Shown one piece after another: positions 1 through 64,000 of a DNA stretch of 64,000 bases. Source of the DNA: Phaeotremella fagi (Eukaryota; Basidiomycota; Tremellomycetes; Tremellales; Phaeotremellaceae); the NCBI GenBank assembly GCA_001599715.1, contig BCHU01000009.1, forward strand, positions 372,001-436,000, written 5' to 3'. How positions within the stretch are numbered: the stretch's first letter is position 1; each line of letters opens with the position of its first letter. Made by a program: the position numbers and the translations under genes. The notes beneath the pieces were generated by a model, which worked only from the letters and a program-made list of their open reading frames with translations, ran no database searches and was not told the origin of the DNA.

Positions 1-337
1 AACTCCTTTCCACGCTCTCCTTCGCCCGGGCTTTCGAAACTGAAACCCTCTGGGTGATGTGTAACGCCGGAGGTGATGTTGATGAAGGTTTCATGGGAGG
101 TAGTGGGATTTGGTCACCTTTCTTGGGTAGGGTTGGGGGTTGGGATGTACAGGTTTTAGGAATGGGGAGGGGTGGAGCGGCGGATGTTGGGGTTAAGGTT
201 GTTGAAGTTGATTTGGGGGTATTGAAGGTGGGTCCAGGTGTGGGTGGGGTTATGGGTTGATACTGATTTCTTTGGTACAGGATGCTAGAGCTACTTACAA
301 GATTCGTGAGGATTGGAACAAGAAGCAAGCTTCGTAG
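1..337 (+). CDS. 3' end of an unidentified gene
   Basis: This is the end of a gene entering from the left edge. The clearest part is a last exon at 281-337 that follows a good acceptor (ttggtacag) and reads DARATYKIREDWNKKQAS before TAG. Upstream, one frame stays open from base 3; an intron at 219-280 (62 nt, phase 0) would join it to the last exon. An alternative donor at about 53 would make a 228-nt intron and leave only a short upstream exon whose last residues read ARAFETETLW. I do not recognise the family from this short piece. Which donor is used is not settled. Confidence 0.4.
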
Positions 338-502
338 GAGGGTGGGGTTGATTCAGATGATGAACTCGATAACGAGGTATAATCGGTTATTGGGAATAAA
401 GTAATCCATATCATAATGAAGCCCAAATACGGATCAGGTATATGTACATCGGTATAATCGTCAAAAGGTATCCATCCCAACCCAACACCCACGACCCAAC
501 GC

Positions 503-998
503 CTAATACTCCTCAAAACTATCATCACCATATTGCTGATCCCGTTGAGCCCTAAGTAACTGTTCCCTCATCTCTTCAGCCTCAGCCGCAACCCTCGATT
601 CAAGCAGAGCATTGTACACCGATCCTTTAAACTAAACATCTCATTCAGCGGAAATCGAAAACAGAAAAGGTAAAGGTAACATACCAGAGTCAAGACTAAT
701 CCCATTTTCTTCTCTAAAGATCGTAATTCATCCAAAAGATTTTCGTTAGGTGATCCAGCAGTCAATTTAGCTAGATTCCCTATCTACCACCAATCTATCA
801 GATCCTGATTTGTATCGAAGTTACAACTAACCCTTTTAATGTTTTCACCTAGTTTGGCGTATTCCCATAAAACATCTGCTTCTAGGGGTGAAATTTGATC
901 GTTGTTCAGACTGGTTTTGGTGGTTATTGGTGCTCAGAGGTTCCTTGGTAGGGGGTAGGGGATTGTACTCACTATGGATTTACTGTTGTTATTGACAT
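503..998 (-). CDS. DAD3: DASH complex subunit Dad3
   Basis: Subunit of the DASH/Dam1 ring that couples kinetochores to spindle microtubules. Three exons join in frame: 973-998, 832-910 and 685-783, then a fourth at 503-631, giving 110 aa. The Dad3 core is easy to see: SPLEADVLWEYAKLGENIKR, then LLDELRSLEKKMGLVLTLFK followed by GSVYNALL, which matches the Dad3 family pattern (SPLE..VL.EY..L..N; LE.K.GLV.TL.K.SVY). A charged tail follows (VAAEAEEMREQLLRAQ, ending DDSFEEY) and extends past the usual ~90-aa length. The first exon is only 26 nt (MSITTVNP plus two bases). Introns are 62, 48 and 53 nt. It is divergent from the lipin gene with 472 bp between start codons. Identification is by family knowledge; the exon model is by eye but every junction keeps frame. 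Confidence 0.85.
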
Positions 999-1470
999 TA
1001 TTTGTTGGAGATAGGAGTTAGACATGACTTCGCGACGCGTTTATATAGTGACGGAAGCAAATTCATTCTGGTGGTGACACGTGGGCTGGTCTACGTCATG
1101 AAATTGGTTTAATTTGTATGGGGACGGTGATGAGACGAGGGGAGGAGGGGTGGTGGGGAAGGTAAGGCAATAGCAATAACAACAACCATAACAACAATAG
1201 CAGCAACACCAATAACAACAACAATGAACACCATCTAATCACATCCAGTCCCACCGAAGCCAACACACTCCATTCCTAACTGGTCTTCCATCCCCATCCC
1301 CCGCAACTCAATTCGGATCACTCACCCCCTTCTCCCCTTCACATCACATGAAGTTCTCATCACTCAAGGAATCGCTGTAAATCAGCTCAACAACTGCATC
1401 TATCTACATTAACATCTCCATTGACATCTCTAATTCTTCTTGATCTCATCCATCCAATCACATCATCACC
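999..1470. promoter_or_regulatory. Divergent promoter and leader, DAD3 / PAH1
   Basis: 472 bp between two start codons. The PAH1 side is rich in CAA/AAC repeats (about 1167-1225) and then CT/CAT-rich, as expected of a long fungal 5' leader. Two short upstream reading frames lie before the PAH1 ATG: 1224-1238 (4 codons) and 1348-1380 (10 codons). No clear TATA box. Whether the uORFs are in the mRNA depends on the transcription start, which cannot be seen here. Confidence 0.5.
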
Positions 1471-4400
1471 ATGCAATACCTATCGAAAGCTTATAACTAC
1501 TGTGAGTCCAACAAACAATCCCCCTAATCCTCCATAGACTCTGGTATCAACCCCGCCACTCTATCAGGAGCAATCGACGTGATAGTAATCAGACACACCG
1601 ATGAAGTAAGTCCAAGTCCACTCCCAAGTCCACTCCTAACCACCCCTAATAGTCCGGCGAAACAACCCTCTCCTCCTCCCCTTTCCACGTTCGATTCGGT
1701 AAACTCCAAGTCCTACGAGCAGGTGAAAAAAGAGTTACCATCCGTCTACCCAATAACCTACCTTCACCCCATGTCGCTCCTTTTAGTATGAAAGTCGTCG
1801 AAACTGGAGAAGCGTTTTTCGTTTTTGAGACGGAAGAAGATGTTCCTGATGAATTGTTGACTAGTCCTGTGGTTATGGCTGAGGATGTAGGTTAATTTCG
1901 TTGTTATCTAGATTAGAAACTGACCTTTTTGATTGGCAGACGAATTTAGATATCCCACCTTCACCACCACCATCTGATCAAGAATTCTTCAATGAAGTCC
2001 CTAACGAAATCTTGACTAAACAACCTTTTGGGGATACTGAACAGAAAATCGATCATAGTCATCACCACAATCAAAGACCTTTGAGTGACGTCGATTTCTT
2101 AGATCTCGATGCTCAGAGTTCGACAATACCCAAGAAGAAAAGTACGGATTCACTCTCATCACTTAATCTATCATCTGCAGTATCACCTTCATCAATATTG
2201 AACACCGCTTCGTCGTTGATTCCATCGTTTTTAACTCCGTCAACGTCAAAATCAGGTTCACCGGAGAAGGATAAATCTAAAAATCCAAGTCATGAGACGC
2301 AACCACCTCCTAATCCTATGGAAGCTGGACCGGGTGAATCACCAGAATTGCCTCAACACAACACCAAGTTGACTCATATCGATCGAAAAGAACATGTGGA
2401 CGACGACGGTCAGTCAACATCAGAAGAGGTCGGTGACGAGTTGTTACCAAAAGTTAAAGCTGGTGAAGGTGATGGTCCTGAGGTACTTTATCAGAAAGAC
2501 GTGGTGATTGATCCTAAAGGATATCATATTTCTCGAGGAGAATCGTCAAGTGATCTACCAAAAGAGGTGGAGAGAGACGAAGATGCTATCCCCCCACCCG
2601 ATCCCCAAGCAAGCTTGGTAGAAGCCTTCATCCAAGATCTCATGGCATCCGCAAAACTACCTCTCGATTCTGAACCCCAAAGACCTCCAGTTGCATCCCG
2701 ACAAACCGATCCAGCACTTCACGTCGAACCCGTTCCAACACCTATCCCCACCGGTCTTGAATCAGCGTCAAGCCCAGATCTACCAACCGCTCTCGAATCT
2801 CTTCATCTCGAATCCGATCATCCAGATATCACACCGACACCTTCACCCCGTCGACAGAGAGTTCAATCTGAACCCCCTGAATCCCCTCCAACACGTTTCC
2901 CAATTCTGGCAACTTCACCAACTAGACTATCTAGACCTCCCAACGGTGCTTTGTTGCCTTCAATGTCCGGTTTACAGGCCGTTGGAACGCATGCTGATAT
3001 GGATTATGCTTGGGATTGGGGTAGATTACCTAGTCAATCTGGTGTTAGTGATCACGATGATGTGGATGATGAAATCACTCATATGGAGAGGAGTATGACA
3101 TTACCGGCAAAAGTTGAATCTATCGAATCGGATCATCATCTTGATTTATCCCAGGTGCCACAAGGGAAATTGAAGAACGTTGAAGAAGACCCTTTCATGT
3201 TCGTTCTGGAGATGGAAGGTGGGAGACGTCATAATTTTGAATTGGCTTTGAGTGATGGGGAAGGATTCTTGGATGCTCATGAATCTGTGAGTTTGACCTT
3301 TCTGGGACTGGACTGATAGTAGGACGAGGAGATGACACGGTTCTTGAAGAATAGAGTTACGTTTCAGAGATTCATTGAAGATCCGCGTTTGGTCGATGAT
3401 CCTCGTCTGGTCATTCGATATAATTCATTGTAAGTTCAATAGCCACTACATGACTGACGATAGGTATTTCACTTGGACAACTGGTTATCATCTGTTATTA
3501 GCACTAAGTGCATATAGACAATCCCTTACTCCACCGAATCTATCTTCTCCATCGGTCCCAGCCCAAGATGTCGGTACGGCACCTCGTCCGACCTCTGGTT
3601 ACGGTTGGTCGAGATGGTGGAGACGTGGTCAGAGTGGTGCTACTGGAATCACTGAGCCTCCTCCACCACCCCCTGTTGATTCGGTCTCGACATTACCAAT
3701 CGGAGAGAAGAAACATTATGCAAAGACTTTACGTTTGACCTCGGATCAATTGGTGGGTATCTTTTTTAGGTTGTTATTGATTTGATAGAAACAACTTGAT
3801 TTGAAACCTGGACCTAACACCATTTCTTTCTCTGTTACATCGTCCTATTCGGGTTTAGCGACTTGTACAGCAAGAATCTTTTTATGGGAAGATACGGATC
3901 AAATTGTGATTTCTGATATTGATGGGACTATCACAAAGTGAGTCAATGGTTTGAGATCGGAGTTAACCCCAGATCCGACGCTCTTGGACATGTGTTCGCT
4001 GCTATCGGAAGAGATTGGACTCATTTGGGTATAGCCAAACTCTACACCGACATCCATAACAACGGTTATAAAATGCTCTACCTGACTTCCAGAGCCATTG
4101 GTCAAGCCGATTCAACAAGGGAATATCTACGGACGATCATCCAAGGTAATTACAGGTTACCAGAGGGTCCAGTGATCATGAGTCCAGATAGACTCATGGC
4201 AAGTTTACATCGTGAAGTCATCATGCGTAAACCTGAACTATTCAAGATGGCATGTCTGAGAGATATCCAGAGGTTATTCGGGTCACGAGCTAAGGAAGCG
4301 TTCTTTGCTGGGTTCGGTAATAGGATAACGGACGCTATGAGTTATAGAAGTGTTGGGATTGAGACGGCAAAGATTTATACGATCGATTCCACTGGCGTGG

Positions 4401-5075
4401 TGAAGACTGAATTACTTCAGGCTGCGGGTCATAAAGGGAGTTATATACAATTGGTACGTCATGTCGGAAATTCTTACTTTGCTAACGTGATAGAACGATT
4501 TGGTTAATGAAGTTTTCCCACCTGCTTCAACAAAAGTTCGACCTGAATATACAGATTTCAATTTTTGGAAACCGTCATTTGCAGATATACCTTTACCGGA
4601 TCTAACGCCGCCTTCACCAGCGTTATCAGTTCGTTCAGACACTTCATCCAGATTATCAGTGTTAGGTAAAATCACAGGTATCGGTCGAAGATCATCTAAA
4701 CCATTACTCCCGACGAACAGTAGTAACACTGAACCCTCTTCGAGACCTAGTAGTCCGTTAATTGGACCTGCGATGACACCTGACGATTTGTCAGAGGACG
4801 AAAGTGATTATAGGACTAGGAAATCTTCCATGCCTGGTAGTTTCGATGATGGTGATTTCTTCCCGGCGTCTTATGCTGATAGAGAACAACAACGGGCTGA
4901 GGAAGGGAGAAGGGAGGTACATGGACATGGGGAGGTGGGGGATGGTGAGGAAGAGGTGGGTGGGGTTGATATTGGATCTGGAGATAAGGGGGTGGCTAGA
5001 CATGATGACTCTTTTGACGATTTTGATGATGATCTGTTGGCTACCGGTGAAATGGCTAATGTTCCTTTTGATTAG
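1471..5075 (+). CDS. PAH1: Phosphatidate phosphatase, lipin family
   Basis: Mg-dependent phosphatidate phosphatase that makes diacylglycerol at the ER/nuclear membrane and sets the balance of triacylglycerol and phospholipid. Nine exons (1471-1501, 1538-1605, 1653-1886, 1940-3286, 3323-3429, 3464-3752, 3789-3937, 3973-4453, 4494-5075) sum to 3288 nt, 1095 aa. The N-LIP domain covers residues 1 to about 110, starting [26 protein letters not shown] long Ser/Pro-rich acidic linker follows in exon 4. The C-LIP/HAD domain carries the catalytic DIDGT motif (residues 735-739) and [15 protein letters not shown], both typical of lipins. The tail after the catalytic domain is again low-complexity and acidic, ending NVPFD. 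An N-terminal amphipathic helix and the first introns in the N-LIP domain fit fungal Pah1/Ned1. High certainty on identity; exon ends are by eye but phases close exactly. Confidence 0.95.
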
Positions 5076-5195
5076 ATGGATGTTGTAGCATTGGATTTTG
5101 GATTGGTATGCATCGATTCAGATATGATTTTGTGGCATATTGTTCGATTCAATTGATTCATCTTTCGTCTCTATCGTTGTGTAATTCAACTCCTT

Positions 5196-6282
5196 CTACA
5201 AAGGTTCCTCGATCGGATCAGGTCCTACGTTAACTCCACCAACTGAATAAGAGAAGAAGAGAACTTTCATGGCTAAAGCCATACCAGCGTGTAGGACTAT
5301 CACGGCGATGATAAGTAATCTAGCCATTTTATTATCTGCGTTGGCTAGGACTGGATAAATATTCCTAAATCTAAAGGTACGGATCAGTCATTGAACTCTA
5401 AAACATGACTCACAAGAACAACCCAGAAACAGCAGCACCAACACCGACAGCAACCCAACGAAGTATCCCGACAGGTATCAAACAAACCAAAGAAACCGGA
5501 ATGAAAACCGTCATCGCATACCCGTAAATCCCTAAAGCCTCAACCAAACCCCAAGAACTATGTCCATCAGTTCCAGCTTCTACGTCGCTCAATCTGAGAT
5601 ATTTCGTGATAGCCCAAAGGATCGTTGGGAGGAGGAGACCGTAGAAATAGATCAACGAGGTTGAAGTGGAGAGAAGCGGGAGGTTGGAGGATGATTCTCC
5701 AGAGGTTAGGTAGGTCGTTATACTTGATGTTAGGGTTGAGGTCATGTAGAGAATTAGGATTAGGGTGGTTAACGTCCAAAATGGTCCTAATACGGTTGTT
5801 CAGTTTATGTTGATTTTGTTTATTCCCCTTACCGTATAAATCGATTTGACCTTCACAGATATCTAAAATGAAGCCTTCTCTTGGTATCATAGAATTCAAA
5901 TTTCGTTTAAGAATGATCGAAGTGTCAACATCGAAATAACACTAAGTTGGACTCGATCAGGTCTGTTGAAATGTATTTCCATTGGACTTACTTGGTAATA
6001 AGCAATATCGAAAGGACTGAATGGGACGTTAGGTGAATCCTGGACCAGAGGGGAATTCGCTCGATTAGTCGCTGGATCTGTAGATAAGAATGCTAGTTGA
6101 GTTATCAGTTTAATCAAATGGTACTCAACGAGGGAGACTTACTCTGGAATTGAAGGCCTGTTCCACCTTGACCCCCGATATCTCCTGCTGACTGTTCCGG
6201 GGTTAGAAGGTTTCTCAAGACTGTTGATTGGTCTCGTACTCACGTCTTCATCTACGTCTACTATTGCGTATCCCTGTGACAT
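5196..6282 (-). CDS. YIPF1/Yip5-like Golgi membrane protein
   Basis: Yip1-domain protein of the Golgi/early secretory pathway, which binds Rab GTPases. The model starts MSQGYAIVDVDED (6244-6282), then a 52-nt intron, and ends GPDPIEEPL before TAG at 5196-5198; about five further short introns interrupt it. The family landmarks are LQFQ followed by TFLSTDPATNR, later YFDVDTSIILKR, then the hallmark DLYGPFW, and about five hydrophobic segments, including IYGYAMTVFIPVSLVCLIPV and ARLLIIAVIVLHAGMALAMK. Two in-frame acceptors 15 nt apart (ctag and tacag near 6086-6100) could give variants with or without five residues. The gene tail faces PAH1 with 120 bp between stops. Family assignment is strong; whether it is the Yip5 or another YIPF ortholog is not settled. 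Confidence 0.82.
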
Positions 6283-6638
6283 CTTTGAGGATGGTTGTTG
6301 AGATTGAGGTTTTATTGTTGTTGTTGTATCGCTGTGAACACGTCGGAACTTGAGGTCGATTGTTAGGCGCGCTGTGGTGATGTTTAGGCGAGAGATGCTC
6401 TGACCGTGGCAGTGATATACGAACTCGTACAGAGTGTCTCAATTCGGGACACGCTGGACTTGAGCAGAAAACGTTTGCAGGCCATGCAATGCTATTCATT
6501 ATATCGTTTCCCTATTTCTTTTGCACCAAAAGAGAACCGTGCATGTTTCATTTCAAAAGTTAAGAACTATAATTACAGTACCCGACCAAAACGACCAGTT
6601 TCATTGTTCATTCTCCAATGCAATTCCAAATTCTCCAC
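6283..6638. other. Intergenic, 356 bp
   Basis: Upstream region of the YIPF gene and 3' region of the MFS gene, both on the minus strand. It holds short open frames in several directions but none with a start, codon bias or splice pattern I can support. No repeat or TATA box of note. Confidence 0.5.
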
Positions 6639-8212
6639 CTAATAAGCATACAACAATTTATGTTCAGGTTGGTTGATTAACTTCTTGTTCATACGTTGTA
6701 GCCACAAACGCATGGCCCAAGTACAGATGATGACACCACCGACGAAAGCTGAATTAGCTATCATCGACATTGAATATCTTGGACCGTCCGACGCAGGATA
6801 TAGATACGGGGTGTAAGCGAAAGAAGCCATGGAGATACAATTGACGATTGATAATGAGGCAGCTTTTTTCTCTGGGGTTTGACCACAGGTAGCGGAAACC
6901 CAACCGAGGATGATTGAATTAGCTGAATAAGCACCGATGGCGAATAAGAAACATGCGATATATCTAGGTGCAGTTGATAGTGTCGTCGCAGCCAATATAT
7001 ATCCAATCAACGCAATCACCATACCGAAAGTGATATGCCAAGTTTTTTCGTTGAATCGACCAGAAGACCAACCTAGCAGAACGGCGAAGAACCCTGATGC
7101 GAGATACGGCGGACAGGTGAGGACTAGGGTTAGTGTGGTGGAGTAACCGAGAGTTTTGACGACAGTTGGGAAGAACGAATTGAAACCGCAAGCTGCTAGA
7201 TGTAAAGATTGGAGGACTGCGAATAACCATACTCGAGGATCTGATAGGGCTTGTTTGAATCCTGCAAGAGTACCCCCGGACTCCTGTCTGTCGACGGTAT
7301 CTCTATCCATTCTGTCTTGGGCGATTTGACGTTCTTCGGGAGTTAACCAGCGTGTATCGAGTGGTCGATCTGGTAACATCCAGATACCGACGATGGCGAC
7401 TCCGAAGGTTACTATGCCTAAGATTATGAACAGCCAACGCCAACCTGCTATACCGTAGCGACCTGAGAGTGTTGAGAAAACAGCGGCTGAAATCAAACCA
7501 GCGAAAGATGTTGCGAAGATATTTGCGGAATAGAGAATACCTTGGTAGTGTGAGTATTCGGATACTATAAGTAAACAATGGGACCTACCGATACGAGTAG
7601 CGATCTCTCTACGTGTATAGAAGAGGGATAACAGATAGATGGCACCCGGGTAGAATGGAGCTTCAGTGAACTAAACAAGGGTTAGTATCAAGAACGAACA
7701 CGGATGGTCAAACTTACACCAAGCAAAAATCTGACGGCCAGCAGTTGTTCGAAATTCTTTACAGCCCCAGTACTAGCACTAACGACAGCCCAAGCCATCA
7801 TCCACCCAGCCATCCAAAGCGAAGGCCGAATGAATCGTGTAGTCATCAACATATTAGATGGAATCTGGATAAGGCAGTAACCGACATATAAAACCGAAAC
7901 ACAGATGTTGAATTGACTACCTGTCAGACCTAGATCTGGTGTAAGAGTATCAAGATTAGCGTTGGCGATGGCATTTTGATCGGTTTTGTTCAGGTAATAC
8001 ATGGCGAAAACTATTGGCATGATATGCCAATCGATTTTTCGAAGGACTCTTTTTTCTTCGTCAGAGACATGGAGTTGGGTACCGAATTGATCGACTGCCA
8101 CTTCTTCGCCAATAGGTTTTTCGGTGTGGTGGGTAGAACCGGTCTCTAGATGTTCGACATCAGGCTTTGAATCTATATCATCGAAATGTGAGTTCTGAGT
8201 TGGGTTCGACAT
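6639..8212 (-). CDS. MFS carrier, allantoate permease (Dal5-like) family
   Basis: Plasma-membrane transporter of the anion:cation symporter family that includes yeast Dal5 and fungal carriers for nicotinate, pantothenate and other carboxylates. Three exons (7718-8212, 7589-7670, 6639-7540) give 492 aa, the usual length. The N-terminus is acidic and hydrophilic; then DWHIMPIVFAMYYLNKTDQN, a typical first-helix motif (D..I.P.....L...D..N), followed by ANANLDTLTPDLGLTGSQFN and VSVLYVGYCLIQIPSNMLM. The loop FTEAPFYPGAIYLLSLFYTR with RREIATRIG is the family signature for helices 4-5. The ATG at 8210-8212 (MSNPTQNSHFDD) is chosen because it begins the conserved hydrophilic leader. It is divergent from the lyase gene at 8733 and likely supplies its substrate. 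Substrate unknown. Confidence 0.9.
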
Positions 8213-8732
8213 TAAAGTTATTCTTTGAGAGCTGTAGAGGATAGGTAATTGGTGGTTTTGAATTTGAGTTGACCCAGGAAATCGAGTAGAGCTTGGGGGT
8301 CCATGGGGTCTTCCATTTTTCATCACCTTTTATGTGTTTCCCTTCTGTTGGATGTTTTGCTCTGAGAGAGATCATTCCGGTGAAAACGAAAATAGAAGGT
8401 TGTACGAATACGGATGCATGCATCCTTCTGAATTGAATTACCAGTGGTCAAGACTACCCGACGGAAGCATACTACCCTTGTGGCCCCGGATATCCATCCT
8501 CGGAGCGACATTGCCATCTGGAAGCTGAATTGGGGTCTTCCTAAACTCCTCCTTAGCTCGACTTCAGACATATATAAAGAGCAGATCAAGACGCAATGTA
8601 CTCCTCATCAAATAAATCAGCTCTCCATTCACTACAACACACTCACAACACTTTAAACAAAACAAACAGTAAGTAACCATCACATCAATAAGTCCTACAC
8701 GACCCCTTACCCTTCTCCAGAAACTAAACAAA
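8213..8732. promoter_or_regulatory. Shared divergent promoter of MFS and lyase genes
   Basis: 520 bp between the two start codons. A TATATAAA box sits at 8571-8578 on the plus strand, about 160 bp before the lyase ATG. A CCG-N12-CGG pair lies at 8486-8503, the sort of everted triplet pair that Zn2Cys6 factors can bind; this is only a candidate. A Zn2Cys6 gene lies just beyond the lyase, which makes joint control of this region plausible. Confidence 0.45.
8669..8720 (+). other. Likely 5'-UTR intron of the lyase gene
   Basis: GTAAGTAACC at 8669 and cttctccag ending 8720 frame a 52-nt segment of standard size for this genome, 12 bp before the start codon. The coding region itself has no intron. 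The donor is strong, the acceptor is pyrimidine-rich. Confidence 0.55.
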
Positions 8733-9743
8733 ATGGCTATCTCCAACGGTAACTCTAACGGTAACTCCAACGGCCACTCCAATGGTCTCACCACCTTCCA
8801 CAATCCAAAGGGACGTGTAGGTTTCGACATGAGTGGTATCACTCCAGCTCCAGTCACACCATTCAACGAAGATGGTTCAGTCGATTTCGAAGCCATCCAA
8901 CGTCTAGGTTCATGGCTAGGTTCTATCCCAGGTGTCAAAGGTTTAGTCGTCTTGGGACACGCTGGTGAAGGTACCTTCCTCACTGAACAAGAACAAGTCG
9001 ACGTCATCAAAGCCTTCGTCAAATCTGTCGACAACCGTATCCCAATTATCGCAGGTATAACCCGTGAAGGTAACTACGTTGCTGGACTCGAAGCCAAAAG
9101 AGCCAAAGACGCTGGTGCAGCCGCTGGTTTACTTTATCCATCCCATGGATGGCTCCGATTCGGTTATCAAAAGGGAGCACCTCAAGCTCGTTACAAGGAA
9201 ATCTACGAGGCTTCTGGTTTACCACTCATCCTCTTCCAATATCCCGACAACACCAAGTGCACTTACGATCTACAAACTCAACTCGATATCCTCGCTCAAC
9301 CAGGTGTCTTCGCTATGAAAAATGGTGTACGAAACATGCGTCGTTGGGACGTCGAAATCCCAATCATCAAAAAAGCTAGACCTGACGTCTACATCCTTAC
9401 CTGTCACGATGAATATTTGCTCCACACAACTTTCGACACTGACGGTATGCTCGTTGGTTACGGTAACATCGCACCCGAAGCTCTTCTTGAACTTATCGAT
9501 GCCGGTAAACGTCACGATTATCCAGCTGCTCGTGCTATCCACGACCGTCTCCTTCCAGTCACCAGAGCTGTTTATCACAGAGGTTCTCATATGGAAGGTA
9601 CCGTCGCTCTCAAGCATGCCCTCGTCGCTCGTGGAATCTTGAATCACGCTACTATCAGAGGTACTCTTTTACCTCTTGATGAAGGAGCTGATCAAGAGAT
9701 TTACGCCGCAGTCAAGGCCGCTCAACTTTCTCGTGTTGCTTAG
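8733..9743 (+). CDS. DHDPS/N-acetylneuraminate lyase family aldolase
   Basis: Class I aldolase of the DapA/NanA superfamily, which makes or splits a C-C bond next to pyruvate through a Schiff-base lysine. One uninterrupted reading frame of 336 aa. After an Asn/Gly/Ser-repeat leader (residues 4-18, SNGNSNGNSNG...), the TIM barrel begins near residue 32 with GITPAPVTPFNEDGSVD. GHAGEGTFLT at 75-84 stands where the family has GTTGE. Tyr170 in LFQYPDN and Lys196 in FAMKNG fit the catalytic Tyr and Schiff-base Lys. Codon use is strongly biased to C-ending codons, unlike most neighbours, which suggests high inducible expression. Fungi make lysine by the aminoadipate route, so a biosynthetic DapA role is unlikely; a catabolic lyase for a sugar acid, sialic acid, hydroxyproline-type or other keto-acid is more likely. 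The exact substrate cannot be read from sequence. Confidence 0.88.
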   Translation: MAISNGNSNGNSNGHSNGLTTFHNPKGRVGFDMSGITPAPVTPFNEDGSVDFEAIQRLGSWLGSIPGVKGLVVLGHAGEGTFLTEQEQVDVIKAFVKSVDNRIPIIAGITREGNYVAGLEAKRAKDAGAAAGLLYPSHGWLRFGYQKGAPQARYKEIYEASGLPLILFQYPDNTKCTYDLQTQLDILAQPGVFAMKNGVRNMRRWDVEIPIIKKARPDVYILTCHDEYLLHTTFDTDGMLVGYGNIAPEALLELIDAGKRHDYPAARAIHDRLLPVTRAVYHRGSHMEGTVALKHALVARGILNHATIRGTLLPLDEGADQEIYAAVKAAQLSRVA

Positions 9744-9892
9744 GTATTTCATGTCTTCTGTGGTTATGTAACTCTGTAGCAGGTTTCTATGCATTTGTTG
9801 TCTTTCTCAATTTGAGTTTCGCTTTATTATTAGATTCTATGCGGACACGGTACGATGCATCACATATAGAACTCCAAAAGGCTATGAATTCG

Positions 9893-12451
9893 TTATAAAC
9901 CTCCCTGAGCTCCAAAAAACCCCATGTCATTAGAATCCAGTGAAGGCATCATACCATAATTATACAGATCAGCGAATAAGTCTGAAGGCGAACCACGACG
10001 AGAAGGTAAAGGCCCAAAGATGTTATCGAATCTTCCTTGATCATTCTGCTCAACCGCGCTTGGATCTTCATCGATCGTCGTAAGATTCACATCAATCTCC
10101 GCTACGCCTCCATTTTCCAATACTTGAGGTGTGTAAATCCCTACAATAGACGCGAATTGAGTCGCTATTTTGAGTAACAACCTGTACGTAGGTGCAACAC
10201 CCATCGTGGGGTTATTCGTCCTACTTAGTAATTCACTGACTAGATCGGCATCCGCACCGAAATCCACCTCGTCAGACATGGACCTATCTTGACGTCGCAA
10301 GTGTGGTAAACAAATCACGAAGATTGAATGATGTAGGTAGTACAGATCTAACCACACTTGACCTTCGATAAGATTTTCTCGACCAAGTCGACTGAGACAT
10401 CTGAGCACTGCTCTAGCAGCGATGACTGATCTGTTGGCAAGTGCTTGAATGGTCTGAGGGAAACTCGTAACTTGACCAACTGGTGTTGCTGCATTGATGA
10501 CTTGATGATTGGCGAAACACAGTAGAAACGCCCGACCGATCAGAGAATGAGCATGAAAACATGCAATATGAAGTAAAAGTCTGTTTCTGAAATGTTTCTT
10601 CTGTCCACTACGTTCGAAAGAATCTACCGCTCTGAGTGTCAGATGACTAGGTAAAGTCTCCCGCCATTTATCCAATTGAGATTCGAGATTCAAAGCAATC
10701 GAACAAACACCTTCCAGAAACGAACTATCCTCCCATCGAGCTGAGACTGAAGCGATGAACCGTTTGATCTTGGTGGAAAGTTCAGTAAGAGTGACACTAG
10801 CGGCTAAACAACCTGGAGGCATATCTCCAGCCTCTGTTAGATATTGATCGTCGGGAAGACGAATTGAAATATCAATCAAATCTGTACACGAAGGTCGTCC
10901 CAGTACCAGGGAAATATGTTGTTCGAACATGTGAAGATTCCACCATATCATACGTCTAGTGTTTCGGTCGATAACTGGAATCTGAGCGTTGTCGCCATCT
11001 CGATGAAGACCTAGAGCTATCGCAGATCGAGCTGCTTGTCCCACCAGCATCCACGCGCCATTCCTTTCACCGGCGTTGTGTTGATACAATGACAAAAGGA
11101 GCAGAGCTTGAACGCTGGCTATACTGGGACTCAAGTTAAGTCGAGGTAGACCATCCCATACGACGAGCGAGAGATATCGATGTTGAATCGGACGCATGCG
11201 TTCGTACTGACCAGGAAGCGCTTCAAGAGATAACGCCCCAAGTACGAATATCATCCATAACGCACTCATCCAGCCAACTTGAGCGTAAACAGGCTTTTCA
11301 CCGTTTTCATTGGAGGTTCTATTTTGCGAAAGCCAGGTTCCATCTCTCCACATTGAGTCGTATTGACTCTCAAACGTCAATCGATGAAAAATCGGAATAT
11401 TCAAATGTACCCGTTGAAAAAATGCTTGTAAGAGTTCATCGGCGATCCATCGAGGTGGAAGAGAATCTTGAAAAGGTTTACCAGAGACTGGAGTTGACGG
11501 TATCCAACTTGTAGGACCTTCTGGGGAGTTTATGAGGGTATTTGAATTTTGGGTTCGGTCCATTTCACTTGACCCAGTTTTGACATCGTTTGCTGGATGG
11601 CCATCGATGCTTGCTTCCAAAGCCTTTGATGTTCTATAACTAGTGAACTCTGCTGCATCCAGTAGTCTTCTAAAGAAATCGTCATCGGTTGAGATACTGA
11701 CCATGTCGGTCTTCGTTACTACCTGTCGAGCTGCCATGGCAAAATAAATCGTACTAGATGGACCGACGTAATGAGATCCACCGTGAGGTGCAGGCAAGAG
11801 TTTCCCTTCGGGGATTTTGAAAATCTGATTCAAACCGTCTGAAAGAGATTCTTGGATATTGTCGGAGGATAAAAGAGGAACAGCGTGTGAGGACGAATAG
11901 GGCCGGGTGGTGCATGATACCGGATCGAGAAACGTTGTTTGAGGTTGTGGATCAGAAGGAATTGTAACAGATTCCGACTGTGGAGGGAATAGCGATGACC
12001 ATTCAGGCTGTCCCTGCTGTTGACCTTCATCAAGCAGTTTATAAAGATCGTCCGTTGACAGTAAACTCGAAAGATGGATACTCGGAAGAGCGCGATCCAA
12101 CAAAAGTTCAAGCACTCGACACCGTCTCTCCAATTCCCCAAGTTCTTCCGACGTCATATGTACTCTTTCCTTTCTCGGCAAGAGTGATTCACATTTCGAC
12201 CCAGATTCTTGACAAGCGGTACATGTTGTTTCATCGTCTTCATTGGTACTAGAGCTGGAACGAATACATCTGATTTTACGTTTCTTACATCGATCACAAC
12301 TTATTGCAGCTCGCTGTCGAAGTTCGTCTGGTACCCTACGTTTCTTGTTAGGTGGTTTTGATGATTGTGATGATGGTGATTGACTTTGGTCATCGATTTG
12401 AGAGGTCCTATGGTCAGAAGTTGATACTAGAACTCTCTCGTTGTTTGACAT
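9893..12451 (-). CDS. Zn2Cys6 fungal-specific transcription factor
   Basis: Binuclear zinc-cluster regulator, 852 aa, in one uninterrupted frame. The zinc cluster is at residues 52-87: Cys52, 55, 62, 77, 80 and 87 with spacing C-X2-C-X6-C-X14-C-X2-C-X6-C, including CDRCKKRKIRC, preceded by a basic KKRRVPDELRQR. A leucine-rich segment after it (ELERRCRVLELLLDRAL) could be a dimerisation coiled coil. The middle homology (fungal_trans) domain covers about residues 330-560, with IPIFHRLTFESQYDSMW and, later, RSAIALGLHRDGDN and RRMIWWNLHMFEQHISLVLG. It is convergent with the lyase, 149 bp between stops. The location and the shared lack of introns suggest it controls the lyase and MFS genes. That link is inference. 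Confidence 0.93.
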   Translation of the reverse strand: MSNNERVLVSTSDHRTSQIDDQSQSPSSQSSKPPNKKRRVPDELRQRAAISCDRCKKRKIRCIRSSSSTNEDDETTCTACQESGSKCESLLPRKERVHMTSEELGELERRCRVLELLLDRALPSIHLSSLLSTDDLYKLLDEGQQQGQPEWSSLFPPQSESVTIPSDPQPQTTFLDPVSCTTRPYSSSHAVPLLSSDNIQESLSDGLNQIFKIPEGKLLPAPHGGSHYVGPSSTIYFAMAARQVVTKTDMVSISTDDDFFRRLLDAAEFTSYRTSKALEASIDGHPANDVKTGSSEMDRTQNSNTLINSPEGPTSWIPSTPVSGKPFQDSLPPRWIADELLQAFFQRVHLNIPIFHRLTFESQYDSMWRDGTWLSQNRTSNENGEKPVYAQVGWMSALWMIFVLGALSLEALPGQYERMRPIQHRYLSLVVWDGLPRLNLSPSIASVQALLLLSLYQHNAGERNGAWMLVGQAARSAIALGLHRDGDNAQIPVIDRNTRRMIWWNLHMFEQHISLVLGRPSCTDLIDISIRLPDDQYLTEAGDMPPGCLAASVTLTELSTKIKRFIASVSARWEDSSFLEGVCSIALNLESQLDKWRETLPSHLTLRAVDSFERSGQKKHFRNRLLLHIACFHAHSLIGRAFLLCFANHQVINAATPVGQVTSFPQTIQALANRSVIAARAVLRCLSRLGRENLIEGQVWLDLYYLHHSIFVICLPHLRRQDRSMSDEVDFGADADLVSELLSRTNNPTMGVAPTYRLLLKIATQFASIVGIYTPQVLENGGVAEIDVNLTTIDEDPSAVEQNDQGRFDNIFGPLPSRRGSPSDLFADLYNYGMMPSLDSNDMGFFGAQGGL

Positions 12452-14003
12452 TTAATGTTGTTGGAAGTTGAATACGAACCATGGGGGATGTGGGGCACTA
12501 AGGGGAGATTGACGGGTAATAGCTTCCATTTTAGGCGTGCTAAACTGCGGTGTTAGGCTGCCCACCATTTGGCGTGGTACTCGTTCAATGTTGTTGAACT
12601 GTATCTACAAATTAAGTGTTCTAGTTACCATGCATGCTGTTAGGCCAAGGGGTTAGTTATCTTCTAGGGCTCAATTACATAGCTCCGTTCCGATGACAAA
12701 GTTCAAGTGGCAAACAACTGTTTTCCTGATACAAGTAAGTTTGTCCATTCAGACACAAAAAACCCACCCGACGTTCAAGACAAAAATTAAAAATGATATT
12801 GGTGGGAGGGTATGACTTTGCAGATTCGGCAAGTCAAGTTCATTTTCTCGTTGTAAGACTGGAAATTATTTCTCTGGGAAAAAGGAATGATGGTGTCCTA
12901 GCACAAAGCCCCAGGTGGCGGAAGGGAATAGAAGATAATGTCTTCGTTTGATCTGGGAGTAGCTGATACATACGCCTAACAGATGATTTGTACTTCAGCT
13001 AGCTTAAGATTGAGAGAATAGATCGGTTGAGCTCATTTCTAAAGATCGCAACAATCTCCGAATAATGTTATTCGTGGTTAGAACTTCAGAGTTGGATTAG
13101 CCTAGAATAATTTGTGTCCGAGAAAAGTATATAGAAAAAGTCAGTTAGAAGGTTGAATTGATGATCCGGGAACAATATTGATAATAAGGATCACTTCGAA
13201 CAACAGAATCTGTATCTCTGAACTCAAGTGTACGAGAGATGCATAGGATTTAGATACGAGCGTTTAGCTACGTATCACCTGCATTGGAGCGATTGTTAAA
13301 CTCGCTGTTCCAGCAACGTCAAATTCGTTGGTGGCGTTTTGGTCTCGAGTGTAGCTACTGCCCACTACTGTAGCAACGTAGCAGGCTACTCAGTGGACTG
13401 AAGATATAGAGGTAAAGTCTGGCATCTTAAAGAATCTACTGTATGAAACGTGCTATCATCTGCCAGAATCAACTGTAAGTAACTTAGAAAGTCTTGGCAA
13501 TTCCTGATTGACAGTGTGGCATTCCCGATCTTCGTCGAATGCCGTAACGCCAAGACTTGAAATAATGTGCTTCATCTACGAACGTGTCGTGAATTTGTAA
13601 TTGACACTCCAATGATCTAGAGACTTGTCAAAAACCACAAGAACGTTCATGTAGATATGGTCTAGACTCGTGGGTTATAACCCGTTTGGGTATGACTTCA
13701 GCAGGACGATCGGAGTCATAGGTCGCCACTTACTATTATGTAACAACCCCAGAAATGGCATTACAAAATCGAGAGTTACCTAGGCGGCAGCTAAACGTAG
13801 ACCAACGATCCCCTCTAACCACTCCAGTAAAATGTAAAAGGGTAGGGGCACATGTGTATCCCTGTCTTCTATTGTTTGTCTCACGCTTGGCATCGGGCAT
13901 AATTAGAAAAAACTGAGCAAGAATCCGATACGTACTACTACATATAGTCAATGACCCAACCACACCCACTTCTTCCTCCTCAGAGAAAAGTAATCAACTC
14001 AAG
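12452..14003. other. Intergenic, 1.55 kb
   Basis: Divergent space between the zinc-cluster gene and the alkaline phosphatase, the longest gap in the window. No frame over 80 codons is convincing on either strand. A perfect 12-bp palindrome GGGTTATAACCC is at 13672-13683. A catata-type element lies about 65 bp before the phosphatase ATG. I see no CACGTG Pho4-type site, although CACATGTG occurs near 13849. Room exists for an unannotated non-coding transcript, but nothing shows one. Confidence 0.45.
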
Positions 14004-16197
14004 ATGCTCGCTACACAACTTTTCGCCGTTGCTGCTTTCCTAGCTACTTCAGCTTACGGTCAAACTTTCAGAAGAACCGCTGCTTGTCCTAAATTAGGAT
14101 GTGTCTTCCCACCTGTAAGTATATGTACTAAATGTTTATCGGACAGGTCCTCATGCTAACTACCACTTAGGATCAAACTGACTTCATCGCCGGTCGTAAG
14201 TCTGACCATCAAGTCCTCGCACGTGAATTCCATTGACGACTTGTAGAAACCTTCGATATCCGTATCGAAGTCCAGGCACCAGTCAACGGTTCAGAAGCTT
14301 ATAACGGTGGTGTACCCAACCCAGATTTCCAAATCACCATCGGTGGTCATGGTGGTCAAAAGACTGAACTTTCAAAATTCTTCGGTATCGCTGATCCAGC
14401 TGGTGAGTTACTTTTGCTTACAGATTAGATCAAAACTGATACCGTGATAACCAGTCGAAAAATACAACTTCACCTACTACACCGACTTGTTCGCTTCCGA
14501 AGCTAAAGCTCCTACCCCAGTCAATGTCCTCTCCAAATCATACCGTAACATCCAACTCCACAACCCCGGTGTCTACGATGTTACCTTCACCTACAACAAC
14601 GGATCAACCACCAACGTCAAATGGGAGGTTATGCCCATCCCAGCTGCCAAAAAGGCTAAGAACGTCATCTTCTTCGTTGGAGATGGTATGGCCGGTTCAA
14701 TGGTTTCAGCCGCTCGTCTCTTGGCACACAAGACCATCAACGGAAAATACCAATCTAAAATGAAATTTGACGAAGCCCCAGCTTACGGTTCCCAAATGAC
14801 TCACTCTCTCGATTCATTCATCACTGATTCAGCCAACTCTGCCACTGCTCTTTTCGCAGGTAAAAAATCAACCGTTAACGCTCTTAACGCTTACACCGAC
14901 TCTTCGGGTAAAGCTTTCGCTGTTGCCAAATTCGAAACCGTTTTCGAAATGTTCAGACGTATCACTGGTGGTCAAGTTGGTATCGTTTCAAAGGCTTACA
15001 TCGCCGATGCCACCCCAGCAGCCGTTTGTACCCATACTTCCCTCCGTTCACAATACACTACCATCATTGAACAATATCTTAACGGTGTTTCAGGTAACTA
15101 CTCTTGGTTCCCTTGGCAAGGTGTTGATCTTCTTTTCGGTGGTGGTGCCGAAAATTTCCTCGCTGGACCAGGTAACGGTAACGTTTCTCAATTCGAAAGA
15201 TGGGGTCAATACGGTTACCAAGTCGGAATGAACAACACTCAACTCCAAGCTTTCGACAATGCTCAACGTGCCCTTGGTATCTTCACCCAAGGTAACGTTT
15301 CAACTTGGTTGGACAAAAACATTTACAAGAACGCACTCGATCTTGCTATCAAACCTCTCGGTGGTCGTGGTGCTTACGATCAACCAGGACTCAAAGACAT
15401 GACACTCAAAGCTATTGACATCTTACACACTCGTGCTAAAGCTAGAGGTACTGGTTTCATGTTGATGTCTGAAGCCGCTCTTATCGATAAAGAAATGCAC
15501 GTTTTGGACATCGATCGTGCTCTTGGTGAAGTTCTTGAGCTTGATGACACCGTTCGTGCAACCCTTAAACACTTGGAAGAGATTGGTGAATTAGAAGACA
15601 CTTTGGTTGTTGTCACCGCCGATCACGGTCATGGATTGTGAGTGACTTGAAGGAGGATTGGACTGACATAATAGCGATGTTTACGGTTCAGCTGATACCG
15701 AATATCTCGCCCAAGCCTCCTCCGACCGTGCTAAAAGAGGTGCCGTCGGTGTCTACGTCAACTCCGGTCTTTCTGCCTACACCGTACCAAACAACACCAA
15801 CCCAACCTCCCACGACATCACCGTCGGTCCTCAAGGTGAAGGTTTCCCAGTCACTTGGGACCCAAGATACACCATTGCACACGGTTGGGCCGCAATCCCA
15901 GATCACAGAGAACAATTCGCTGTCCACAAAGATCACGAAAGAGTTCCAGCTGTTTCCAACTCATCAGGTTACTTCTTCAACCCAGCTGATAACGCTCGTG
16001 GATTCGCTATGACCGGTAACCTCGATACCACCGAAGGTCAAGGTGTTCATTCATTGGTCGATGTCCCAGTTTACGCTTGGGGCCCAGGTCACGAACTCTT
16101 CAGAGGTGTTATGAACTCCCCAGATCTTGCTTTCAAGGTCGCTGAAGCTCTTGCCCTCGGAAGAACTTCAAACGTTACCGCTCCTTACAAGAAGTAG
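14004..16197 (+). CDS. Secreted alkaline phosphatase
   Basis: Metal-dependent alkaline phosphatase of the PhoA superfamily, probably secreted or in the cell wall/vacuole. Five exons (14004-14114, 14171-14195, 14247-14402, 14455-15637, 15675-16197), 665 aa. A signal peptide is clear at the N-terminus (MLATQLFAVAAFLATSAYGQ, cleavage near residue 19). Residues 40 to about 125 precede the phosphatase fold and look like an extra beta-rich domain. The catalytic part has VIFFVGDGMAGSM (metal-binding Asp), TDSANSATALFAGKKS with the phospho-acceptor Ser at residue 223, EAALIDKEMH, VVVTADHGHGF, and a late histidine in EGQGVHSLVDVP. Codons are strongly optimised and many N-glycosylation sequons are present. 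The second exon is only 25 nt. Family is sure; cell location and substrate are inferred. Confidence 0.93.
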
Positions 16198-16447
16198 GGT
16201 GATTTTTAGAAAAAAGAAGGACTTTTTGTCTGTGTTCAGAGAGGTTGAAGTTTGATATGTATTGATCGCGAAAAAATCTTATAATAGAGATAGAAACTTT
16301 AAATTATAATAAAGATGTAGTTGAGTATACAAGTAAAAGTGTTCGAAAGAACGTTCAAAGAGCCACGTAGTTTGTGCCACTATTCCAAATCAACAGTTCT
16401 AAGATTAGAAAGTTACTTGACCATCCTGTCATTTTTACCAACAACCA

Positions 16448-17532
16448 ATGTCGACCTCAACCCCCCAACTCCCCCTAAAAACCTACTTCTCCCTCCTCTC
16501 CTACCTAACGCCCTTACTACTAAGCTCCTTCCTAATCCTACCCAGATCATCAACATTCCTCCTAACAAATTCAGCTTCCCAGAAAACATCAGTTGATCGA
16601 CCGGAACATCCATTCCTGACCCCATTAACATCTAATGTATTGAACACGCTACTATGGGATTGTTTGGGTATCTGGATCTGCGTCATGTGGTGGGGTCAAC
16701 ATTTACGGGGTTGGTGGTCGTTACCTGTTACGGGTGGGGAGTTGAATGATGAGCAGGTTGTTAAGGAACGACAAGAACGGGTTAAAGTTACTTTTGATGT
16801 GAGTTCTGGAGTTGAAAGTAATTCTCTATGTGAGGAAGATGAATAACGACGTGACGCTTTTAGAGACTGAAAGACGCAGCAATAGCTACAATTGGATCAT
16901 CAATCCTGTTGACACCAATAATAATTTCTTTCGGTGCACCATTAAATTCGTATGTCCACTGTCCCAAAAACAGTCAAAAAACTAATCCCTAAACAGATAT
17001 CTGATACATACATATCTACTCTCGCTACATCTCTCATTACTCTTAGTATGGCCAGTAATCCATGCTTTAGGCTTACCGTCATTATACGATAAAGGTGTAT
17101 ACGACAGATACAGATTAACGAAGTTAGTGTGTGAATTTCGGTAAGCCCTCGTATCCAACCTCTCAAGTTATTGTGCTGATCATCGGTGATAGCGCCGATA
17201 ATCCATTAGAACGATCGGTAGTTTATCCAATAGTGGGAACGATCATCGGAACCTGGTTAGGGGTCTTACCTATTCCATTAGATTGGGATAGACCATGGCA
17301 GGTCAGTTGCTATCAACAAATGGTATGACCTTAACTGATTGACGATTAGAGTTATCCACTTACACCGATGTTTGGATCCTTGGTCGGATTCATCGTTGGT
17401 GGTTATGTCTCATTTGCACAATCAGCTTTCGAAGTTTTGAAACAAGACGTTAAAGATGATCAAGCTCTTCAAGCTCAATCTAGTTCTACCACTAAAAAGA
17501 AGACCAAGGGGAAAAAGGGCAAAACGGCGTAA
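16448..17532 (+). CDS. GPI11: GPI ethanolamine-phosphate transferase cofactor PIG-F
   Basis: ER membrane protein that partners Gpi7/Gpi13 in adding ethanolamine phosphate to GPI anchors. Five exons (16448-16798, 16864-16949, 16997-17140, 17193-17301, 17350-17532), 290 aa. Multiple membrane spans: [80 protein letters not shown] and [14 protein letters not shown]. The PIG-F signature [18 protein letters not shown] followed by YPLTP is present. The second segment also has the conserved FGAPL. The C-terminal tail is lysine-rich ([12 protein letters not shown]), as in ER proteins. Exon phases all close. It lies tail-to-tail with the next gene. Confidence 0.92.
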
Positions 17533-17815
17533 AGCTAGGAAATGAAGATTCTAAAAAATCCATTCTAATCCTACTTGAATCTGATCCATTCAACACTAGA
17601 CTCCGTCATATATGCATTAATGTTCAAATCAAATGTCTGTTCAATATAAAGAAAAATACGATGCTAGCTAATTGTATGAAAACATGATTTTTTTTGTTTT
17701 TTCCGGGGTTTTCGTATTCGTTTTCGTCATTTATGTTTTAACAAATATAACAAAACATGATAGAATCAACATCCAAATCTAGACACAAAGACACACCCGC
17801 CTCCAATCCTCCAAT

Positions 17816-20800
17816 TTAATCCTTGATCAAACGTAACCAAACAGTTCCCAACATTGATTTCTCTCTGACAACTTCCCAAGGGGCGATCAAACATTTTCTA
17901 GGATCCCCACCGCCCAAACGTCTTTCCATGTCAATCTTGCCTTCAGCCGTACCTTCACTTTCTAGACTGACTAAACCTTCCCATTCGTTGGCGACTGTAC
18001 CACCCCCAACTGTTCTTTCACCTGCGTTAACTTGGAATCCCGCTACATGGAGATAACGTTTGGCGGAGAGTCTGGCACCCGATGCAACTGTCACGTCGCG
18101 TCTGTCGTAGGCTAATCTCATTGACGAGATTGCTTGTTGAGCGTATTGAGCTAGATTCAGGAAGACGATTTGGGGTGATGGTAGGAATGGATAATAGTAC
18201 GATGGAGGTAAGGTAAAGGCGTCGATGTAGGATGGTAAATGTCCAGTTGGGCTATATGTGTATTCAAGTGGAACCAAGAAATGTTTGGTATTGGGGACAA
18301 ACACCAAAACATGTTCAGTCGTCATTGGTTGACGAATAGCAGTGTTAACCTTCAAGTCAGTCTCAGTTCAAGTATCGTGACTTACGACCAAATCACCTAA
18401 ACGTAACCGTTTGAGTGCACCGCATTTCTCCAATTCCCTCACAGCGAAAAAAGCACCCTCAGCAGAAGGCCAAGTAGGTACACTTTCAGACAACGGTACG
18501 AAAACTCTCAAAATAGGAGCACGACCTAAAGTGTACGGAGGAGGTCTTTCAAAAGCAACCTCAATCCTAGGTGGCGGTGTATGATTGAAATTACTTCTAT
18601 GAGTCGGTGAACCGAATCGACCAACTGGTGAATGAGCACCACCAAGTTCAGATCTTCTACTTGATCTTCCGGCATCTGAAGTTGACGCGAAAGACGCTCG
18701 ATGACTTCTGGATCCACCTAGACCGTTACCACCACCGATTGGCGGTGGCATTGGTAACCCAGCCGGGAAACCTGGAACAGGCGGCGCGTTCCTATCAACA
18801 GCAAAAGAGCCTCTATGACTGAAAGCAGAACTAGTTGACATTCGTTGATTATATCCAACCGAGGGACTGGATTGAACGGAGAAAATCGATCCTGGTCGTC
18901 CTGATTCTGAAGACGTTCTTGATCGAGTCGTTGGATCGCCATGAGTACGGAAACCGTATCGTTTAGCGGTAGGGAAGGACACAGGTGGTAGAGCAGCTTT
19001 ACCTTGCAACATTGGAGCTGCGTACGAAGCAGCGGATCCCGTGACGTTGGTAGTCATATCTGAACGAATTTCCATCCCAGTCGTCGTGCTGTTACTTCGT
19101 TTCCTACCGAAAGCGAATGAAGTCACGGAAGCGATCGATCCAATCGACCCTCGTCGACGAGCTTTACGTCCAGTATCGACCGGTGGACTGATAAGCTCTT
19201 CTTTAGGTTGTGAGCCTAGAGGTTCGGGCATGATGATTTCCACCAAGCGTTCTGTTCGAGGCATTTTACCAGGAGCCGTCGATCCAGCATCTGATCCAGC
19301 TGCACTACTAAGTCTAGATTTCTGATTGAAACCACCAACGGATGACATGCTGGCGACTGAATTCGAATAAGGTAAATTCGGTGCAGTCATCCCTTCATCC
19401 TCGAAAGGTAATGGTGTAGAATTTGGGAAAGACGACGGAGGAAGTTGCCGCAGATGAAGCACAATCAAGGTATGCGATAAACAAAGATGTTGGAGAAGAC
19501 CATGGTATTGAGATGAATAGGTTGAATAACCCGATGGATCGTGTAAAAGAGATTCCACTGCATGTCAGTAGCTAATCCAAACTCAATGAACTCACAAAAT
19601 CCTTCCCAAACCGTCAAACCAGGCCAAGTCCTTCCTCTTTCTTTATCAATCTGAACCCCCCATTCCTTCATAACCCAACGACCAACCATTTCACCCGTAA
19701 ACTGTTTCCTAACATTGTCCGAATAACCCATCAAAGATAAGAAAGAATTGATCGACAAAAAAGGTAAAAGATGACTAGCGATTTTAGGATGCGTAACGAT
19801 CAACGAAAGTGAAGCTGTGCCAGTACCCCTAGGTCGAGGTGATGATCTCGCTGAACTGTTGATTGTCTGTAATGAAGGTCGATTGAATGAAGTTGGTGGA
19901 CGAGATTGGGCAGAGACACTTCGAAGTTGGGGTTGGAGAGATTGGTATGCTGTAGGACTGGAAGTGAATTGACCAGAAGAAGAGAAAACGGGACTAGCCA
20001 ACGGTGACGAAGCTACACGTCTTCCAACGGCCGATGAAGATACTCGAGGAGGAAGTTGACTAGGGGGTAAGACAGGTGAAGTGTTGAGACTATAGGAATC
20101 GACTTTGGGCGATAAACCAGGTGCGACCTCGTTTGCCCATTTTTCAATAGGATTTCTAGCTGGTTCTAGAGCGGGAAGATGGACTGGTATAGCCACAGGT
20201 ATAGGCTCCTTCTCCCTTGGATCCTCCAAAGCAGGTAAAGTAGCTGAACGTGGGAAATCAAAACTGATAGGTTGTTGAGATAACCTTTTTTCGTCTTCAA
20301 CGACCAAAGCCAATTTCGAGTTATCATCCGGAATAACAATCTTCGGTCGTCTCTTATCGCTAGATTGGGAAGGTCGCCTCTTTCTCGTACTATCTGCTGA
20401 ATCCCTTCGTGCAATGGATTTTTTAGCACTATCAACAGAAGTTTGAGAATTTCGTCTTCCCGTTCCATCGTTACTTGCAATGATCGTAATAGTGTTTTTA
20501 GGTGAAGTAGGTGAGATCTGTTTAGGTTTCTTACCGTCCGCCAAAGTCAACGTAGAGATGGAAGTAGCCAGAGCAGGAGGCTGAGGAAGTGGTCTCGAAG
20601 CTCGTCTTTCTGATTTAGCTGGGGTAGAGGTCCCACCATTCTGCATTGAAACAGCTTTAGCATAAGCGCTAGCTTCAGTGGTTCCATCCGCGGGTTTCGT
20701 GACACGTTCGTTGCTGGGTGAGGAAGACGGTTTGGGGAAATAAGAAGAAGACGGTCGATTGATTGCAGCCTTCGGAGTAACTCCGTTGGGAGTTTCTGAT

Positions 20801-22460
20801 GATTGTCTAGAACCAGGTGTAGCGTTAGCTTTTGGAGTTTCAGCTCCCAAAGCAGCCCATGGTGGACGAGTTGTCGAATTGGTTCGTCTAGCACTCATGA
20901 CAGGTCGGTTCTCAACTGGCAGAGAACTTTGTCGATTGGGTCGGACAGCCGGTGCAGCACCGTTAGGTAAGAGATGTTCAACAATTTCCATTCCGTCTGC
21001 ATCGTCGAATCGTGATGTAGTGTGTGACCTAGGTATAGTTTCTTGAGGAGTTGTGATACCAAACGCAGTTAGATCATGATTCTTTCCGTTAAGATTTGAT
21101 TGAGAATGAGAGGGACGAGGTGAGGAGGTGGCGATAACTTCCAAAGAAGCTTTAGGTGGTATCGAAATCGAAGAGGGGCCTAACTGTTAATCAAAAGTTT
21201 AACATCTAAACTTACCCATAGCCTGTCTACCCAATCGCTCATTCGACGTACGTTTCCCATTCGTAACCAAACCATTCTCCCCATTAGATTTAGGTTTAGA
21301 AATCTCAACACCCAAAGCACCCAACGTAGGAGGTTTTGAAAAGTCCATAATCTTCTGTGAAGGAACAGGGGCGTATCTACCTTCATCGTAAGAATCTCTT
21401 TTATTAGGCGGTGAATTATTAGGTGGTGAATTTAAAGCTGCATAGACAGGACCACGATTTTGATATGTAGGAGTAGTTGGAGTGTTTGATGATGATCTTG
21501 CGAAAGCTGCTGCTATAGGTGTGTGATTCGGTGAATAGGATGAAGGGGGGTGTGAATAGTTGGGTTGAGGTTTACCTGGTGTCGAGGGTACTATAGCGAG
21601 TTAGTGAGATTGATGAAACCAAATTAAACACCGGACCCACGTTTAGAATCTTTCTTTAGCCTCTCCCTTTCCCTGCTCTTGCTTCTTTCCTTTGAATTGG
21701 AATTGGAATTGATGGGAGCATGACCTGCTGGTAAGAACTCATAAGCTGGTCCACCGATATCACCATCACGTCTAACTGGACCACTTGCAGATCGCAACGT
21801 CGATTTTTTAGGTAAAGGTGGTTGCTGTTTCGAAGACGACGACGAAGGTACAGGAGGTGAAGGATGTGATTGGGACGATAAAGATAATCTTCGAAAAAAA
21901 CCTGGTTTCTTTGGTGGAGGTGGTGGTGGTGAGGTCGTTGACATTTTGGTGTTTAGTTGTAATTGCGAATTGGATTGTGGGAGAGAATGATTTTTAATGT
22001 CCAAATTGGATTTTCCATCTAATTCAAAATCACCATCAACGTCAACATCAGGAATTGTCAAACTAAGATCAAGTCGATTTCGATTAAAACTAAAACGGTA
22101 GTTTAAATTATCAGATGTAGATTTTGATTTCAATAATTTAGTTGATGGGATTGAATCCTGGTTCGTGTTAACGTTATGACGACTATAATCTCTTGGCGCA
22201 AACAACGAAATGGATGTCAAAAGATTCTCTGATCTTGAACGACGAAAATAACTGATTGGAGGTGGTGAAGGTTTCAACGTTGAAACACCAGAAACGGAAC
22301 TGAAAGATGAAATCGAAGAAACCGTCGATAGGTTATTGGATGATTGTCGTGAATTAGGTCGTGACCGTAACCGAGGTCGAGGTTGATCGGTGAGAGGTGC
22401 GAGATGGAGTAAAGAAATGGGTGGTGAGGGTGGATGTGAAGTTGGGGTTGGGGTTGACAT
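17816..22460 (-). CDS. Long disordered conserved protein, function unknown
   Basis: A protein of roughly 1,500 aa in five exons, starting MSTPTPTSHPPSPP at 22460 and ending WLRLIKD before TAA at 17816-17818. The first ~900 residues are Ser/Pro/Arg-rich and probably disordered, with a polyproline stretch (SPPPPPPKKPGFFRR) that resembles SH3/profilin ligands and many basophilic kinase-like RRxS sites. Two folded pieces stand out. One, near 19800-19500, begins LSLIVTHPKIASHLLPFLS and has GRWVMKEWGVQIDKERGRTW. The other runs from IEVAFERPPPYTLGRAPILR through AYDRRDVTVASGARLSAKR and is likely the conserved C-terminal domain. Splices at GFL|ESLLHD and LVV|NTAIRQ keep frame. I do not recognise the family; a role in cell polarity or morphogenesis would be a guess from the polyproline and Ser-rich character only. 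Confidence 0.75.
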
Positions 22461-23232
22461 TGGGAATAGAGAATTATAACATTGAGAATTAGTATATGCT
22501 AGAAGGCAGAGGTGTTGAGATCACTTACACCTTCCTCGTTTTTTTAACACTGCTAATCTGATGGAAGAAGCCCGACCTTTTTTACCACGAAGACGACGCC
22601 ACCGCACACACCTCTAAATTGATTATTGAGGTCAGAGAAGTGTAGTTGAAACAATAACAGGTGGGAACGGTTTTTATTCACAGAGCGTTAAAACAAAAAG
22701 AGTGAAATGACTGGAATAAAACACCACGAAAAAAGAAAAATGACTAAAAAGCTAAACTAAAAAGTGAGAGTGAAAAGTGAAACACCATAAATTTATCATG
22801 CACTACACCGCAATCAGTGAGTCATCAAGTTGATGTAGTGAAAGGTTGAAAGTGATCGTTATCGTTATTATTATTGTATGCTATTATAGTGTATATGTCG
22901 TTTAAATGAGAATGATAGTGAAAGAAGGTGATTAAGAAATAACAAGTATTAAAGTGGTTCTTGGGTTGACTATTGATTAATGCCCGCCCTGATAGGAGAT
23001 CGTCAGTGGCGCCTAGACTGTTACTTGTAGCACATCTACATATATCAACACGAATAAGAGTACAATGTTCAACATGAAAAATGTGTGACTATGGAATGAA
23101 TCTATCTATGTACTCCTACTAAAAGAGAATGTGAGAAAAGGCATGAAAAAAGTGATTAAAATACAAACACGAAATGAAAAAAATGTAAAATCAACAAACA
23201 GTATCAGAAATCAAAAAAAAAGAACTACAACC
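22461..23232. other. Intergenic, 772 bp
   Basis: Upstream of the long disordered gene and downstream of the RING gene. Contains A-rich and AAAAAG-rich tracts with weak strand asymmetry (for example 22680-22800 and 23100-23225). No coding frame with a start and splice signals is convincing. Confidence 0.45.
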
Positions 23233-25769
23233 TCAAACAGGAACTCCGTTCCCAATTCTATTCATATCCATCTGATCATCACCACCGCTTTCATCACCTT
23301 TAACAAAACTAACCCCTTGAACCGTACTTGATGATCTCCAAGTCCCACCGTTAGGTGGAGTCTGGGCGCGTCTCAAACCAGGAGAAGACGATCTCATCGG
23401 TGAAGAACCTCTGAAATTCCAACCTAAAGGTGAAGAAGGTCGATTACGGATGACTGGGGACGATAAAGACGGACCTAGTGGTCGATAACTAGGGATAGGC
23501 GCTAGCGTGGGTAACATGAAGGGTAAAGCGATTTCCTTGAGTAAAGGGTATGAAGATAAATTTCCTTTGACGGTTATTTCTTTTCCTTCACCTTCACCAT
23601 GTTGGACACCGATATCGACATAGTTGTTTTCAGAGCCTGAATCAGATTCTGAATCGGAACCCTCATTCTGTGCTGAAGTCTCGACTGAATCATCTTGTTG
23701 GATGAGTTTGGCTTCGGCGGCGGGTAGCGGTTCACAAATGTGATTGTCTACTGTCAGTGGTGGATTTCCAAATCAACTCACATTTCTTGGTATGCGTCAT
23801 ACCCCCTTGTCGATAACATCTGAAGTCAGTCGTGGTGGATATATCAAACACCCACTTTCTTCCGAATTTACAATTCTCGCGATCCTTCACAGCAGCTGGT
23901 AAATTGATATCAGGTTTCTTCAATTCTCTCATCCACCATTCGACGATTCCAGCCTAAATCATCAGCAATTGATAATTTGATCAACTTACGCAAAGGACTT
24001 CATCGGCACATCCACCACAGATATTCTTATTTCCCGTGATACCCCGTTGCATCTCGTCAGCCATCCCACTTCTAAGTCTAAGATTGATATCTGCCCTCTC
24101 CATTAGTCCTAGAATACCGTTGGAATCGATAGCTTCAGGAGTCGATAACCATGAAACGATAGATACGAAAACAGATTCAGCTGTATGTGAAGTATCCTTG
24201 AAATAAGCGGCGAGATGATTCATTTCAGTCCAGTTATCACTAATGTCAATACACGTCTTTCGAGGTAAACCTACCGGAAAGCCATTGCCAACATTTCCGT
24301 TGCACCGTCTTCAATTGCCAAATGAAGTGGGCTCCAATGAGGTGCCATTTGGATCTGGGAAACAGGTAAACATCCACATGAATGAGCCTGGAGTCAGTTG
24401 AAGTCTTTCTTCAGAACGTACAGATGCATTGCAGAACCCTTCTCCGCATAGAGTACAGGAAGCGCTTTTAGGGCTATCTGACGGGGACAATTGATCACTA
24501 ACAGTCAGTTACCAATCCCAGAATCCAACTCACCATCCAGCGCATAAACGATGACCTTCTGGACACATGGTATCGACTCTCAAACACAACTCTCTCTCAG
24601 CTGGAATTTCAAATCGAGGAACCTGTCGTCAACTCCAAACTTCTCCAAAACTCACTGGAATAGGACAACGCCAAGCCCCCTCACTAGTTGGATAGCATGA
24701 TTTACAAGGTCTCCAGAAATCAGAAGCAGGAACTCGAGGTGGTGAAGGGGGGATTGGGAACTAACGTCAGTGTCAACGTAGGAAAATCACATACCTTGAT
24801 TGAACCACCAGAATAAACAGCTTCAGCTTGAGATCGTTCGTTATCCGATCTCTTGGCGTTAGGTCTCTGAAGAAGGAAGACTTCTGTTAACTTTTTGAGC
24901 ATCCTCATTGGTTCAGCTGATTTGATTGGGGTATGACGACAATGTGGACATGAAATTGGTGGAGGGACTGGATCACCTGGATGAAGGATCGCTGGATAAG
25001 GGGGGATGGACTGTGATGTTAGTTTTATTCAACGAATGAACTCACTTTAATCCAAAGTGTGACGCAGCTACCACAGAATGCATGTCCGCAGCCGTCGAGA
25101 ACAACGGGCTGAGTTTCAGTACAACAAATGATAACGTCACTCACATCAATAAATAGTGCAGCACACATTCCACAACTAAGTTCATCCTCCATGGCTTGAA
25201 TACTCTTGGGTATCTCTTCGTCTTCGTCATCTTCGTCATCTTCATTCCTGACTTCGACATGATTAACATCAACGTCATTCTTATCTTCCACTTCAACGGA
25301 TCCAGTCAAAACGGGTAGATCGTTATGAATGGGTTGATCATTGTTGATATGGGTATCAGCCAAACTAGGGACTGGATCTGAATCGAAGAAATCGAAATCA
25401 CCCTCCTGAACCAATTGAGAGATATCTAGAAAAGATGAACAAACTGTCAAATGTTTCTAACATACCTAAATCCATCCCCATCCCCAAAGGTTCTCGTGTA
25501 TTGGGATGACCGTCAGAACCAGGGTTACTACCGCTACCGCTGCCTTCCGCAAAGGGCCAATCGACTTGAAAAGCAATCTCGTTATGGTCCTGCTCTATGT
25601 ATTGGTCGATGATCCTTGCGATCTTGTTAGGTCTATCGGAGGATGTTGACAGAAGATCCATCTCGTCATCGTCACCTTCACGAGGTCTTGAGGGACTACG
25701 TAGGATGTCGGGATGCGTTATCTGTGTAAAGGGTGGCGGGATAGGGGGTGGTGAGGGTGAGTCGGACAT
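23233..25769 (-). CDS. CHFR-like RING E3 ubiquitin ligase
   Basis: Probable ubiquitin ligase related to the mitotic checkpoint protein CHFR. The N-terminal ~190 residues are acidic and disordered (runs such as EDDEDDEDEEIPKS). A RING finger follows: CGMCAALF, then DGCGHAFCGSCVTLW, an intron, and CPHCR. Downstream lies a cysteine-rich region: CKSCYPTS, CPEGHRLCAG, NICGGCADEVLC, and then LPAAVKDRENCKFGRKCYRQ with HICEP, which matches the CHFR cysteine-rich domain pattern (LP..V.....C..G..CRTQ ... HIC). The C-terminal tail is Ser/Pro/Arg-rich with SPxR-like sites. About nine introns; the end is GNGVPV and stop at 23233-23235. No forkhead-associated (FHA) domain is seen before the RING, unlike animal CHFR. 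The identity of the RING and Cys-rich parts is fairly sure; the substrate is unknown. Confidence 0.8.
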
Positions 25770-26037
25770 GGTGAGAGGGGGGTTATGGTTGTTGATGTGA
25801 GTGGTTGAGTGTAGGGGATGGTTGTGTTGTTATGTATGAGTGTAGATGTTGATGTGAATGTGAATGTCAATGAATGATAGTAGACAGAACAATGGGGATC
25901 TGTGACTGTTCACAGCTACAGCTTAAACTCAGAGTGCACCTGCACGATACCAGCGAGATCAGTTTGATATTCAATTTACGTAATATCGCGTGACTACTCC
26001 CTGCGTGGCAAATCTACTCAACTGATAAAGTCTATCT

Positions 26038-26095
26038 CCGCAATTCTCCGTATGATTTTCCCAGAGCGTGGGTTTCATAACATACTCTTACGTAA
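26038..26095. repeat. 58-bp direct repeat, copy 1
   Basis: Begins CCGCAATTCTCCGT and ends CATAACATACTCTTACGTAA. The middle differs from copy 2 but the length is the same. Confidence 0.7.
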
Positions 26096-26124
26096 AACAC
26101 CACCATACAACAAATAATCAAATC

Positions 26125-26182
26125 CCGCAATTCTCCGTGTTATTTTTGGCTGATTGGGGTCTCATAACATACTCTTACGTAA
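26125..26182. repeat. 58-bp direct repeat, copy 2
   Basis: Same ends as copy 1 (CCGCAATTCTCCGT ... CATAACATACTCTTACGTAA), starting 87 bp downstream of it in the same orientation. Confidence 0.7.
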
Positions 26183-26264
26183 TATAATAAGATTATTTTG
26201 ACGTCCACTCTGAATTTCAAGATCACTTATACTTGTCCACCCACTCACCCATCCACTCACCAAC

Positions 26265-27385
26265 ATGCCTAGAGAGATAGAACCACCTATCAATCAACTT
26301 GAATTCTTACTATCAGCTTTATCAGAAGGTAAAAGGTTGGATGGTCGATTACTTTTAGAACAGCGTGAATTCAGTTTAGAATTCGGTGATGAATTAGGAT
26401 GTGTTGAATGTCGTTTAGGTAAAACTTCGTATGTAAAGTTTATTTCTATGTCTTGTTGGTTAGTCGGTCATCTAATTGGATTCGATTCTACAGTGTTCTC
26501 GCTCAAGTTTCAGCTACTATTGTCAAACCAAGGGATGATCGACCGTATGAAGGTTTTTTATTGATTAATTCTGAAATCAGTCCGATGGCTTCTAGTGTGT
26601 ACGAAGCTGGGAGGTGGGTACTTCTTTACATCAACGTTTCACTACAAATTGACTACATTTCGATCTTCAGATCATCAGATGACGAAGTCATAATCACCAG
26701 ATTATTAGAAAAGAGTATAAGAAGGACTGAAGCTGTTGATCGTGAAGCGTTATGTATATTAGCGGGGGAGAAGGTAAGTCTTTGGTTGTATCTTGAATCG
26801 ATAAATTGACAACTATCTAGGTCTGGCAACTTCGTTTAACACTACATTTCTTATCGGATTCTGGAAATTTATTGGATTGCGCTTCGATAGCTGCTATGAC
26901 TGCTTTGAGACATTTCAGGAAACCTGACGTTGAAGTTTTAGGGGATGAGGTGATAATAGTAAGTGTGGTTTTTCATTTCAAGTGGAAACAAGTACTATGC
27001 TGATACAAATGATAGCATCGACCGGATGAAAGAGCTCCAGTACCGTTAGCAATACATCATACACCTTTATGTGTAACATTTGCATATTTCGAAAAGTAAG
27101 TCGTCAGACCTTAAATATAAATGACATTTAATAACACTCTACAGTCTTCCACCTATAATAGATCCAAACCATTTAGAACAAACACTTTCAACAGGTACAT
27201 TGACGATCACACTCAACGCTCAAAGGGAAATCTGCGTTCTATCGAAAGCCGGTGGTACACCTTTAACGGCTGATGAGATAATGTCAGTGGTCAGAGTTGG
27301 CGTCGAACGTGTTAGGAATAATGTTAAATTGATTGAGGAAGCGTTAGAGAGGGATAAGGGGAGTAGGGTTGTTGAGGTTAGATGA
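26265..27385 (+). CDS. RRP45: Exosome core subunit Rrp45 (EXOSC9)
   Basis: RNase PH-like ring subunit of the RNA exosome, for 3'-5' processing and decay of rRNA and mRNA in nucleus and cytoplasm. Six exons (26265-26428, 26494-26613, 26671-26773, 26821-26958, 27016-27095, 27145-27385), 281 aa. Landmarks: NQLEFLLSALSEGKRLDGR, LAQVSATIVKPRDDRPYEGF, EISPMASSVYEAGR, RRTEAVDREALCILAGEKVW, LRLTLHFLSDSGNLLDCASI followed by AAMTALRHFRKPDV, PLAIHHTPLCVTFAYF, and DPNHLEQTLSTGTLTITLNA. All fit Rrp45; the short C-terminal end lacks the long acidic tail of human EXOSC9. Phases all close. Confidence 0.94.
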
Positions 27386-27864
27386 GATGAATATGTAGCA
27401 TAGAATGCAATGTACAAACAAGTAACGACTATGAAGCCTGCCGGAGTTACCATTCACCTCTTGGCAGAGTACGCACAGCTTTACTCTGTCCTGGCCTGGT
27501 CATCGGCCGCAACTCGGAATTTTAAGGCGACCTTTTTTTTGCGTGATTTTATTGATCCTATTTGTCTTTGTCTTACTGTTTTGCTTATTAACCCTCACAC
27601 GATCCTTAGTCATTCTTCTTATATCCTCTTTCATTCCATCACAACAACGTAGTTGATCATTCTCCACTCATTGACAACCCGTAAACACACTCATTTAACT
27701 TTCACTCAGCAACCATATCTCCAAGTTTCGCTTTAAAACTTTTTAATGTTTTAATCCCCAAAATAATATATTACTGGACACTTAATCGACTTGATCTTTG
27801 TCAATACTCGACAGAATCTTCTAAAACTCATCTCGCCTAGATACATATCCACGTAACACTTAAG
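27386..27864. other. Intergenic, 479 bp
   Basis: Between RRP45 and the downstream dioxygenase, both on the plus strand. The right half is CT/CA-rich like a fungal leader. No convincing gene, repeat or TATA box. Confidence 0.5.
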
Positions 27865-29523
27865 ATGTTTCAACACCCATTCCTAGGTCAACCATCAGCA
27901 TCCTCTTCCACCACACCCATCCCCCAACCACTCTTGCCACCAGGCCATTTCCTATCCTTACCACCATCATTCTCCAATCCAACCCCAACAAACCCTTCAG
28001 GTTCACCTACAACATCCTCACACACATCCAACGGTCAAGCACCTAACACCTCATCCCTAGCTTCAGCAGATTACGGTGTAGACGTCCGAACCGGTTTTCT
28101 CCCTTCCAACAAAAACATCGATTCCCTACCTGGTCAATATGAAATCTGGGAAAACGCTTTGAAAGCTGCGAAAGGTTTACGTATCAATGGTCAACGTGAA
28201 AAGGAAAAACTTTGGAGACGAGGTATAGAATCTATGCCTGTTCTACCTATCGATAAATTGGATACTCTGCCGTTGTTATCTCGTGGTCATTTGGTTTTAT
28301 GTTTTTTATTACATTTCTATGCTCAGACTTCACCAACGATGAAATCGACGAATCTACCTATTCCCATCCCACCATCTATCTCTTTACCTTTATTGGAAAT
28401 CTCACCTTTGTTGGGTTTACCGCCAATCCTAACATATGCTGATACGGTTTTATACAATTTCCATTCGGTCGATTCAACCAAACCCACATCTTACCCTAAT
28501 AACCCACCTCTAAAATCGTTAGCTTCTTTCACTGGGACGAGATCCGAAGAACAATTCTATATCATCTCAGCGAACTGTGAAATAGTTGGATCGGAGGCGT
28601 TGAAATTAATGAGACAATCTTTGGATGAATTGTTCATCGCTGACGAAAAATCGATCAGAAGGTTAACGAAATATCTGAAACAACTATCGAAAGTGATTAA
28701 AAAAGTTGATGACCTCACCCAATCGATGATTAAAGAGATTGATCCAGAGGAATTCTACCATTTGATCAGACCTTGGTTCAAAGGTGGTGACGCTGACGGT
28801 AACGATAGTCCCGGATGGGCTTTTATGGGTTTACCAGAAGGAAGTGATGAAATCGTTTGGCAAGGTGAAAACAAATTCGCTACGAATCAATCAAAGATTC
28901 ATGGTGTTAAAGGAAGAAAGTTTTCGGGACCAAGTGCTGGTCAGAGTAGCTTGATTCACGCCATGGACGTGTTCTTGACTGTCGATCATAAACCCCAATC
29001 GAAATCGAAGGATCCAAATTCTGAAATCAAAATCGAATTGGATTATTCATCTATCAAGGATTCAACGACAGCTGCACCAGTCGAAGCTACCTATCTAGAA
29101 AGAATGTTATCCTACATGCCACTACCCCATCGAACCTTCCTTCTCCATCTGGCGACTCAACCAACCTCACTCCGCCAACTGGTAATCCACTGTGCCGTCG
29201 AACATCCAAAACTAGCCGAGGCTTATGATGGCGCTTTGGAATCACTGAAACAATTCCGTGAACGGCACATGAGGATCGTTTCGGTGTTTATCGTTCAGCA
29301 AGCTAGACGGGAACCTTCTTTACGGATTAAGAAGATTCTTGGATTGGTTGATGAGGGGGAGGAGGAGGATATGGAGATGGAGATTGAGACGGAGATGGAA
29401 ACTAAAGGTGAACTTAGGGGGACTGGGGGTACGGCTTTGTTCAAATTTTTGAAAATGTGTAGAGATAACACTACTAGAGCTATGGTTAGTCGTAAAGGTG
29501 ATTCGGGATACGAATTAGAGTAG
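27865..29523 (+). CDS. Indoleamine 2,3-dioxygenase family (Bna2-type)
   Basis: Heme dioxygenase that opens the indole ring of tryptophan to N-formylkynurenine, first step of the kynurenine/NAD route. One uninterrupted frame, 552 aa, longer than the usual 400-450 because of a Pro/Ser-rich N-terminal ~75 residues. Recognised parts: FLPSNKNIDSLPGQYEIWEN, LPLLSRGHLVLCFLLHFYAQ, FHSVDSTKPTS, RSEEQFYIISANCEIVGSEA, the SAGQSSLIHAMDVFLTVDH motif, and MLSYMPLPHRTFLLHLATQP. His468 in FRERHMRIV is in the place of the proximal heme ligand. An acidic insert (residues ~492-515, EEEDMEMEIETEMETKGE) lies near the C-terminus. Whether it is the Bna2 ortholog or a divergent paralog cannot be decided by eye. Confidence 0.9.
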   Translation: MFQHPFLGQPSASSSTTPIPQPLLPPGHFLSLPPSFSNPTPTNPSGSPTTSSHTSNGQAPNTSSLASADYGVDVRTGFLPSNKNIDSLPGQYEIWENALKAAKGLRINGQREKEKLWRRGIESMPVLPIDKLDTLPLLSRGHLVLCFLLHFYAQTSPTMKSTNLPIPIPPSISLPLLEISPLLGLPPILTYADTVLYNFHSVDSTKPTSYPNNPPLKSLASFTGTRSEEQFYIISANCEIVGSEALKLMRQSLDELFIADEKSIRRLTKYLKQLSKVIKKVDDLTQSMIKEIDPEEFYHLIRPWFKGGDADGNDSPGWAFMGLPEGSDEIVWQGENKFATNQSKIHGVKGRKFSGPSAGQSSLIHAMDVFLTVDHKPQSKSKDPNSEIKIELDYSSIKDSTTAAPVEATYLERMLSYMPLPHRTFLLHLATQPTSLRQLVIHCAVEHPKLAEAYDGALESLKQFRERHMRIVSVFIVQQARREPSLRIKKILGLVDEGEEEDMEMEIETEMETKGELRGTGGTALFKFLKMCRDNTTRAMVSRKGDSGYELE

Positions 29524-29678
29524 ATAGAGAAGAAGAGACTTTCATAATCCGATCCGAGACATCAGTTGTTTATTATTATGTAAATACATTCCTCGTGTTA
29601 TGTTTTAGATCGACAGCAAATTCCAACAAAGTTTGCATTCAAAACATTTTCTAATTCTCTATTTAAAATTCCCCTAAT

Positions 29679-31187
29679 CTAGAATTTGAAAACTTCTTCA
29701 GCTTTGTAACCCAACTCAGCCAAAGCACCCTTAAGTTCACCTTGTCTAGGTCCATCTTTCTTACCAGCAAGAGATTCAACTTGTGGTGGTGGACCACAAA
29801 CGAAAGCCATGACTTTATCGTTTTCGGCTCTAGGGAAAACTTTGGTGATTAACGGAGCGGTGACGAAACCGGTTTCACCTTTCCATCCCCATGGTGCTTT
29901 GTCTAAGACGTATTTGATTTCTAGACGGTCTGGATGTTGTTTAGCCAATGAATCCCATTCTTTTCTGAGAACTAGTTTGGATGGTCAGTCTTCTAACGGG
30001 GTGGTCAACAGACGAATGGACTTACGAATATCTTTCTCGGTAACGTTACTGAAAACCAATGTCCATTTTGTTTTATCCTCAGGTAAACCCAATGAATAAG
30101 TGATCAACTGGTACATTGGTGTAACACCACTTCCACCGGAGATACAAAGACCTTTATCGAACGTGTTTGGTTTATAGAGATATTTTTGGATTGGACCTTT
30201 GAACAACAAGGAATCCTTTCCTGGGGTAAGAGAGGCGATGTATGGGGTCAGTTTACCTCCCTACAGATAGAGTTAGATTGGGTTTAGGAGATATAGGAGA
30301 AGGGGGGTTACCTTGTATTCTTTTACCAATAGTGTTAGAGATCCGGTTTGATCTGGTGGGGAGATTGGAGTGTACGGTCTAAGATAGTGTTAGAAAGCAA
30401 TAGTAGAGGATGTTTGACTACCCACCTAATCACTGGTTTACCCTTTTCATCACGAATCTCACTCTCACCATCAGGTGATTTTACAAGAAGGGCAGAGGCG
30501 ACTTCACCACCTGAGATCTTTGATTTACCATCATCCCCTGGGTATTCGAAAGTATAGATCTTAGTGTTGTGGTTATAAGGTTCGACTTTGGTAAGTAAGA
30601 AAGAAACCCATTGATCTCTACGATTGTCGTATCAGTATGGTAGCCATTTTAGACCAATTGGACGCTATAACTGACTTGATCAATGCACCAATGACAGATG
30701 GACCTTTACTACTAGCTTCCTTCTCTGCAGATAGACTCTTGAGTTTGGATTCAGCGTTGGCAGCGAGGGCCTTAGCTTTAGCTTCAGCTTCAAGAATTTC
30801 GTTCGAGAGTTCAGTCTTGACAGCTGTTACATATCAGTACAGCTCAACCTTGCCATGAACATCAAATAGACGTACATGGATTTCTTTGAAGATAGACATA
30901 ACCACCAAGACCAGCCTATAAGTTTTCGTCAGTCACTTCAAAGTAACAGAAATAGATAACGCACAACACCAGCTAAAGCTAATCCCATTGGCCAATCTTG
31001 ATATCAGTTTTAGATTCATAGATTAAGACTTACTAGATGAACCACCGGCTGGAGCAGTTGCATAACTTCTGGCTTGAGATCGAGGTTGAGCCTTTTGGAT
31101 TAGCTAATGATTTGGAAACGAGTGACTTACGAAAGCTAGTTTAGCTGATGCTCTGAGAGATGGAAGAACTCTGTTGGTTGCGTACAT
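29679..31187 (-). CDS. MCR1: Mitochondrial NADH-cytochrome b5 reductase
   Basis: Flavoprotein that passes electrons from NADH to cytochrome b5, outer mitochondrial membrane/intermembrane space. About eight exons, from MYATNRVLPSLRASAKLAF (Arg-rich mitochondrial presequence) to EEVFKF before TAG at 29679-29681. A membrane segment (WPMGLALAGVAGLGGYVYL) follows. FAD-binding RPYTPISPPDQ and, after it, GPIQKYLYK; NADH-binding GLCISGGSGVTPMYQL, KWTLVFSNVTEKDI and VMAFVCGPPPQVESLAG. Unusual is an Ala/Lys/Glu-rich coiled-coil-like stretch of about 45 residues (KTELSNEILEAEAKAKALAA...) between the membrane span and the reductase domain. The gene is tail-to-tail with the dioxygenase gene (155 bp). Confidence 0.88.
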
Positions 31188-31537
31188 TGTTCAGTTCTAT
31201 TGTCTATGAATGACTTCTAGTTTATCTATGGGGGAATGGATATTGAGATCTTGAAGAAAGTAAGATTCTTCGATGACCAACTGAGATTACCTTTAAATGG
31301 GGGGATCGAATAGCATAAACTCTATCAGCTACTACTTGCTAAACTACTGAACAAGACCTCTTTATTTACTTTTATTCTTCTCATTTCATCTTAAACTCAT
31401 CATCAACTTTCATCTTCATCTCATAGGAATAACACAAGAATTCAACACAATAACCTATCTAACACAATCCCAAACACATTTCAACTCTCGCCGCGGCAGA
31501 CTCAACGTCTCCCAGCTCGACGGTTACCGTCCTTATC
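31188..31537. other. Divergent promoter, MCR1 / 4E-T-like gene
   Basis: 350 bp between start codons. The right part is a CAT/CT-rich leader. I see no further feature. Confidence 0.5.
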
Positions 31538-34223
31538 ATGAGTCCTCGTAAGTCCTTTCCTCTAACCCCCAATACAAGATTCAAGCAATCAAAAATCAAT
31601 CCCACTAACAACCTGATCCCAACGTAGTCTCACCCCCATCATCCTCTCACGTCTCACCGAAAGCTATACCTCCCAATCCAAACCTAAACCCTTTTTCACC
31701 TTTATCACCCGACCTCCCAGAAAACAAACTACTTTCCAAATCAACAGAAGATGGCGGTGACAACGAAACAGACGATTTATTACAGGAACTACTTGGGTTA
31801 GGTAAAAAATCTAATAACATCCAGAACGAAGAGGTTTCGATCAAAATCTCTCAAGAGTATTTGGAATATCGTCAGAAGATCAAACTAGGTCCAGTGATTT
31901 ATTACACCAGGGAGAGAATGTTGAAAGTAGCTAAACGATGTGATAAGAATGGATGGAAGAAACCGAGGGGTATGAAAGGTTTGGAACTCTGGTTTGGGTA
32001 TGTTTCAGGTGGTTTCCATCGAGTTGTTTATATTTACTTCAACGTTATAGACCAAGTTCACCAAGTAAACCGTTCCATATCCAACATGTCGACGATCCAG
32101 CTATCGCTTCTATTGGCCCACCAGCTGGAGGAAGTAGGAGAGGTGGCGGTGGTGGTGGTGGATTCGGGGAAGGTTTTGGATTTGGCGGTGGAATAGGAGG
32201 TGGTAGAGGTATAGGTCGAGGAGCCAGAAACATCGGGTACGTCATTGGACTACCTTTCAATTTCGTTGATTGACCTGTTACAGTCTTCGTCGACAGCCTG
32301 ATGCGGGAGCTGGTTCGGACGCTAACGGATTACCTTCACCTCCTGAACGTCGTGATAACGCTTTTGGTGGGCAGATGGGTAGATTCTCAGTTCGAGGTCC
32401 TAATGATAGAGGAATGAGGTTAGGTGGTGATGATGTGAGTTGAAGCAGTCGACTATTGGCCAAGTCTGACGGAATTAGACAATGGCTCAGGGGATGAAGA
32501 ATCAAAACCAAAACCAAAATCGGGACCAAAACGATAGAAGAGGTCAGAACCGTAGAGACGACAATGAATGGAGACGTGGTGGTGAGTTGTGAAATAATTT
32601 ATTGAGCTAAATCGTTACAGATAGAGGATCTGCACCCCCTCTACGCAATGGAGACAACAATCAACGTCGAGGTCAAAACTACAACAATAACAACACAAAC
32701 AACAACAACCGATACTTCGCTGAAACAGAAGACGTCGAACCCGCTTGGATGGAGGATGATTCCTCACCTACAGATCCAGCTATCGCCGAATCCAGCGAAG
32801 TTAACGATCCATTAATCAAGTTTGTTCCTGGAGAAGACATGATAGCAGCTCATAAACGATTAATGAAATCACGACAAGGAGGTGGACCAGGAAATGGCGA
32901 TTGGAGAAACGACAAACCTTTAGTTTCATTTTTCGGTGGTGAAGCAGATCCAGCTATTGCAACAGGTCCACCACCTGGATTTGAACAACCTAAACCGAAA
33001 ATTTTCAACGCGGCTGATTACCTTTTACCTAGTAAAGAAGAAGTTGAAGATGAGAAAGAAGAGGTTGAAGATACGACGACGAACACGAATTTCAGCAGTA
33101 GATTTCAAAAGTTTTTCGGTGGTCCTACGGCGGCGTCTGGGCCTTCTCCTTCCAATTTGGCTCCTCCACCTGGGTTAGGTAGATTCTCTTCTATGTCAGG
33201 TAGTAATGATGGGAGTCTTGGAGGGGTTTCACCTTCTGTTCAAAGTCCTGAAATCGTTTCTCCACCTCAACCACCGACTTCAGCTGCACCCACTGATGAC
33301 GGTGGGGGTAAAGTTGATGACCATATGGCGAAACTCATGGGAATGTTGTCTGCAAAGGTATGTTTTGTTACGCGCGGAGATTATACTGATGACTATCATA
33401 GGGTCCAAGTCCTGCTCCACCACGACTTGAGATGAATGTTAGACCTCAACCTCCATTCCCTCCGTTTGGTCTACCTCCTAATCTAGATTTCGGAAATCAT
33501 CAACAAGGTGAATATCAACAAATGCCATCTCAATCTCAACCTCCGCCCCAGCAACAGCAACAACCGCCACCCCAGCAACAACAACAACATAACCCACCGA
33601 GTCCTCAAAGAAATACCACAGGACCACCAATGGAATACGCTAACCCAAACCAACACCCTTCCTACCTCCCACCACCTGATCCAAGATATTTCCCTCAACA
33701 ATACGGACCAGGTCCAGGTCCAGGTCCAACACCCAACGCCCTCTTGCAACAATTATACGAACCTATGCAATCACCACCACCTGATGCCTTACAACTCTTA
33801 CAACGACAACATATGATGGGACCAGGACCGGGAGGACCAGGACCTGTACCAGGTCAAAACATGCAATCAAGACAATACGGTCCACCCCCACCTCAACAAC
33901 AACGTTTCAGACCACCACCACCACCTGAATTACTTAATCAACTGAATGGTCATTTCCCCATGGGTCCAGGACCGGGACCAGGACCTGGTCCAGGTCCACA
34001 AGGTCAAAGAATTCAAATACCAATTCAAAATTTCGGTCCACCTCCTCCAGGTTATAACCAGAATCCAAATCCAAACCCACAACAATTCGGTTATCCACCC
34101 AGAGGGTTTGATGAGAGATTCAACGGACCACCACCTCCAGGTTTACAGAATCAACAGCAGTTACCTCATCAACAGGATATGTTGGCCGCTTTGTTCTCTG
34201 GGTTAGGTCCTAGACCTGCTTAA
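31538..34223 (+). CDS. 4E-T-like translation repressor, Pro/Gln-rich
   Basis: Probable homolog of the eIF4E transporter 4E-T, a P-body protein that binds eIF4E and represses or stores mRNA. About seven exons; the first is 10 nt (MSP plus one base, 31538-31547). Near the N-terminus lies GPVIYYTRERMLKVAK, close to the eIF4E-binding motif Y-x4-L-phi but with Met at the Leu position. Then a Gly/Arg-rich stretch (RRGGGGGGGFGEGFGFGGG), an Asn/Gln/Arg-rich stretch, EPAWMEDDSS and DPLIKFVPGEDMIAAHKRLM (like the 4E-T central region), and a long C-terminal low-complexity part with QQQ, PPP and repeated GPGPGP. Ends LGPRPA. The assignment rests on short motifs in a mostly disordered protein, so it is tentative; another RNA-binding scaffold is the alternative. 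Confidence 0.6.
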
Positions 34224-34645
34224 CGAGTGGTTATGGGGAAACGGGAACGCATCAATGTTTTGAGAATATATATATAGGTTTGCTTCATTTCATTCATGTC
34301 AATAACGGCTCTGGCTCTGGTTCTGGTTTCTGGAAAGGAATTGTAATTTCATATCTCAAGCACATGCAAGTTTTTCATCTATTTTCGTACGTAACCAATG
34401 CATATATATCTCCTCACTTTCATGTGAATTGTAACTTCGCTGTTGGAAGTACCTTTAGCACAAGTATAAACGAATTCCAAACTTCATTCATAAAAACAAC
34501 TGACTTCTACAAAACCACCAAAATAGAAACTAAGAATCCTTCAACAACACAAACAAAGAGAAAAGAGATCCAGGAATCTAATAAATAGCTGTAAAAGTAC
34601 AAGAAATCATTGAATTCACAGTAGACTCCGCTTGTCATCTAAAGG
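34224..34645. other. Convergent 3' regions, 422 bp
   Basis: Between the stops of the 4E-T-like gene and the tail-anchored protein gene. Short TATATATA near 34268 and a GGTTCTGG-type repeat (34310-34330). Open frames here are short and have no splice support. Confidence 0.45.
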
Positions 34646-35504
34646 TCACACGAATCGACTAACGACCACAGCGACGACGACGATGACCACAAGAAGGAAA
34701 GTGAAGATCGTCAGAGCCCACGCGCATTTTTTGGCGTATTTGATTTCGGTCTGGGTTAGGGGTGGGTTTTCATCAGTACTCATACGTTCTCTTCACTGAA
34801 GGGGGGGTGACCTACTGTACGTAAGATCTCTATCATCTCCGCCTGTTTTTGGGCTTTTTCAGGGTCGATCTCTTGTTCGATTGGTTTGAGTGGGATCCAG
34901 AGGCTATAGATTAATAGCGAGTCAGTGTCAAGCTCAAAGTCACATTTCACTGGTTGATGATAGACATAAGACCTCACATCCACATCCCAATAATCCATAA
35001 GAGCGGACAAGCGAATCCCCATCTCCATAAACTCTTAGCTAAGGTTTTGGGTTCAGTCAATCCAACCTCTGAATAGACTGGTAAGAAATCTTCTGTGTTG
35101 TTTGGGTCGTCGAGGGTGAATGAGGGGGTTGATTGGTATGGCGGTACACCTGATCCGGTCTCCCCTCCATGGTGGAGGGGTGGATCAACTGATAAAATAT
35201 ATGTGGGCGAGGTGGAGACTGTATCAATAGAATGGAATGATGTTGGTCGTCCAGATCTTTCTTCAGTTTCGTGTTCGAAAGGATTCACTGGTGATGATGC
35301 AATTGGAGTGGTCTCGTGTGGTGGTAAAGGACTCGAATATATTGGTACGGGTTTACGTTTATTTCTAGGTGAACTTGAAGTCGGTGTGACCGGTGAGAAT
35401 GAAGGAAGATGAACTGGTGAAGGTGGTGAGGGGATAACTATGTCTAGTGGGTTCATGGTTGGTGAACGATGAATGGAACGAGTTGGTCGTGGTGGTGTTG
35501 ACAT
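34646..35504 (-). CDS. Membrane protein with C-terminal anchor, unknown
   Basis: Three exons (34978-35504, 34816-34903, 34646-34750), 239 aa. The first ~150 residues are Ser/Pro/Thr-rich and probably cytosolic and disordered (MSTPPRPTRSIHRSP..., many SPxR-like sites). Then LWRWGFACPLLWIIGMWILW, a first hydrophobic segment, a charged loop with EQEIDPEKAQKQAEMIEIL, and a second span at the extreme C-terminus (CAWALTIFTFLLVVIVVVAV...SRFV). The last exon was fixed by the phase-0 donor GTAGGT at 34815 and acceptor cccag. I do not recognise the family. Confidence 0.7.
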
Positions 35505-36104
35505 TTAATTAATGTTTTATGGAATTGTATAAAATGGAATGAGAATCCAAAAGTCATAACTTATATACCTTCGTATCCTTTCACCTCCCACTCCCACCTT
35601 GAAAATTCGCTTTCATTTCATAATCCAATCAATGCGCCCATCAAAACGCCACGCCACACACACACTCCCTTTGATCCTTTAAATGACGATTCCGTAACCA
35701 AGCGAGATAGTGCTAAAGTTACCATTCCACGTCTATGCTTAATCTAACCATAAAGGGATACTTAGGCAGGTAGACGCAGACTTAACTTGTGAGCTTTGAT
35801 GTCATCTTAAAACCAACGGTCCGTGGCGTTTTCCTACGTTTCAAAAGTCCTTTTCCCTTGGATTTCATGTGATTTTCATAAGAAAAAAAAAACATTTTTA
35901 TGGGACAACTGATAAATTTTATGATTCATATTTAGAATGTTTAAGAAACTTTTATAGAAACAAAGAAAGGATAATTAAGATTAATTCAATTAAAAAGAGA
36001 AAAGGGTCAAAAAAGAAATGAAAATTTCAAGGGAAGGACGAAAGAACGGCGATGACACCGTGCGTTTTAAGTGGATCGAATCAAATCAAAAAGGATGATC
36101 CACT
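35505..36104. promoter_or_regulatory. Upstream of the anchored-protein gene; TATA box
   Basis: A TATATAA-type box on the minus strand is at about 35561-35567, some 60 bp before the ATG at 35504. The left-to-right remainder (35880-36060) is A-rich and AT-rich and forms the 3' side of the fasciclin gene. No coding frame I can support. Confidence 0.5.
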
Positions 36105-37375
36105 CTAGATGAGAAGGTAACTACCACCTAGAACCATACCGGCGACGGCGAAGATTGAACCGATGAGTGAGTTACCTAATTGGAATTCTACACCTCTACC
36201 AGCGGCAGCTTTTGAGGTTGCTGAAGAAGCTGTAGCAGTTGATGCGGCTGATGTAGCGGTGACTGCACCAGTTGCTTCGGTTGAAGTTGCCTAAAGTGGA
36301 GTCAGTGGAATGTAGATTGATATTTTGGATCAACTTACAGCAGCGGCAGCAGCACTTGAAGCGGCGGCAGCGGCGGCGGTAGCGTTTGAAAGAGGGTTCA
36401 AGAGGACACCATCGATCAAATGAACGACACCGTTGTTGATGATGATATCGGATTGAACGATCTTGGCAGTTGACGTACCACTGGTAACGAAAGAACCTGT
36501 TGAGTTGGTAACGAAAGTGAAAGGTTCACCACCTGCTGAAGTGTAGTTGGCAGAGGCAAGGTTGGTTGAATAAACGGCTGTACCGTTGATAACGTGGTTA
36601 GCAAGGATGGTAGCGATGGAAGAAGTGTTGAGTGAACCCAAAGCTGAAGAGATGTTGGCAATAGCAGCGTTGTTAGGTGCGAAGATGGTTACACCAGGAG
36701 CGGCAGCTAATGGAGCCAACAAACCAGTCATTTGAATGACACCAGCAAGAGACGGGAATAACGTAGTAGCGATAGTTGAAATGTTTGGTGGTAAAGTTAA
36801 AACTTCTGGGATCACGTAAACGTAAAGATTAGCAGCCATGGCTGGACCTTGAACGGTGAAATTATCAGTTGCTTGAATAATGTTGAATGCAGTAGCGTTG
36901 GTTGCCGTGTTACTTAGAACGAGTGGTGCAGAGAAATTACCGGGGAGACTGAATCCGTTACCTTTGAGTAAAGTTCTGGCGATGGTGTGAGCTGGGGCGG
37001 CTGAGACACCTGAAGCGGAATAGGTGTTGTTCAAGATGTGGTAGGAGAGGATTTGGGTGATGAGATCGGTGTTGGCGAGTGTTGATGCGGAAACATTGGC
37101 GAAAGCAGCGTTGGATGGTGCAAAGACTGTTTTGTTACCTGTAGCCAGTTGAGCGAGTAAAGCTTGACCAGAAGTGGTGTTGGCGATAGCTGATGCGGCA
37201 CCGACTAAACCAGTAAGGTTGGCTTGGCTGTGACGAGTTAGAGGGTGTACAACTTGTGGTAAACTCACGTTAAAGCACCAAGGACAGCTTGAAGGTATGC
37301 GGCAGTTGCAGTTGCGTTTTGAGCGTATGCGATAGCAGGAGCTAAGACGAGAGCGGTAAGAGTTGAAACTCGCAT
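36105..37375 (-). CDS. GPI-anchored fasciclin (FAS1) domain protein
   Basis: Cell-surface adhesion-type protein with two FAS1 domains. Signal peptide MRVSTLTALVLAPAIAYAQN from 37375. The first FAS1 domain runs from about TQANLTGLVGAASAI with KTVFAPSNAAFANVSA and ILSYHILNNTY; the second from FPSLAGVIQMTGLLAPLAA with VTIFAPNNAAIANISS, ILANHVINGTAVYS and DIIINNGVVHLIDGVLL. Many N-glycosylation sequons are seen. A Ser/Ala/Thr-rich stretch follows, and the last exon ends with a hydrophobic tail (LIGSIFAVAGMVLGGSYLLI), fitting a GPI attachment signal with an omega site in the AAAGR region. Three exons, two introns. Fasciclin proteins in basidiomycetes serve adhesion and cell-wall roles; the partner is unknown. 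Confidence 0.92.
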
Positions 37376-38398
37376 TTTGATTTGGGTGTGTGAATGTAGG
37401 TGTATTAGAGTGTAGTTATTAGAGAATGAGTTTGGAGGTGGAATAAGAACGTAGAAGTAAAAGAGAGAAAGCTAAAAGCACGAGTGGATCCTATTTTTGG
37501 TCTTTTGGGGGGAAATGGAATGGATTGGATTGGATTGGATTCAGACTGGGACTGGAATTGGCTGGTGCGGGTGATTCCTTTTGGTGGTGATCGCGATGAC
37601 AGCTTGAGGTGAATTTGATGGAACGGGTTTATAGATCGTAGAGTGTAGGTGAAGGAATTACTGTATGGGGTAATTGGGATGAAGAGAATACGGTGTGTAG
37701 TGCGTGATGCATGTTTTAGCTGTTGGTCACGAGATGCAATGTAATGGTGGAGGTGAGCCTCGAGGTGGGAAGGAGGAGGAAGGTTTGAAATAATACTATA
37801 AGGTACAAGTGCAAGTGCCGGCAGCTAGCAGATCGGGGAATTACTTTACATACTTGGTACGCTTAGCGAAAATGAAAATGAAAATGCTTATACTTTCTTA
37901 TCTATTCCAACTCCTCAAGTACCTTCTAAGGCAAGTAGGCTACCGGTCCATTAAACAGCTACCTATTTACATTCACCTCTCTCTCTCAATCCTGGTAGGG
38001 CAAGTCATCAAACCTTGACTCTACCAATTCATGCCTTGAACCGATGAAAATCCAGCCTGTGCCTGAAGGGATTGAGATCAGATCGATCTTTTCTTAAGAT
38101 CTATGACGTTACTGTTTGTGGGGACTCCATTTGCTTATTGCGTTAATGACGTGTCAATTCAAAGATCACATTGCCGAAATGTTCGGACCGTGTTACCGAC
38201 TTATGCCGTTGGTTAACGGTCAATTGGTATACTGTATCGTGATAGTTGGTATTAATCTCTATCTTTATTGATTCATTCAATCATTCAATTCTTTATATAT
38301 ATTGACTTTGTCTTTCATTCGCCAGTCTACCTTAGTCCCTTATTCAAGACTTGCTTTTCCTCTTTCACTTCCACTTCCATTCTCAAATCATAAACACA
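37376..38398. promoter_or_regulatory. Divergent promoter, 1.0 kb, fasciclin / YciI gene
   Basis: Upstream of both genes. A run of GGATT repeats is at 37520-37541. A TATATATA box is at 38294-38301, about 100 bp before the YciI ATG. The plus-strand frame at 37809-38018 has no codon signal and is not taken as a gene. Confidence 0.5.
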
Positions 38399-38776
38399 AT
38401 GCCTTCCTTCCTTTGCTACTGTCCAGACCTCCCAGAGTCGTTAGCCAGAAGACTAGAAGTCAGACCACAACATTTAGCAGAAGCCAAACCAGAAGTCGAT
38501 GCTGGAATCATGGGTAGGTCGTTTGACTTATAATTTTCCGGTATAGGTTAATAACAACCCTTGTCTCTAGAATACGGTAGACCACTGCTCCCATTCCCAG
38601 GTGCTAAACCACACGGATTAACTTTACCACCTGGAACCCCCAACATTGGAGGTTCATTCATGGTTTATAAATTCGATAATCTCGAGGCTTGTTGGGAAAG
38701 ACTTCGAGCTGACGTTTATTGGAAAGCTAACATTTGGGATAAGGAGAAGATGATCGTTCATGAGTTGGCTGTTTAG
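38399..38776 (+). CDS. YciI-like (YCII domain) protein
   Basis: Small protein of the YciI fold (dimeric alpha+beta barrel), family members of which are mostly uncharacterised. Two exons (38399-38513, 38571-38776), 106 aa. It begins MPSFLCYCPDLPESLARRL, then DAGIMEYGRPLLPFPG, GSFMVYKFDNLEACWERLRA, DVYWKANIWDKEKM and IVHELAV at the end. These fit the YciI pattern of a central G..G..L, a ..V.....S.EEA....DP(Y)...G beta-alpha unit. Intron is 57 nt. Reaction unknown. Confidence 0.85.
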
Positions 38777-38977
38777 TTGGGTTTGGGAGGTAGGTCGTTG
38801 TGCTTTGGTTTAATGTACAGAATCGTTGACTGTTAGTGTAGGGGTACAAGTACAAATGCATTCTTTCAATTTCTCTCCGGGCAATATAGTATTAGTACAC
38901 GAAAGTCTGTACACGAAAGTCTTGAAATATGATTTCACCACTACCAATTCCCTCTTTCACTTCCCCCCTTGAATCCT

Positions 38978-41896
38978 TCAAGCAGCATCAATCAAATCTC
39001 CCATTTCCCCAACATCCTCATCGACAGCTTTACCTTTACCTTTATTGATCTCACCCTCGGCCTCCAAAGAATTACCAGTGAGGGGAGGTAAACCCGCACT
39101 ACCCAGTACACCATCAAACAATCTTTCATTGAATTGAACATGATTACTTGGAGTTTGTTGATTACCATCACCGGACCAGATAATTCTTGGATCTTGACCT
39201 TGATCGTCTTCTTCGTCTTCTTCACTTTGTACTGGAACGTTCTTCTCTTCAATTGAGATTGGTTCATGTGGGTTGGTCTCTTTGATTAACGCGTACTGCT
39301 GTAATGGGTGTGGGATGGTGTTGTTGTTCCCATTTCCGGTACCTGTTACAGTACCAGTACCGACGGTTGAGGTATAATCTTCGCGACTGGCTTCTGATAA
39401 TGGTGGAAGTCGATAGGTCTCTTTATGGTTTGAATTCATATCGATATCTAAGCCTTGATCACTGATATAAGGTAACCCATCTTCATAAGATGTTTGTTGT
39501 GAGTGAACATGAGTATGAGCGTGAGACTGAGAGTGATGTTGATAATCATTACCTAAATGATGTTGTTGTTGATTTTGGAAAGGATGTTCCCAATAACTTC
39601 TTTCAATCTCAATATTCTCCGAGAAAGGTACATTATGACTATGAGCTCTGACATACTCCTGTCCATTCCATGTATACTCTTGACCGTCACCCGTAAAATT
39701 TGAGACGTTGACACCACCAATCATTGGATCGTTAGCTTCATACGAAGATCCAAGTGGCGGTAAATGATACATTGAATTTTGAGTGTCGTGAATACCATGA
39801 TGATGATTGTGGTTGAAATTATAACTCGGTTGATGATCAAACAAAACTCCTTGATTCAATTCATATCCCAAAGGTAAATACCCGTTGGTATATTGTATAT
39901 GCTGAGCACCAGGATGAGTAGTATGGGCATGTGGTTGGGAAACACCAGTGGTCGAATTAAAAGGTAAAGCAGCGTTCGAATTCGGTTGACGTTGTTCAAT
40001 CCCAATAGCACGATTACCAGTTCCCTGAACTTGATTCCCATAAAGATGGTTGAGATTCATGTTCAGAATGGAAGCGTTCCCCAATAAATTCTGTCTCATT
40101 TGTTTAGCTCTGTTTTGAGCTTTCTGAGCTCTAATCGCGCCCTTTGAAAGTTGACCAGTTTCACGACGACGTCTTCATGAAAACAGCGTCAATTCTTTTA
40201 TTCGTTCTAGTATATAAGGTAGGAATAGACTTACCGTCGTGAACTGGTTCCACTAGCTACACTACCCCCACTCCCGAATTCACCTTCACTATCCCCATCA
40301 CCATTTTCAGATCTAGCAATCATCTGTTCCTTGATCCCACTCTCCAAATCGTTACCAGCTTTCCCTTTGATAAGGAGATCAGCGACAGCTTCGACTTTTT
40401 CATCTTCTGCCGGATCTTTTCGGACTCTTCGTCGAATGATGTCGGTTCTTCGATTGACTGGTTGATATCGATATCCTGGGTATCTATTGTTTTTTTGGTT
40501 TATCGTTAGTCCAAGAAAGGGAGTTTTGGGGTTTTGACCTACTTCCTCTTGTGTTCCTCTTTCTCTCTTTCAGCCTCCGCCTCGAATCTAGCTCTGACTT
40601 CAAGAGGAGCTGCAGCCCACATCTTCGCGACCTATCAAGTATCAGTCTATCATTCGACATTAACATTCCAGACTTGAAATGTACTGACCACAACAGATAT
40701 ATTCTGATGCTTAACCTCGACAGAGGGTGGAATCAGATTGTTATCGGTAACATGTTTCCTGAACAGGATGAAAGAGTTTCTGGCTCTTTTGATATGACCT
40801 TCCGGTTGCTATATCAGTCGTTAGTCAAGTTGACAGATTATCATTACATCTCAGAAAAGTCAGGACTTACCTTTCTAGCATGACTTTTTTTAGCTTTAGG
40901 CGGTGGAACACCTTCACTATCGATTGGAGTCTCTATCCCGTTCTCAGATCCATTCCCGACATTAGTGTTAGCAACGTAACCAATCAAATCTGAAATTCCA
41001 CTATCAACCGAATCGGTTCGTTTATGACCATGACCGTGATTCATGAACTCAACATCACTAGTCAAATAACCCATTGAAGAATCATTAGAAATAGTTGATG
41101 GGGGTTGTGAATCCCCAATCGAGCTGACTGAACCGGATAACGATTCTTGATATCGATGAGTACCGAGGTTCTTGGTTTGCAGGGATAACCAAGGGTTTCT
41201 TTGGGAGTTCTGTGATTGACTTCGTTGGGGGATAGGAATTTGGATTGGTAGAGTAGCAGTTTCTTCGGCGAGTTTTGGATCTATCGTCAAACCAATTTGA
41301 GTGTTCTTGTATGTACCGGTTGTGATGTTGGGCATTGTATTAGTTCGAACTGGTTTTCTTGGAATGATAGTTCCACCACCGTTCAAATTCATTTGAATTG
41401 GATTGACAGAACTTGGATATACTTGATTACCTTGTGAATCTTCTTGGAATGGGAATCCCTGATCTTGAGTACTATCAGTTTTGAATAGTGTGTTGGTGTT
41501 GGAATCTTGTCCAAGGGGGGTTTCTTGAATACCATTAATGTTGGTAGCTTCGTGTTCGGTAACAACGTTAGTAGACTCTGGTAAAGGTGTGAGTGAAGAT
41601 GTAGCTCGTTCTTGACGTTCTTGTTTAGTTTCGATCAACTGATTCTCAGCAATATCAACTGGAACATCTAGGATTTGGTTCGGGGTCGAAGAATCGTTAG
41701 AAAGTACTGCTGGACTACGTCGAGGGATGGATGAGATTTCCAACTCCGATTGAAGACTTTTAGTACCTTGTGGAAAATGGTTGTTAATTTTTTTGTCTAG
41801 CTCATAAGAAAATTTTGACTTACCATCACTAACTCCTTCCGTGAACCCATGGATACAACCACCTAAATGGTATTCATCAAGACCTGACATCGACAT
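38978..41896 (-). CDS. HMG-box transcription factor
   Basis: DNA-binding HMG-box protein of the fungal mating/development type (Ste11/Prf1/Mat2-like). Starts MSMSGLDEYHLGGC at 41896. After ~300 disordered residues, the box reads HIKRARNSFILFRKHVTDNN, KHQNISVVVAKMWAAAPLEV, RARFEAEAEREKEEHKRKYP and GYRYQPV, split by introns after ISVV and after EEHKRK. The basic R-rich stretch RRTDIIRRRVRKDP follows, then an Asn/Gln/His-rich C-terminus ending GEMGDLIDAA. The box most resembles the fungal MATA_HMG class. Downstream parts are low-complexity and may be activation regions. In Cryptococcus such a factor (Mat2) drives pheromone response, but orthology is not shown here. Confidence 0.85.
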
Positions 41897-42802
41897 GACA
41901 ATGGTAATACTGTATACTTTGGTAAAAGGTACTACAGTATGAGTGGGTGGCGAAGAAGACTACTCAAAAAGTATAGAGACAGTCTACCGCTTTGTGTTGT
42001 TGATTGATAGTTTGGTAAAAAAAGAAATTAACGTGAAAGGTTTAGATAAACCGATAATCCAGTCCAAGTGAATGTGAATAGAAAGATATTTGTATAAAAA
42101 TATGGAAAAATAAGATAAAAGAGTAATAAACTAAGGATGAATATTGAAATGAATTAGAAAGGGAAGACCTTATCTCAGGAAAATAACCCGATAAATATTT
42201 AATCTATTTTTTCTTTCTAGAACAATTTTGCGATTTCTTTTGATATGTTTCTTACCTTTCATTCAATGAAATGTTTGAACAAAAGTTGGAGCACGTATGA
42301 TCTCATCAAGGATTGATTGATGAAAGGATGGAACATTGTAGAAAGGAGTTTTGAAAGGAGATGGTTGTCGCTGCGGTCTTCTTGGAGTTGATGGTCGTGT
42401 GTTCAGGAGTAGGAGTAAGGGGGAAGGGGGAAGGGGCTGCTTTGTTTGTTAGACTAAGCGAGGATTGTCTGTGAACGTTACTCGTCTTTCAGTAAATGTC
42501 ACTTGAAGAGTAAGTCACACACCTTATAGCGTTTTCCTTGTTACAGTACGTTCCATTCATCCTTTGTCGTGGATCACCCTCGTTTGAGTCGTTATATGAT
42601 TTAGTGTACTCATACCTTTGTCATTCAATGAAAGTGTGCAATGTGGCTAATGACTTTCTGCCACTTGCTCAACTTCCTAACACAGACCGTCACGCACGCA
42701 CATTCAGCAGAGTTTCCTTAGCAACGGTCGCCATGGAGAGGATGACCGACTCACTCATTTCCTTATCTCACTTTGAATGTCATCCTATAACTATTTACAA
42801 CC
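41897..42802. other. Divergent upstream region, 906 bp
   Basis: Leader and promoter of the HMG-box gene (left) and of the following membrane-protein gene. Contains a GGGGGAAGGGGG run near 42418-42436 and AT-rich DNA at 42060-42260. A long open frame here (42538-42960) lacks an ATG at its start and is not accepted. Confidence 0.45.
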
Positions 42803-43600
42803 ATGAACAAAATAGACACTGCTCAAACATCTCAAAATCCAACCAAAATCGGTCACGACGACGTACCCCTAGTAAATTCTTATCTCACAACTCTCATTTC
42901 AAATTCCAAAGATACCATCAGAAAGGAATTACAAATTTCAGCTATCCATCACCTTTTTAACCATTTCATCAATCTCTCAATTCTCCTCTACGTGTATCAC
43001 AATCGGAACTCTAAAGACGAACAAGATTTTGAATTATTTTCAATGAAAATTCATAATCAAGGATCGCGTGTTCACCAAATTTGTTTTTATATCGTTCTTG
43101 TCAGTATCACAAGATTTCATTTAAAGGTGTTCGATTATGGAATCAGGTCGAGACGTGTCTATTCTAATATCCAAAGACTAGAATCAGCTTTGGATAAAAT
43201 GGTACAATCCAACTCGAACCTCAACGTCAAAGTCAGTAAAATCCCACTTATCAAATGGGGTGTGTTGATGTATCCGTTGATAACCTACGTCTCTGTAAAA
43301 TCGCTTTCATACTATACATCAGAACAAAATGGATTAACATTCGTCATTCCATCCAAATCATTTTATTATCAAATTCTATCAACTGGTTTATCGTTTTTCT
43401 ATCTGATTAATACTTTCCGAACTGCTGTCTTCATTTTGAATTCAAGAGTCTTCAATCTATATCGACATTCTACACTCGAACCCGTTCAGAAAAAACAATT
43501 GATACTTGATATAGTTGGTCAATCGCTTGATGTAACTGCTGGAGGCGGGATGGTGATGATACTGTTTCAACCTGTTGAGGAGATAAAGAATGAAGAATGA
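42803..43600 (+). CDS. Small multi-pass membrane protein, unknown
   Basis: One uninterrupted frame from ATG 42803, 265 aa. Hydrophobic segments: LFNHFINLSILLYVYH, ICFYIVLVSITRF, WGVLMYPLITYVSVKSL and ILSTGLSFFYLINTFRTAVFIL, which suggests three or four membrane spans. The N-terminus has polar residues and several Ser/Thr. Codon use is AT-leaning, unlike the highly expressed genes nearby. I do not recognise it and cannot rule out that it is a fast-evolving orphan. Confidence 0.6.
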   Translation: MNKIDTAQTSQNPTKIGHDDVPLVNSYLTTLISNSKDTIRKELQISAIHHLFNHFINLSILLYVYHNRNSKDEQDFELFSMKIHNQGSRVHQICFYIVLVSITRFHLKVFDYGIRSRRVYSNIQRLESALDKMVQSNSNLNVKVSKIPLIKWGVLMYPLITYVSVKSLSYYTSEQNGLTFVIPSKSFYYQILSTGLSFFYLINTFRTAVFILNSRVFNLYRHSTLEPVQKKQLILDIVGQSLDVTAGGGMVMILFQPVEEIKNEE

Positions 43601-44004
43601 GGGATGAAGGGAATGGACAGGCAGTACATCAGTCTCTGTATACCCTTCCATTCAGTATGTGAACCTTCAATCGATGACCAAATGTGCTACTATGACTACA
43701 CTTATACGTGAACTGCAGTCATTTGCCGATATCACCTTGACACATTTGACCGAACGTACTGGAGTCGAACATCTTGGACAACGTGTTTGGGGTGTCTGGA
43801 TATGAAAGGACTTAGATTCGAGAATGACGAGTAGTACGTCCACGCAACCGAAATGATCAACCCATAACTCAACTGTAACCTCATATCATCTGAAGAAAAT
43901 AATTTTCTGATGCATAGTTGATTTTCCCTTCTTTCAACCCATATTCTTTATTTTGATTTGGTTCCATCCCTCTCATCCTTTTTCAAAATCAAATCCAACT
44001 TTGT
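43601..44004. other. Intergenic, 404 bp
   Basis: 3' regions of the two convergent genes. No supported feature. Confidence 0.5.
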
Positions 44005-44863
44005 TTATTTATCCAACTCAGCTTGAGTTTGATGACCCTTCTGTTCCTCATCCATAGCAACTTTAGGAGCGTCAGTTCTCTGAGAAAAAAGAATTTCGAT
44101 TGATCAGTATCTATCTATCAAGGGTAAAGAACAGAAGAAGAGCTCACTTCAGCACGTTCGATACTGTTCTCTATCTCCTCCGCGGAGGGTTCATCACCTT
44201 CACCATCTTCAGAACCCGATTCCTTCTTTTCATCCTTCTTCTCATCAGCAGCTGGAGCTGGAGCTGGTGCAGGGTTTTTTTCCGTAGATGAAGATTTAGG
44301 TTTCTCTTGGGTAGCAGTTGAACCTTCACCGATAGTTTTCTCAGGTGCTAATTCCTTAGCACGTCCTACACCAGGAGCGGCAGAGGTGTGAGTATCATGT
44401 TTATCGGTTGTTGTTTTTGATGAATCGGTAGCCTATCGGTATGGTAAGTTCAACGTCATCAATCATCAGCTTTCAACTTACAGCTTCATCCTTCTCTTCA
44501 CTCTTCTCTTCAGCTGCAGCTGCGTTTGTTGGACCTTCATTCTCGCCCTTATCCTCTGATGATTTATGATCATGTCCGATGACTTTATGGGCAGCATGGG
44601 CGTCATGCGGTTTATTACCTCCTGGCATGAGGATGAAAGCGGTCTAAAACGTTGTTAGCTATATCCTGCTACGGGTACCAAGCTAAACTTACGAGACTTC
44701 CAAAAACAGCGACTGAACCTAACGCCCAAGTAGTATCGTTACCTTTCTTAGGTGCTGAGGTTGATGCTGCTCTTCTTGAGACTGCGACGTTGGAGCTGAT
44801 GAGGGAAGATCTAGCTGATTTAGCTGATCTGAGAGATAGACGTGCTGCTGTTCTGAATGACAT
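44005..44863 (-). CDS. Mitochondrial-targeted acidic protein, unknown
   Basis: Starts MSFRTAARLSLRSAKSARSS, an Arg/Ser-rich mitochondrial presequence, then RRAASTSAPKKGNDTTWALG and a membrane segment that runs through AVFGSLTAFILMPGG. The rest is highly charged and low-complexity (runs such as EEKSEEKDEA, APAPAPAADEKKDEKKE, EIENSIERAE) and ends QRTDAPKVAMDEE then KGHQTQAELDK before TAA at 44005-44007. Three introns. The layout (presequence, one span, acidic hydrophilic C-terminus) suggests an inner-membrane protein facing the intermembrane space. Family not recognised; similar proteins are likely restricted to basidiomycetes. A TATATATA element lies near 44951-44959. Confidence 0.7.
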
Positions 44864-45074
44864 TGTTGTTGTGTGAGAGAGATGTGTTTGATATGAAGAT
44901 AGAAATATAAGATATCAGATGAAGAAAGGAAGGAATAATCTGCTCTCCCAATATATATACTGCCATCATTCAACTTGATTCGGCCGTTTACGGAAAGGAA
45001 GACGTCATTGCCTACCTAACAATATTCAACTAACTACATATGCTGTTGTCAGGCTCATGTCAATACATGCATCT

Positions 45075-46418
45075 CTATCTAACAACACGAGTACTGTTCC
45101 CACTCCCAGTCAGATAAACTCGTTTAACACCCAACCCAGCACCTCCTGCCTCCAACAACATTTTCGTAGAAATAACATCCAAAGCCTTAATCTGTTCCAC
45201 AGTCGATAGAAGATTGTCGGGTACCGAAGTCGTACCAGACGATTTACTAGTGCCTTGATTCTCTATCAACCGTTTCGTACACTATGCAATGATCAGTTTA
45301 GATAGACTACCTTGAACCGTAACCCTGACATACAAGTTTAACTCCCCACCAAGATCTAGTTTTTCTTTTCCCATCTGATTTAGATCCCTCGGGTTCAGAT
45401 TCCATCTCCACAGCTCGTAGAAAATGTTTTAAAGCAAGTTGATAATCACTACATTAGTCGGTCAATTAACCGAATCCCCAAAGTTGTAAATCTGACCTAA
45501 CCTACCCAAGGGTATAAGCAATCTCACCAGATCTACAAACAGCGCCCGAGTCCCAAGGATTTATAAGAGTTAAGTGACCGATTGCAGTTATCGCCTGAGG
45601 ATATAATCCTGTATCACAGTATAGATCCGTTAAGAGTGACCAAGCGATAGGGTCTGAGTAGAAGATATCGAGATATTTTAGGAGAAGGGGGATGGAGGTT
45701 GAAGGTCCTGATGAGAGTGAGATTGCTAGTAGGCGTTGATGGGCGGACTAGAGTGATCTTTTAATACCATCATCATGACAAGGAGAAAACAGTTCGACGT
45801 ACAATATTCGTCTCATCCTCCTCCAACAATTTATCATACACTTGACGTGCACCTTCGACATTACCTCGAGCTTCGAGTCGGAGGCCATGGAGTAATGTTA
45901 CACGGGGCGATTTTGGGAATCTCTCTTGTAATAAATCGAGTTGATCCTGGAGATATGGTTAAGGCGATTGATCAATGAATTCTTCAAAGTATAGGCCAAC
46001 TTACAATCGCTAATCGTATCCTCCCAAAATCTAAAGCTGCAATCGCTAGTTGTTCTCTGATAGACCATTCTAATTTGAATTTGGATCAATAAAGATATTG
46101 CAATTGGTCGTTGTAGGTTATCAACCAGGTCCAGATAAACCTTTCAATCAACCATCTGATTCTTCAGGACTCAGAAGGACGACCCGAGCATCACCACTCC
46201 TTATGCATTCCCATAAACATAGATCCAGATTCTCCAACCAAGACGTTTCCCAAATAAGACATGAAAGAAATAAGAAATCAACACTCACCTTGATCACCTA
46301 GATTACCAACTCTCAAAACCCTTTGGGCAACCTCCAAAACTTCATCTGATCTTCTTGCACCAATATTCCTCCATCTCGCTAGTAGTTCCAGATCTTCTGA
46401 ATGCCTGGATGATGACAT
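45075..46418 (-). CDS. EMC2: ER membrane protein complex subunit 2 (TPR)
   Basis: Cytosolic TPR subunit of the EMC insertase, which places tail-anchored and multi-pass proteins in the ER. Starts MSSSRHSEDLELLARWRNIG at 46418; earlier codons in this frame lack an ATG. Key match to Emc2: RFPKSPRVTLLHGLRLEARG, then NVEGARQVYDKLLEEDETN, SAHQRLLAISLSSG, IPLLLKYLDIFYSDPIAWSL, LTDLYCDTGLYPQAI and GDYQLALKHFLRAVEMESEP. About seven short introns, the final one just before CTKRLIENQG; ends GSGNSTRVVR. The TPR spacing and AWSLLTDLY motif are typical. Confidence 0.9.
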
Positions 46419-46721
46419 TGTAGGAATGTCTGTTGATAATGGAGGCGATGGAGTAAACAGTGATTCCAAGAGTGTCCTACTTATTTGGTGCTTTTATTTC
46501 ATCACTTCGCGCCAACGTGGCAATTTACAAAGTACACAGCAGTACTTGTACAATCAATTTACTTCATTTGGAATCGTACAAACAAACTACTCACTACCTC
46601 TATGTAATCTCGACTTATGGTATAGAGATCGGACGAAAGCTACTAACTAAAGAGAAATCGAAGAAAAACGAGTTCAAGAGTCTAGAACAAACTACGTATA
46701 TATAGATGTTTCTGCGATTCA
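46419..46721. other. Intergenic, 303 bp
   Basis: Promoter side of EMC2 and 3' side of the four-pass protein. TATATATA near 46697. No gene supported. Confidence 0.45.
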
Positions 46722-48128
46722 TCAAACTTCTCCAGCTCTCTCAGTCGAACGATTAGGGTTACCACTACCAGTTAAATGGGCGGTTACACCGTTGTTCCTT
46801 GCTCTTTCCCAAGCGTCATCTTCTTCACGATTCGGAATGGGACCGGAAGGAGGTGGGGGTGGACCAGAAGGAGGAGCGTAAGGGACTTCGTTGACACCTG
46901 CCGAAGCCCATTCCGCATCAGGATGGTAATCACCCTTTTCGAATCCTGATTCTTCTCTTTGAACACCGGCTGGTTGTGGTGGTCCAGGATAGGGGGGGAC
47001 CATCCATGCCTGTTGACTTCCTGGTGCTCCTTGGGGATAGTAGGAGCCAGGGGGTGGGGGTTGCATTTGATAGGATTGGAGTTGACCTAGTGTTTGTCTT
47101 TGACGGACTAGGGATGGGTCGACTAGTTGTCTGTAGTAGGCCATTGCGATTGCGGCGAAAACGATCTGGTTAGATGTAAGTATGGTTCTTGTGATGGAGG
47201 GTGTACGCACGGAAGCAACCAAAGTTACAATTAACCATGCAACATCTGTCCAAATTCCTTGATACCACCCGTTGTTACAGACTATAAGGCTTTAGCTTTT
47301 GGTTGAGAGATAGGATGATTGAACGTACTGGTAGTTGCTTGAGTGTTTGAAATCTGGGTTTGGCCACCGTTACCCTGTAGTGATATCAGTACCTATCTGT
47401 TGTCACAAGAAAGTTAAACTCACATCACCAACAGTTAGTTGAACAGTGTTACTAATACACTGGTTGATGATATCACTCTATCCAGGTCAGTTTTATCCCA
47501 AATGACGAAAACTCACTTTAAGAGTAAAATGAAGAATCAAAACCATAAGTTGACTGGCGAGAGCGATAGCGACACCAATAGGAGCGATGATATTCAGGAC
47601 GCTTCCTAATTTCAGGTTTGACTACCTAATGTCAATACAACTCGGACGGTTGTGAGTATGAACGACATACCATGCAAGCGACTACGAAACCGAAGAATTC
47701 TATACCGCCAACGACGAAGAATAGGATACCAAGGATTAAATCGAATTGCTGTTTGGTAGATGATTCTAAGAAGTACAACGAATCAGGATCAATGGGATTG
47801 ATTGATCAAATGGATGGGACTTACCATTCATGTTTCCTCTTGCCTTGATAGCTTGAACACCTTCTGCGATAGCCCAGATGAAACCGAGAAGGGATGAGAA
47901 GACGAGAATCGGTCTTTTGGAGTCGTTAGTTACGTTGTTGAAGATATTTTAGTCTCGACATACCGTAGGGAATAGGGATACACTCTTTGCATCTGTTGAC
48001 GAATTAGTTCCACGATCAGATAGATATGAATCGAGACTTACAACAGCGGCATAACGAGGTGGCGGACCTGTGAATTGAGCGTTGGTGTTGAAAGGATAAA
48101 TCGACGATGGGGGTGGTGGTGGTGCCAT
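46722..48128 (-). CDS. Four-pass membrane protein, Pro-rich tail
   Basis: Begins MAPPPPPPSSIYPFNTNAQF at 48128, then MQRVYPYSLRPILVFSSLLG and four hydrophobic segments: PILVFSSLLGFIWAIAEGV, LILGILFFVVGGIEFFGFVV, VLNIIAPIGVAIALASQLMV and TDVAWLIVTLVASIVFAAIA. Then a tail with QTLGQLQSYQMQPPPPGSYY, many PPP and ending GSGNPNRSTERAGEV. Seven or eight introns. Four spans with a PxY/Pro-rich cytoplasmic tail recall basidiomycete MARVEL/tetraspan-like proteins, but no family could be fixed. An NxT sequon lies between spans 3 and 4, which suggests a lumenal or extracellular loop. Confidence 0.65.
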
Positions 48129-48991
48129 TGTTATGATTGTAGAAAAAGAATATCAATCAATGATAAGTGAAAATTGGATGGTGTGGAATGAGGCGATGCA
48201 ATGGATGACAATAAAGGGGGAGAGATAACGAGCAAGTCAGTGATTGTTTACAACAGATTTGAGTTTATCGTTCGATTGGAAAGGTATGGATGTTGATGAT
48301 AACAATAAGAGATCGTGAGAAAGTTTCAGTAGCAGTGGTTGGATACTGAAAGTAGGATTTCCGCAATCGTTGTCAAGTAACTACACTAGTGCATTACATG
48401 ACATGGCATGTGGAAATGATGAAACTCCATTGTCACCGAGGTTGAAAGGATGAAATGACGATTGAGGGAGGGAAATATGACTCACCACTTGGCGGTGCTA
48501 TTCTCGTTGACATTTTCTTTTGATGGTGACTACTTGTGATGTAAACTGCGAAGAGGAAGATCTACGCCAAGCCCTTTTTTTTCTTGCCTTGAGAAATTCT
48601 CCGTCTCCTTATTTGAAAATTGCCTAGTCAGTCTGATAACTGAGTGTTGTAAGCTTATCCACTGTATCGCCTGATGGTTGAATAGTATAGTTGAGATACG
48701 AGTATTTGAGATGAATCGATGAATTCAAGTAAGAACGTGATTGAATTAATGTTGCAAGGTGGAGTTGTTCTTCTTCCGAGTGATTGTACTACTTACTTTT
48801 ACAGCTTCACTCTTTATGCTTGGCCAGAACTGTAGGGCGCAGACCGTCTCTTTCAGGGTAAACATTCAGGGGCGCAGTAAGCGTAGTTCAGGCACTTGTC
48901 ATACAGAGCCGGGGAAAAAATGTTGAGAGTGACCTCCACATCTGCATACATCTACAGATACTTACTGTATACTCTCTAAAAGCACAGGAGC
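48129..48991. other. Divergent upstream region, 863 bp
   Basis: Between the four-pass gene and the FAD-oxidoreductase-like gene. A short ATG frame (48486-48513, minus strand, MSTRIAPPS plus one base) followed by a GTGAGT donor resembles the start of a small exon; it does not splice in frame to the four-pass gene by any acceptor I can find. The right part, near 48960, has the leader of the oxidoreductase. Confidence 0.4.
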
Positions 48992-50502
48992 ATGAGAGCA
49001 TACTCACAGCTTAGACAGTTATCTTCTAACTATGTCATAGACCATTTAGTTGTTGGCAATGGGATCATCGGTTTGAGCGTAGCCACTGCACTAGCTAGGC
49101 GAGAAGGTAAGACGACTTATTTGGTTCAAGGGGAGAAGCTGGTAAGACCATAATGATGTTGACCATTTGGATACCTGCTAACCTGTTTAAATAGTCTTCA
49201 TCAACCGCATCGTAGGTCATCGCAAGGGCGATACTTGATATTAATATGGATTTAGGAAATGGAAAGGTGATATTGTTGAATCCGGTTAGTCAAATCAGAT
49301 CTAAAATTTCCCAATGAATATCTAACGATCGAACGAAGGGATATAGTTAGTCACCCAAAAAAACAATCAATATTGACCCTTCAGCCAACCACTGAACACC
49401 CTTTCTTCCCGAGTAACGATCCGAGGCAAAAAACTCCTATCAGAACGTTGTAAATCCCACGACATACCATTCAAAAAAACCGAAAGATTAATCCTAGCCA
49501 CGCAAAACTCCCATGTCCCCTTTCTAGATCATCTTCAGACTATCACCACCGATGAATCTTTGATAGATACCACGAAAGAATCGTCCTTGTACGAATCGAA
49601 TTCTTTGATACCAACGTATTTTCTTTCTAGGGAGGACGCGCAGAACTTGGAACCTGATCTTGGTGAGGGTGTTATTGCTGCTCTGTTAGATCGGGATTGT
49701 GGGGTTTTTGATTCCGACGCTCTGTCGCAGAGTCTGTTGAAGGAATTTGAGAATGAAAAGAGGTTAGGTCAGAATGTTTTGATTGGGGGGATGAAGATTC
49801 TGAGTGTTGACAGTGTAAAGGGAGAAGACTGTTGGACTGTTCAACTTGAATCTATTACAGGAGATGAGAAATTGAAGACGGTGGAGAATGTTATGGCCAA
49901 GGTGGTAGTTGATACGACTGGGGCAGAGACGAGTCTTGAAAAGCGAAATTGTACGTCTCAACAAAGCAATCAATCTCTAATCAGCTATTGTAGTCACTTA
50001 TTTGACGTACGACGGTCCTGGAGTTGAAAATATTTGTAGAATGATATATTCTTTCTCAACAGATGGAGTCGATTTCGACAGTCGTTTGGTAGGTTCACAA
50101 GTTAACAAGCGACAACACAGCTGACGTCCACTAAATCAGAATATCGATCTAGAAGGTAGAATACGATTTGGTCCAATACAAGAATCAAACGATCAAAACA
50201 CCCAAATATCTACCGAAAGGATAAACCAAATCGCCGAACATATCAAGCAATATCTCCCGAATATCGATGCAACCCATCTAAAACGTGAAACCTGCATGAA
50301 TGTCGGTATCGATTCTGAGATTTTCATCCAACCTCATCCTGAGAACTCGGAGGATAAAGTTTATCTGCAAGTTGGTGGGACTGTCTCTAGTGCTTTAGGT
50401 GTTGGAGAGGAGGTACTGAGGATTTTGGAGGATCGGGGGGAGTTGGGGAGACGAGGTGAGGTGGGTTGGTTGGAGAGGATGAGTAAAGGGTGGGAGAGGT
50501 GA
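48992..50502 (+). CDS. L-2-hydroxyglutarate-dehydrogenase-like FAD oxidoreductase, damaged or unusual
   Basis: Starts MRAYSQLRQLSSNYVIDHLV with a Rossmann FAD motif VVGNGIIGLSVATALARREG, as in the small L2HGDH/DAO oxidoreductases. A later part reads RVTIRGKKLLSERCKSHDIP, EPDLGEGVIAALLDRDCGVF followed by DSDALSQSL, GVDFDSRLNIDLEGRIRFGP and VYLQVGGTVSSALGVGEEVL; these fit the family in order (GK..L...C..H.IP; L....G..D...L; RT.DG...FGP). The segment between LVQGEKL and RVTIRG is problematic: using the branch-site-linked acceptor at 49194 gives SSSTAS and then TAG at 49213-49215, followed by VIARAI, which is where the family has SEVIHAGI. A second stop TGA lies at 49374-49376. A clean frame exists only if 49212-49384 is removed as a 173-nt intron, which loses the conserved segment. 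It is a degrading paralog or an unusual splice form. Confidence 0.55.
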
Positions 50503-50663
50503 TGTTGGACAAGGACGTGTCATACGTTACACTACATGCCTCCCAACTTAGAGGCAAAGGATCAATCAAAGGATCAGCATCGGTATATCGCATGCACACA
50601 TTCATTCATCGGCTTAAAAACACAAGACTACAAGACTTCTTTCTGATTATGATAGACTGACTA

Positions 50664-51164
50664 TCAAATCTTCTTCTTTTTCAAAAAGCTCCATTCCCCT
50701 TCGGATTCGGCGACTTCTTCCTCTTCCTCTTCCTCGAATTCTTGTATGAAGTCATAAGTTGAGTCGACCTCTTCTTCTTCCTCAACAAGAGTGAAAGTAC
50801 CTGAAATCAAACAACCATACAATGACATCTCTGCTTCACTAACACCATGACCATGATCGATCAACCATCTCTCTATTTCGTCCTTAGCCACAGTAATCTT
50901 CAAATCTTGACTGCTAAAGACAAACGGTCTATCTCTCTGACCTCTATCTCCCCAACGACTGATGGTACAGCGACCCTCTCCCTTAGCTTGACAAATGCCA
51001 TTTGGTTTGAAACATTCTACGAGTTCTGACTTGATTGGTGAATCGGAGGTTGATTTGAAACCGTGCTTGCTAGGTGTAATTTTGGCATTCCAGTAATGAG
51101 CACCCCAATCACCTGTTACGCTTGCAAGTAGTGAACCTTGACATGATTTATCGTTCTCTGGCAT
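50664..51164 (-). CDS. Tandem small orphan protein, copy 1
   Basis: One frame, 166 aa, MPENDKSCQGSLLASVTGDW to EGEWSFLKKKKI. It shares with the gene at 51491-51913 the order SCQGSLL, then W, GFKS/A, ISRWG/IGRWG, VTGYDE-like / SLYGCLISGTFTLV. The last ~50 residues are very acidic (EEEEEVDSTYDFIQEFEEEEEEEV) then lysine-rich. A TATATAAA box on the minus strand (about 51189-51196) is 25 nt before the ATG. Function unknown; family not recognised. Confidence 0.6.
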   Translation of the reverse strand: MPENDKSCQGSLLASVTGDWGAHYWNAKITPSKHGFKSTSDSPIKSELVECFKPNGICQAKGEGRCTISRWGDRGQRDRPFVFSSQDLKITVAKDEIERWLIDHGHGVSEAEMSLYGCLISGTFTLVEEEEEVDSTYDFIQEFEEEEEEEVAESEGEWSFLKKKKI

Positions 51165-51490
51165 GTTTGAAGATATCTTCGTCTATTGTTTATATATCAA
51201 TTAGATGGAAAAAGTGATAAAGAATTGGAAGGAAAATGAAATGTGAAAAAAGGAAATCGAATGCCTAAAAAGCAGTTGTGATAGCCTTCTTATTACTCCA
51301 CAAGACTTGTCAGAAGTCTTAGAAATCCTTTGATAGGGGATATGACGCTTGCTTTGAAAGTGAAACCTCCAGGATAAGGCTAATAAAGGATCACAGTTGG
51401 TTTCATTTATTTCATCGGCATAATAATCATACTAAAAGACCAAGACTTCCTTTCTGCATTTTTCACGCCACCCCTCCCCCCCCAGTATAT
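51165..51490. other. Intergenic, 326 bp
   Basis: Promoter of the first small orphan gene (TATA at 51189-51196) and 3' side of the second. No gene. Confidence 0.45.
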
Positions 51491-51913
51491 TCACTTATCA
51501 ACAAGATAAAAAGTACCTGAGATCAAATGATCAAACCCCGCGATGCTACGCTCATCGTAACCCGTAACTCCCTGCTTATCCAACCAAGCCTTTCGTTGTT
51601 CGGGATTAATCGAAGTGACCTTTATATAAGGACAAGTACAGACTGTTTTGCGGAAGGAGTTCACTCCCCAACGCCCAATGGTACAGATTGCATCTCTGTC
51701 ATCTCTTTCACCCGTATACCAACCAGAGGATGTGAAAAGATTTTCGAGGTTTGACTTGACGGTGTTGTTTGAACTAGCATTTGGGGCCGCTTTGAAACCA
51801 CTTGAATGAGATTCGAAGCCAAAAGTACGTTTTTCTTCCCAATTATCTGTTGTGATTCGAATAAGGAGTGAGCCTTGACATGAGTCTTCGGTGCCATCCA
51901 TGATTACGGACAT
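51491..51913 (-). CDS. Tandem small orphan protein, copy 2
   Basis: One frame, 140 aa, from ATG 51911-51913 (MSVIMDGTEDSCQGSLLIR) to LISGTFYLVDK. A second ATG 12 nt in (MDGTEDS) could be the real start. Common to both copies: SCQGSLL-x2-(I/V)T-x-D(N)W, GFK, (I)SRWG/(I)GRWG, SGTF-x-LV. It lacks the acidic tail of copy 1. A TATAAA (51946-51951, minus) lies about 33 nt upstream, in the same relation as for copy 1, so the duplication probably included the promoter. No family assigned. Confidence 0.6.
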   Translation of the reverse strand: MSVIMDGTEDSCQGSLLIRITTDNWEEKRTFGFESHSSGFKAAPNASSNNTVKSNLENLFTSSGWYTGERDDRDAICTIGRWGVNSFRKTVCTCPYIKVTSINPEQRKAWLDKQGVTGYDERSIAGFDHLISGTFYLVDK

Positions 51914-52725
51914 GTTTGGGTTTGGAACGAACAGTAAATCGATTGTTTATAATTGGTTGGACCAAAAGTGAGAAGTTGAAATTGGAAGACGAAATTGCGA
52001 AAGATTGTTAACTATAGACAGTGCATAGTACGAATACCAACCACGAGAAGACTATCTGATATCCTTTCATGACGACATGCGGCATTTATTTGCATTTGAG
52101 ACAAAAGGAAAATAGATCAATAGGAAGGTATCTGTCAGTGCAAACGCCAAGGAACTTGTTGTTGGTTGTCGAATGGAATTTGCAGACCGGATTTGGGTTG
52201 TTGGTATGATTTCTCTCTTCATCGTCATGATGACGTTGAGGAGGCATGGTCGATAACTAATACAGTGAGTTGGAGGTATCTTTATGAATCTTAGGATTAA
52301 CTTGATGTTGGTTGTATTTGTTCGAAATGTTTTGATCGATGGATCTTTGTGTGGCGCAAAATCCCGAAACACGCCTTTTGAGTAGTTCGTAGCTTTCACT
52401 TACCTTGACAGATGATCATGAAGATTTTGGCTTTGGTATCGGTCTTTCAAGTGACTTATTGCACTATATAGATATCAATCTGGGGTGTTGGATCACAAAT
52501 GAAAAGGTTTACCATACTTGAGCGAGAGCCGGAAACTACTGTGCGGTTCATTTCGTAACCAATCAAACTGCCACAGTCAGAATCACGAATTCAGAGTCAA
52601 TGTACGTACAAACTGAAAGCGAAGTAGACACTTGTTTGTAAACGTGATTAGAAACAGGCTACCGAGTCTGCATACTGCACTATCTACATACAGTACAAAC
52701 TTATCACAACCTGAACATCGTCCTA
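51914..52725. other. Intergenic, 812 bp
   Basis: Between the small orphan pair and the ubiquitin-like fusion gene A. The minus frame at 52067-52399 lacks support and no homology is visible to the neighbours. Possibly a remnant, but I see no repeat or terminal inverted repeats. Confidence 0.4.
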
Positions 52726-54436
52726 CTAGCCCTTGATCTCCATCCCTCCCCACTCGACTACTCTGAAAACCTTCTGATCCATCTGATCCTCAATGGGTGG
52801 AACACCAACGATACTTCTGACTTTCATCAAGTTCTCGTGAATAGTGATAAAGTTGGTTTCATAATATTTCCATTTTGGTAGATCCTCGAGCGGAATACCT
52901 TTGAACAAGAGGAAGATTCTAGTGACGTGTTGTGGTTGAGGGAAGATCTCGAGTGGGCATGCTTTGCTGTACATGTCTTGTGGGAGGAAGCGAAGTGCGA
53001 TATAGTGGTGACGTTGAAGTGAAGGTAGCCAGTATCTGTTGGAATGGTCAGAAAATGCGTACGAAAAGGAGACATACGTGATGAACGAGGTGCGACCTTC
53101 GGTGTGCTAAACAATTCCCTTTCAGCTGAGCTCTTCAACATGTTAGTTGTACTTACGAGACCTAGGTTTTGAAGAGCTCTATCTAAATATGAGGGTGTTT
53201 CATGATATGGTAGAACGATGCCAGTGCTTGAGGTCAAATATTCTGAAGCTTGAGCTGGATGGAAGCAAGTCTGATCGACGGTTTTTGCCTTCAAGATGGT
53301 AGGATTGGTGCTGAATGTAAGGTGTCAGATTACTTGATGTAGGAGCACAATCTCTGAGACTTGGGACCTACTCGGCTACAGCTCAAAATGAGTACGGTTT
53401 GTTCTGAGGGAGTTATCATTGCTCACCTTCCCAGAATAAATATGAAACCTCTAAACCACTCTGCCGATTTTTCAATTTTCCATCAGGAGAAGCGACAATG
53501 TCCCAAGTGACTGTTTCAAATCGTGAAGTTGTAGATGCATTATTTGCCAGTAAAGGTTGGGATGCTGGTAATGATTCGATCAGAGCGGGAGGATAAACTA
53601 CATTAAAAGACCCTGGGGTGAATCAGCATTTTGGTCATTAAACTTCAGAACACTCACATTCATGGCTAAGTGAAAGCTTGACGAGAATTTCGAGTTCACT
53701 TGGTGGGTAAAGATAAATGACAGGTTTACCCCCTCTGAAATTCAAAACTAAAAATATCGTTTGTTCCTTGCATATTTCATAATCCGAGAGCGTACAAGCA
53801 CTAGCCATGTCTCCACTCTCTCCGGAGCGACGTAGTTGACACTGATCTGCTGGTATACCGTCTTTCGCTTGGATCATGTATTTCAACTGATAGATTGTTG
53901 TTGATGGTATGACTTGATATGTTTGAACTTTACCATTAAGTGACTCGACATGTAAGTTGAATGACTTTTTGTTTGCAGGAATTCTGATAACTTCGTCGGA
54001 GACTTTACGTTTTTGCGGAGCAGTAGTCTCGGTACATGATTGAGAGGATGAGGTGGTAGAGGGTACCGTAGTCTTCGAGACCTGAAACGACTCTTTGATA
54101 GATGAGAATTGCAGGTCGTTTGTGAGGAAGAGCGTGTCGATACGGTCTGAGGATGTCGGGCCATGATTCAGCATTCAAACGGTATTCAATCTCTTCGTCA
54201 AACGTCATGAACAGTTGAATTTGGGAAATATCTCTTTCAAGTTCGATAGCGACCAAAAGAATCATTTTCTAAAAGATCCGTTAACTGTGATCAAATGATG
54301 GAGAATTTTATTAACTCACTTCAAAGGTTGAGGGGATGGGAAGCATAAAATGTCGCTTTTCTCGATTGATGGTCTCGAAAGGCCATATTGTCTTCTCATC
54401 GTCAGTGAGTTGAGCATAAGTGATGGACTTTAGCAT
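52726..54436 (-). CDS. Ubiquitin-like / KPVIYLYP-module fusion, copy A
   Basis: About 448 aa in several exons. The order is: N-terminal module (MLKSITYAQLTDDEKTIWPF..., then KMILLVAIELERDI..., SWPDILRPY); a ubiquitin-like domain (residues ~119-198) with KSFNLHVESLNGK, TIYQLKYMIQAKDGIPADQC, TLSDYEICKEQTIFLVL and the end NFRGG at about 194-198; then KPVIYLYPP directly after it; a beta-rich part with WDIVASPDGKL and YLFWE; the 4-nt micro-exon; and LHTEGRTSFITYWLPSLQRH, ending FRVVEWGGMEIKG. The KPVIYLYP, YLFWE and FITYWLP stations are, from memory, those of a bacterial domain found in uncharacterised proteins. To join N-terminal and ubiquitin parts, a weak donor GTCGTT near 54080-54125 must be used or a frameshift accepted. 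Not seen elsewhere by me as a eukaryotic fusion; function unknown. Confidence 0.65.
53372..53375 (-). other. 4-nt micro-exon CCGA of copy A
   Basis: Minus strand reads tgtAG|CCGA|GTAGGT. Exon before ends GAA G (YLFWE + one base), exon after starts C ACC AAT; with CCGA the frame becomes ...WEADTNP. Without it neither acceptor nearby keeps the frame. Confidence 0.55.
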
Positions 54437-54658
54437 GACTATGAGAGAGAATGAAGGTTTTTCTTGTATGTTTTTTTGATGGTTGAGATGCATCATTGAA
54501 ATTGATGCGATTTCGCTTCTCGTTTCAGACTTCAATGTGGCACCAAGACAATTGGCACTCATTCTTACAAGTAACGTCGATGCACTCGCCACAACCCCCA
54601 ACACTACAGTAGGTCTCATTACATACTGTACTTGTACATACAGACTCATCATCGGACA

Positions 54659-56318
54659 CTATTTGACCTCCATACCACCCCACTCAACGACTCGGAAAAC
54701 CTTCTCGTCAGTTTGTTCTTCACGCCCAGGAACACCAACTTGTCCCCTAAGCGCTTCGAAATGAACCCCTCCAAGCTCCTTTCCCTCGGTAAGAGTATAA
54801 CGTTCAAGTTCTTCCTCTGAAATACCCTTAAATAACATGAAGATTCGAGTGACGACTTCTGGTTTGGGAGTGATGTCGAGTGGACAAGCTTTTTCGTAGT
54901 TTTTTTGAGGCAAGAATCGGAGTGCGATATGCTTGTGACGTTGAAGGGACGGAAGCCAGTAACTATATGTTATAGGGTTAGCGTTCGGCTGGTTGAGATT
55001 GGTTTTACTAACGTGATAAATGAGTTTCGCGCTTCGGTATGCTTGATTACAGTCATCAGCTCAATGCATCCAAGCGACTCAAGATACCCACTAGACCAAG
55101 GACGTTTAACGCTTTGTCCAAATATGCAAGGAGATCTTCGAATCTGAGAACAAGACAGTCTTTGACTCCCATATATTGAAGTGGTTGATCGGGACAGAAT
55201 CGGAGCTCATCAACTGTATCTTGCTTTGAAGCAACTTTCGGATGAGTTCTTAACAGTGTCAACAACAAAACGTCGACAGAAGAAGAGCATATGAACTTAC
55301 TCGGCTAAGATTCGTTGCTAATTCAACGAATATTTTGAATTGGTTGTGCGAACGAACTTACCTTCCCAGAATAGATATGAAAGATTCAAACCAGTCTTCA
55401 TGTCTAACAAAGAACCATCCGGTGATGCTTTGACCTTCCAGATGATACTTTCGAGCCGATCGTTCTTATCATCTTCGGGGCGAATTTTGAAAATCTCGGT
55501 TGGTGGATAGATAGCACTGAATGACCCTAACGAATAGCTCCTCAGCTGTCGAACGTCTTGACAAGTTCACTGGTAAACTTACATTATGGAACAAGACCTA
55601 ATTTGACGGAGATGACTTTCTCGGTAGGTGGGTAAAGGTAGATGACTGGTTTTCCACCTCTTAAGGTCACGATCAAGTGGACGATACAATTTGGATACAA
55701 GCCATAATGACTGATTGGATCATCGTCCTTCATTATGACTTTTTCGAATATGAGACGTTGATGTTCTGGAAGAATACCTTCTTTATCCTGAATAAGACTT
55801 TTAAGTCTTAAGACCGTACTATGTGAATCGACAACTAATTCATAAGTCTTTCCAGTAAGTTGTTTGATAGAAATGGAAAACTTTTGGTTGTCATCGTCAG
55901 AGTCAAAAGAAGGATCGAAGCGAACCTTGGCGGAAGTTGTCTTCTTGGTCTTGTGTTGATTCGAACTAACTTCTATTGGGTTTCTGTCGTGCGGGAGTTT
56001 ACACATGTAAAGCTCTAGAATTTCTGGCCATGATTTTTTGTCGATAATGAAAGCCGTACCACACTCGTTAGACATGAAGATAAGAATATCTTCCTTTCGA
56101 GTTTGACAATGAGTAGCGATAAACTCAACCATTTTCTAGAGATATAGTAACATTCAGTGATAGATTCATGTTGGTGTTAAAACCGATTTCATACCACTCA
56201 CCTCGAAAGACAAATCGATAGGTAGCATTACATGAGCGACTTGTTCATCTGTCTTGAAAGTGAATGGCCAGATGATTTTTTTGGTGGATGACAATGAAGA
56301 TGATTGAGATCGAGACAT
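54659..56318 (-). CDS. Ubiquitin-like / KPVIYLYP-module fusion, copy B (in-frame TAA)
   Basis: Tandem paralog of copy A with the same exon layout. Exon 1 (56202-56318, 39 aa) MSRSQSSSLSSTKKIIWPFT...; exon 2 (55583-56135) begins KMVEFIATHCQTRKED, has SWPEILELY, and carries the ubiquitin-like domain (residues ~124-200: KFSISIKQLTGKTYELVVD, LKSLIQDKEGILPEHQRLIF, IVHLIVTLRGG), then KPVIYLYPP at 201. A TAA at 55584-55586 (residue 223) sits one base before the donor, at the place where copy A has GAA. Beyond it the rest is intact: SFSAIYPPTEIFKI, WKVKASPDGSL, YLFWE, micro-exon CCGA, HTEARNSFITYWLPSLQRHK, FRVVEWGGMEVK. A weaker donor (GTCTTG) five residues upstream could bypass the stop. TATATATA at 56358-56366, ~40 nt upstream of the ATG. 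Confidence 0.62.
55299..55302 (-). other. 4-nt micro-exon CCGA of copy B
   Basis: Minus strand reads cttAG|CCGA|GTAAGT, with canonical splice dinucleotides. It joins GAA G to A ACT CAT (acceptor ...gttaag) to give WEAETHP, aligned with WEADTNP of copy A. Confidence 0.6.
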
Positions 56319-57396
56319 TTTGTGGAGTCGAAAAATTGTAACGGTACTTTGGAGACTTATATATATGCCAACTCTATCGTGGCTGACGAGATGCTTTTTT
56401 CAATATCTGGCTGACGTGAGACTCCCATGTTGAAGCAGTTGTGAAACCAACGCAACGTGTCCAGGTGATGGAGCTACTGTACATGCTAGTGATCGTTATG
56501 ACATGACTTTACCTCCGATATCATTGAAACTGACTCCGAAGTGAGACTCTTTACTATAATCGAAGTATTTCATTCTACGAAGATCCCTTTACCAAGAGCT
56601 TTTCATGCAATGTAGCCAGATCGTCTTTTACAACAAGAAAGACGAACATTGTATTTGCCACTTTGATTGATGTGCCTCGAGGATTTTTCGGACGCGATGT
56701 ACGAGTGAGTGGTAGTTGTATGGTTCACCGCTATGACCAATAGGTTCCCTGATACAATTCAATTGTTTTATTTCTTCATTTTTCATCTTTTCATACATTC
56801 AATTCCACTTCTCACAGCTCCACAACTCATTCAGTGCAAAAGAGTAAAAGAATATCTATACATATACAGTCAGCATTCAACAAACAGTCTCCTGTCAATC
56901 TCGATAAAAACAAACAGCATCAAACTCGGTTTCATCCGTTAGTTCAAAGATCGCGTGAGCGGAAACGCAGTTAGATTCGAAGGAGGACAATCTACATTCT
57001 TGAGCTTCAGTGAATCCGACGCAATCGTGAGCTCAAGATAAAGGAGGAGGAAGCTCCAAAGGAACAGGCTTTCAGCCGTCTCGCATCTCTTCGTGAGTAG
57101 TTTTCATCAGAAGCGTCAACAAATTTCCTTTTGGACCGATTGGTAGCCTTCGTTATTTGTGTGTATTGAACACATTGAGTAACAGGCATTAGGATCACTG
57201 CTTTTGAAGGATTCTCACATAAAGTAGTCTCCTTTGTCAGTCCCGTCAACATATCCTTGCTAGAAACCCTGACCTTTACTTTCCACCGCCTTCCTACTCC
57301 TTTGTTTTGAGTCTGGTCCATAAAACTAGATACTTATGCTGACTTATTGGTTTCAATTTCTTCCTCTAGACCCATCCTATTTCATAGTCAAACAAA
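56319..57396. other. Intergenic, 1.08 kb, upstream of copy B and CDC4
   Basis: The left part holds the TATA of copy B (56358-56366). The right part is the promoter and leader of CDC4. A minus-strand frame of 104 codons with an ATG (57007-57321), rich in Lys/Arg, lies antisense within it; no splice or homology support. Confidence 0.45.
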
Positions 57397-60300
57397 ATGT
57401 CAACCTTATCGCCACCTTACCATCTTTCTAATTTGGATACTCTTTCGAACTCTTCATCCAATGGCAACGCTGTAGCCGGCCCTTCCACATCTGTCTCAGC
57501 TGGTGGAATGGCTTGGGGCAATCTTGGAGGTCTTTTGAGAATGGAAGATGCCGTTGTCGAAACTGTGTAAGTGATTTTGATAACCTTACGACCATTCAAT
57601 TGATTCAACCACAGAGTTACTCATACGACACGCACAACCACTTCCTTTGCCCCTATATCACTTCCTCGAATCCCTCAACCAGAAGCTATCTCTATGCCTT
57701 CACATCTCTCCTCTGACACATATCCACTCGCAAACGAACCAACTCCAGATGACATGCGATTCTTCTCTTTAAATCTAGGAGGTCGGAAGGTCATCGTACA
57801 GGAAGATGGTACTACAGCGCCAAGTCCTGCCACGATGGGCGAAACTTTTGGACCAGGATGGCAACGAACGTATCCAAAAGGTAACCCTTTACGTGAAGAC
57901 GTTGAACGTTTGGATGTGCTACAAGCGATGAACCATAGTGGGAAGGAAAGAGATATCAGAAAGAGACCTCATGATTACAAATCCGTAAGAAATGGGAAAT
58001 CCGTTGCTCGAACACCTGCTTTGACAGTGGACACTGTCGGTATTCAACAACGAAGTCCACCCAGAAAAAAGATACGTGGTTTAGAAGATTTGAGTATCCA
58101 TCCTGATGATAACGTGCTGTTGTCACCACTTCCTTCTCCAGATAGGGAAGATGGTCCTTCAACTAGTACCAGTGGTGTTACACCTTCAATGGGATCAGGG
58201 AACGAAGTAGCCGCTCTGTTTTCTCTACCATCGATCGTGTCTCAATTCGATACTCTTCCAGACAAACTCCAACAACACGTTCTTATGCAACTCTTTCGAC
58301 GATCTCGAATGCCAACGATCCAACGCCTCTCGGCATTCATGTCAAACGCTCTAAAACGAGATTTCATTTCACTTTTACCTCACGAAATCGCTGTCCAAAT
58401 CCTGAAAAAGGTGGATGTTCAAACTTTAGCTGGTGCAACTAGGGTCAGCAAGAAATGGCGTAAAATGATAGATTCAGAGAGAGCTATTTGGACACAACGT
58501 TTGGTCGATGATGGCATGTGGCAAGGGTTTGGTGTTGAAGTTGAAGAGGAAGCTGCTGTCAAACGTCGATACGAAACTTTGGATCATCAAATTAGGAAAT
58601 CGGATCGATCACGAAAAGCTGAGACTCCATCTGAGGATGAGGATATGGAAACTGTTCCTACGTCAATTGAAGACCGACCAACAGCGATGAAACATGTTTA
58701 TCGAAGAAGACATACGTCAGATAATAATTGGTTGCACAATCAACCTGGACATACTTCTTTCCCTGGACATGGAACAAGCGTAGTCACATGTCTTCAATTC
58801 GATGCTGATAAAATAATATCTGCATCGGACGATCATTCAATTAACGTTTATTCAACTGCGACTGGTCAATTGAAAAAGCGACTGGACGGTCATAACGGTG
58901 GAGTTTGGGCGTTAGAGTATAAAGGTGACACGTTGGTTTCTGGAAGTACGGATAAATCAGTTCGGATTTGGGATCTTGAAGATCTTAGACAAGCCCATGT
59001 CTTCCATGGTCACAGTTCAACGGTTAGATGTTTACAAATTGTTGAACCTGTCTTTGACGAAGAAACTGGTGAATATCAACCACCTTATCCAATTCTCGTT
59101 ACTGGTAGTAGAGATTATACGTTGAGGATTTGGAAGTTACCGAAAAAGGGTGAACCTGCTTATCGTAGATTTGTGGTGGGTAGTATCGCTTTTATAATGC
59201 GCTTGTCTGACACTCTTTAGGCTGATCCTAATGACGTACCTCCCGGGTTTGATCCATTGCAGATACCGCCTGATGAGAATCCTTATCATCTACATCTGCT
59301 AGAGGGTCATACGCAGGCTGTGAGAGCTTTGGCGGCATATGGAAAGATTTGTGTTTCTGGGTCGTACGATACGACGGTCAGAGTTTGGGATATTGTTAAA
59401 GGAACCTGTATCCATACTTTAACGGGACACGAACAGAAAGGTAAGACCATCAGGGTGACAATTGCTGACCCGGTAGTTTACAGTATCGTCTATGACAGAT
59501 ATCGAAAACGATGTGCTTCAGGCTCCATGGATCATACGGTTAAAGTCTGGGATATCGTCACTGGTCAATGTTTACACACTCTCACCGGTCATACTTCACT
59601 GATTGGTCTATTGGGTGTTTCGACGAATCATTTGGTTTCAGCTGCCGCTGACGCCTCAATTCGAATTTGGGATTCCAACACACTACAATTGAAAAGTCTT
59701 CTCACATCTCATTCAGGAGCCATAACTTGTTTTGAGCATGATGAAACGAAAATCGTTTCTGGATCTGACAACACGTTGAAATTATGGGACATCAAAACTG
59801 GTCAATTCGTTCGTGATCTCGTCATAGGTGTTACTTCAGTTTGGCAAATCCAATTCAACGGTAATTTGTTGGTAGCGGCGTCTAATCGAGGTGGAATGAC
59901 GGTGTTTGACGTGTTTGATTTTTCGAAGTATGGTCGAGAACCTGACGTTTCTGGAATCGATGATGATAGACTGGCTAGACTGGAGAAACCGCCTTGGGAA
60001 AGAAGTAATCCTAGAGAACCCGCCGAATATCAGTTTGATGATGAGGATGAATCGGCCGAAGCTTTGGGTATCAGTGGTTATGATTCTAGATATCCTGGTG
60101 GTGGATATGGGAAACGACGACAGAGACATTATGTAACTGTCAAAAGTTCATCTCATGATCGCGCTGGAAATTCTGATAGGAGGAGTAGAAGGTCTACGAG
60201 GATCAGCGATCGGTCCAACGAGCAACGAAATTCAATCGATATGGATTTGGTACCAGTTCTCTCTAGGAATCATACGAGATCCTCTACCGCTGGGATTGTG

Positions 60301-60711
60301 GGTGTACCAACAGAGATTCTTGATAGAGTCGTCAACAAATCAAGAACACATTCACATAGGTCAGGTAATCGAATACAGAATCCGAATCAATCAACTTCAC
60401 TTTCTTTGTCCAACACTAATTCGAATCCCAAATTGAGACGGAGACCGAGTGCGAATCTCCCACCAACGTCCAATCCAACTTCACCGTCACCCGTCGCAGG
60501 TCCTTCTAGAACTCTCAGAAATTCAAGACAATCAACAGGTACTGGTGCTGGTTTGTCTTCGATGCAGGATAGTCTTGAAATCGATGATCCTGGGAGCACG
60601 ACACCGACTAGAAGAAATACTGTTATTGGAATGATTGGGATTAATGGGGAAAGTTTTCCTCCTATTTTTGATGATTTCGATGGACTTGAGGATGAGATGG
60701 ATTTGGAATAG
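57397..60711 (+). CDS. CDC4: F-box/WD40 SCF substrate receptor Cdc4
   Basis: Substrate-recognition subunit of an SCF ubiquitin ligase (Fbw7/Cdc4), which targets phosphorylated cyclin/CDK-related factors. Exons 57397-57566, 57615-59175, 59221-59440, 59477-60711; 1061 aa. After a ~300-residue region with SMGSGNEVAALFS, the F-box is LLPHEIAVQILKKVDVQTLA ... RVSKKWRKMI (about residues 310-350). The WD40 propeller starts GHGTSVVTCLQFDADKIISA and continues with GHNGGVWALEYKGDTLVSGS, GHSSTVRCLQIV, GHTQAVRALAAYGKICVSGS, YDTTVRVWDIV, SGSMDHTVKVWDIVTGQCLH, GHTSLIGLL, ASIRIWD and SGSDNTLKLWDIKTG. The C-terminal ~300 residues are Ser/Arg-rich with a final DDFDGLEDEMDLE. The intron 59441-59476 is only 36 nt and its removal restores the usual HEQKVYSIVYD. 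Confidence 0.93.
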
Positions 60712-61156
60712 TTGTCAGCTGGTATCGTGTCGTGTATATTTTACGTAGATAGGTTTGAAGTGGTGGTTAGATGTTAATGTGGATTCTGTTTCGGGCATCG
60801 GCCTTTTGCCATTGGTGTTGATACGTTGTTATCGATAACAGTTTGACTTTTGCCAGGCAATCTTAGCCCGTCGGTCAGCTGCTTTACCTCCCTTTAAGTT
60901 CACACTAAACACATGTCTCTTCGTGATTCCCGATTGATAACAAGCATAAATATAAGGACATCAACACCAATCACACGAATAAATTTAAAGTGGCACAACC
61001 TCATTTCACCGAGGGTACACCGAGGTCAACAGTGGCTATAAAACTCAATCAAGTCTCGTGTTTCAACGGATCGCTTTCTAACCAAACTCCAAACATATAA
61101 GATACAACAGTACAGACATCGGGAATACAAAGAATAGTTCAATCGACCTTACTGAG
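60712..61156. other. Intergenic, 445 bp
   Basis: 3' side of CDC4 and promoter of the SDR gene. No supported gene, repeat or TATA box. Confidence 0.5.
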
Positions 61157-62188
61157 ATGCTCGTTTTCGGTGAGTACAAGTGCTCGTTACGAACGCCACA
61201 ATTCTGATTCTCGCCAGTAACTGGTGCTTCTGGATATATCGGAACCCCTTTGGTCAGGAATTTGATTGATGCTGGACATGGGGTTTTGGGTTTAGCCAGG
61301 TCTGATAGATCTGCTGAAAAGATTTTGGAGAATGGGGGGAAAGTTTTGAGAGGTGATTTAAATGATTTAGAGATTTTGAAGAAAGGTGCTGAATGTATGT
61401 GATATTCAATTCTGATATTTCTTCTCCGTTCCGTTGATAAGAGTTTTACGATAGCTTGTGACGCTGTCATCCATTTGGCTTATGATCATCAAAACGCTTT
61501 TAAAGATTATGCGGGTACGGGTAAAACTGATTTAGCTGCTGTGGAAGCTATGGGTTCAGTTCTGATTGGTACCAATAAACCGTTTATCATGACTAGTGGA
61601 ACTCTGACTGTTGCATTCAAGTATCCTCATGCGACAGAGAACGATGGAGGTGTACTCGAAGGTCTCTCAAAAGTCAGATTGGAATCTGAACATTACGTTA
61701 TTGGTCTCAAGGAATCTGGAGTTCGTTCAATGGCAATCAGGATCCCACCTAGTGTCCATTCAAACAGGGATTTCGGTTTCATACCCCAATTAATCCTTCG
61801 AGCTCGACAAAAAGGTTTCAGTGGTTATATAGATGAAGGTAACACTGTTTGGCCGACTGTTCATGTTGACGACGTGGCGAAATTGTATTCATTGGCTTTG
61901 GAACATGGATCAGCTGGAAGTCGATTTCATGCGGTTGCTGAGGAAGGGGTTTATATTCGAGATTTAGCTTTTGCTATCGGGGAGGTTGTTGGTGTACCGA
62001 CTAAATCTGTTGCTAAGGATGAGAGTTTGGGTCATTGGGGTATGTTGGGAATGATTTTGGCTATGGATAATCCGACTTCTAGTGAGATTACTAGGAAAGT
62101 TTTGGGTTGGAAACCTGTCGGTCCGACTTTGATTGATGATATCAAAAATGGTACTTATGCTCAACAAGAGGCTAGATATAAAAAGTGA
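61157..62188 (+). CDS. Atypical extended SDR / NAD(P)-epimerase family
   Basis: Rossmann-fold NAD(P)-dependent oxidoreductase of the epimerase/dehydratase type. Exons 61157-61169 (13 nt), 61218-61394, 61455-62188; 307 aa. Starts MLVFVTGASGYIGTPLVRNL, the cofactor motif TGxxGxxG. Then DAVIHLAYDHQN, NKPFIMTSGTLTVAF and TVHVDDVAKLYSLALEHGSA, a typical binding-domain segment, and LGWKPVGPTLIDDI near the end. The usual YxxxK catalytic pair is not obvious in the expected place after TSGTL; SKVRLESEH stands there. So it may be an atypical, NmrA-like or non-catalytic member. Substrate unknown. Confidence 0.82.
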
Positions 62189-62252
62189 ACAATGATAATT
62201 GATAGTACGTTCAGATGTATCTTTTGTTTTGCCCATTTTACATTTCATGTTT

Positions 62253-62954
62253 TTACAGTTTCGCTTCTTCTTTTATTGGAATTCCAATTTCCTCTTCTCC
62301 GTCCGAACTGAATTTCGTCGATGGTGAAGCCTTACCTACATGTTTCGTATGTGATCCGAAAGCAACAAAATTTTCGGATGAATTGAAGAACGACACACGA
62401 GTATAAGCTAAAGTACGGCCTGCAAGATAACAGTCTAAACAAATTGTTTTTTTGCAAGGGGACACATACCCATTTGTACCACTTCCCCGATACCTATCAA
62501 TTCATCACCCTCTTTCCCACCTGGTCGAACGAATTCACAGGATATGTTTACTGATACACCTGTAGGCGCTGCGATACCTAATGTCGATATTGCCAGGGAA
62601 GTTACGGTATCTGTTAATGATAGTAGAACACCTCCATGTATGGTTTTGTGGTTGTTCAAATGTCTCTTTTCGATTAGCATTGAAGTCCGCAGTTTCCCTG
62701 GGGTTGCTTGAACGATTTTGAGCTGGAAATCGTTGTGATGTAAGCCTTATGAATACGGAGGTTATCTCGAACTTACGGAAGATAATACGTTGTGGTCATG
62801 ACCTGGGAATGGTTAACGTTAGATTTGATCTCGATATGAACATTACCCACCACCTTTCGATATCGTTCCTTCCCAGCACTGTTTAGGTCAGTTTTATAGC
62901 TTGATATTTGGTATGTCTACTCACCGTTCTAACGAACTTCAAACAAGCCGACAT
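62253..62954 (-). CDS. Hotdog-fold acyl-CoA thioesterase (ACOT13/PaaI-like)
   Basis: Small thioesterase, probably hydrolysing acyl-CoA. Starts MSACLKFVRTCWEGTISKGG at 62954; five exons. The hotdog core shows LKIVQATPGKLRTSMLIEKR, then NNHKTIHGGVLLSLTDTVTS (HGG with catalytic Asp downstream in LTDTV), SVNISCEFVRPG, GRTLAYTRVSFF and VAFGSHTKHVG. Ends PIKEEAKL before TAA at 62253-62255. It is tail-to-tail with the SDR gene (64 bp). Length is usual for ACOT13. Confidence 0.9.
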
Positions 62955-63397
62955 GGTAGTCGAATGAATGGTCGTTGTTGCCATCAATTAACTCTGTGTC
63001 GTTATCGTCATCAGGAAATATGGTGCCCCAAAAGGTTATTGCTATATCCACCCACGTGGTATAACCGCAGTTCAATCTACCTACATTAACTTTTGTTCTC
63101 AACAGATAGTATCTCATTGCTTTCAATATCAATTCTACACCATACCATACTACCACTAACAATGACGTTCAGAGAATTGTAAATATTAGTCGAAAGACAT
63201 ATCGATATCGAAAAGGGATATAGCTTTAAGTAAAGCTAGCTACCAGTCCATTTCCAGAAATTACAACAACAATTCAATCATTTACGCGTAGTTACCGAAG
63301 AATCAGGATACCAGTGTAATTCATTTATCATTGTATTTCATCCATCAATCATCCAACTTCTTGAAGCTTCCACCCCAACGGGGAATGTCTCAAAACA
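62955..63397. promoter_or_regulatory. Divergent promoter; overlapping uORF before the last gene
   Basis: 443 bp between the thioesterase and the partial Ser-rich gene. An ATG at 63385 opens a frame ending TGA at 63412-63414, so it overlaps the main ATG (63398) in another frame. No TATA box seen. Confidence 0.5.
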
Positions 63398-64000
63398 ATG
63401 CCTTCTCCTTCTGAAGCAGGACCATCAACATTTACAGAACCCTCGACGCCCGAACCAGTGAAATCTAAAAGAAGATCATGGTTTTCCATCGGTTCGCCAA
63501 ACCAAAATCTATCACCTTCAACTAAAGAATCCAAAGCGAAATCGAAAAGAGATAGTCTTGTCGAAGATCTTGAATTAGGTGATGTTGGGAACTCCTCGGT
63601 TAGGAAATCCTCGGTTACATCTATTTTATCTTCTTCATCTACGCAGACGGTCTCGCCGATGTCTGCGACTTTTGAGGATGATAGAGGTACAGAAGAACTT
63701 TTGACTATAGACGGGGAAGTTGAAACGATAAAGAAGAAGAAGAAACGGAGATCTAAAGGTGATGGTGATGATGTTTTGCGAATGGAGGATTTCTCGCCAA
63801 AGAAATTATCATTCTCTGAGGCTTCAATGGCCGAATCTTCGTCAATATCGGTAAGTAATTCTCTAATAAAATTGCTTACCGTTTACTCGACGCTAATCGA
63901 CTTTTAGCCTTTCCCTAGTCGACAATTCTCACGTACAGCTAGTGATCGTCATCCCATACCTGACAGGCCTGAAATTTCGTCGCGGTCATCTTCGTTGAGT
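63398..64000 (+). CDS. Ser/Lys-rich protein, 5' part only
   Basis: Starts MPSPSEAGPSTFTEPSTPEP at 63398 and leaves the window at 64000. The first exon (to about 63850) is Ser/Thr-rich with basophilic patches (KSKRRSWFSIGSP; KKKKKRRSKGDGDD). A good donor GTAAGT at ~63851 and acceptor cttttag at ~63908 join it to PFPSRQFSRTASDRHPIPDR. Probably mostly disordered; no domain yet seen because the gene is cut. Product unknown. Confidence 0.7.

What the first reader, a model, noticed from the sequence alone, without database searches (positions are those of the whole stretch)
52726..56318. Tandem pair of ubiquitin-like proteins fused to a KPVIYLYP / YLFWE / FITYWLP module
Two adjacent genes encode, in order, an N-terminal module, a ubiquitin-like domain close to ubiquitin in key positions (IQ.K.GI..(D/E).(Q/C).L ... 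LRGG or FRGG), then KPVIYLYPP, YLFWE and SFITYWLPSLQRH. The last three motifs are, as I recall, the fixed stations of a domain seen in many bacterial proteins of unknown function; their union with eukaryotic ubiquitin is new to me. Sequence and order are seen; bacterial kinship is from memory; function is unknown.
Basis: partly seen in the sequence, partly recalled or inferred. Interest (0 to 1): 0.9.

Follow-up and report, generated by a model that had tools for sequence, protein, structure and literature searches.

The report
Ubiquitin fused to a bacterial domain
Two neighbouring genes of a basidiomycete fungus join a ubiquitin-like protein, right at its Gly-Gly end, to a domain otherwise found in bacterial proteins; many mushrooms carry the same unnamed construct, some with a SUMO-like protein in place of the ubiquitin-like one, which suggests an undescribed kind of cleavable fusion protein.

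Summary
The finding is real and its interpretation holds. Two tandem minus-strand genes encode an N-module, a ubiquitin-like domain (Ubl) ending RGG, then a 240-residue "cap" starting KPVIYLYPP. Pfam ubiquitin: E 1.9e-16 (A), 8.8e-9 (B). The cap has no Pfam, NCBIfam or PDB match, yet scores 111 and 117 bits against a bacteria-only profile (best of 1000 shuffles: 6). Bacterial caps end their proteins, mostly exported-looking ones; a confident cap model found no solved relative. 789 database proteins match; of the 120 listed, all with an organism name are agaricomycetes.

New here: some members carry a SUMO-like Ubl. Gly-Gly directly precedes the cap in 79 of 118 fungal junctions, 0 of 122 bacterial ones. 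G75 is the most conserved column of ubiquitin-type Ubls; Gly-Gly and the nearby Gln rank among the top seven of SUMO-type ones. Ubl type changed at least twice on the cap tree. Best reading: Ubl-capped precursors with a bacterial-type payload, the junction kept for Ubl proteases. Cleavage is inferred; a third of junctions lack Gly-Gly.

Copy A has an in-frame TAA inside the cap and may be inactive. The cap's function is unknown.

The parts
54659..56318 (-). copy A gene; exons 56318-56202, 56135-55583, 55526-55362, 55304-55301 (4-nt microexon), 55248-55092, 55041-55013, 54962-54659
   Evidence: splice model, introns 50-66 nt, GT..AG; no transcript seen
55968..56282 (-). copy A N-terminal module (about residues 13-95), probably a second beta-grasp unit
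   Evidence: homologous part of P0012 models as b-b-a-b-a-b, pLDDT 81-97; VIA aligns it with the first unit of linear di-ubiquitin; boundaries approximate; no sequence match of its own
55653..55880 (-). copy A ubiquitin-like domain, residues 125-200, ending in RGG
   Evidence: PF00240 E 1.9e-16; PDB ubiquitins aligned through residue 200
54659..55652 (-). copy A cap, residues 201-442 over six exons, beginning K201 directly after G200
   Evidence: 110.8 bits against the bacterial profile
55584..55586 (-). in-frame TAA in copy A, directly before the Trp codon that spans the exon 2/3 junction
   Evidence: copy B has a sense codon there
55301..55304 (-). 4-nt microexon of copy A between YLFWE and the next exon
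   Evidence: inferred from frame and from the family consensus YLFWEAxT
52726..54436 (-). copy B gene; exons 54436-54320, 54268-(end uncertain), (start uncertain)-53658, 53612-53427, 53375-53372, 53310-53157, 53106-53078, 53035-52726
53728..53961 (-). copy B ubiquitin-like domain, ending in FRGG
   Evidence: PF00240 E 8.8e-9; alignment to ubiquitin
52726..53727 (-). copy B cap, no stop codon inside
   Evidence: 117.4 bits against the bacterial profile; open frame
53372..53375 (-). 4-nt microexon of copy B, same four letters and place as in copy A

Best explanation
These are Ubl-capped precursors with a bacterial-type payload. A domain that bacteria place at the C-terminus of mostly exported-looking proteins entered an ancestor of basidiomycetes and was joined, with no linker, to the terminal glycine of a ubiquitin-fold protein. 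Shown: the domain homologies, the zero-residue junction, the retention of the Gly-Gly, the coexistence of ubiquitin-type and SUMO-type members. Inferred: the direction of transfer, and that the junction is kept because Ubl proteases read it (USP/UCH type for ...LRGG, Ulp/SENP type for ...QxGG) and cut after the second glycine, releasing N-module-Ubl on one side and the cap with an N-terminal Lys on the other, as in Ub-eL40, Ub-eS31 and FUBI-eS30. The cap is the constant part and therefore the likely payload; the Ubl is the exchangeable part. In this genome copy B looks intact; copy A has a premature stop and may be a young pseudogene. What the free cap does is not known; recognition of a partner rather than catalysis is my guess.
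For: Cap homology to bacteria. In 46 ubiquitin-type members (both window copies included) G75 is the most conserved of 76 columns (0.93); R74 0.78, G76 0.74, L73 0.70, but R72 0.50, K48 0.39, K63 0.22: the tail residues that a protease cleft reads outlast R72 and the chain-building lysines K48 and K63 (the role of each residue is recalled). In 24 SUMO-type members, 29% mean identity to SMT3, the columns G98 0.92, G97 0.88 and Q95 0.79 are among the seven best. The classification left out the last six residues, so it did not use these letters. All 7 of the 15 unclassifiable Ubls that end in Gly-Gly end in QxGG. Gly-Gly: 79 of 118 fungal junctions, 0 of 122 bacterial junctions, background 0.57%. 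SUMO type checked against the PDB for P0115 and P0023: SMT3 1euv_B aligns to the second Gly. Ubl type needs 4 changes on a cap tree of 57 rows, at least 2 forced by starred branches (SH-aLRT only); P0077 (ubiquitin) and P0003 (SUMO), both Mycena kentingensis, are sisters. Between copies A and B the cap keeps 54% identity with dN/dS about 0.2, the Ubl only 29%.
Against: No cleavage was observed. 39 of 118 junctions lack Gly-Gly, among them 17 of 56 ubiquitin-type ones: 14 with another letter at position 76, 3 at position 75; diglycine mutants of FUBI-eS30 are not cleaved (PMC8354635, passages). G76 ranks only about 18th of 76 columns, and K27 0.87, R42 0.74 and K11 0.67 are well kept, so conservation is not confined to the tail. 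In the model of P0012, which itself has RGD, a strand of the cap starts at residue 204, so the junction may be partly ordered. dS between A and B is near saturation in the cap and beyond it in the Ubl, so dN/dS is rough. The trees are unrooted or midpoint-rooted, and one giant-virus protein has the fold too.
Confidence: 0.6

Rival explanations
1. The fusion is never cut. Ubl and cap form one permanent two- or three-domain protein; the glycines are kept as a flexible or tight turn that packing requires, and the Ubl serves as a docking surface for ubiquitin or SUMO receptors.
For: A third of junctions have no Gly-Gly; G75 outlasts G76, as a turn glycine might; the modelled cap strand reaches into the junction; the review PMC11354881 (passages) reports a Giardia ubiquitin-eS31 that stays uncut because of a Gly change.
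Against: The signatures L-R-G-G and Q-x-G-G are each kept with their own Ubl type, which a generic turn does not predict; the ubiquitin I44 patch is only moderately kept (I44 0.67, L8 0.52, V70 0.52; copy B has Arg at 44).
Confidence: 0.25
2. The Ubl is the product and the cap is a propeptide: cutting exposes Gly-Gly so that N-module-Ubl becomes a conjugable modifier.
For: Exposed Gly-Gly is what activating enzymes need (recalled); the Ubl sits behind another ubiquitin-fold unit as in linear di-ubiquitin.
Against: R72, which recalled knowledge ties to charging by the ubiquitin E1, is lost in both window copies (T in A, N in B) and kept in 0.50 of 46 members; between the copies the cap is better conserved than the Ubl, and it stays while the Ubl type changes.
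Confidence: 0.08
3. The window pair is a decaying remnant without function in this genome, whatever the family does elsewhere.
For: Copy A has an in-frame TAA; a third, broken cap relic with stops and frame shifts lies on another contig (L125 about 4201-5150); no tremellomycete is among the named rows of the first 120 database hits.
Against: Copy B is open from the Ubl to its end; the cap of copy A after the TAA still scores 101.5 bits and keeps dN/dS about 0.2 against B.
Confidence: 0.2

Closest known systems
Ubiquitin- and FUBI-ribosomal protein fusions (Ub-eL40, Ub-eS31, FUBI-eS30)
   Same: A Ubl whose Gly-Gly is followed by an unrelated payload; Ubl type can differ between fusions (ubiquitin or FUBI); PMC8354635 and PMC11354881, passages read.
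   Different: Payload is a bacterial-type domain, not a ribosomal protein; full-length members have an extra N-terminal ubiquitin-fold module; Ubl strongly diverged and sometimes SUMO-like; often several neighbouring copies.
Ubiquitin fusions of chlorarachniophytes (to P1, actin, zinc finger protein, Ni superoxide dismutase, a protein like bacterial membrane proteins)
   Same: Ubiquitin joined to partners outside the usual ribosomal ones, one of them bacterial-like; PMC11354881 passage.
   Different: Different partners and lineage; the passage read mentions no SUMO-type members.
BIL/BUBL proteins of ciliates (ubiquitin-like domain next to bacterial intein-like domain; recalled, no paper on them was found or 77 and none was read)
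   Same: A Ubl next to a bacterial-derived domain.
   Different: BIL domains are self-splicing Hint domains; no Hint family matched the cap.
Unnamed bacterial C-terminal domain (KPVIYLYP...YLFWE...YWLP...EWGG)
   Same: The cap is a member: same motifs, same order, same C-terminal position.
   Different: 79 of 100 bacterial hosts have a hydrophobic segment upstream, and none of 122 has Gly-Gly before the cap; fungal caps carry longer insertions.

Membership tests
Ubiquitin-fold domain (PF00240) | Score above Pfam's gathering cut-off | tested here: met
   60 bits (A) and 35.4 bits (B), cut-off 25.4
Ubiquitin-fold domain (PF00240) | Beta-grasp fold | tested here: met
Conjugated ubiquitin | R72 for E1 charging, K48 and K63 for chains | tested here: not met
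   A: T72, V48, P63. B: N72, E48, but K63 kept (alignments). Roles of these residues recalled
SUMO | Best PDB match SMT3/SUMO, QxGG end | tested here: not met
   Not for the window copies (ubiquitin-type); met by relatives P0115 and P0023
Ubl-payload fusion precursors (Ub-eL40, Ub-eS31, FUBI-eS30) | Payload starts directly after Gly-Gly | tested here: met
   RGG-K in both copies; 79 of 118 junctions
Ubl-payload fusion precursors (Ub-eL40, Ub-eS31, FUBI-eS30) | Cut by a deubiquitinase or Ulp after Gly-Gly | not testable with these tools
   needs protein
Bacterial KPVIYLYP C-terminal domain (unnamed) | Significant match to a bacteria-only profile beyond the motif used to find the bacterial rows | tested here: met
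   110.8 and 117.4 bits; 101 bits without the first ten residues; best of 1000 shuffles 6.1; hhalign E 1.9e-39
Bacterial KPVIYLYP C-terminal domain (unnamed) | Domain forms the C-terminus of its protein | tested here: met
   Copies end after EWGGMEVK and EWGGMEIKG; all 111 closed bacterial frames of 122 end within 209 residues of the motif
BIL/Hint self-splicing domains | Hint family match in the extension | tested here: not met
   No Hint match in the window proteins (E up to 1) or in 24 bacterial caps (E up to 0.01)

The most novel reading that the evidence does not exclude
Basidiomycetes run an undescribed system in which one bacterial-derived payload domain is delivered behind interchangeable Ubls, ubiquitin-type or SUMO-type, each keeping its own protease signature. 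Which Ubl a paralogue carries decides which protease frees the cap, and the freed cap begins with Lys, a destabilising N-terminus (recalled): nature's own ubiquitin-fusion switch, used in a fast-evolving, tandemly expanded recognition or conflict family.
Probability: 0.25. Interest if true: 0.88.

Novelty: new variant of a known kind. Interest (0 to 1): 0.72.

Why it matters
It points to a domain family shared by bacteria, basidiomycetes and, by predicted fold, a giant virus, for which no Pfam or NCBIfam model and no PDB relative was found here, and shows it welded to the exact processing point of two different protein modifiers. If cleavage is confirmed, Ubl proteases have fungal substrates outside ribosomal fusions and polyubiquitin, and the ubiquitin-SUMO exchange behind one payload gives a natural experiment on why cells fuse Ubls to proteins at all.

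Tried and rejected
Rejected: that the cap likeness is only the KPVIYLYP motif (without the first ten residues it still scores 101 bits). Rejected: that bacterial proteins also have Gly-Gly before the domain (0 of 122). Rejected: that the ubiquitin/SUMO classification was driven by the tail (last six residues were left out).

Limits of the controls: the bacterial rows were found by KPVIYLYP, so the invariance of those eight letters in bacterial alignments is by construction. Of 24 bacterial caps scanned against Pfam, one matched IglE_N weakly, E 0.0051. In one search two polyubiquitin entries stand eighth and tenth among SMT3 entries. Some ubiquitin/SUMO calls have thin margins, for example P0053, P0044 and P0034. 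In one search P0078 and copy B have long branches. In one search the two reversed sequences were not among the twelve rows printed.

An earlier count said 113 bacterial ORFs with EWGG; the correct number is 110 of 122. The tool lists only the best 120 of 789 protein hits, so family-wide statements rest on those 120.

Full report
What is there. The window lies on contig C9 of a 22.6 Mb, 24-contig genome. For the neighbouring Cdc4-like WD40 exon the lowest E-value is Serendipita vermifera (55% identity over 47%), but the highest identity among rows with an organism name is Cryptococcus depauperatus (67% over 50%); all organism names in the 120 rows listed are fungi, mostly basidiomycetes. I take the source to be a tremellomycete-like basidiomycete, as an inference. 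Two minus-strand genes follow each other, copy A (56318-54659) upstream and copy B (54436-52726) downstream. Splicing by GT..AG introns of 42-66 nt gives copy A 442 residues counting one stop inside. Copy B is open from before its Ubl to its end, but its exon 2/3 junction is ambiguous. Both contain a 4-nt exon, CCGA, between YLFWE and the following exon, at the same place.

The fungal family. The first search gave 789 proteins at E up to 0.001; all with an organism name among the 120 listed are agaricomycetes (class assigned from recalled taxonomy). Consecutive locus names suggest tandem neighbours, for example Candolleomyces g13960/g13961, Agrocybe 010306/010307, Schizopora 905930/905931. Some entries hold two caps, such as P0001, which may be true concatenations or merged gene models. 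On a tree of 126 caps the 26 fungal ones, the window copies included, form one side of a fully supported branch, 100/100 (bootstrap not fully settled), which fits a single transfer; the root is not known, so the direction, bacterium to fungus, is inferred from the wider bacterial spread.

The junction. I extracted the residues before the cap in 116 junctions of 113 of the 120 database proteins, plus the two window copies. I classified each Ubl against ubiquitin/NEDD8 and SUMO yardsticks with the last six residues left out. Result: 56 ubiquitin-type (39 with Gly-Gly), 24 SUMO-type (21), 15 unclear (7), 23 too short (12); 79 of 118 in all. Bacterial junctions: 0 of 122; background frequency of GG in the fungal proteins 0.57%. 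For two Mycena proteins the SUMO identity was checked independently against the PDB: SMT3/SUMO entries lead both lists (in one, two polyubiquitins stand eighth and tenth), and SMT3 1euv_B aligns through the second glycine, one residue before the cap. In 46 ubiquitin-type Ubls G75 is the most conserved of all 76 positions (0.93); R74 0.78, G76 0.74 and L73 0.70 are well kept, R72 0.50, K48 0.39 and K63 0.22 are not, while K27 0.87 and R42 0.74 are. In 24 SUMO-type Ubls, with 29% mean identity to SMT3, G98, G97 and Q95 stand among the seven most conserved columns. All seven unclassifiable Ubls that end in Gly-Gly end in QxGG. On a tree of 57 caps the Ubl type changes four times, at least twice on starred branches, and one sister pair within Mycena kentingensis holds both types (SH-aLRT only).

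Mechanism. These facts together favour selection on the junction for Ubl proteases, with the cap as payload, by analogy with ubiquitin-ribosomal and FUBI-eS30 fusions; the diglycine of FUBI is needed for its cutting (PMC8354635, passages). The cut itself, its proteases and its timing are inference. Against it stand the third of junctions without Gly-Gly and the ordered junction in the P0012 model; a permanently fused protein is the main rival. If cutting happens, the cap starts with Lys, which classic ubiquitin-fusion work made a destabilising N-terminus (recalled). Lys is also the first residue of the motif in bacteria, where I used it to find them, so I cannot say that it was selected in fungi for that effect.

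State of the two copies. Between A and B the Ubl has 29% and the cap 54% identity; cap dN about 0.41 against a near-saturated dS about 2.2, much the same beyond the TAA of copy A. So copy A was probably under constraint until recently; its stop at 55586-55584 may be a young nonsense mutation, a strain variant or an assembly error. A third, clearly broken relic of the cap lies on contig C5. The family is thus in turnover in this lineage.

Known or new. Ubiquitin-payload fusions are a known kind. The bacterial-type payload, the leading second ubiquitin-fold unit and the ubiquitin/SUMO exchange at one junction did not turn up in nine searches of the paper library, which excludes most subscription journals. 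Hence: new variant of a known kind, with an unnamed trans-domain family as its payload.

Noticed in passing
window 55301-55304 and 53372-53375: Both copies appear to use a 4-nt microexon with identical letters; it restores the family consensus YLFWEAxT.
   Followed up: partly
L125:4201-5150 (own genome, contig C5 about 314200-315150): A third cap-domain relic, broken by stops and frame shifts, recognisable by VLGL...SLITSWLP, LFKGIPDGELKEW and FRVVEYGAM.
   Followed up: partly
window 50664-51164 and 51491-51913, - strand: Another tandem pair of small, apparently paralogous proteins sharing SCQGSLL, CTISRWG/CTIGRWG and LISGTF.LV; not identified.
   Followed up: no
BFVD A0A3G4ZNZ8: A Terrestrivirus (giant virus) protein of 406 residues is predicted to hold the cap fold, E 3.1e-12; whether it also has a Ubl was not tested.
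   Followed up: no
NC_014825.1:65313-65855: A Ruminococcus albus plasmid, predicted conjugative, carries the cap on a leucine-rich-repeat surface protein, a possible route for spread.
   Followed up: no
L026, L042, L061, L090: Single bacterial loci carry two or three cap proteins in tandem, in the same orientation.
   Followed up: no
L012, L018, L023, L027, L050, L072, L079 and others: Hosts mostly from candidate-phyla bacteria share an upstream ending (a W..D..G/D stretch, then CG directly before KPVIYLYP; CG precedes the cap in 17 of 122), a recurrent architecture.
   Followed up: no
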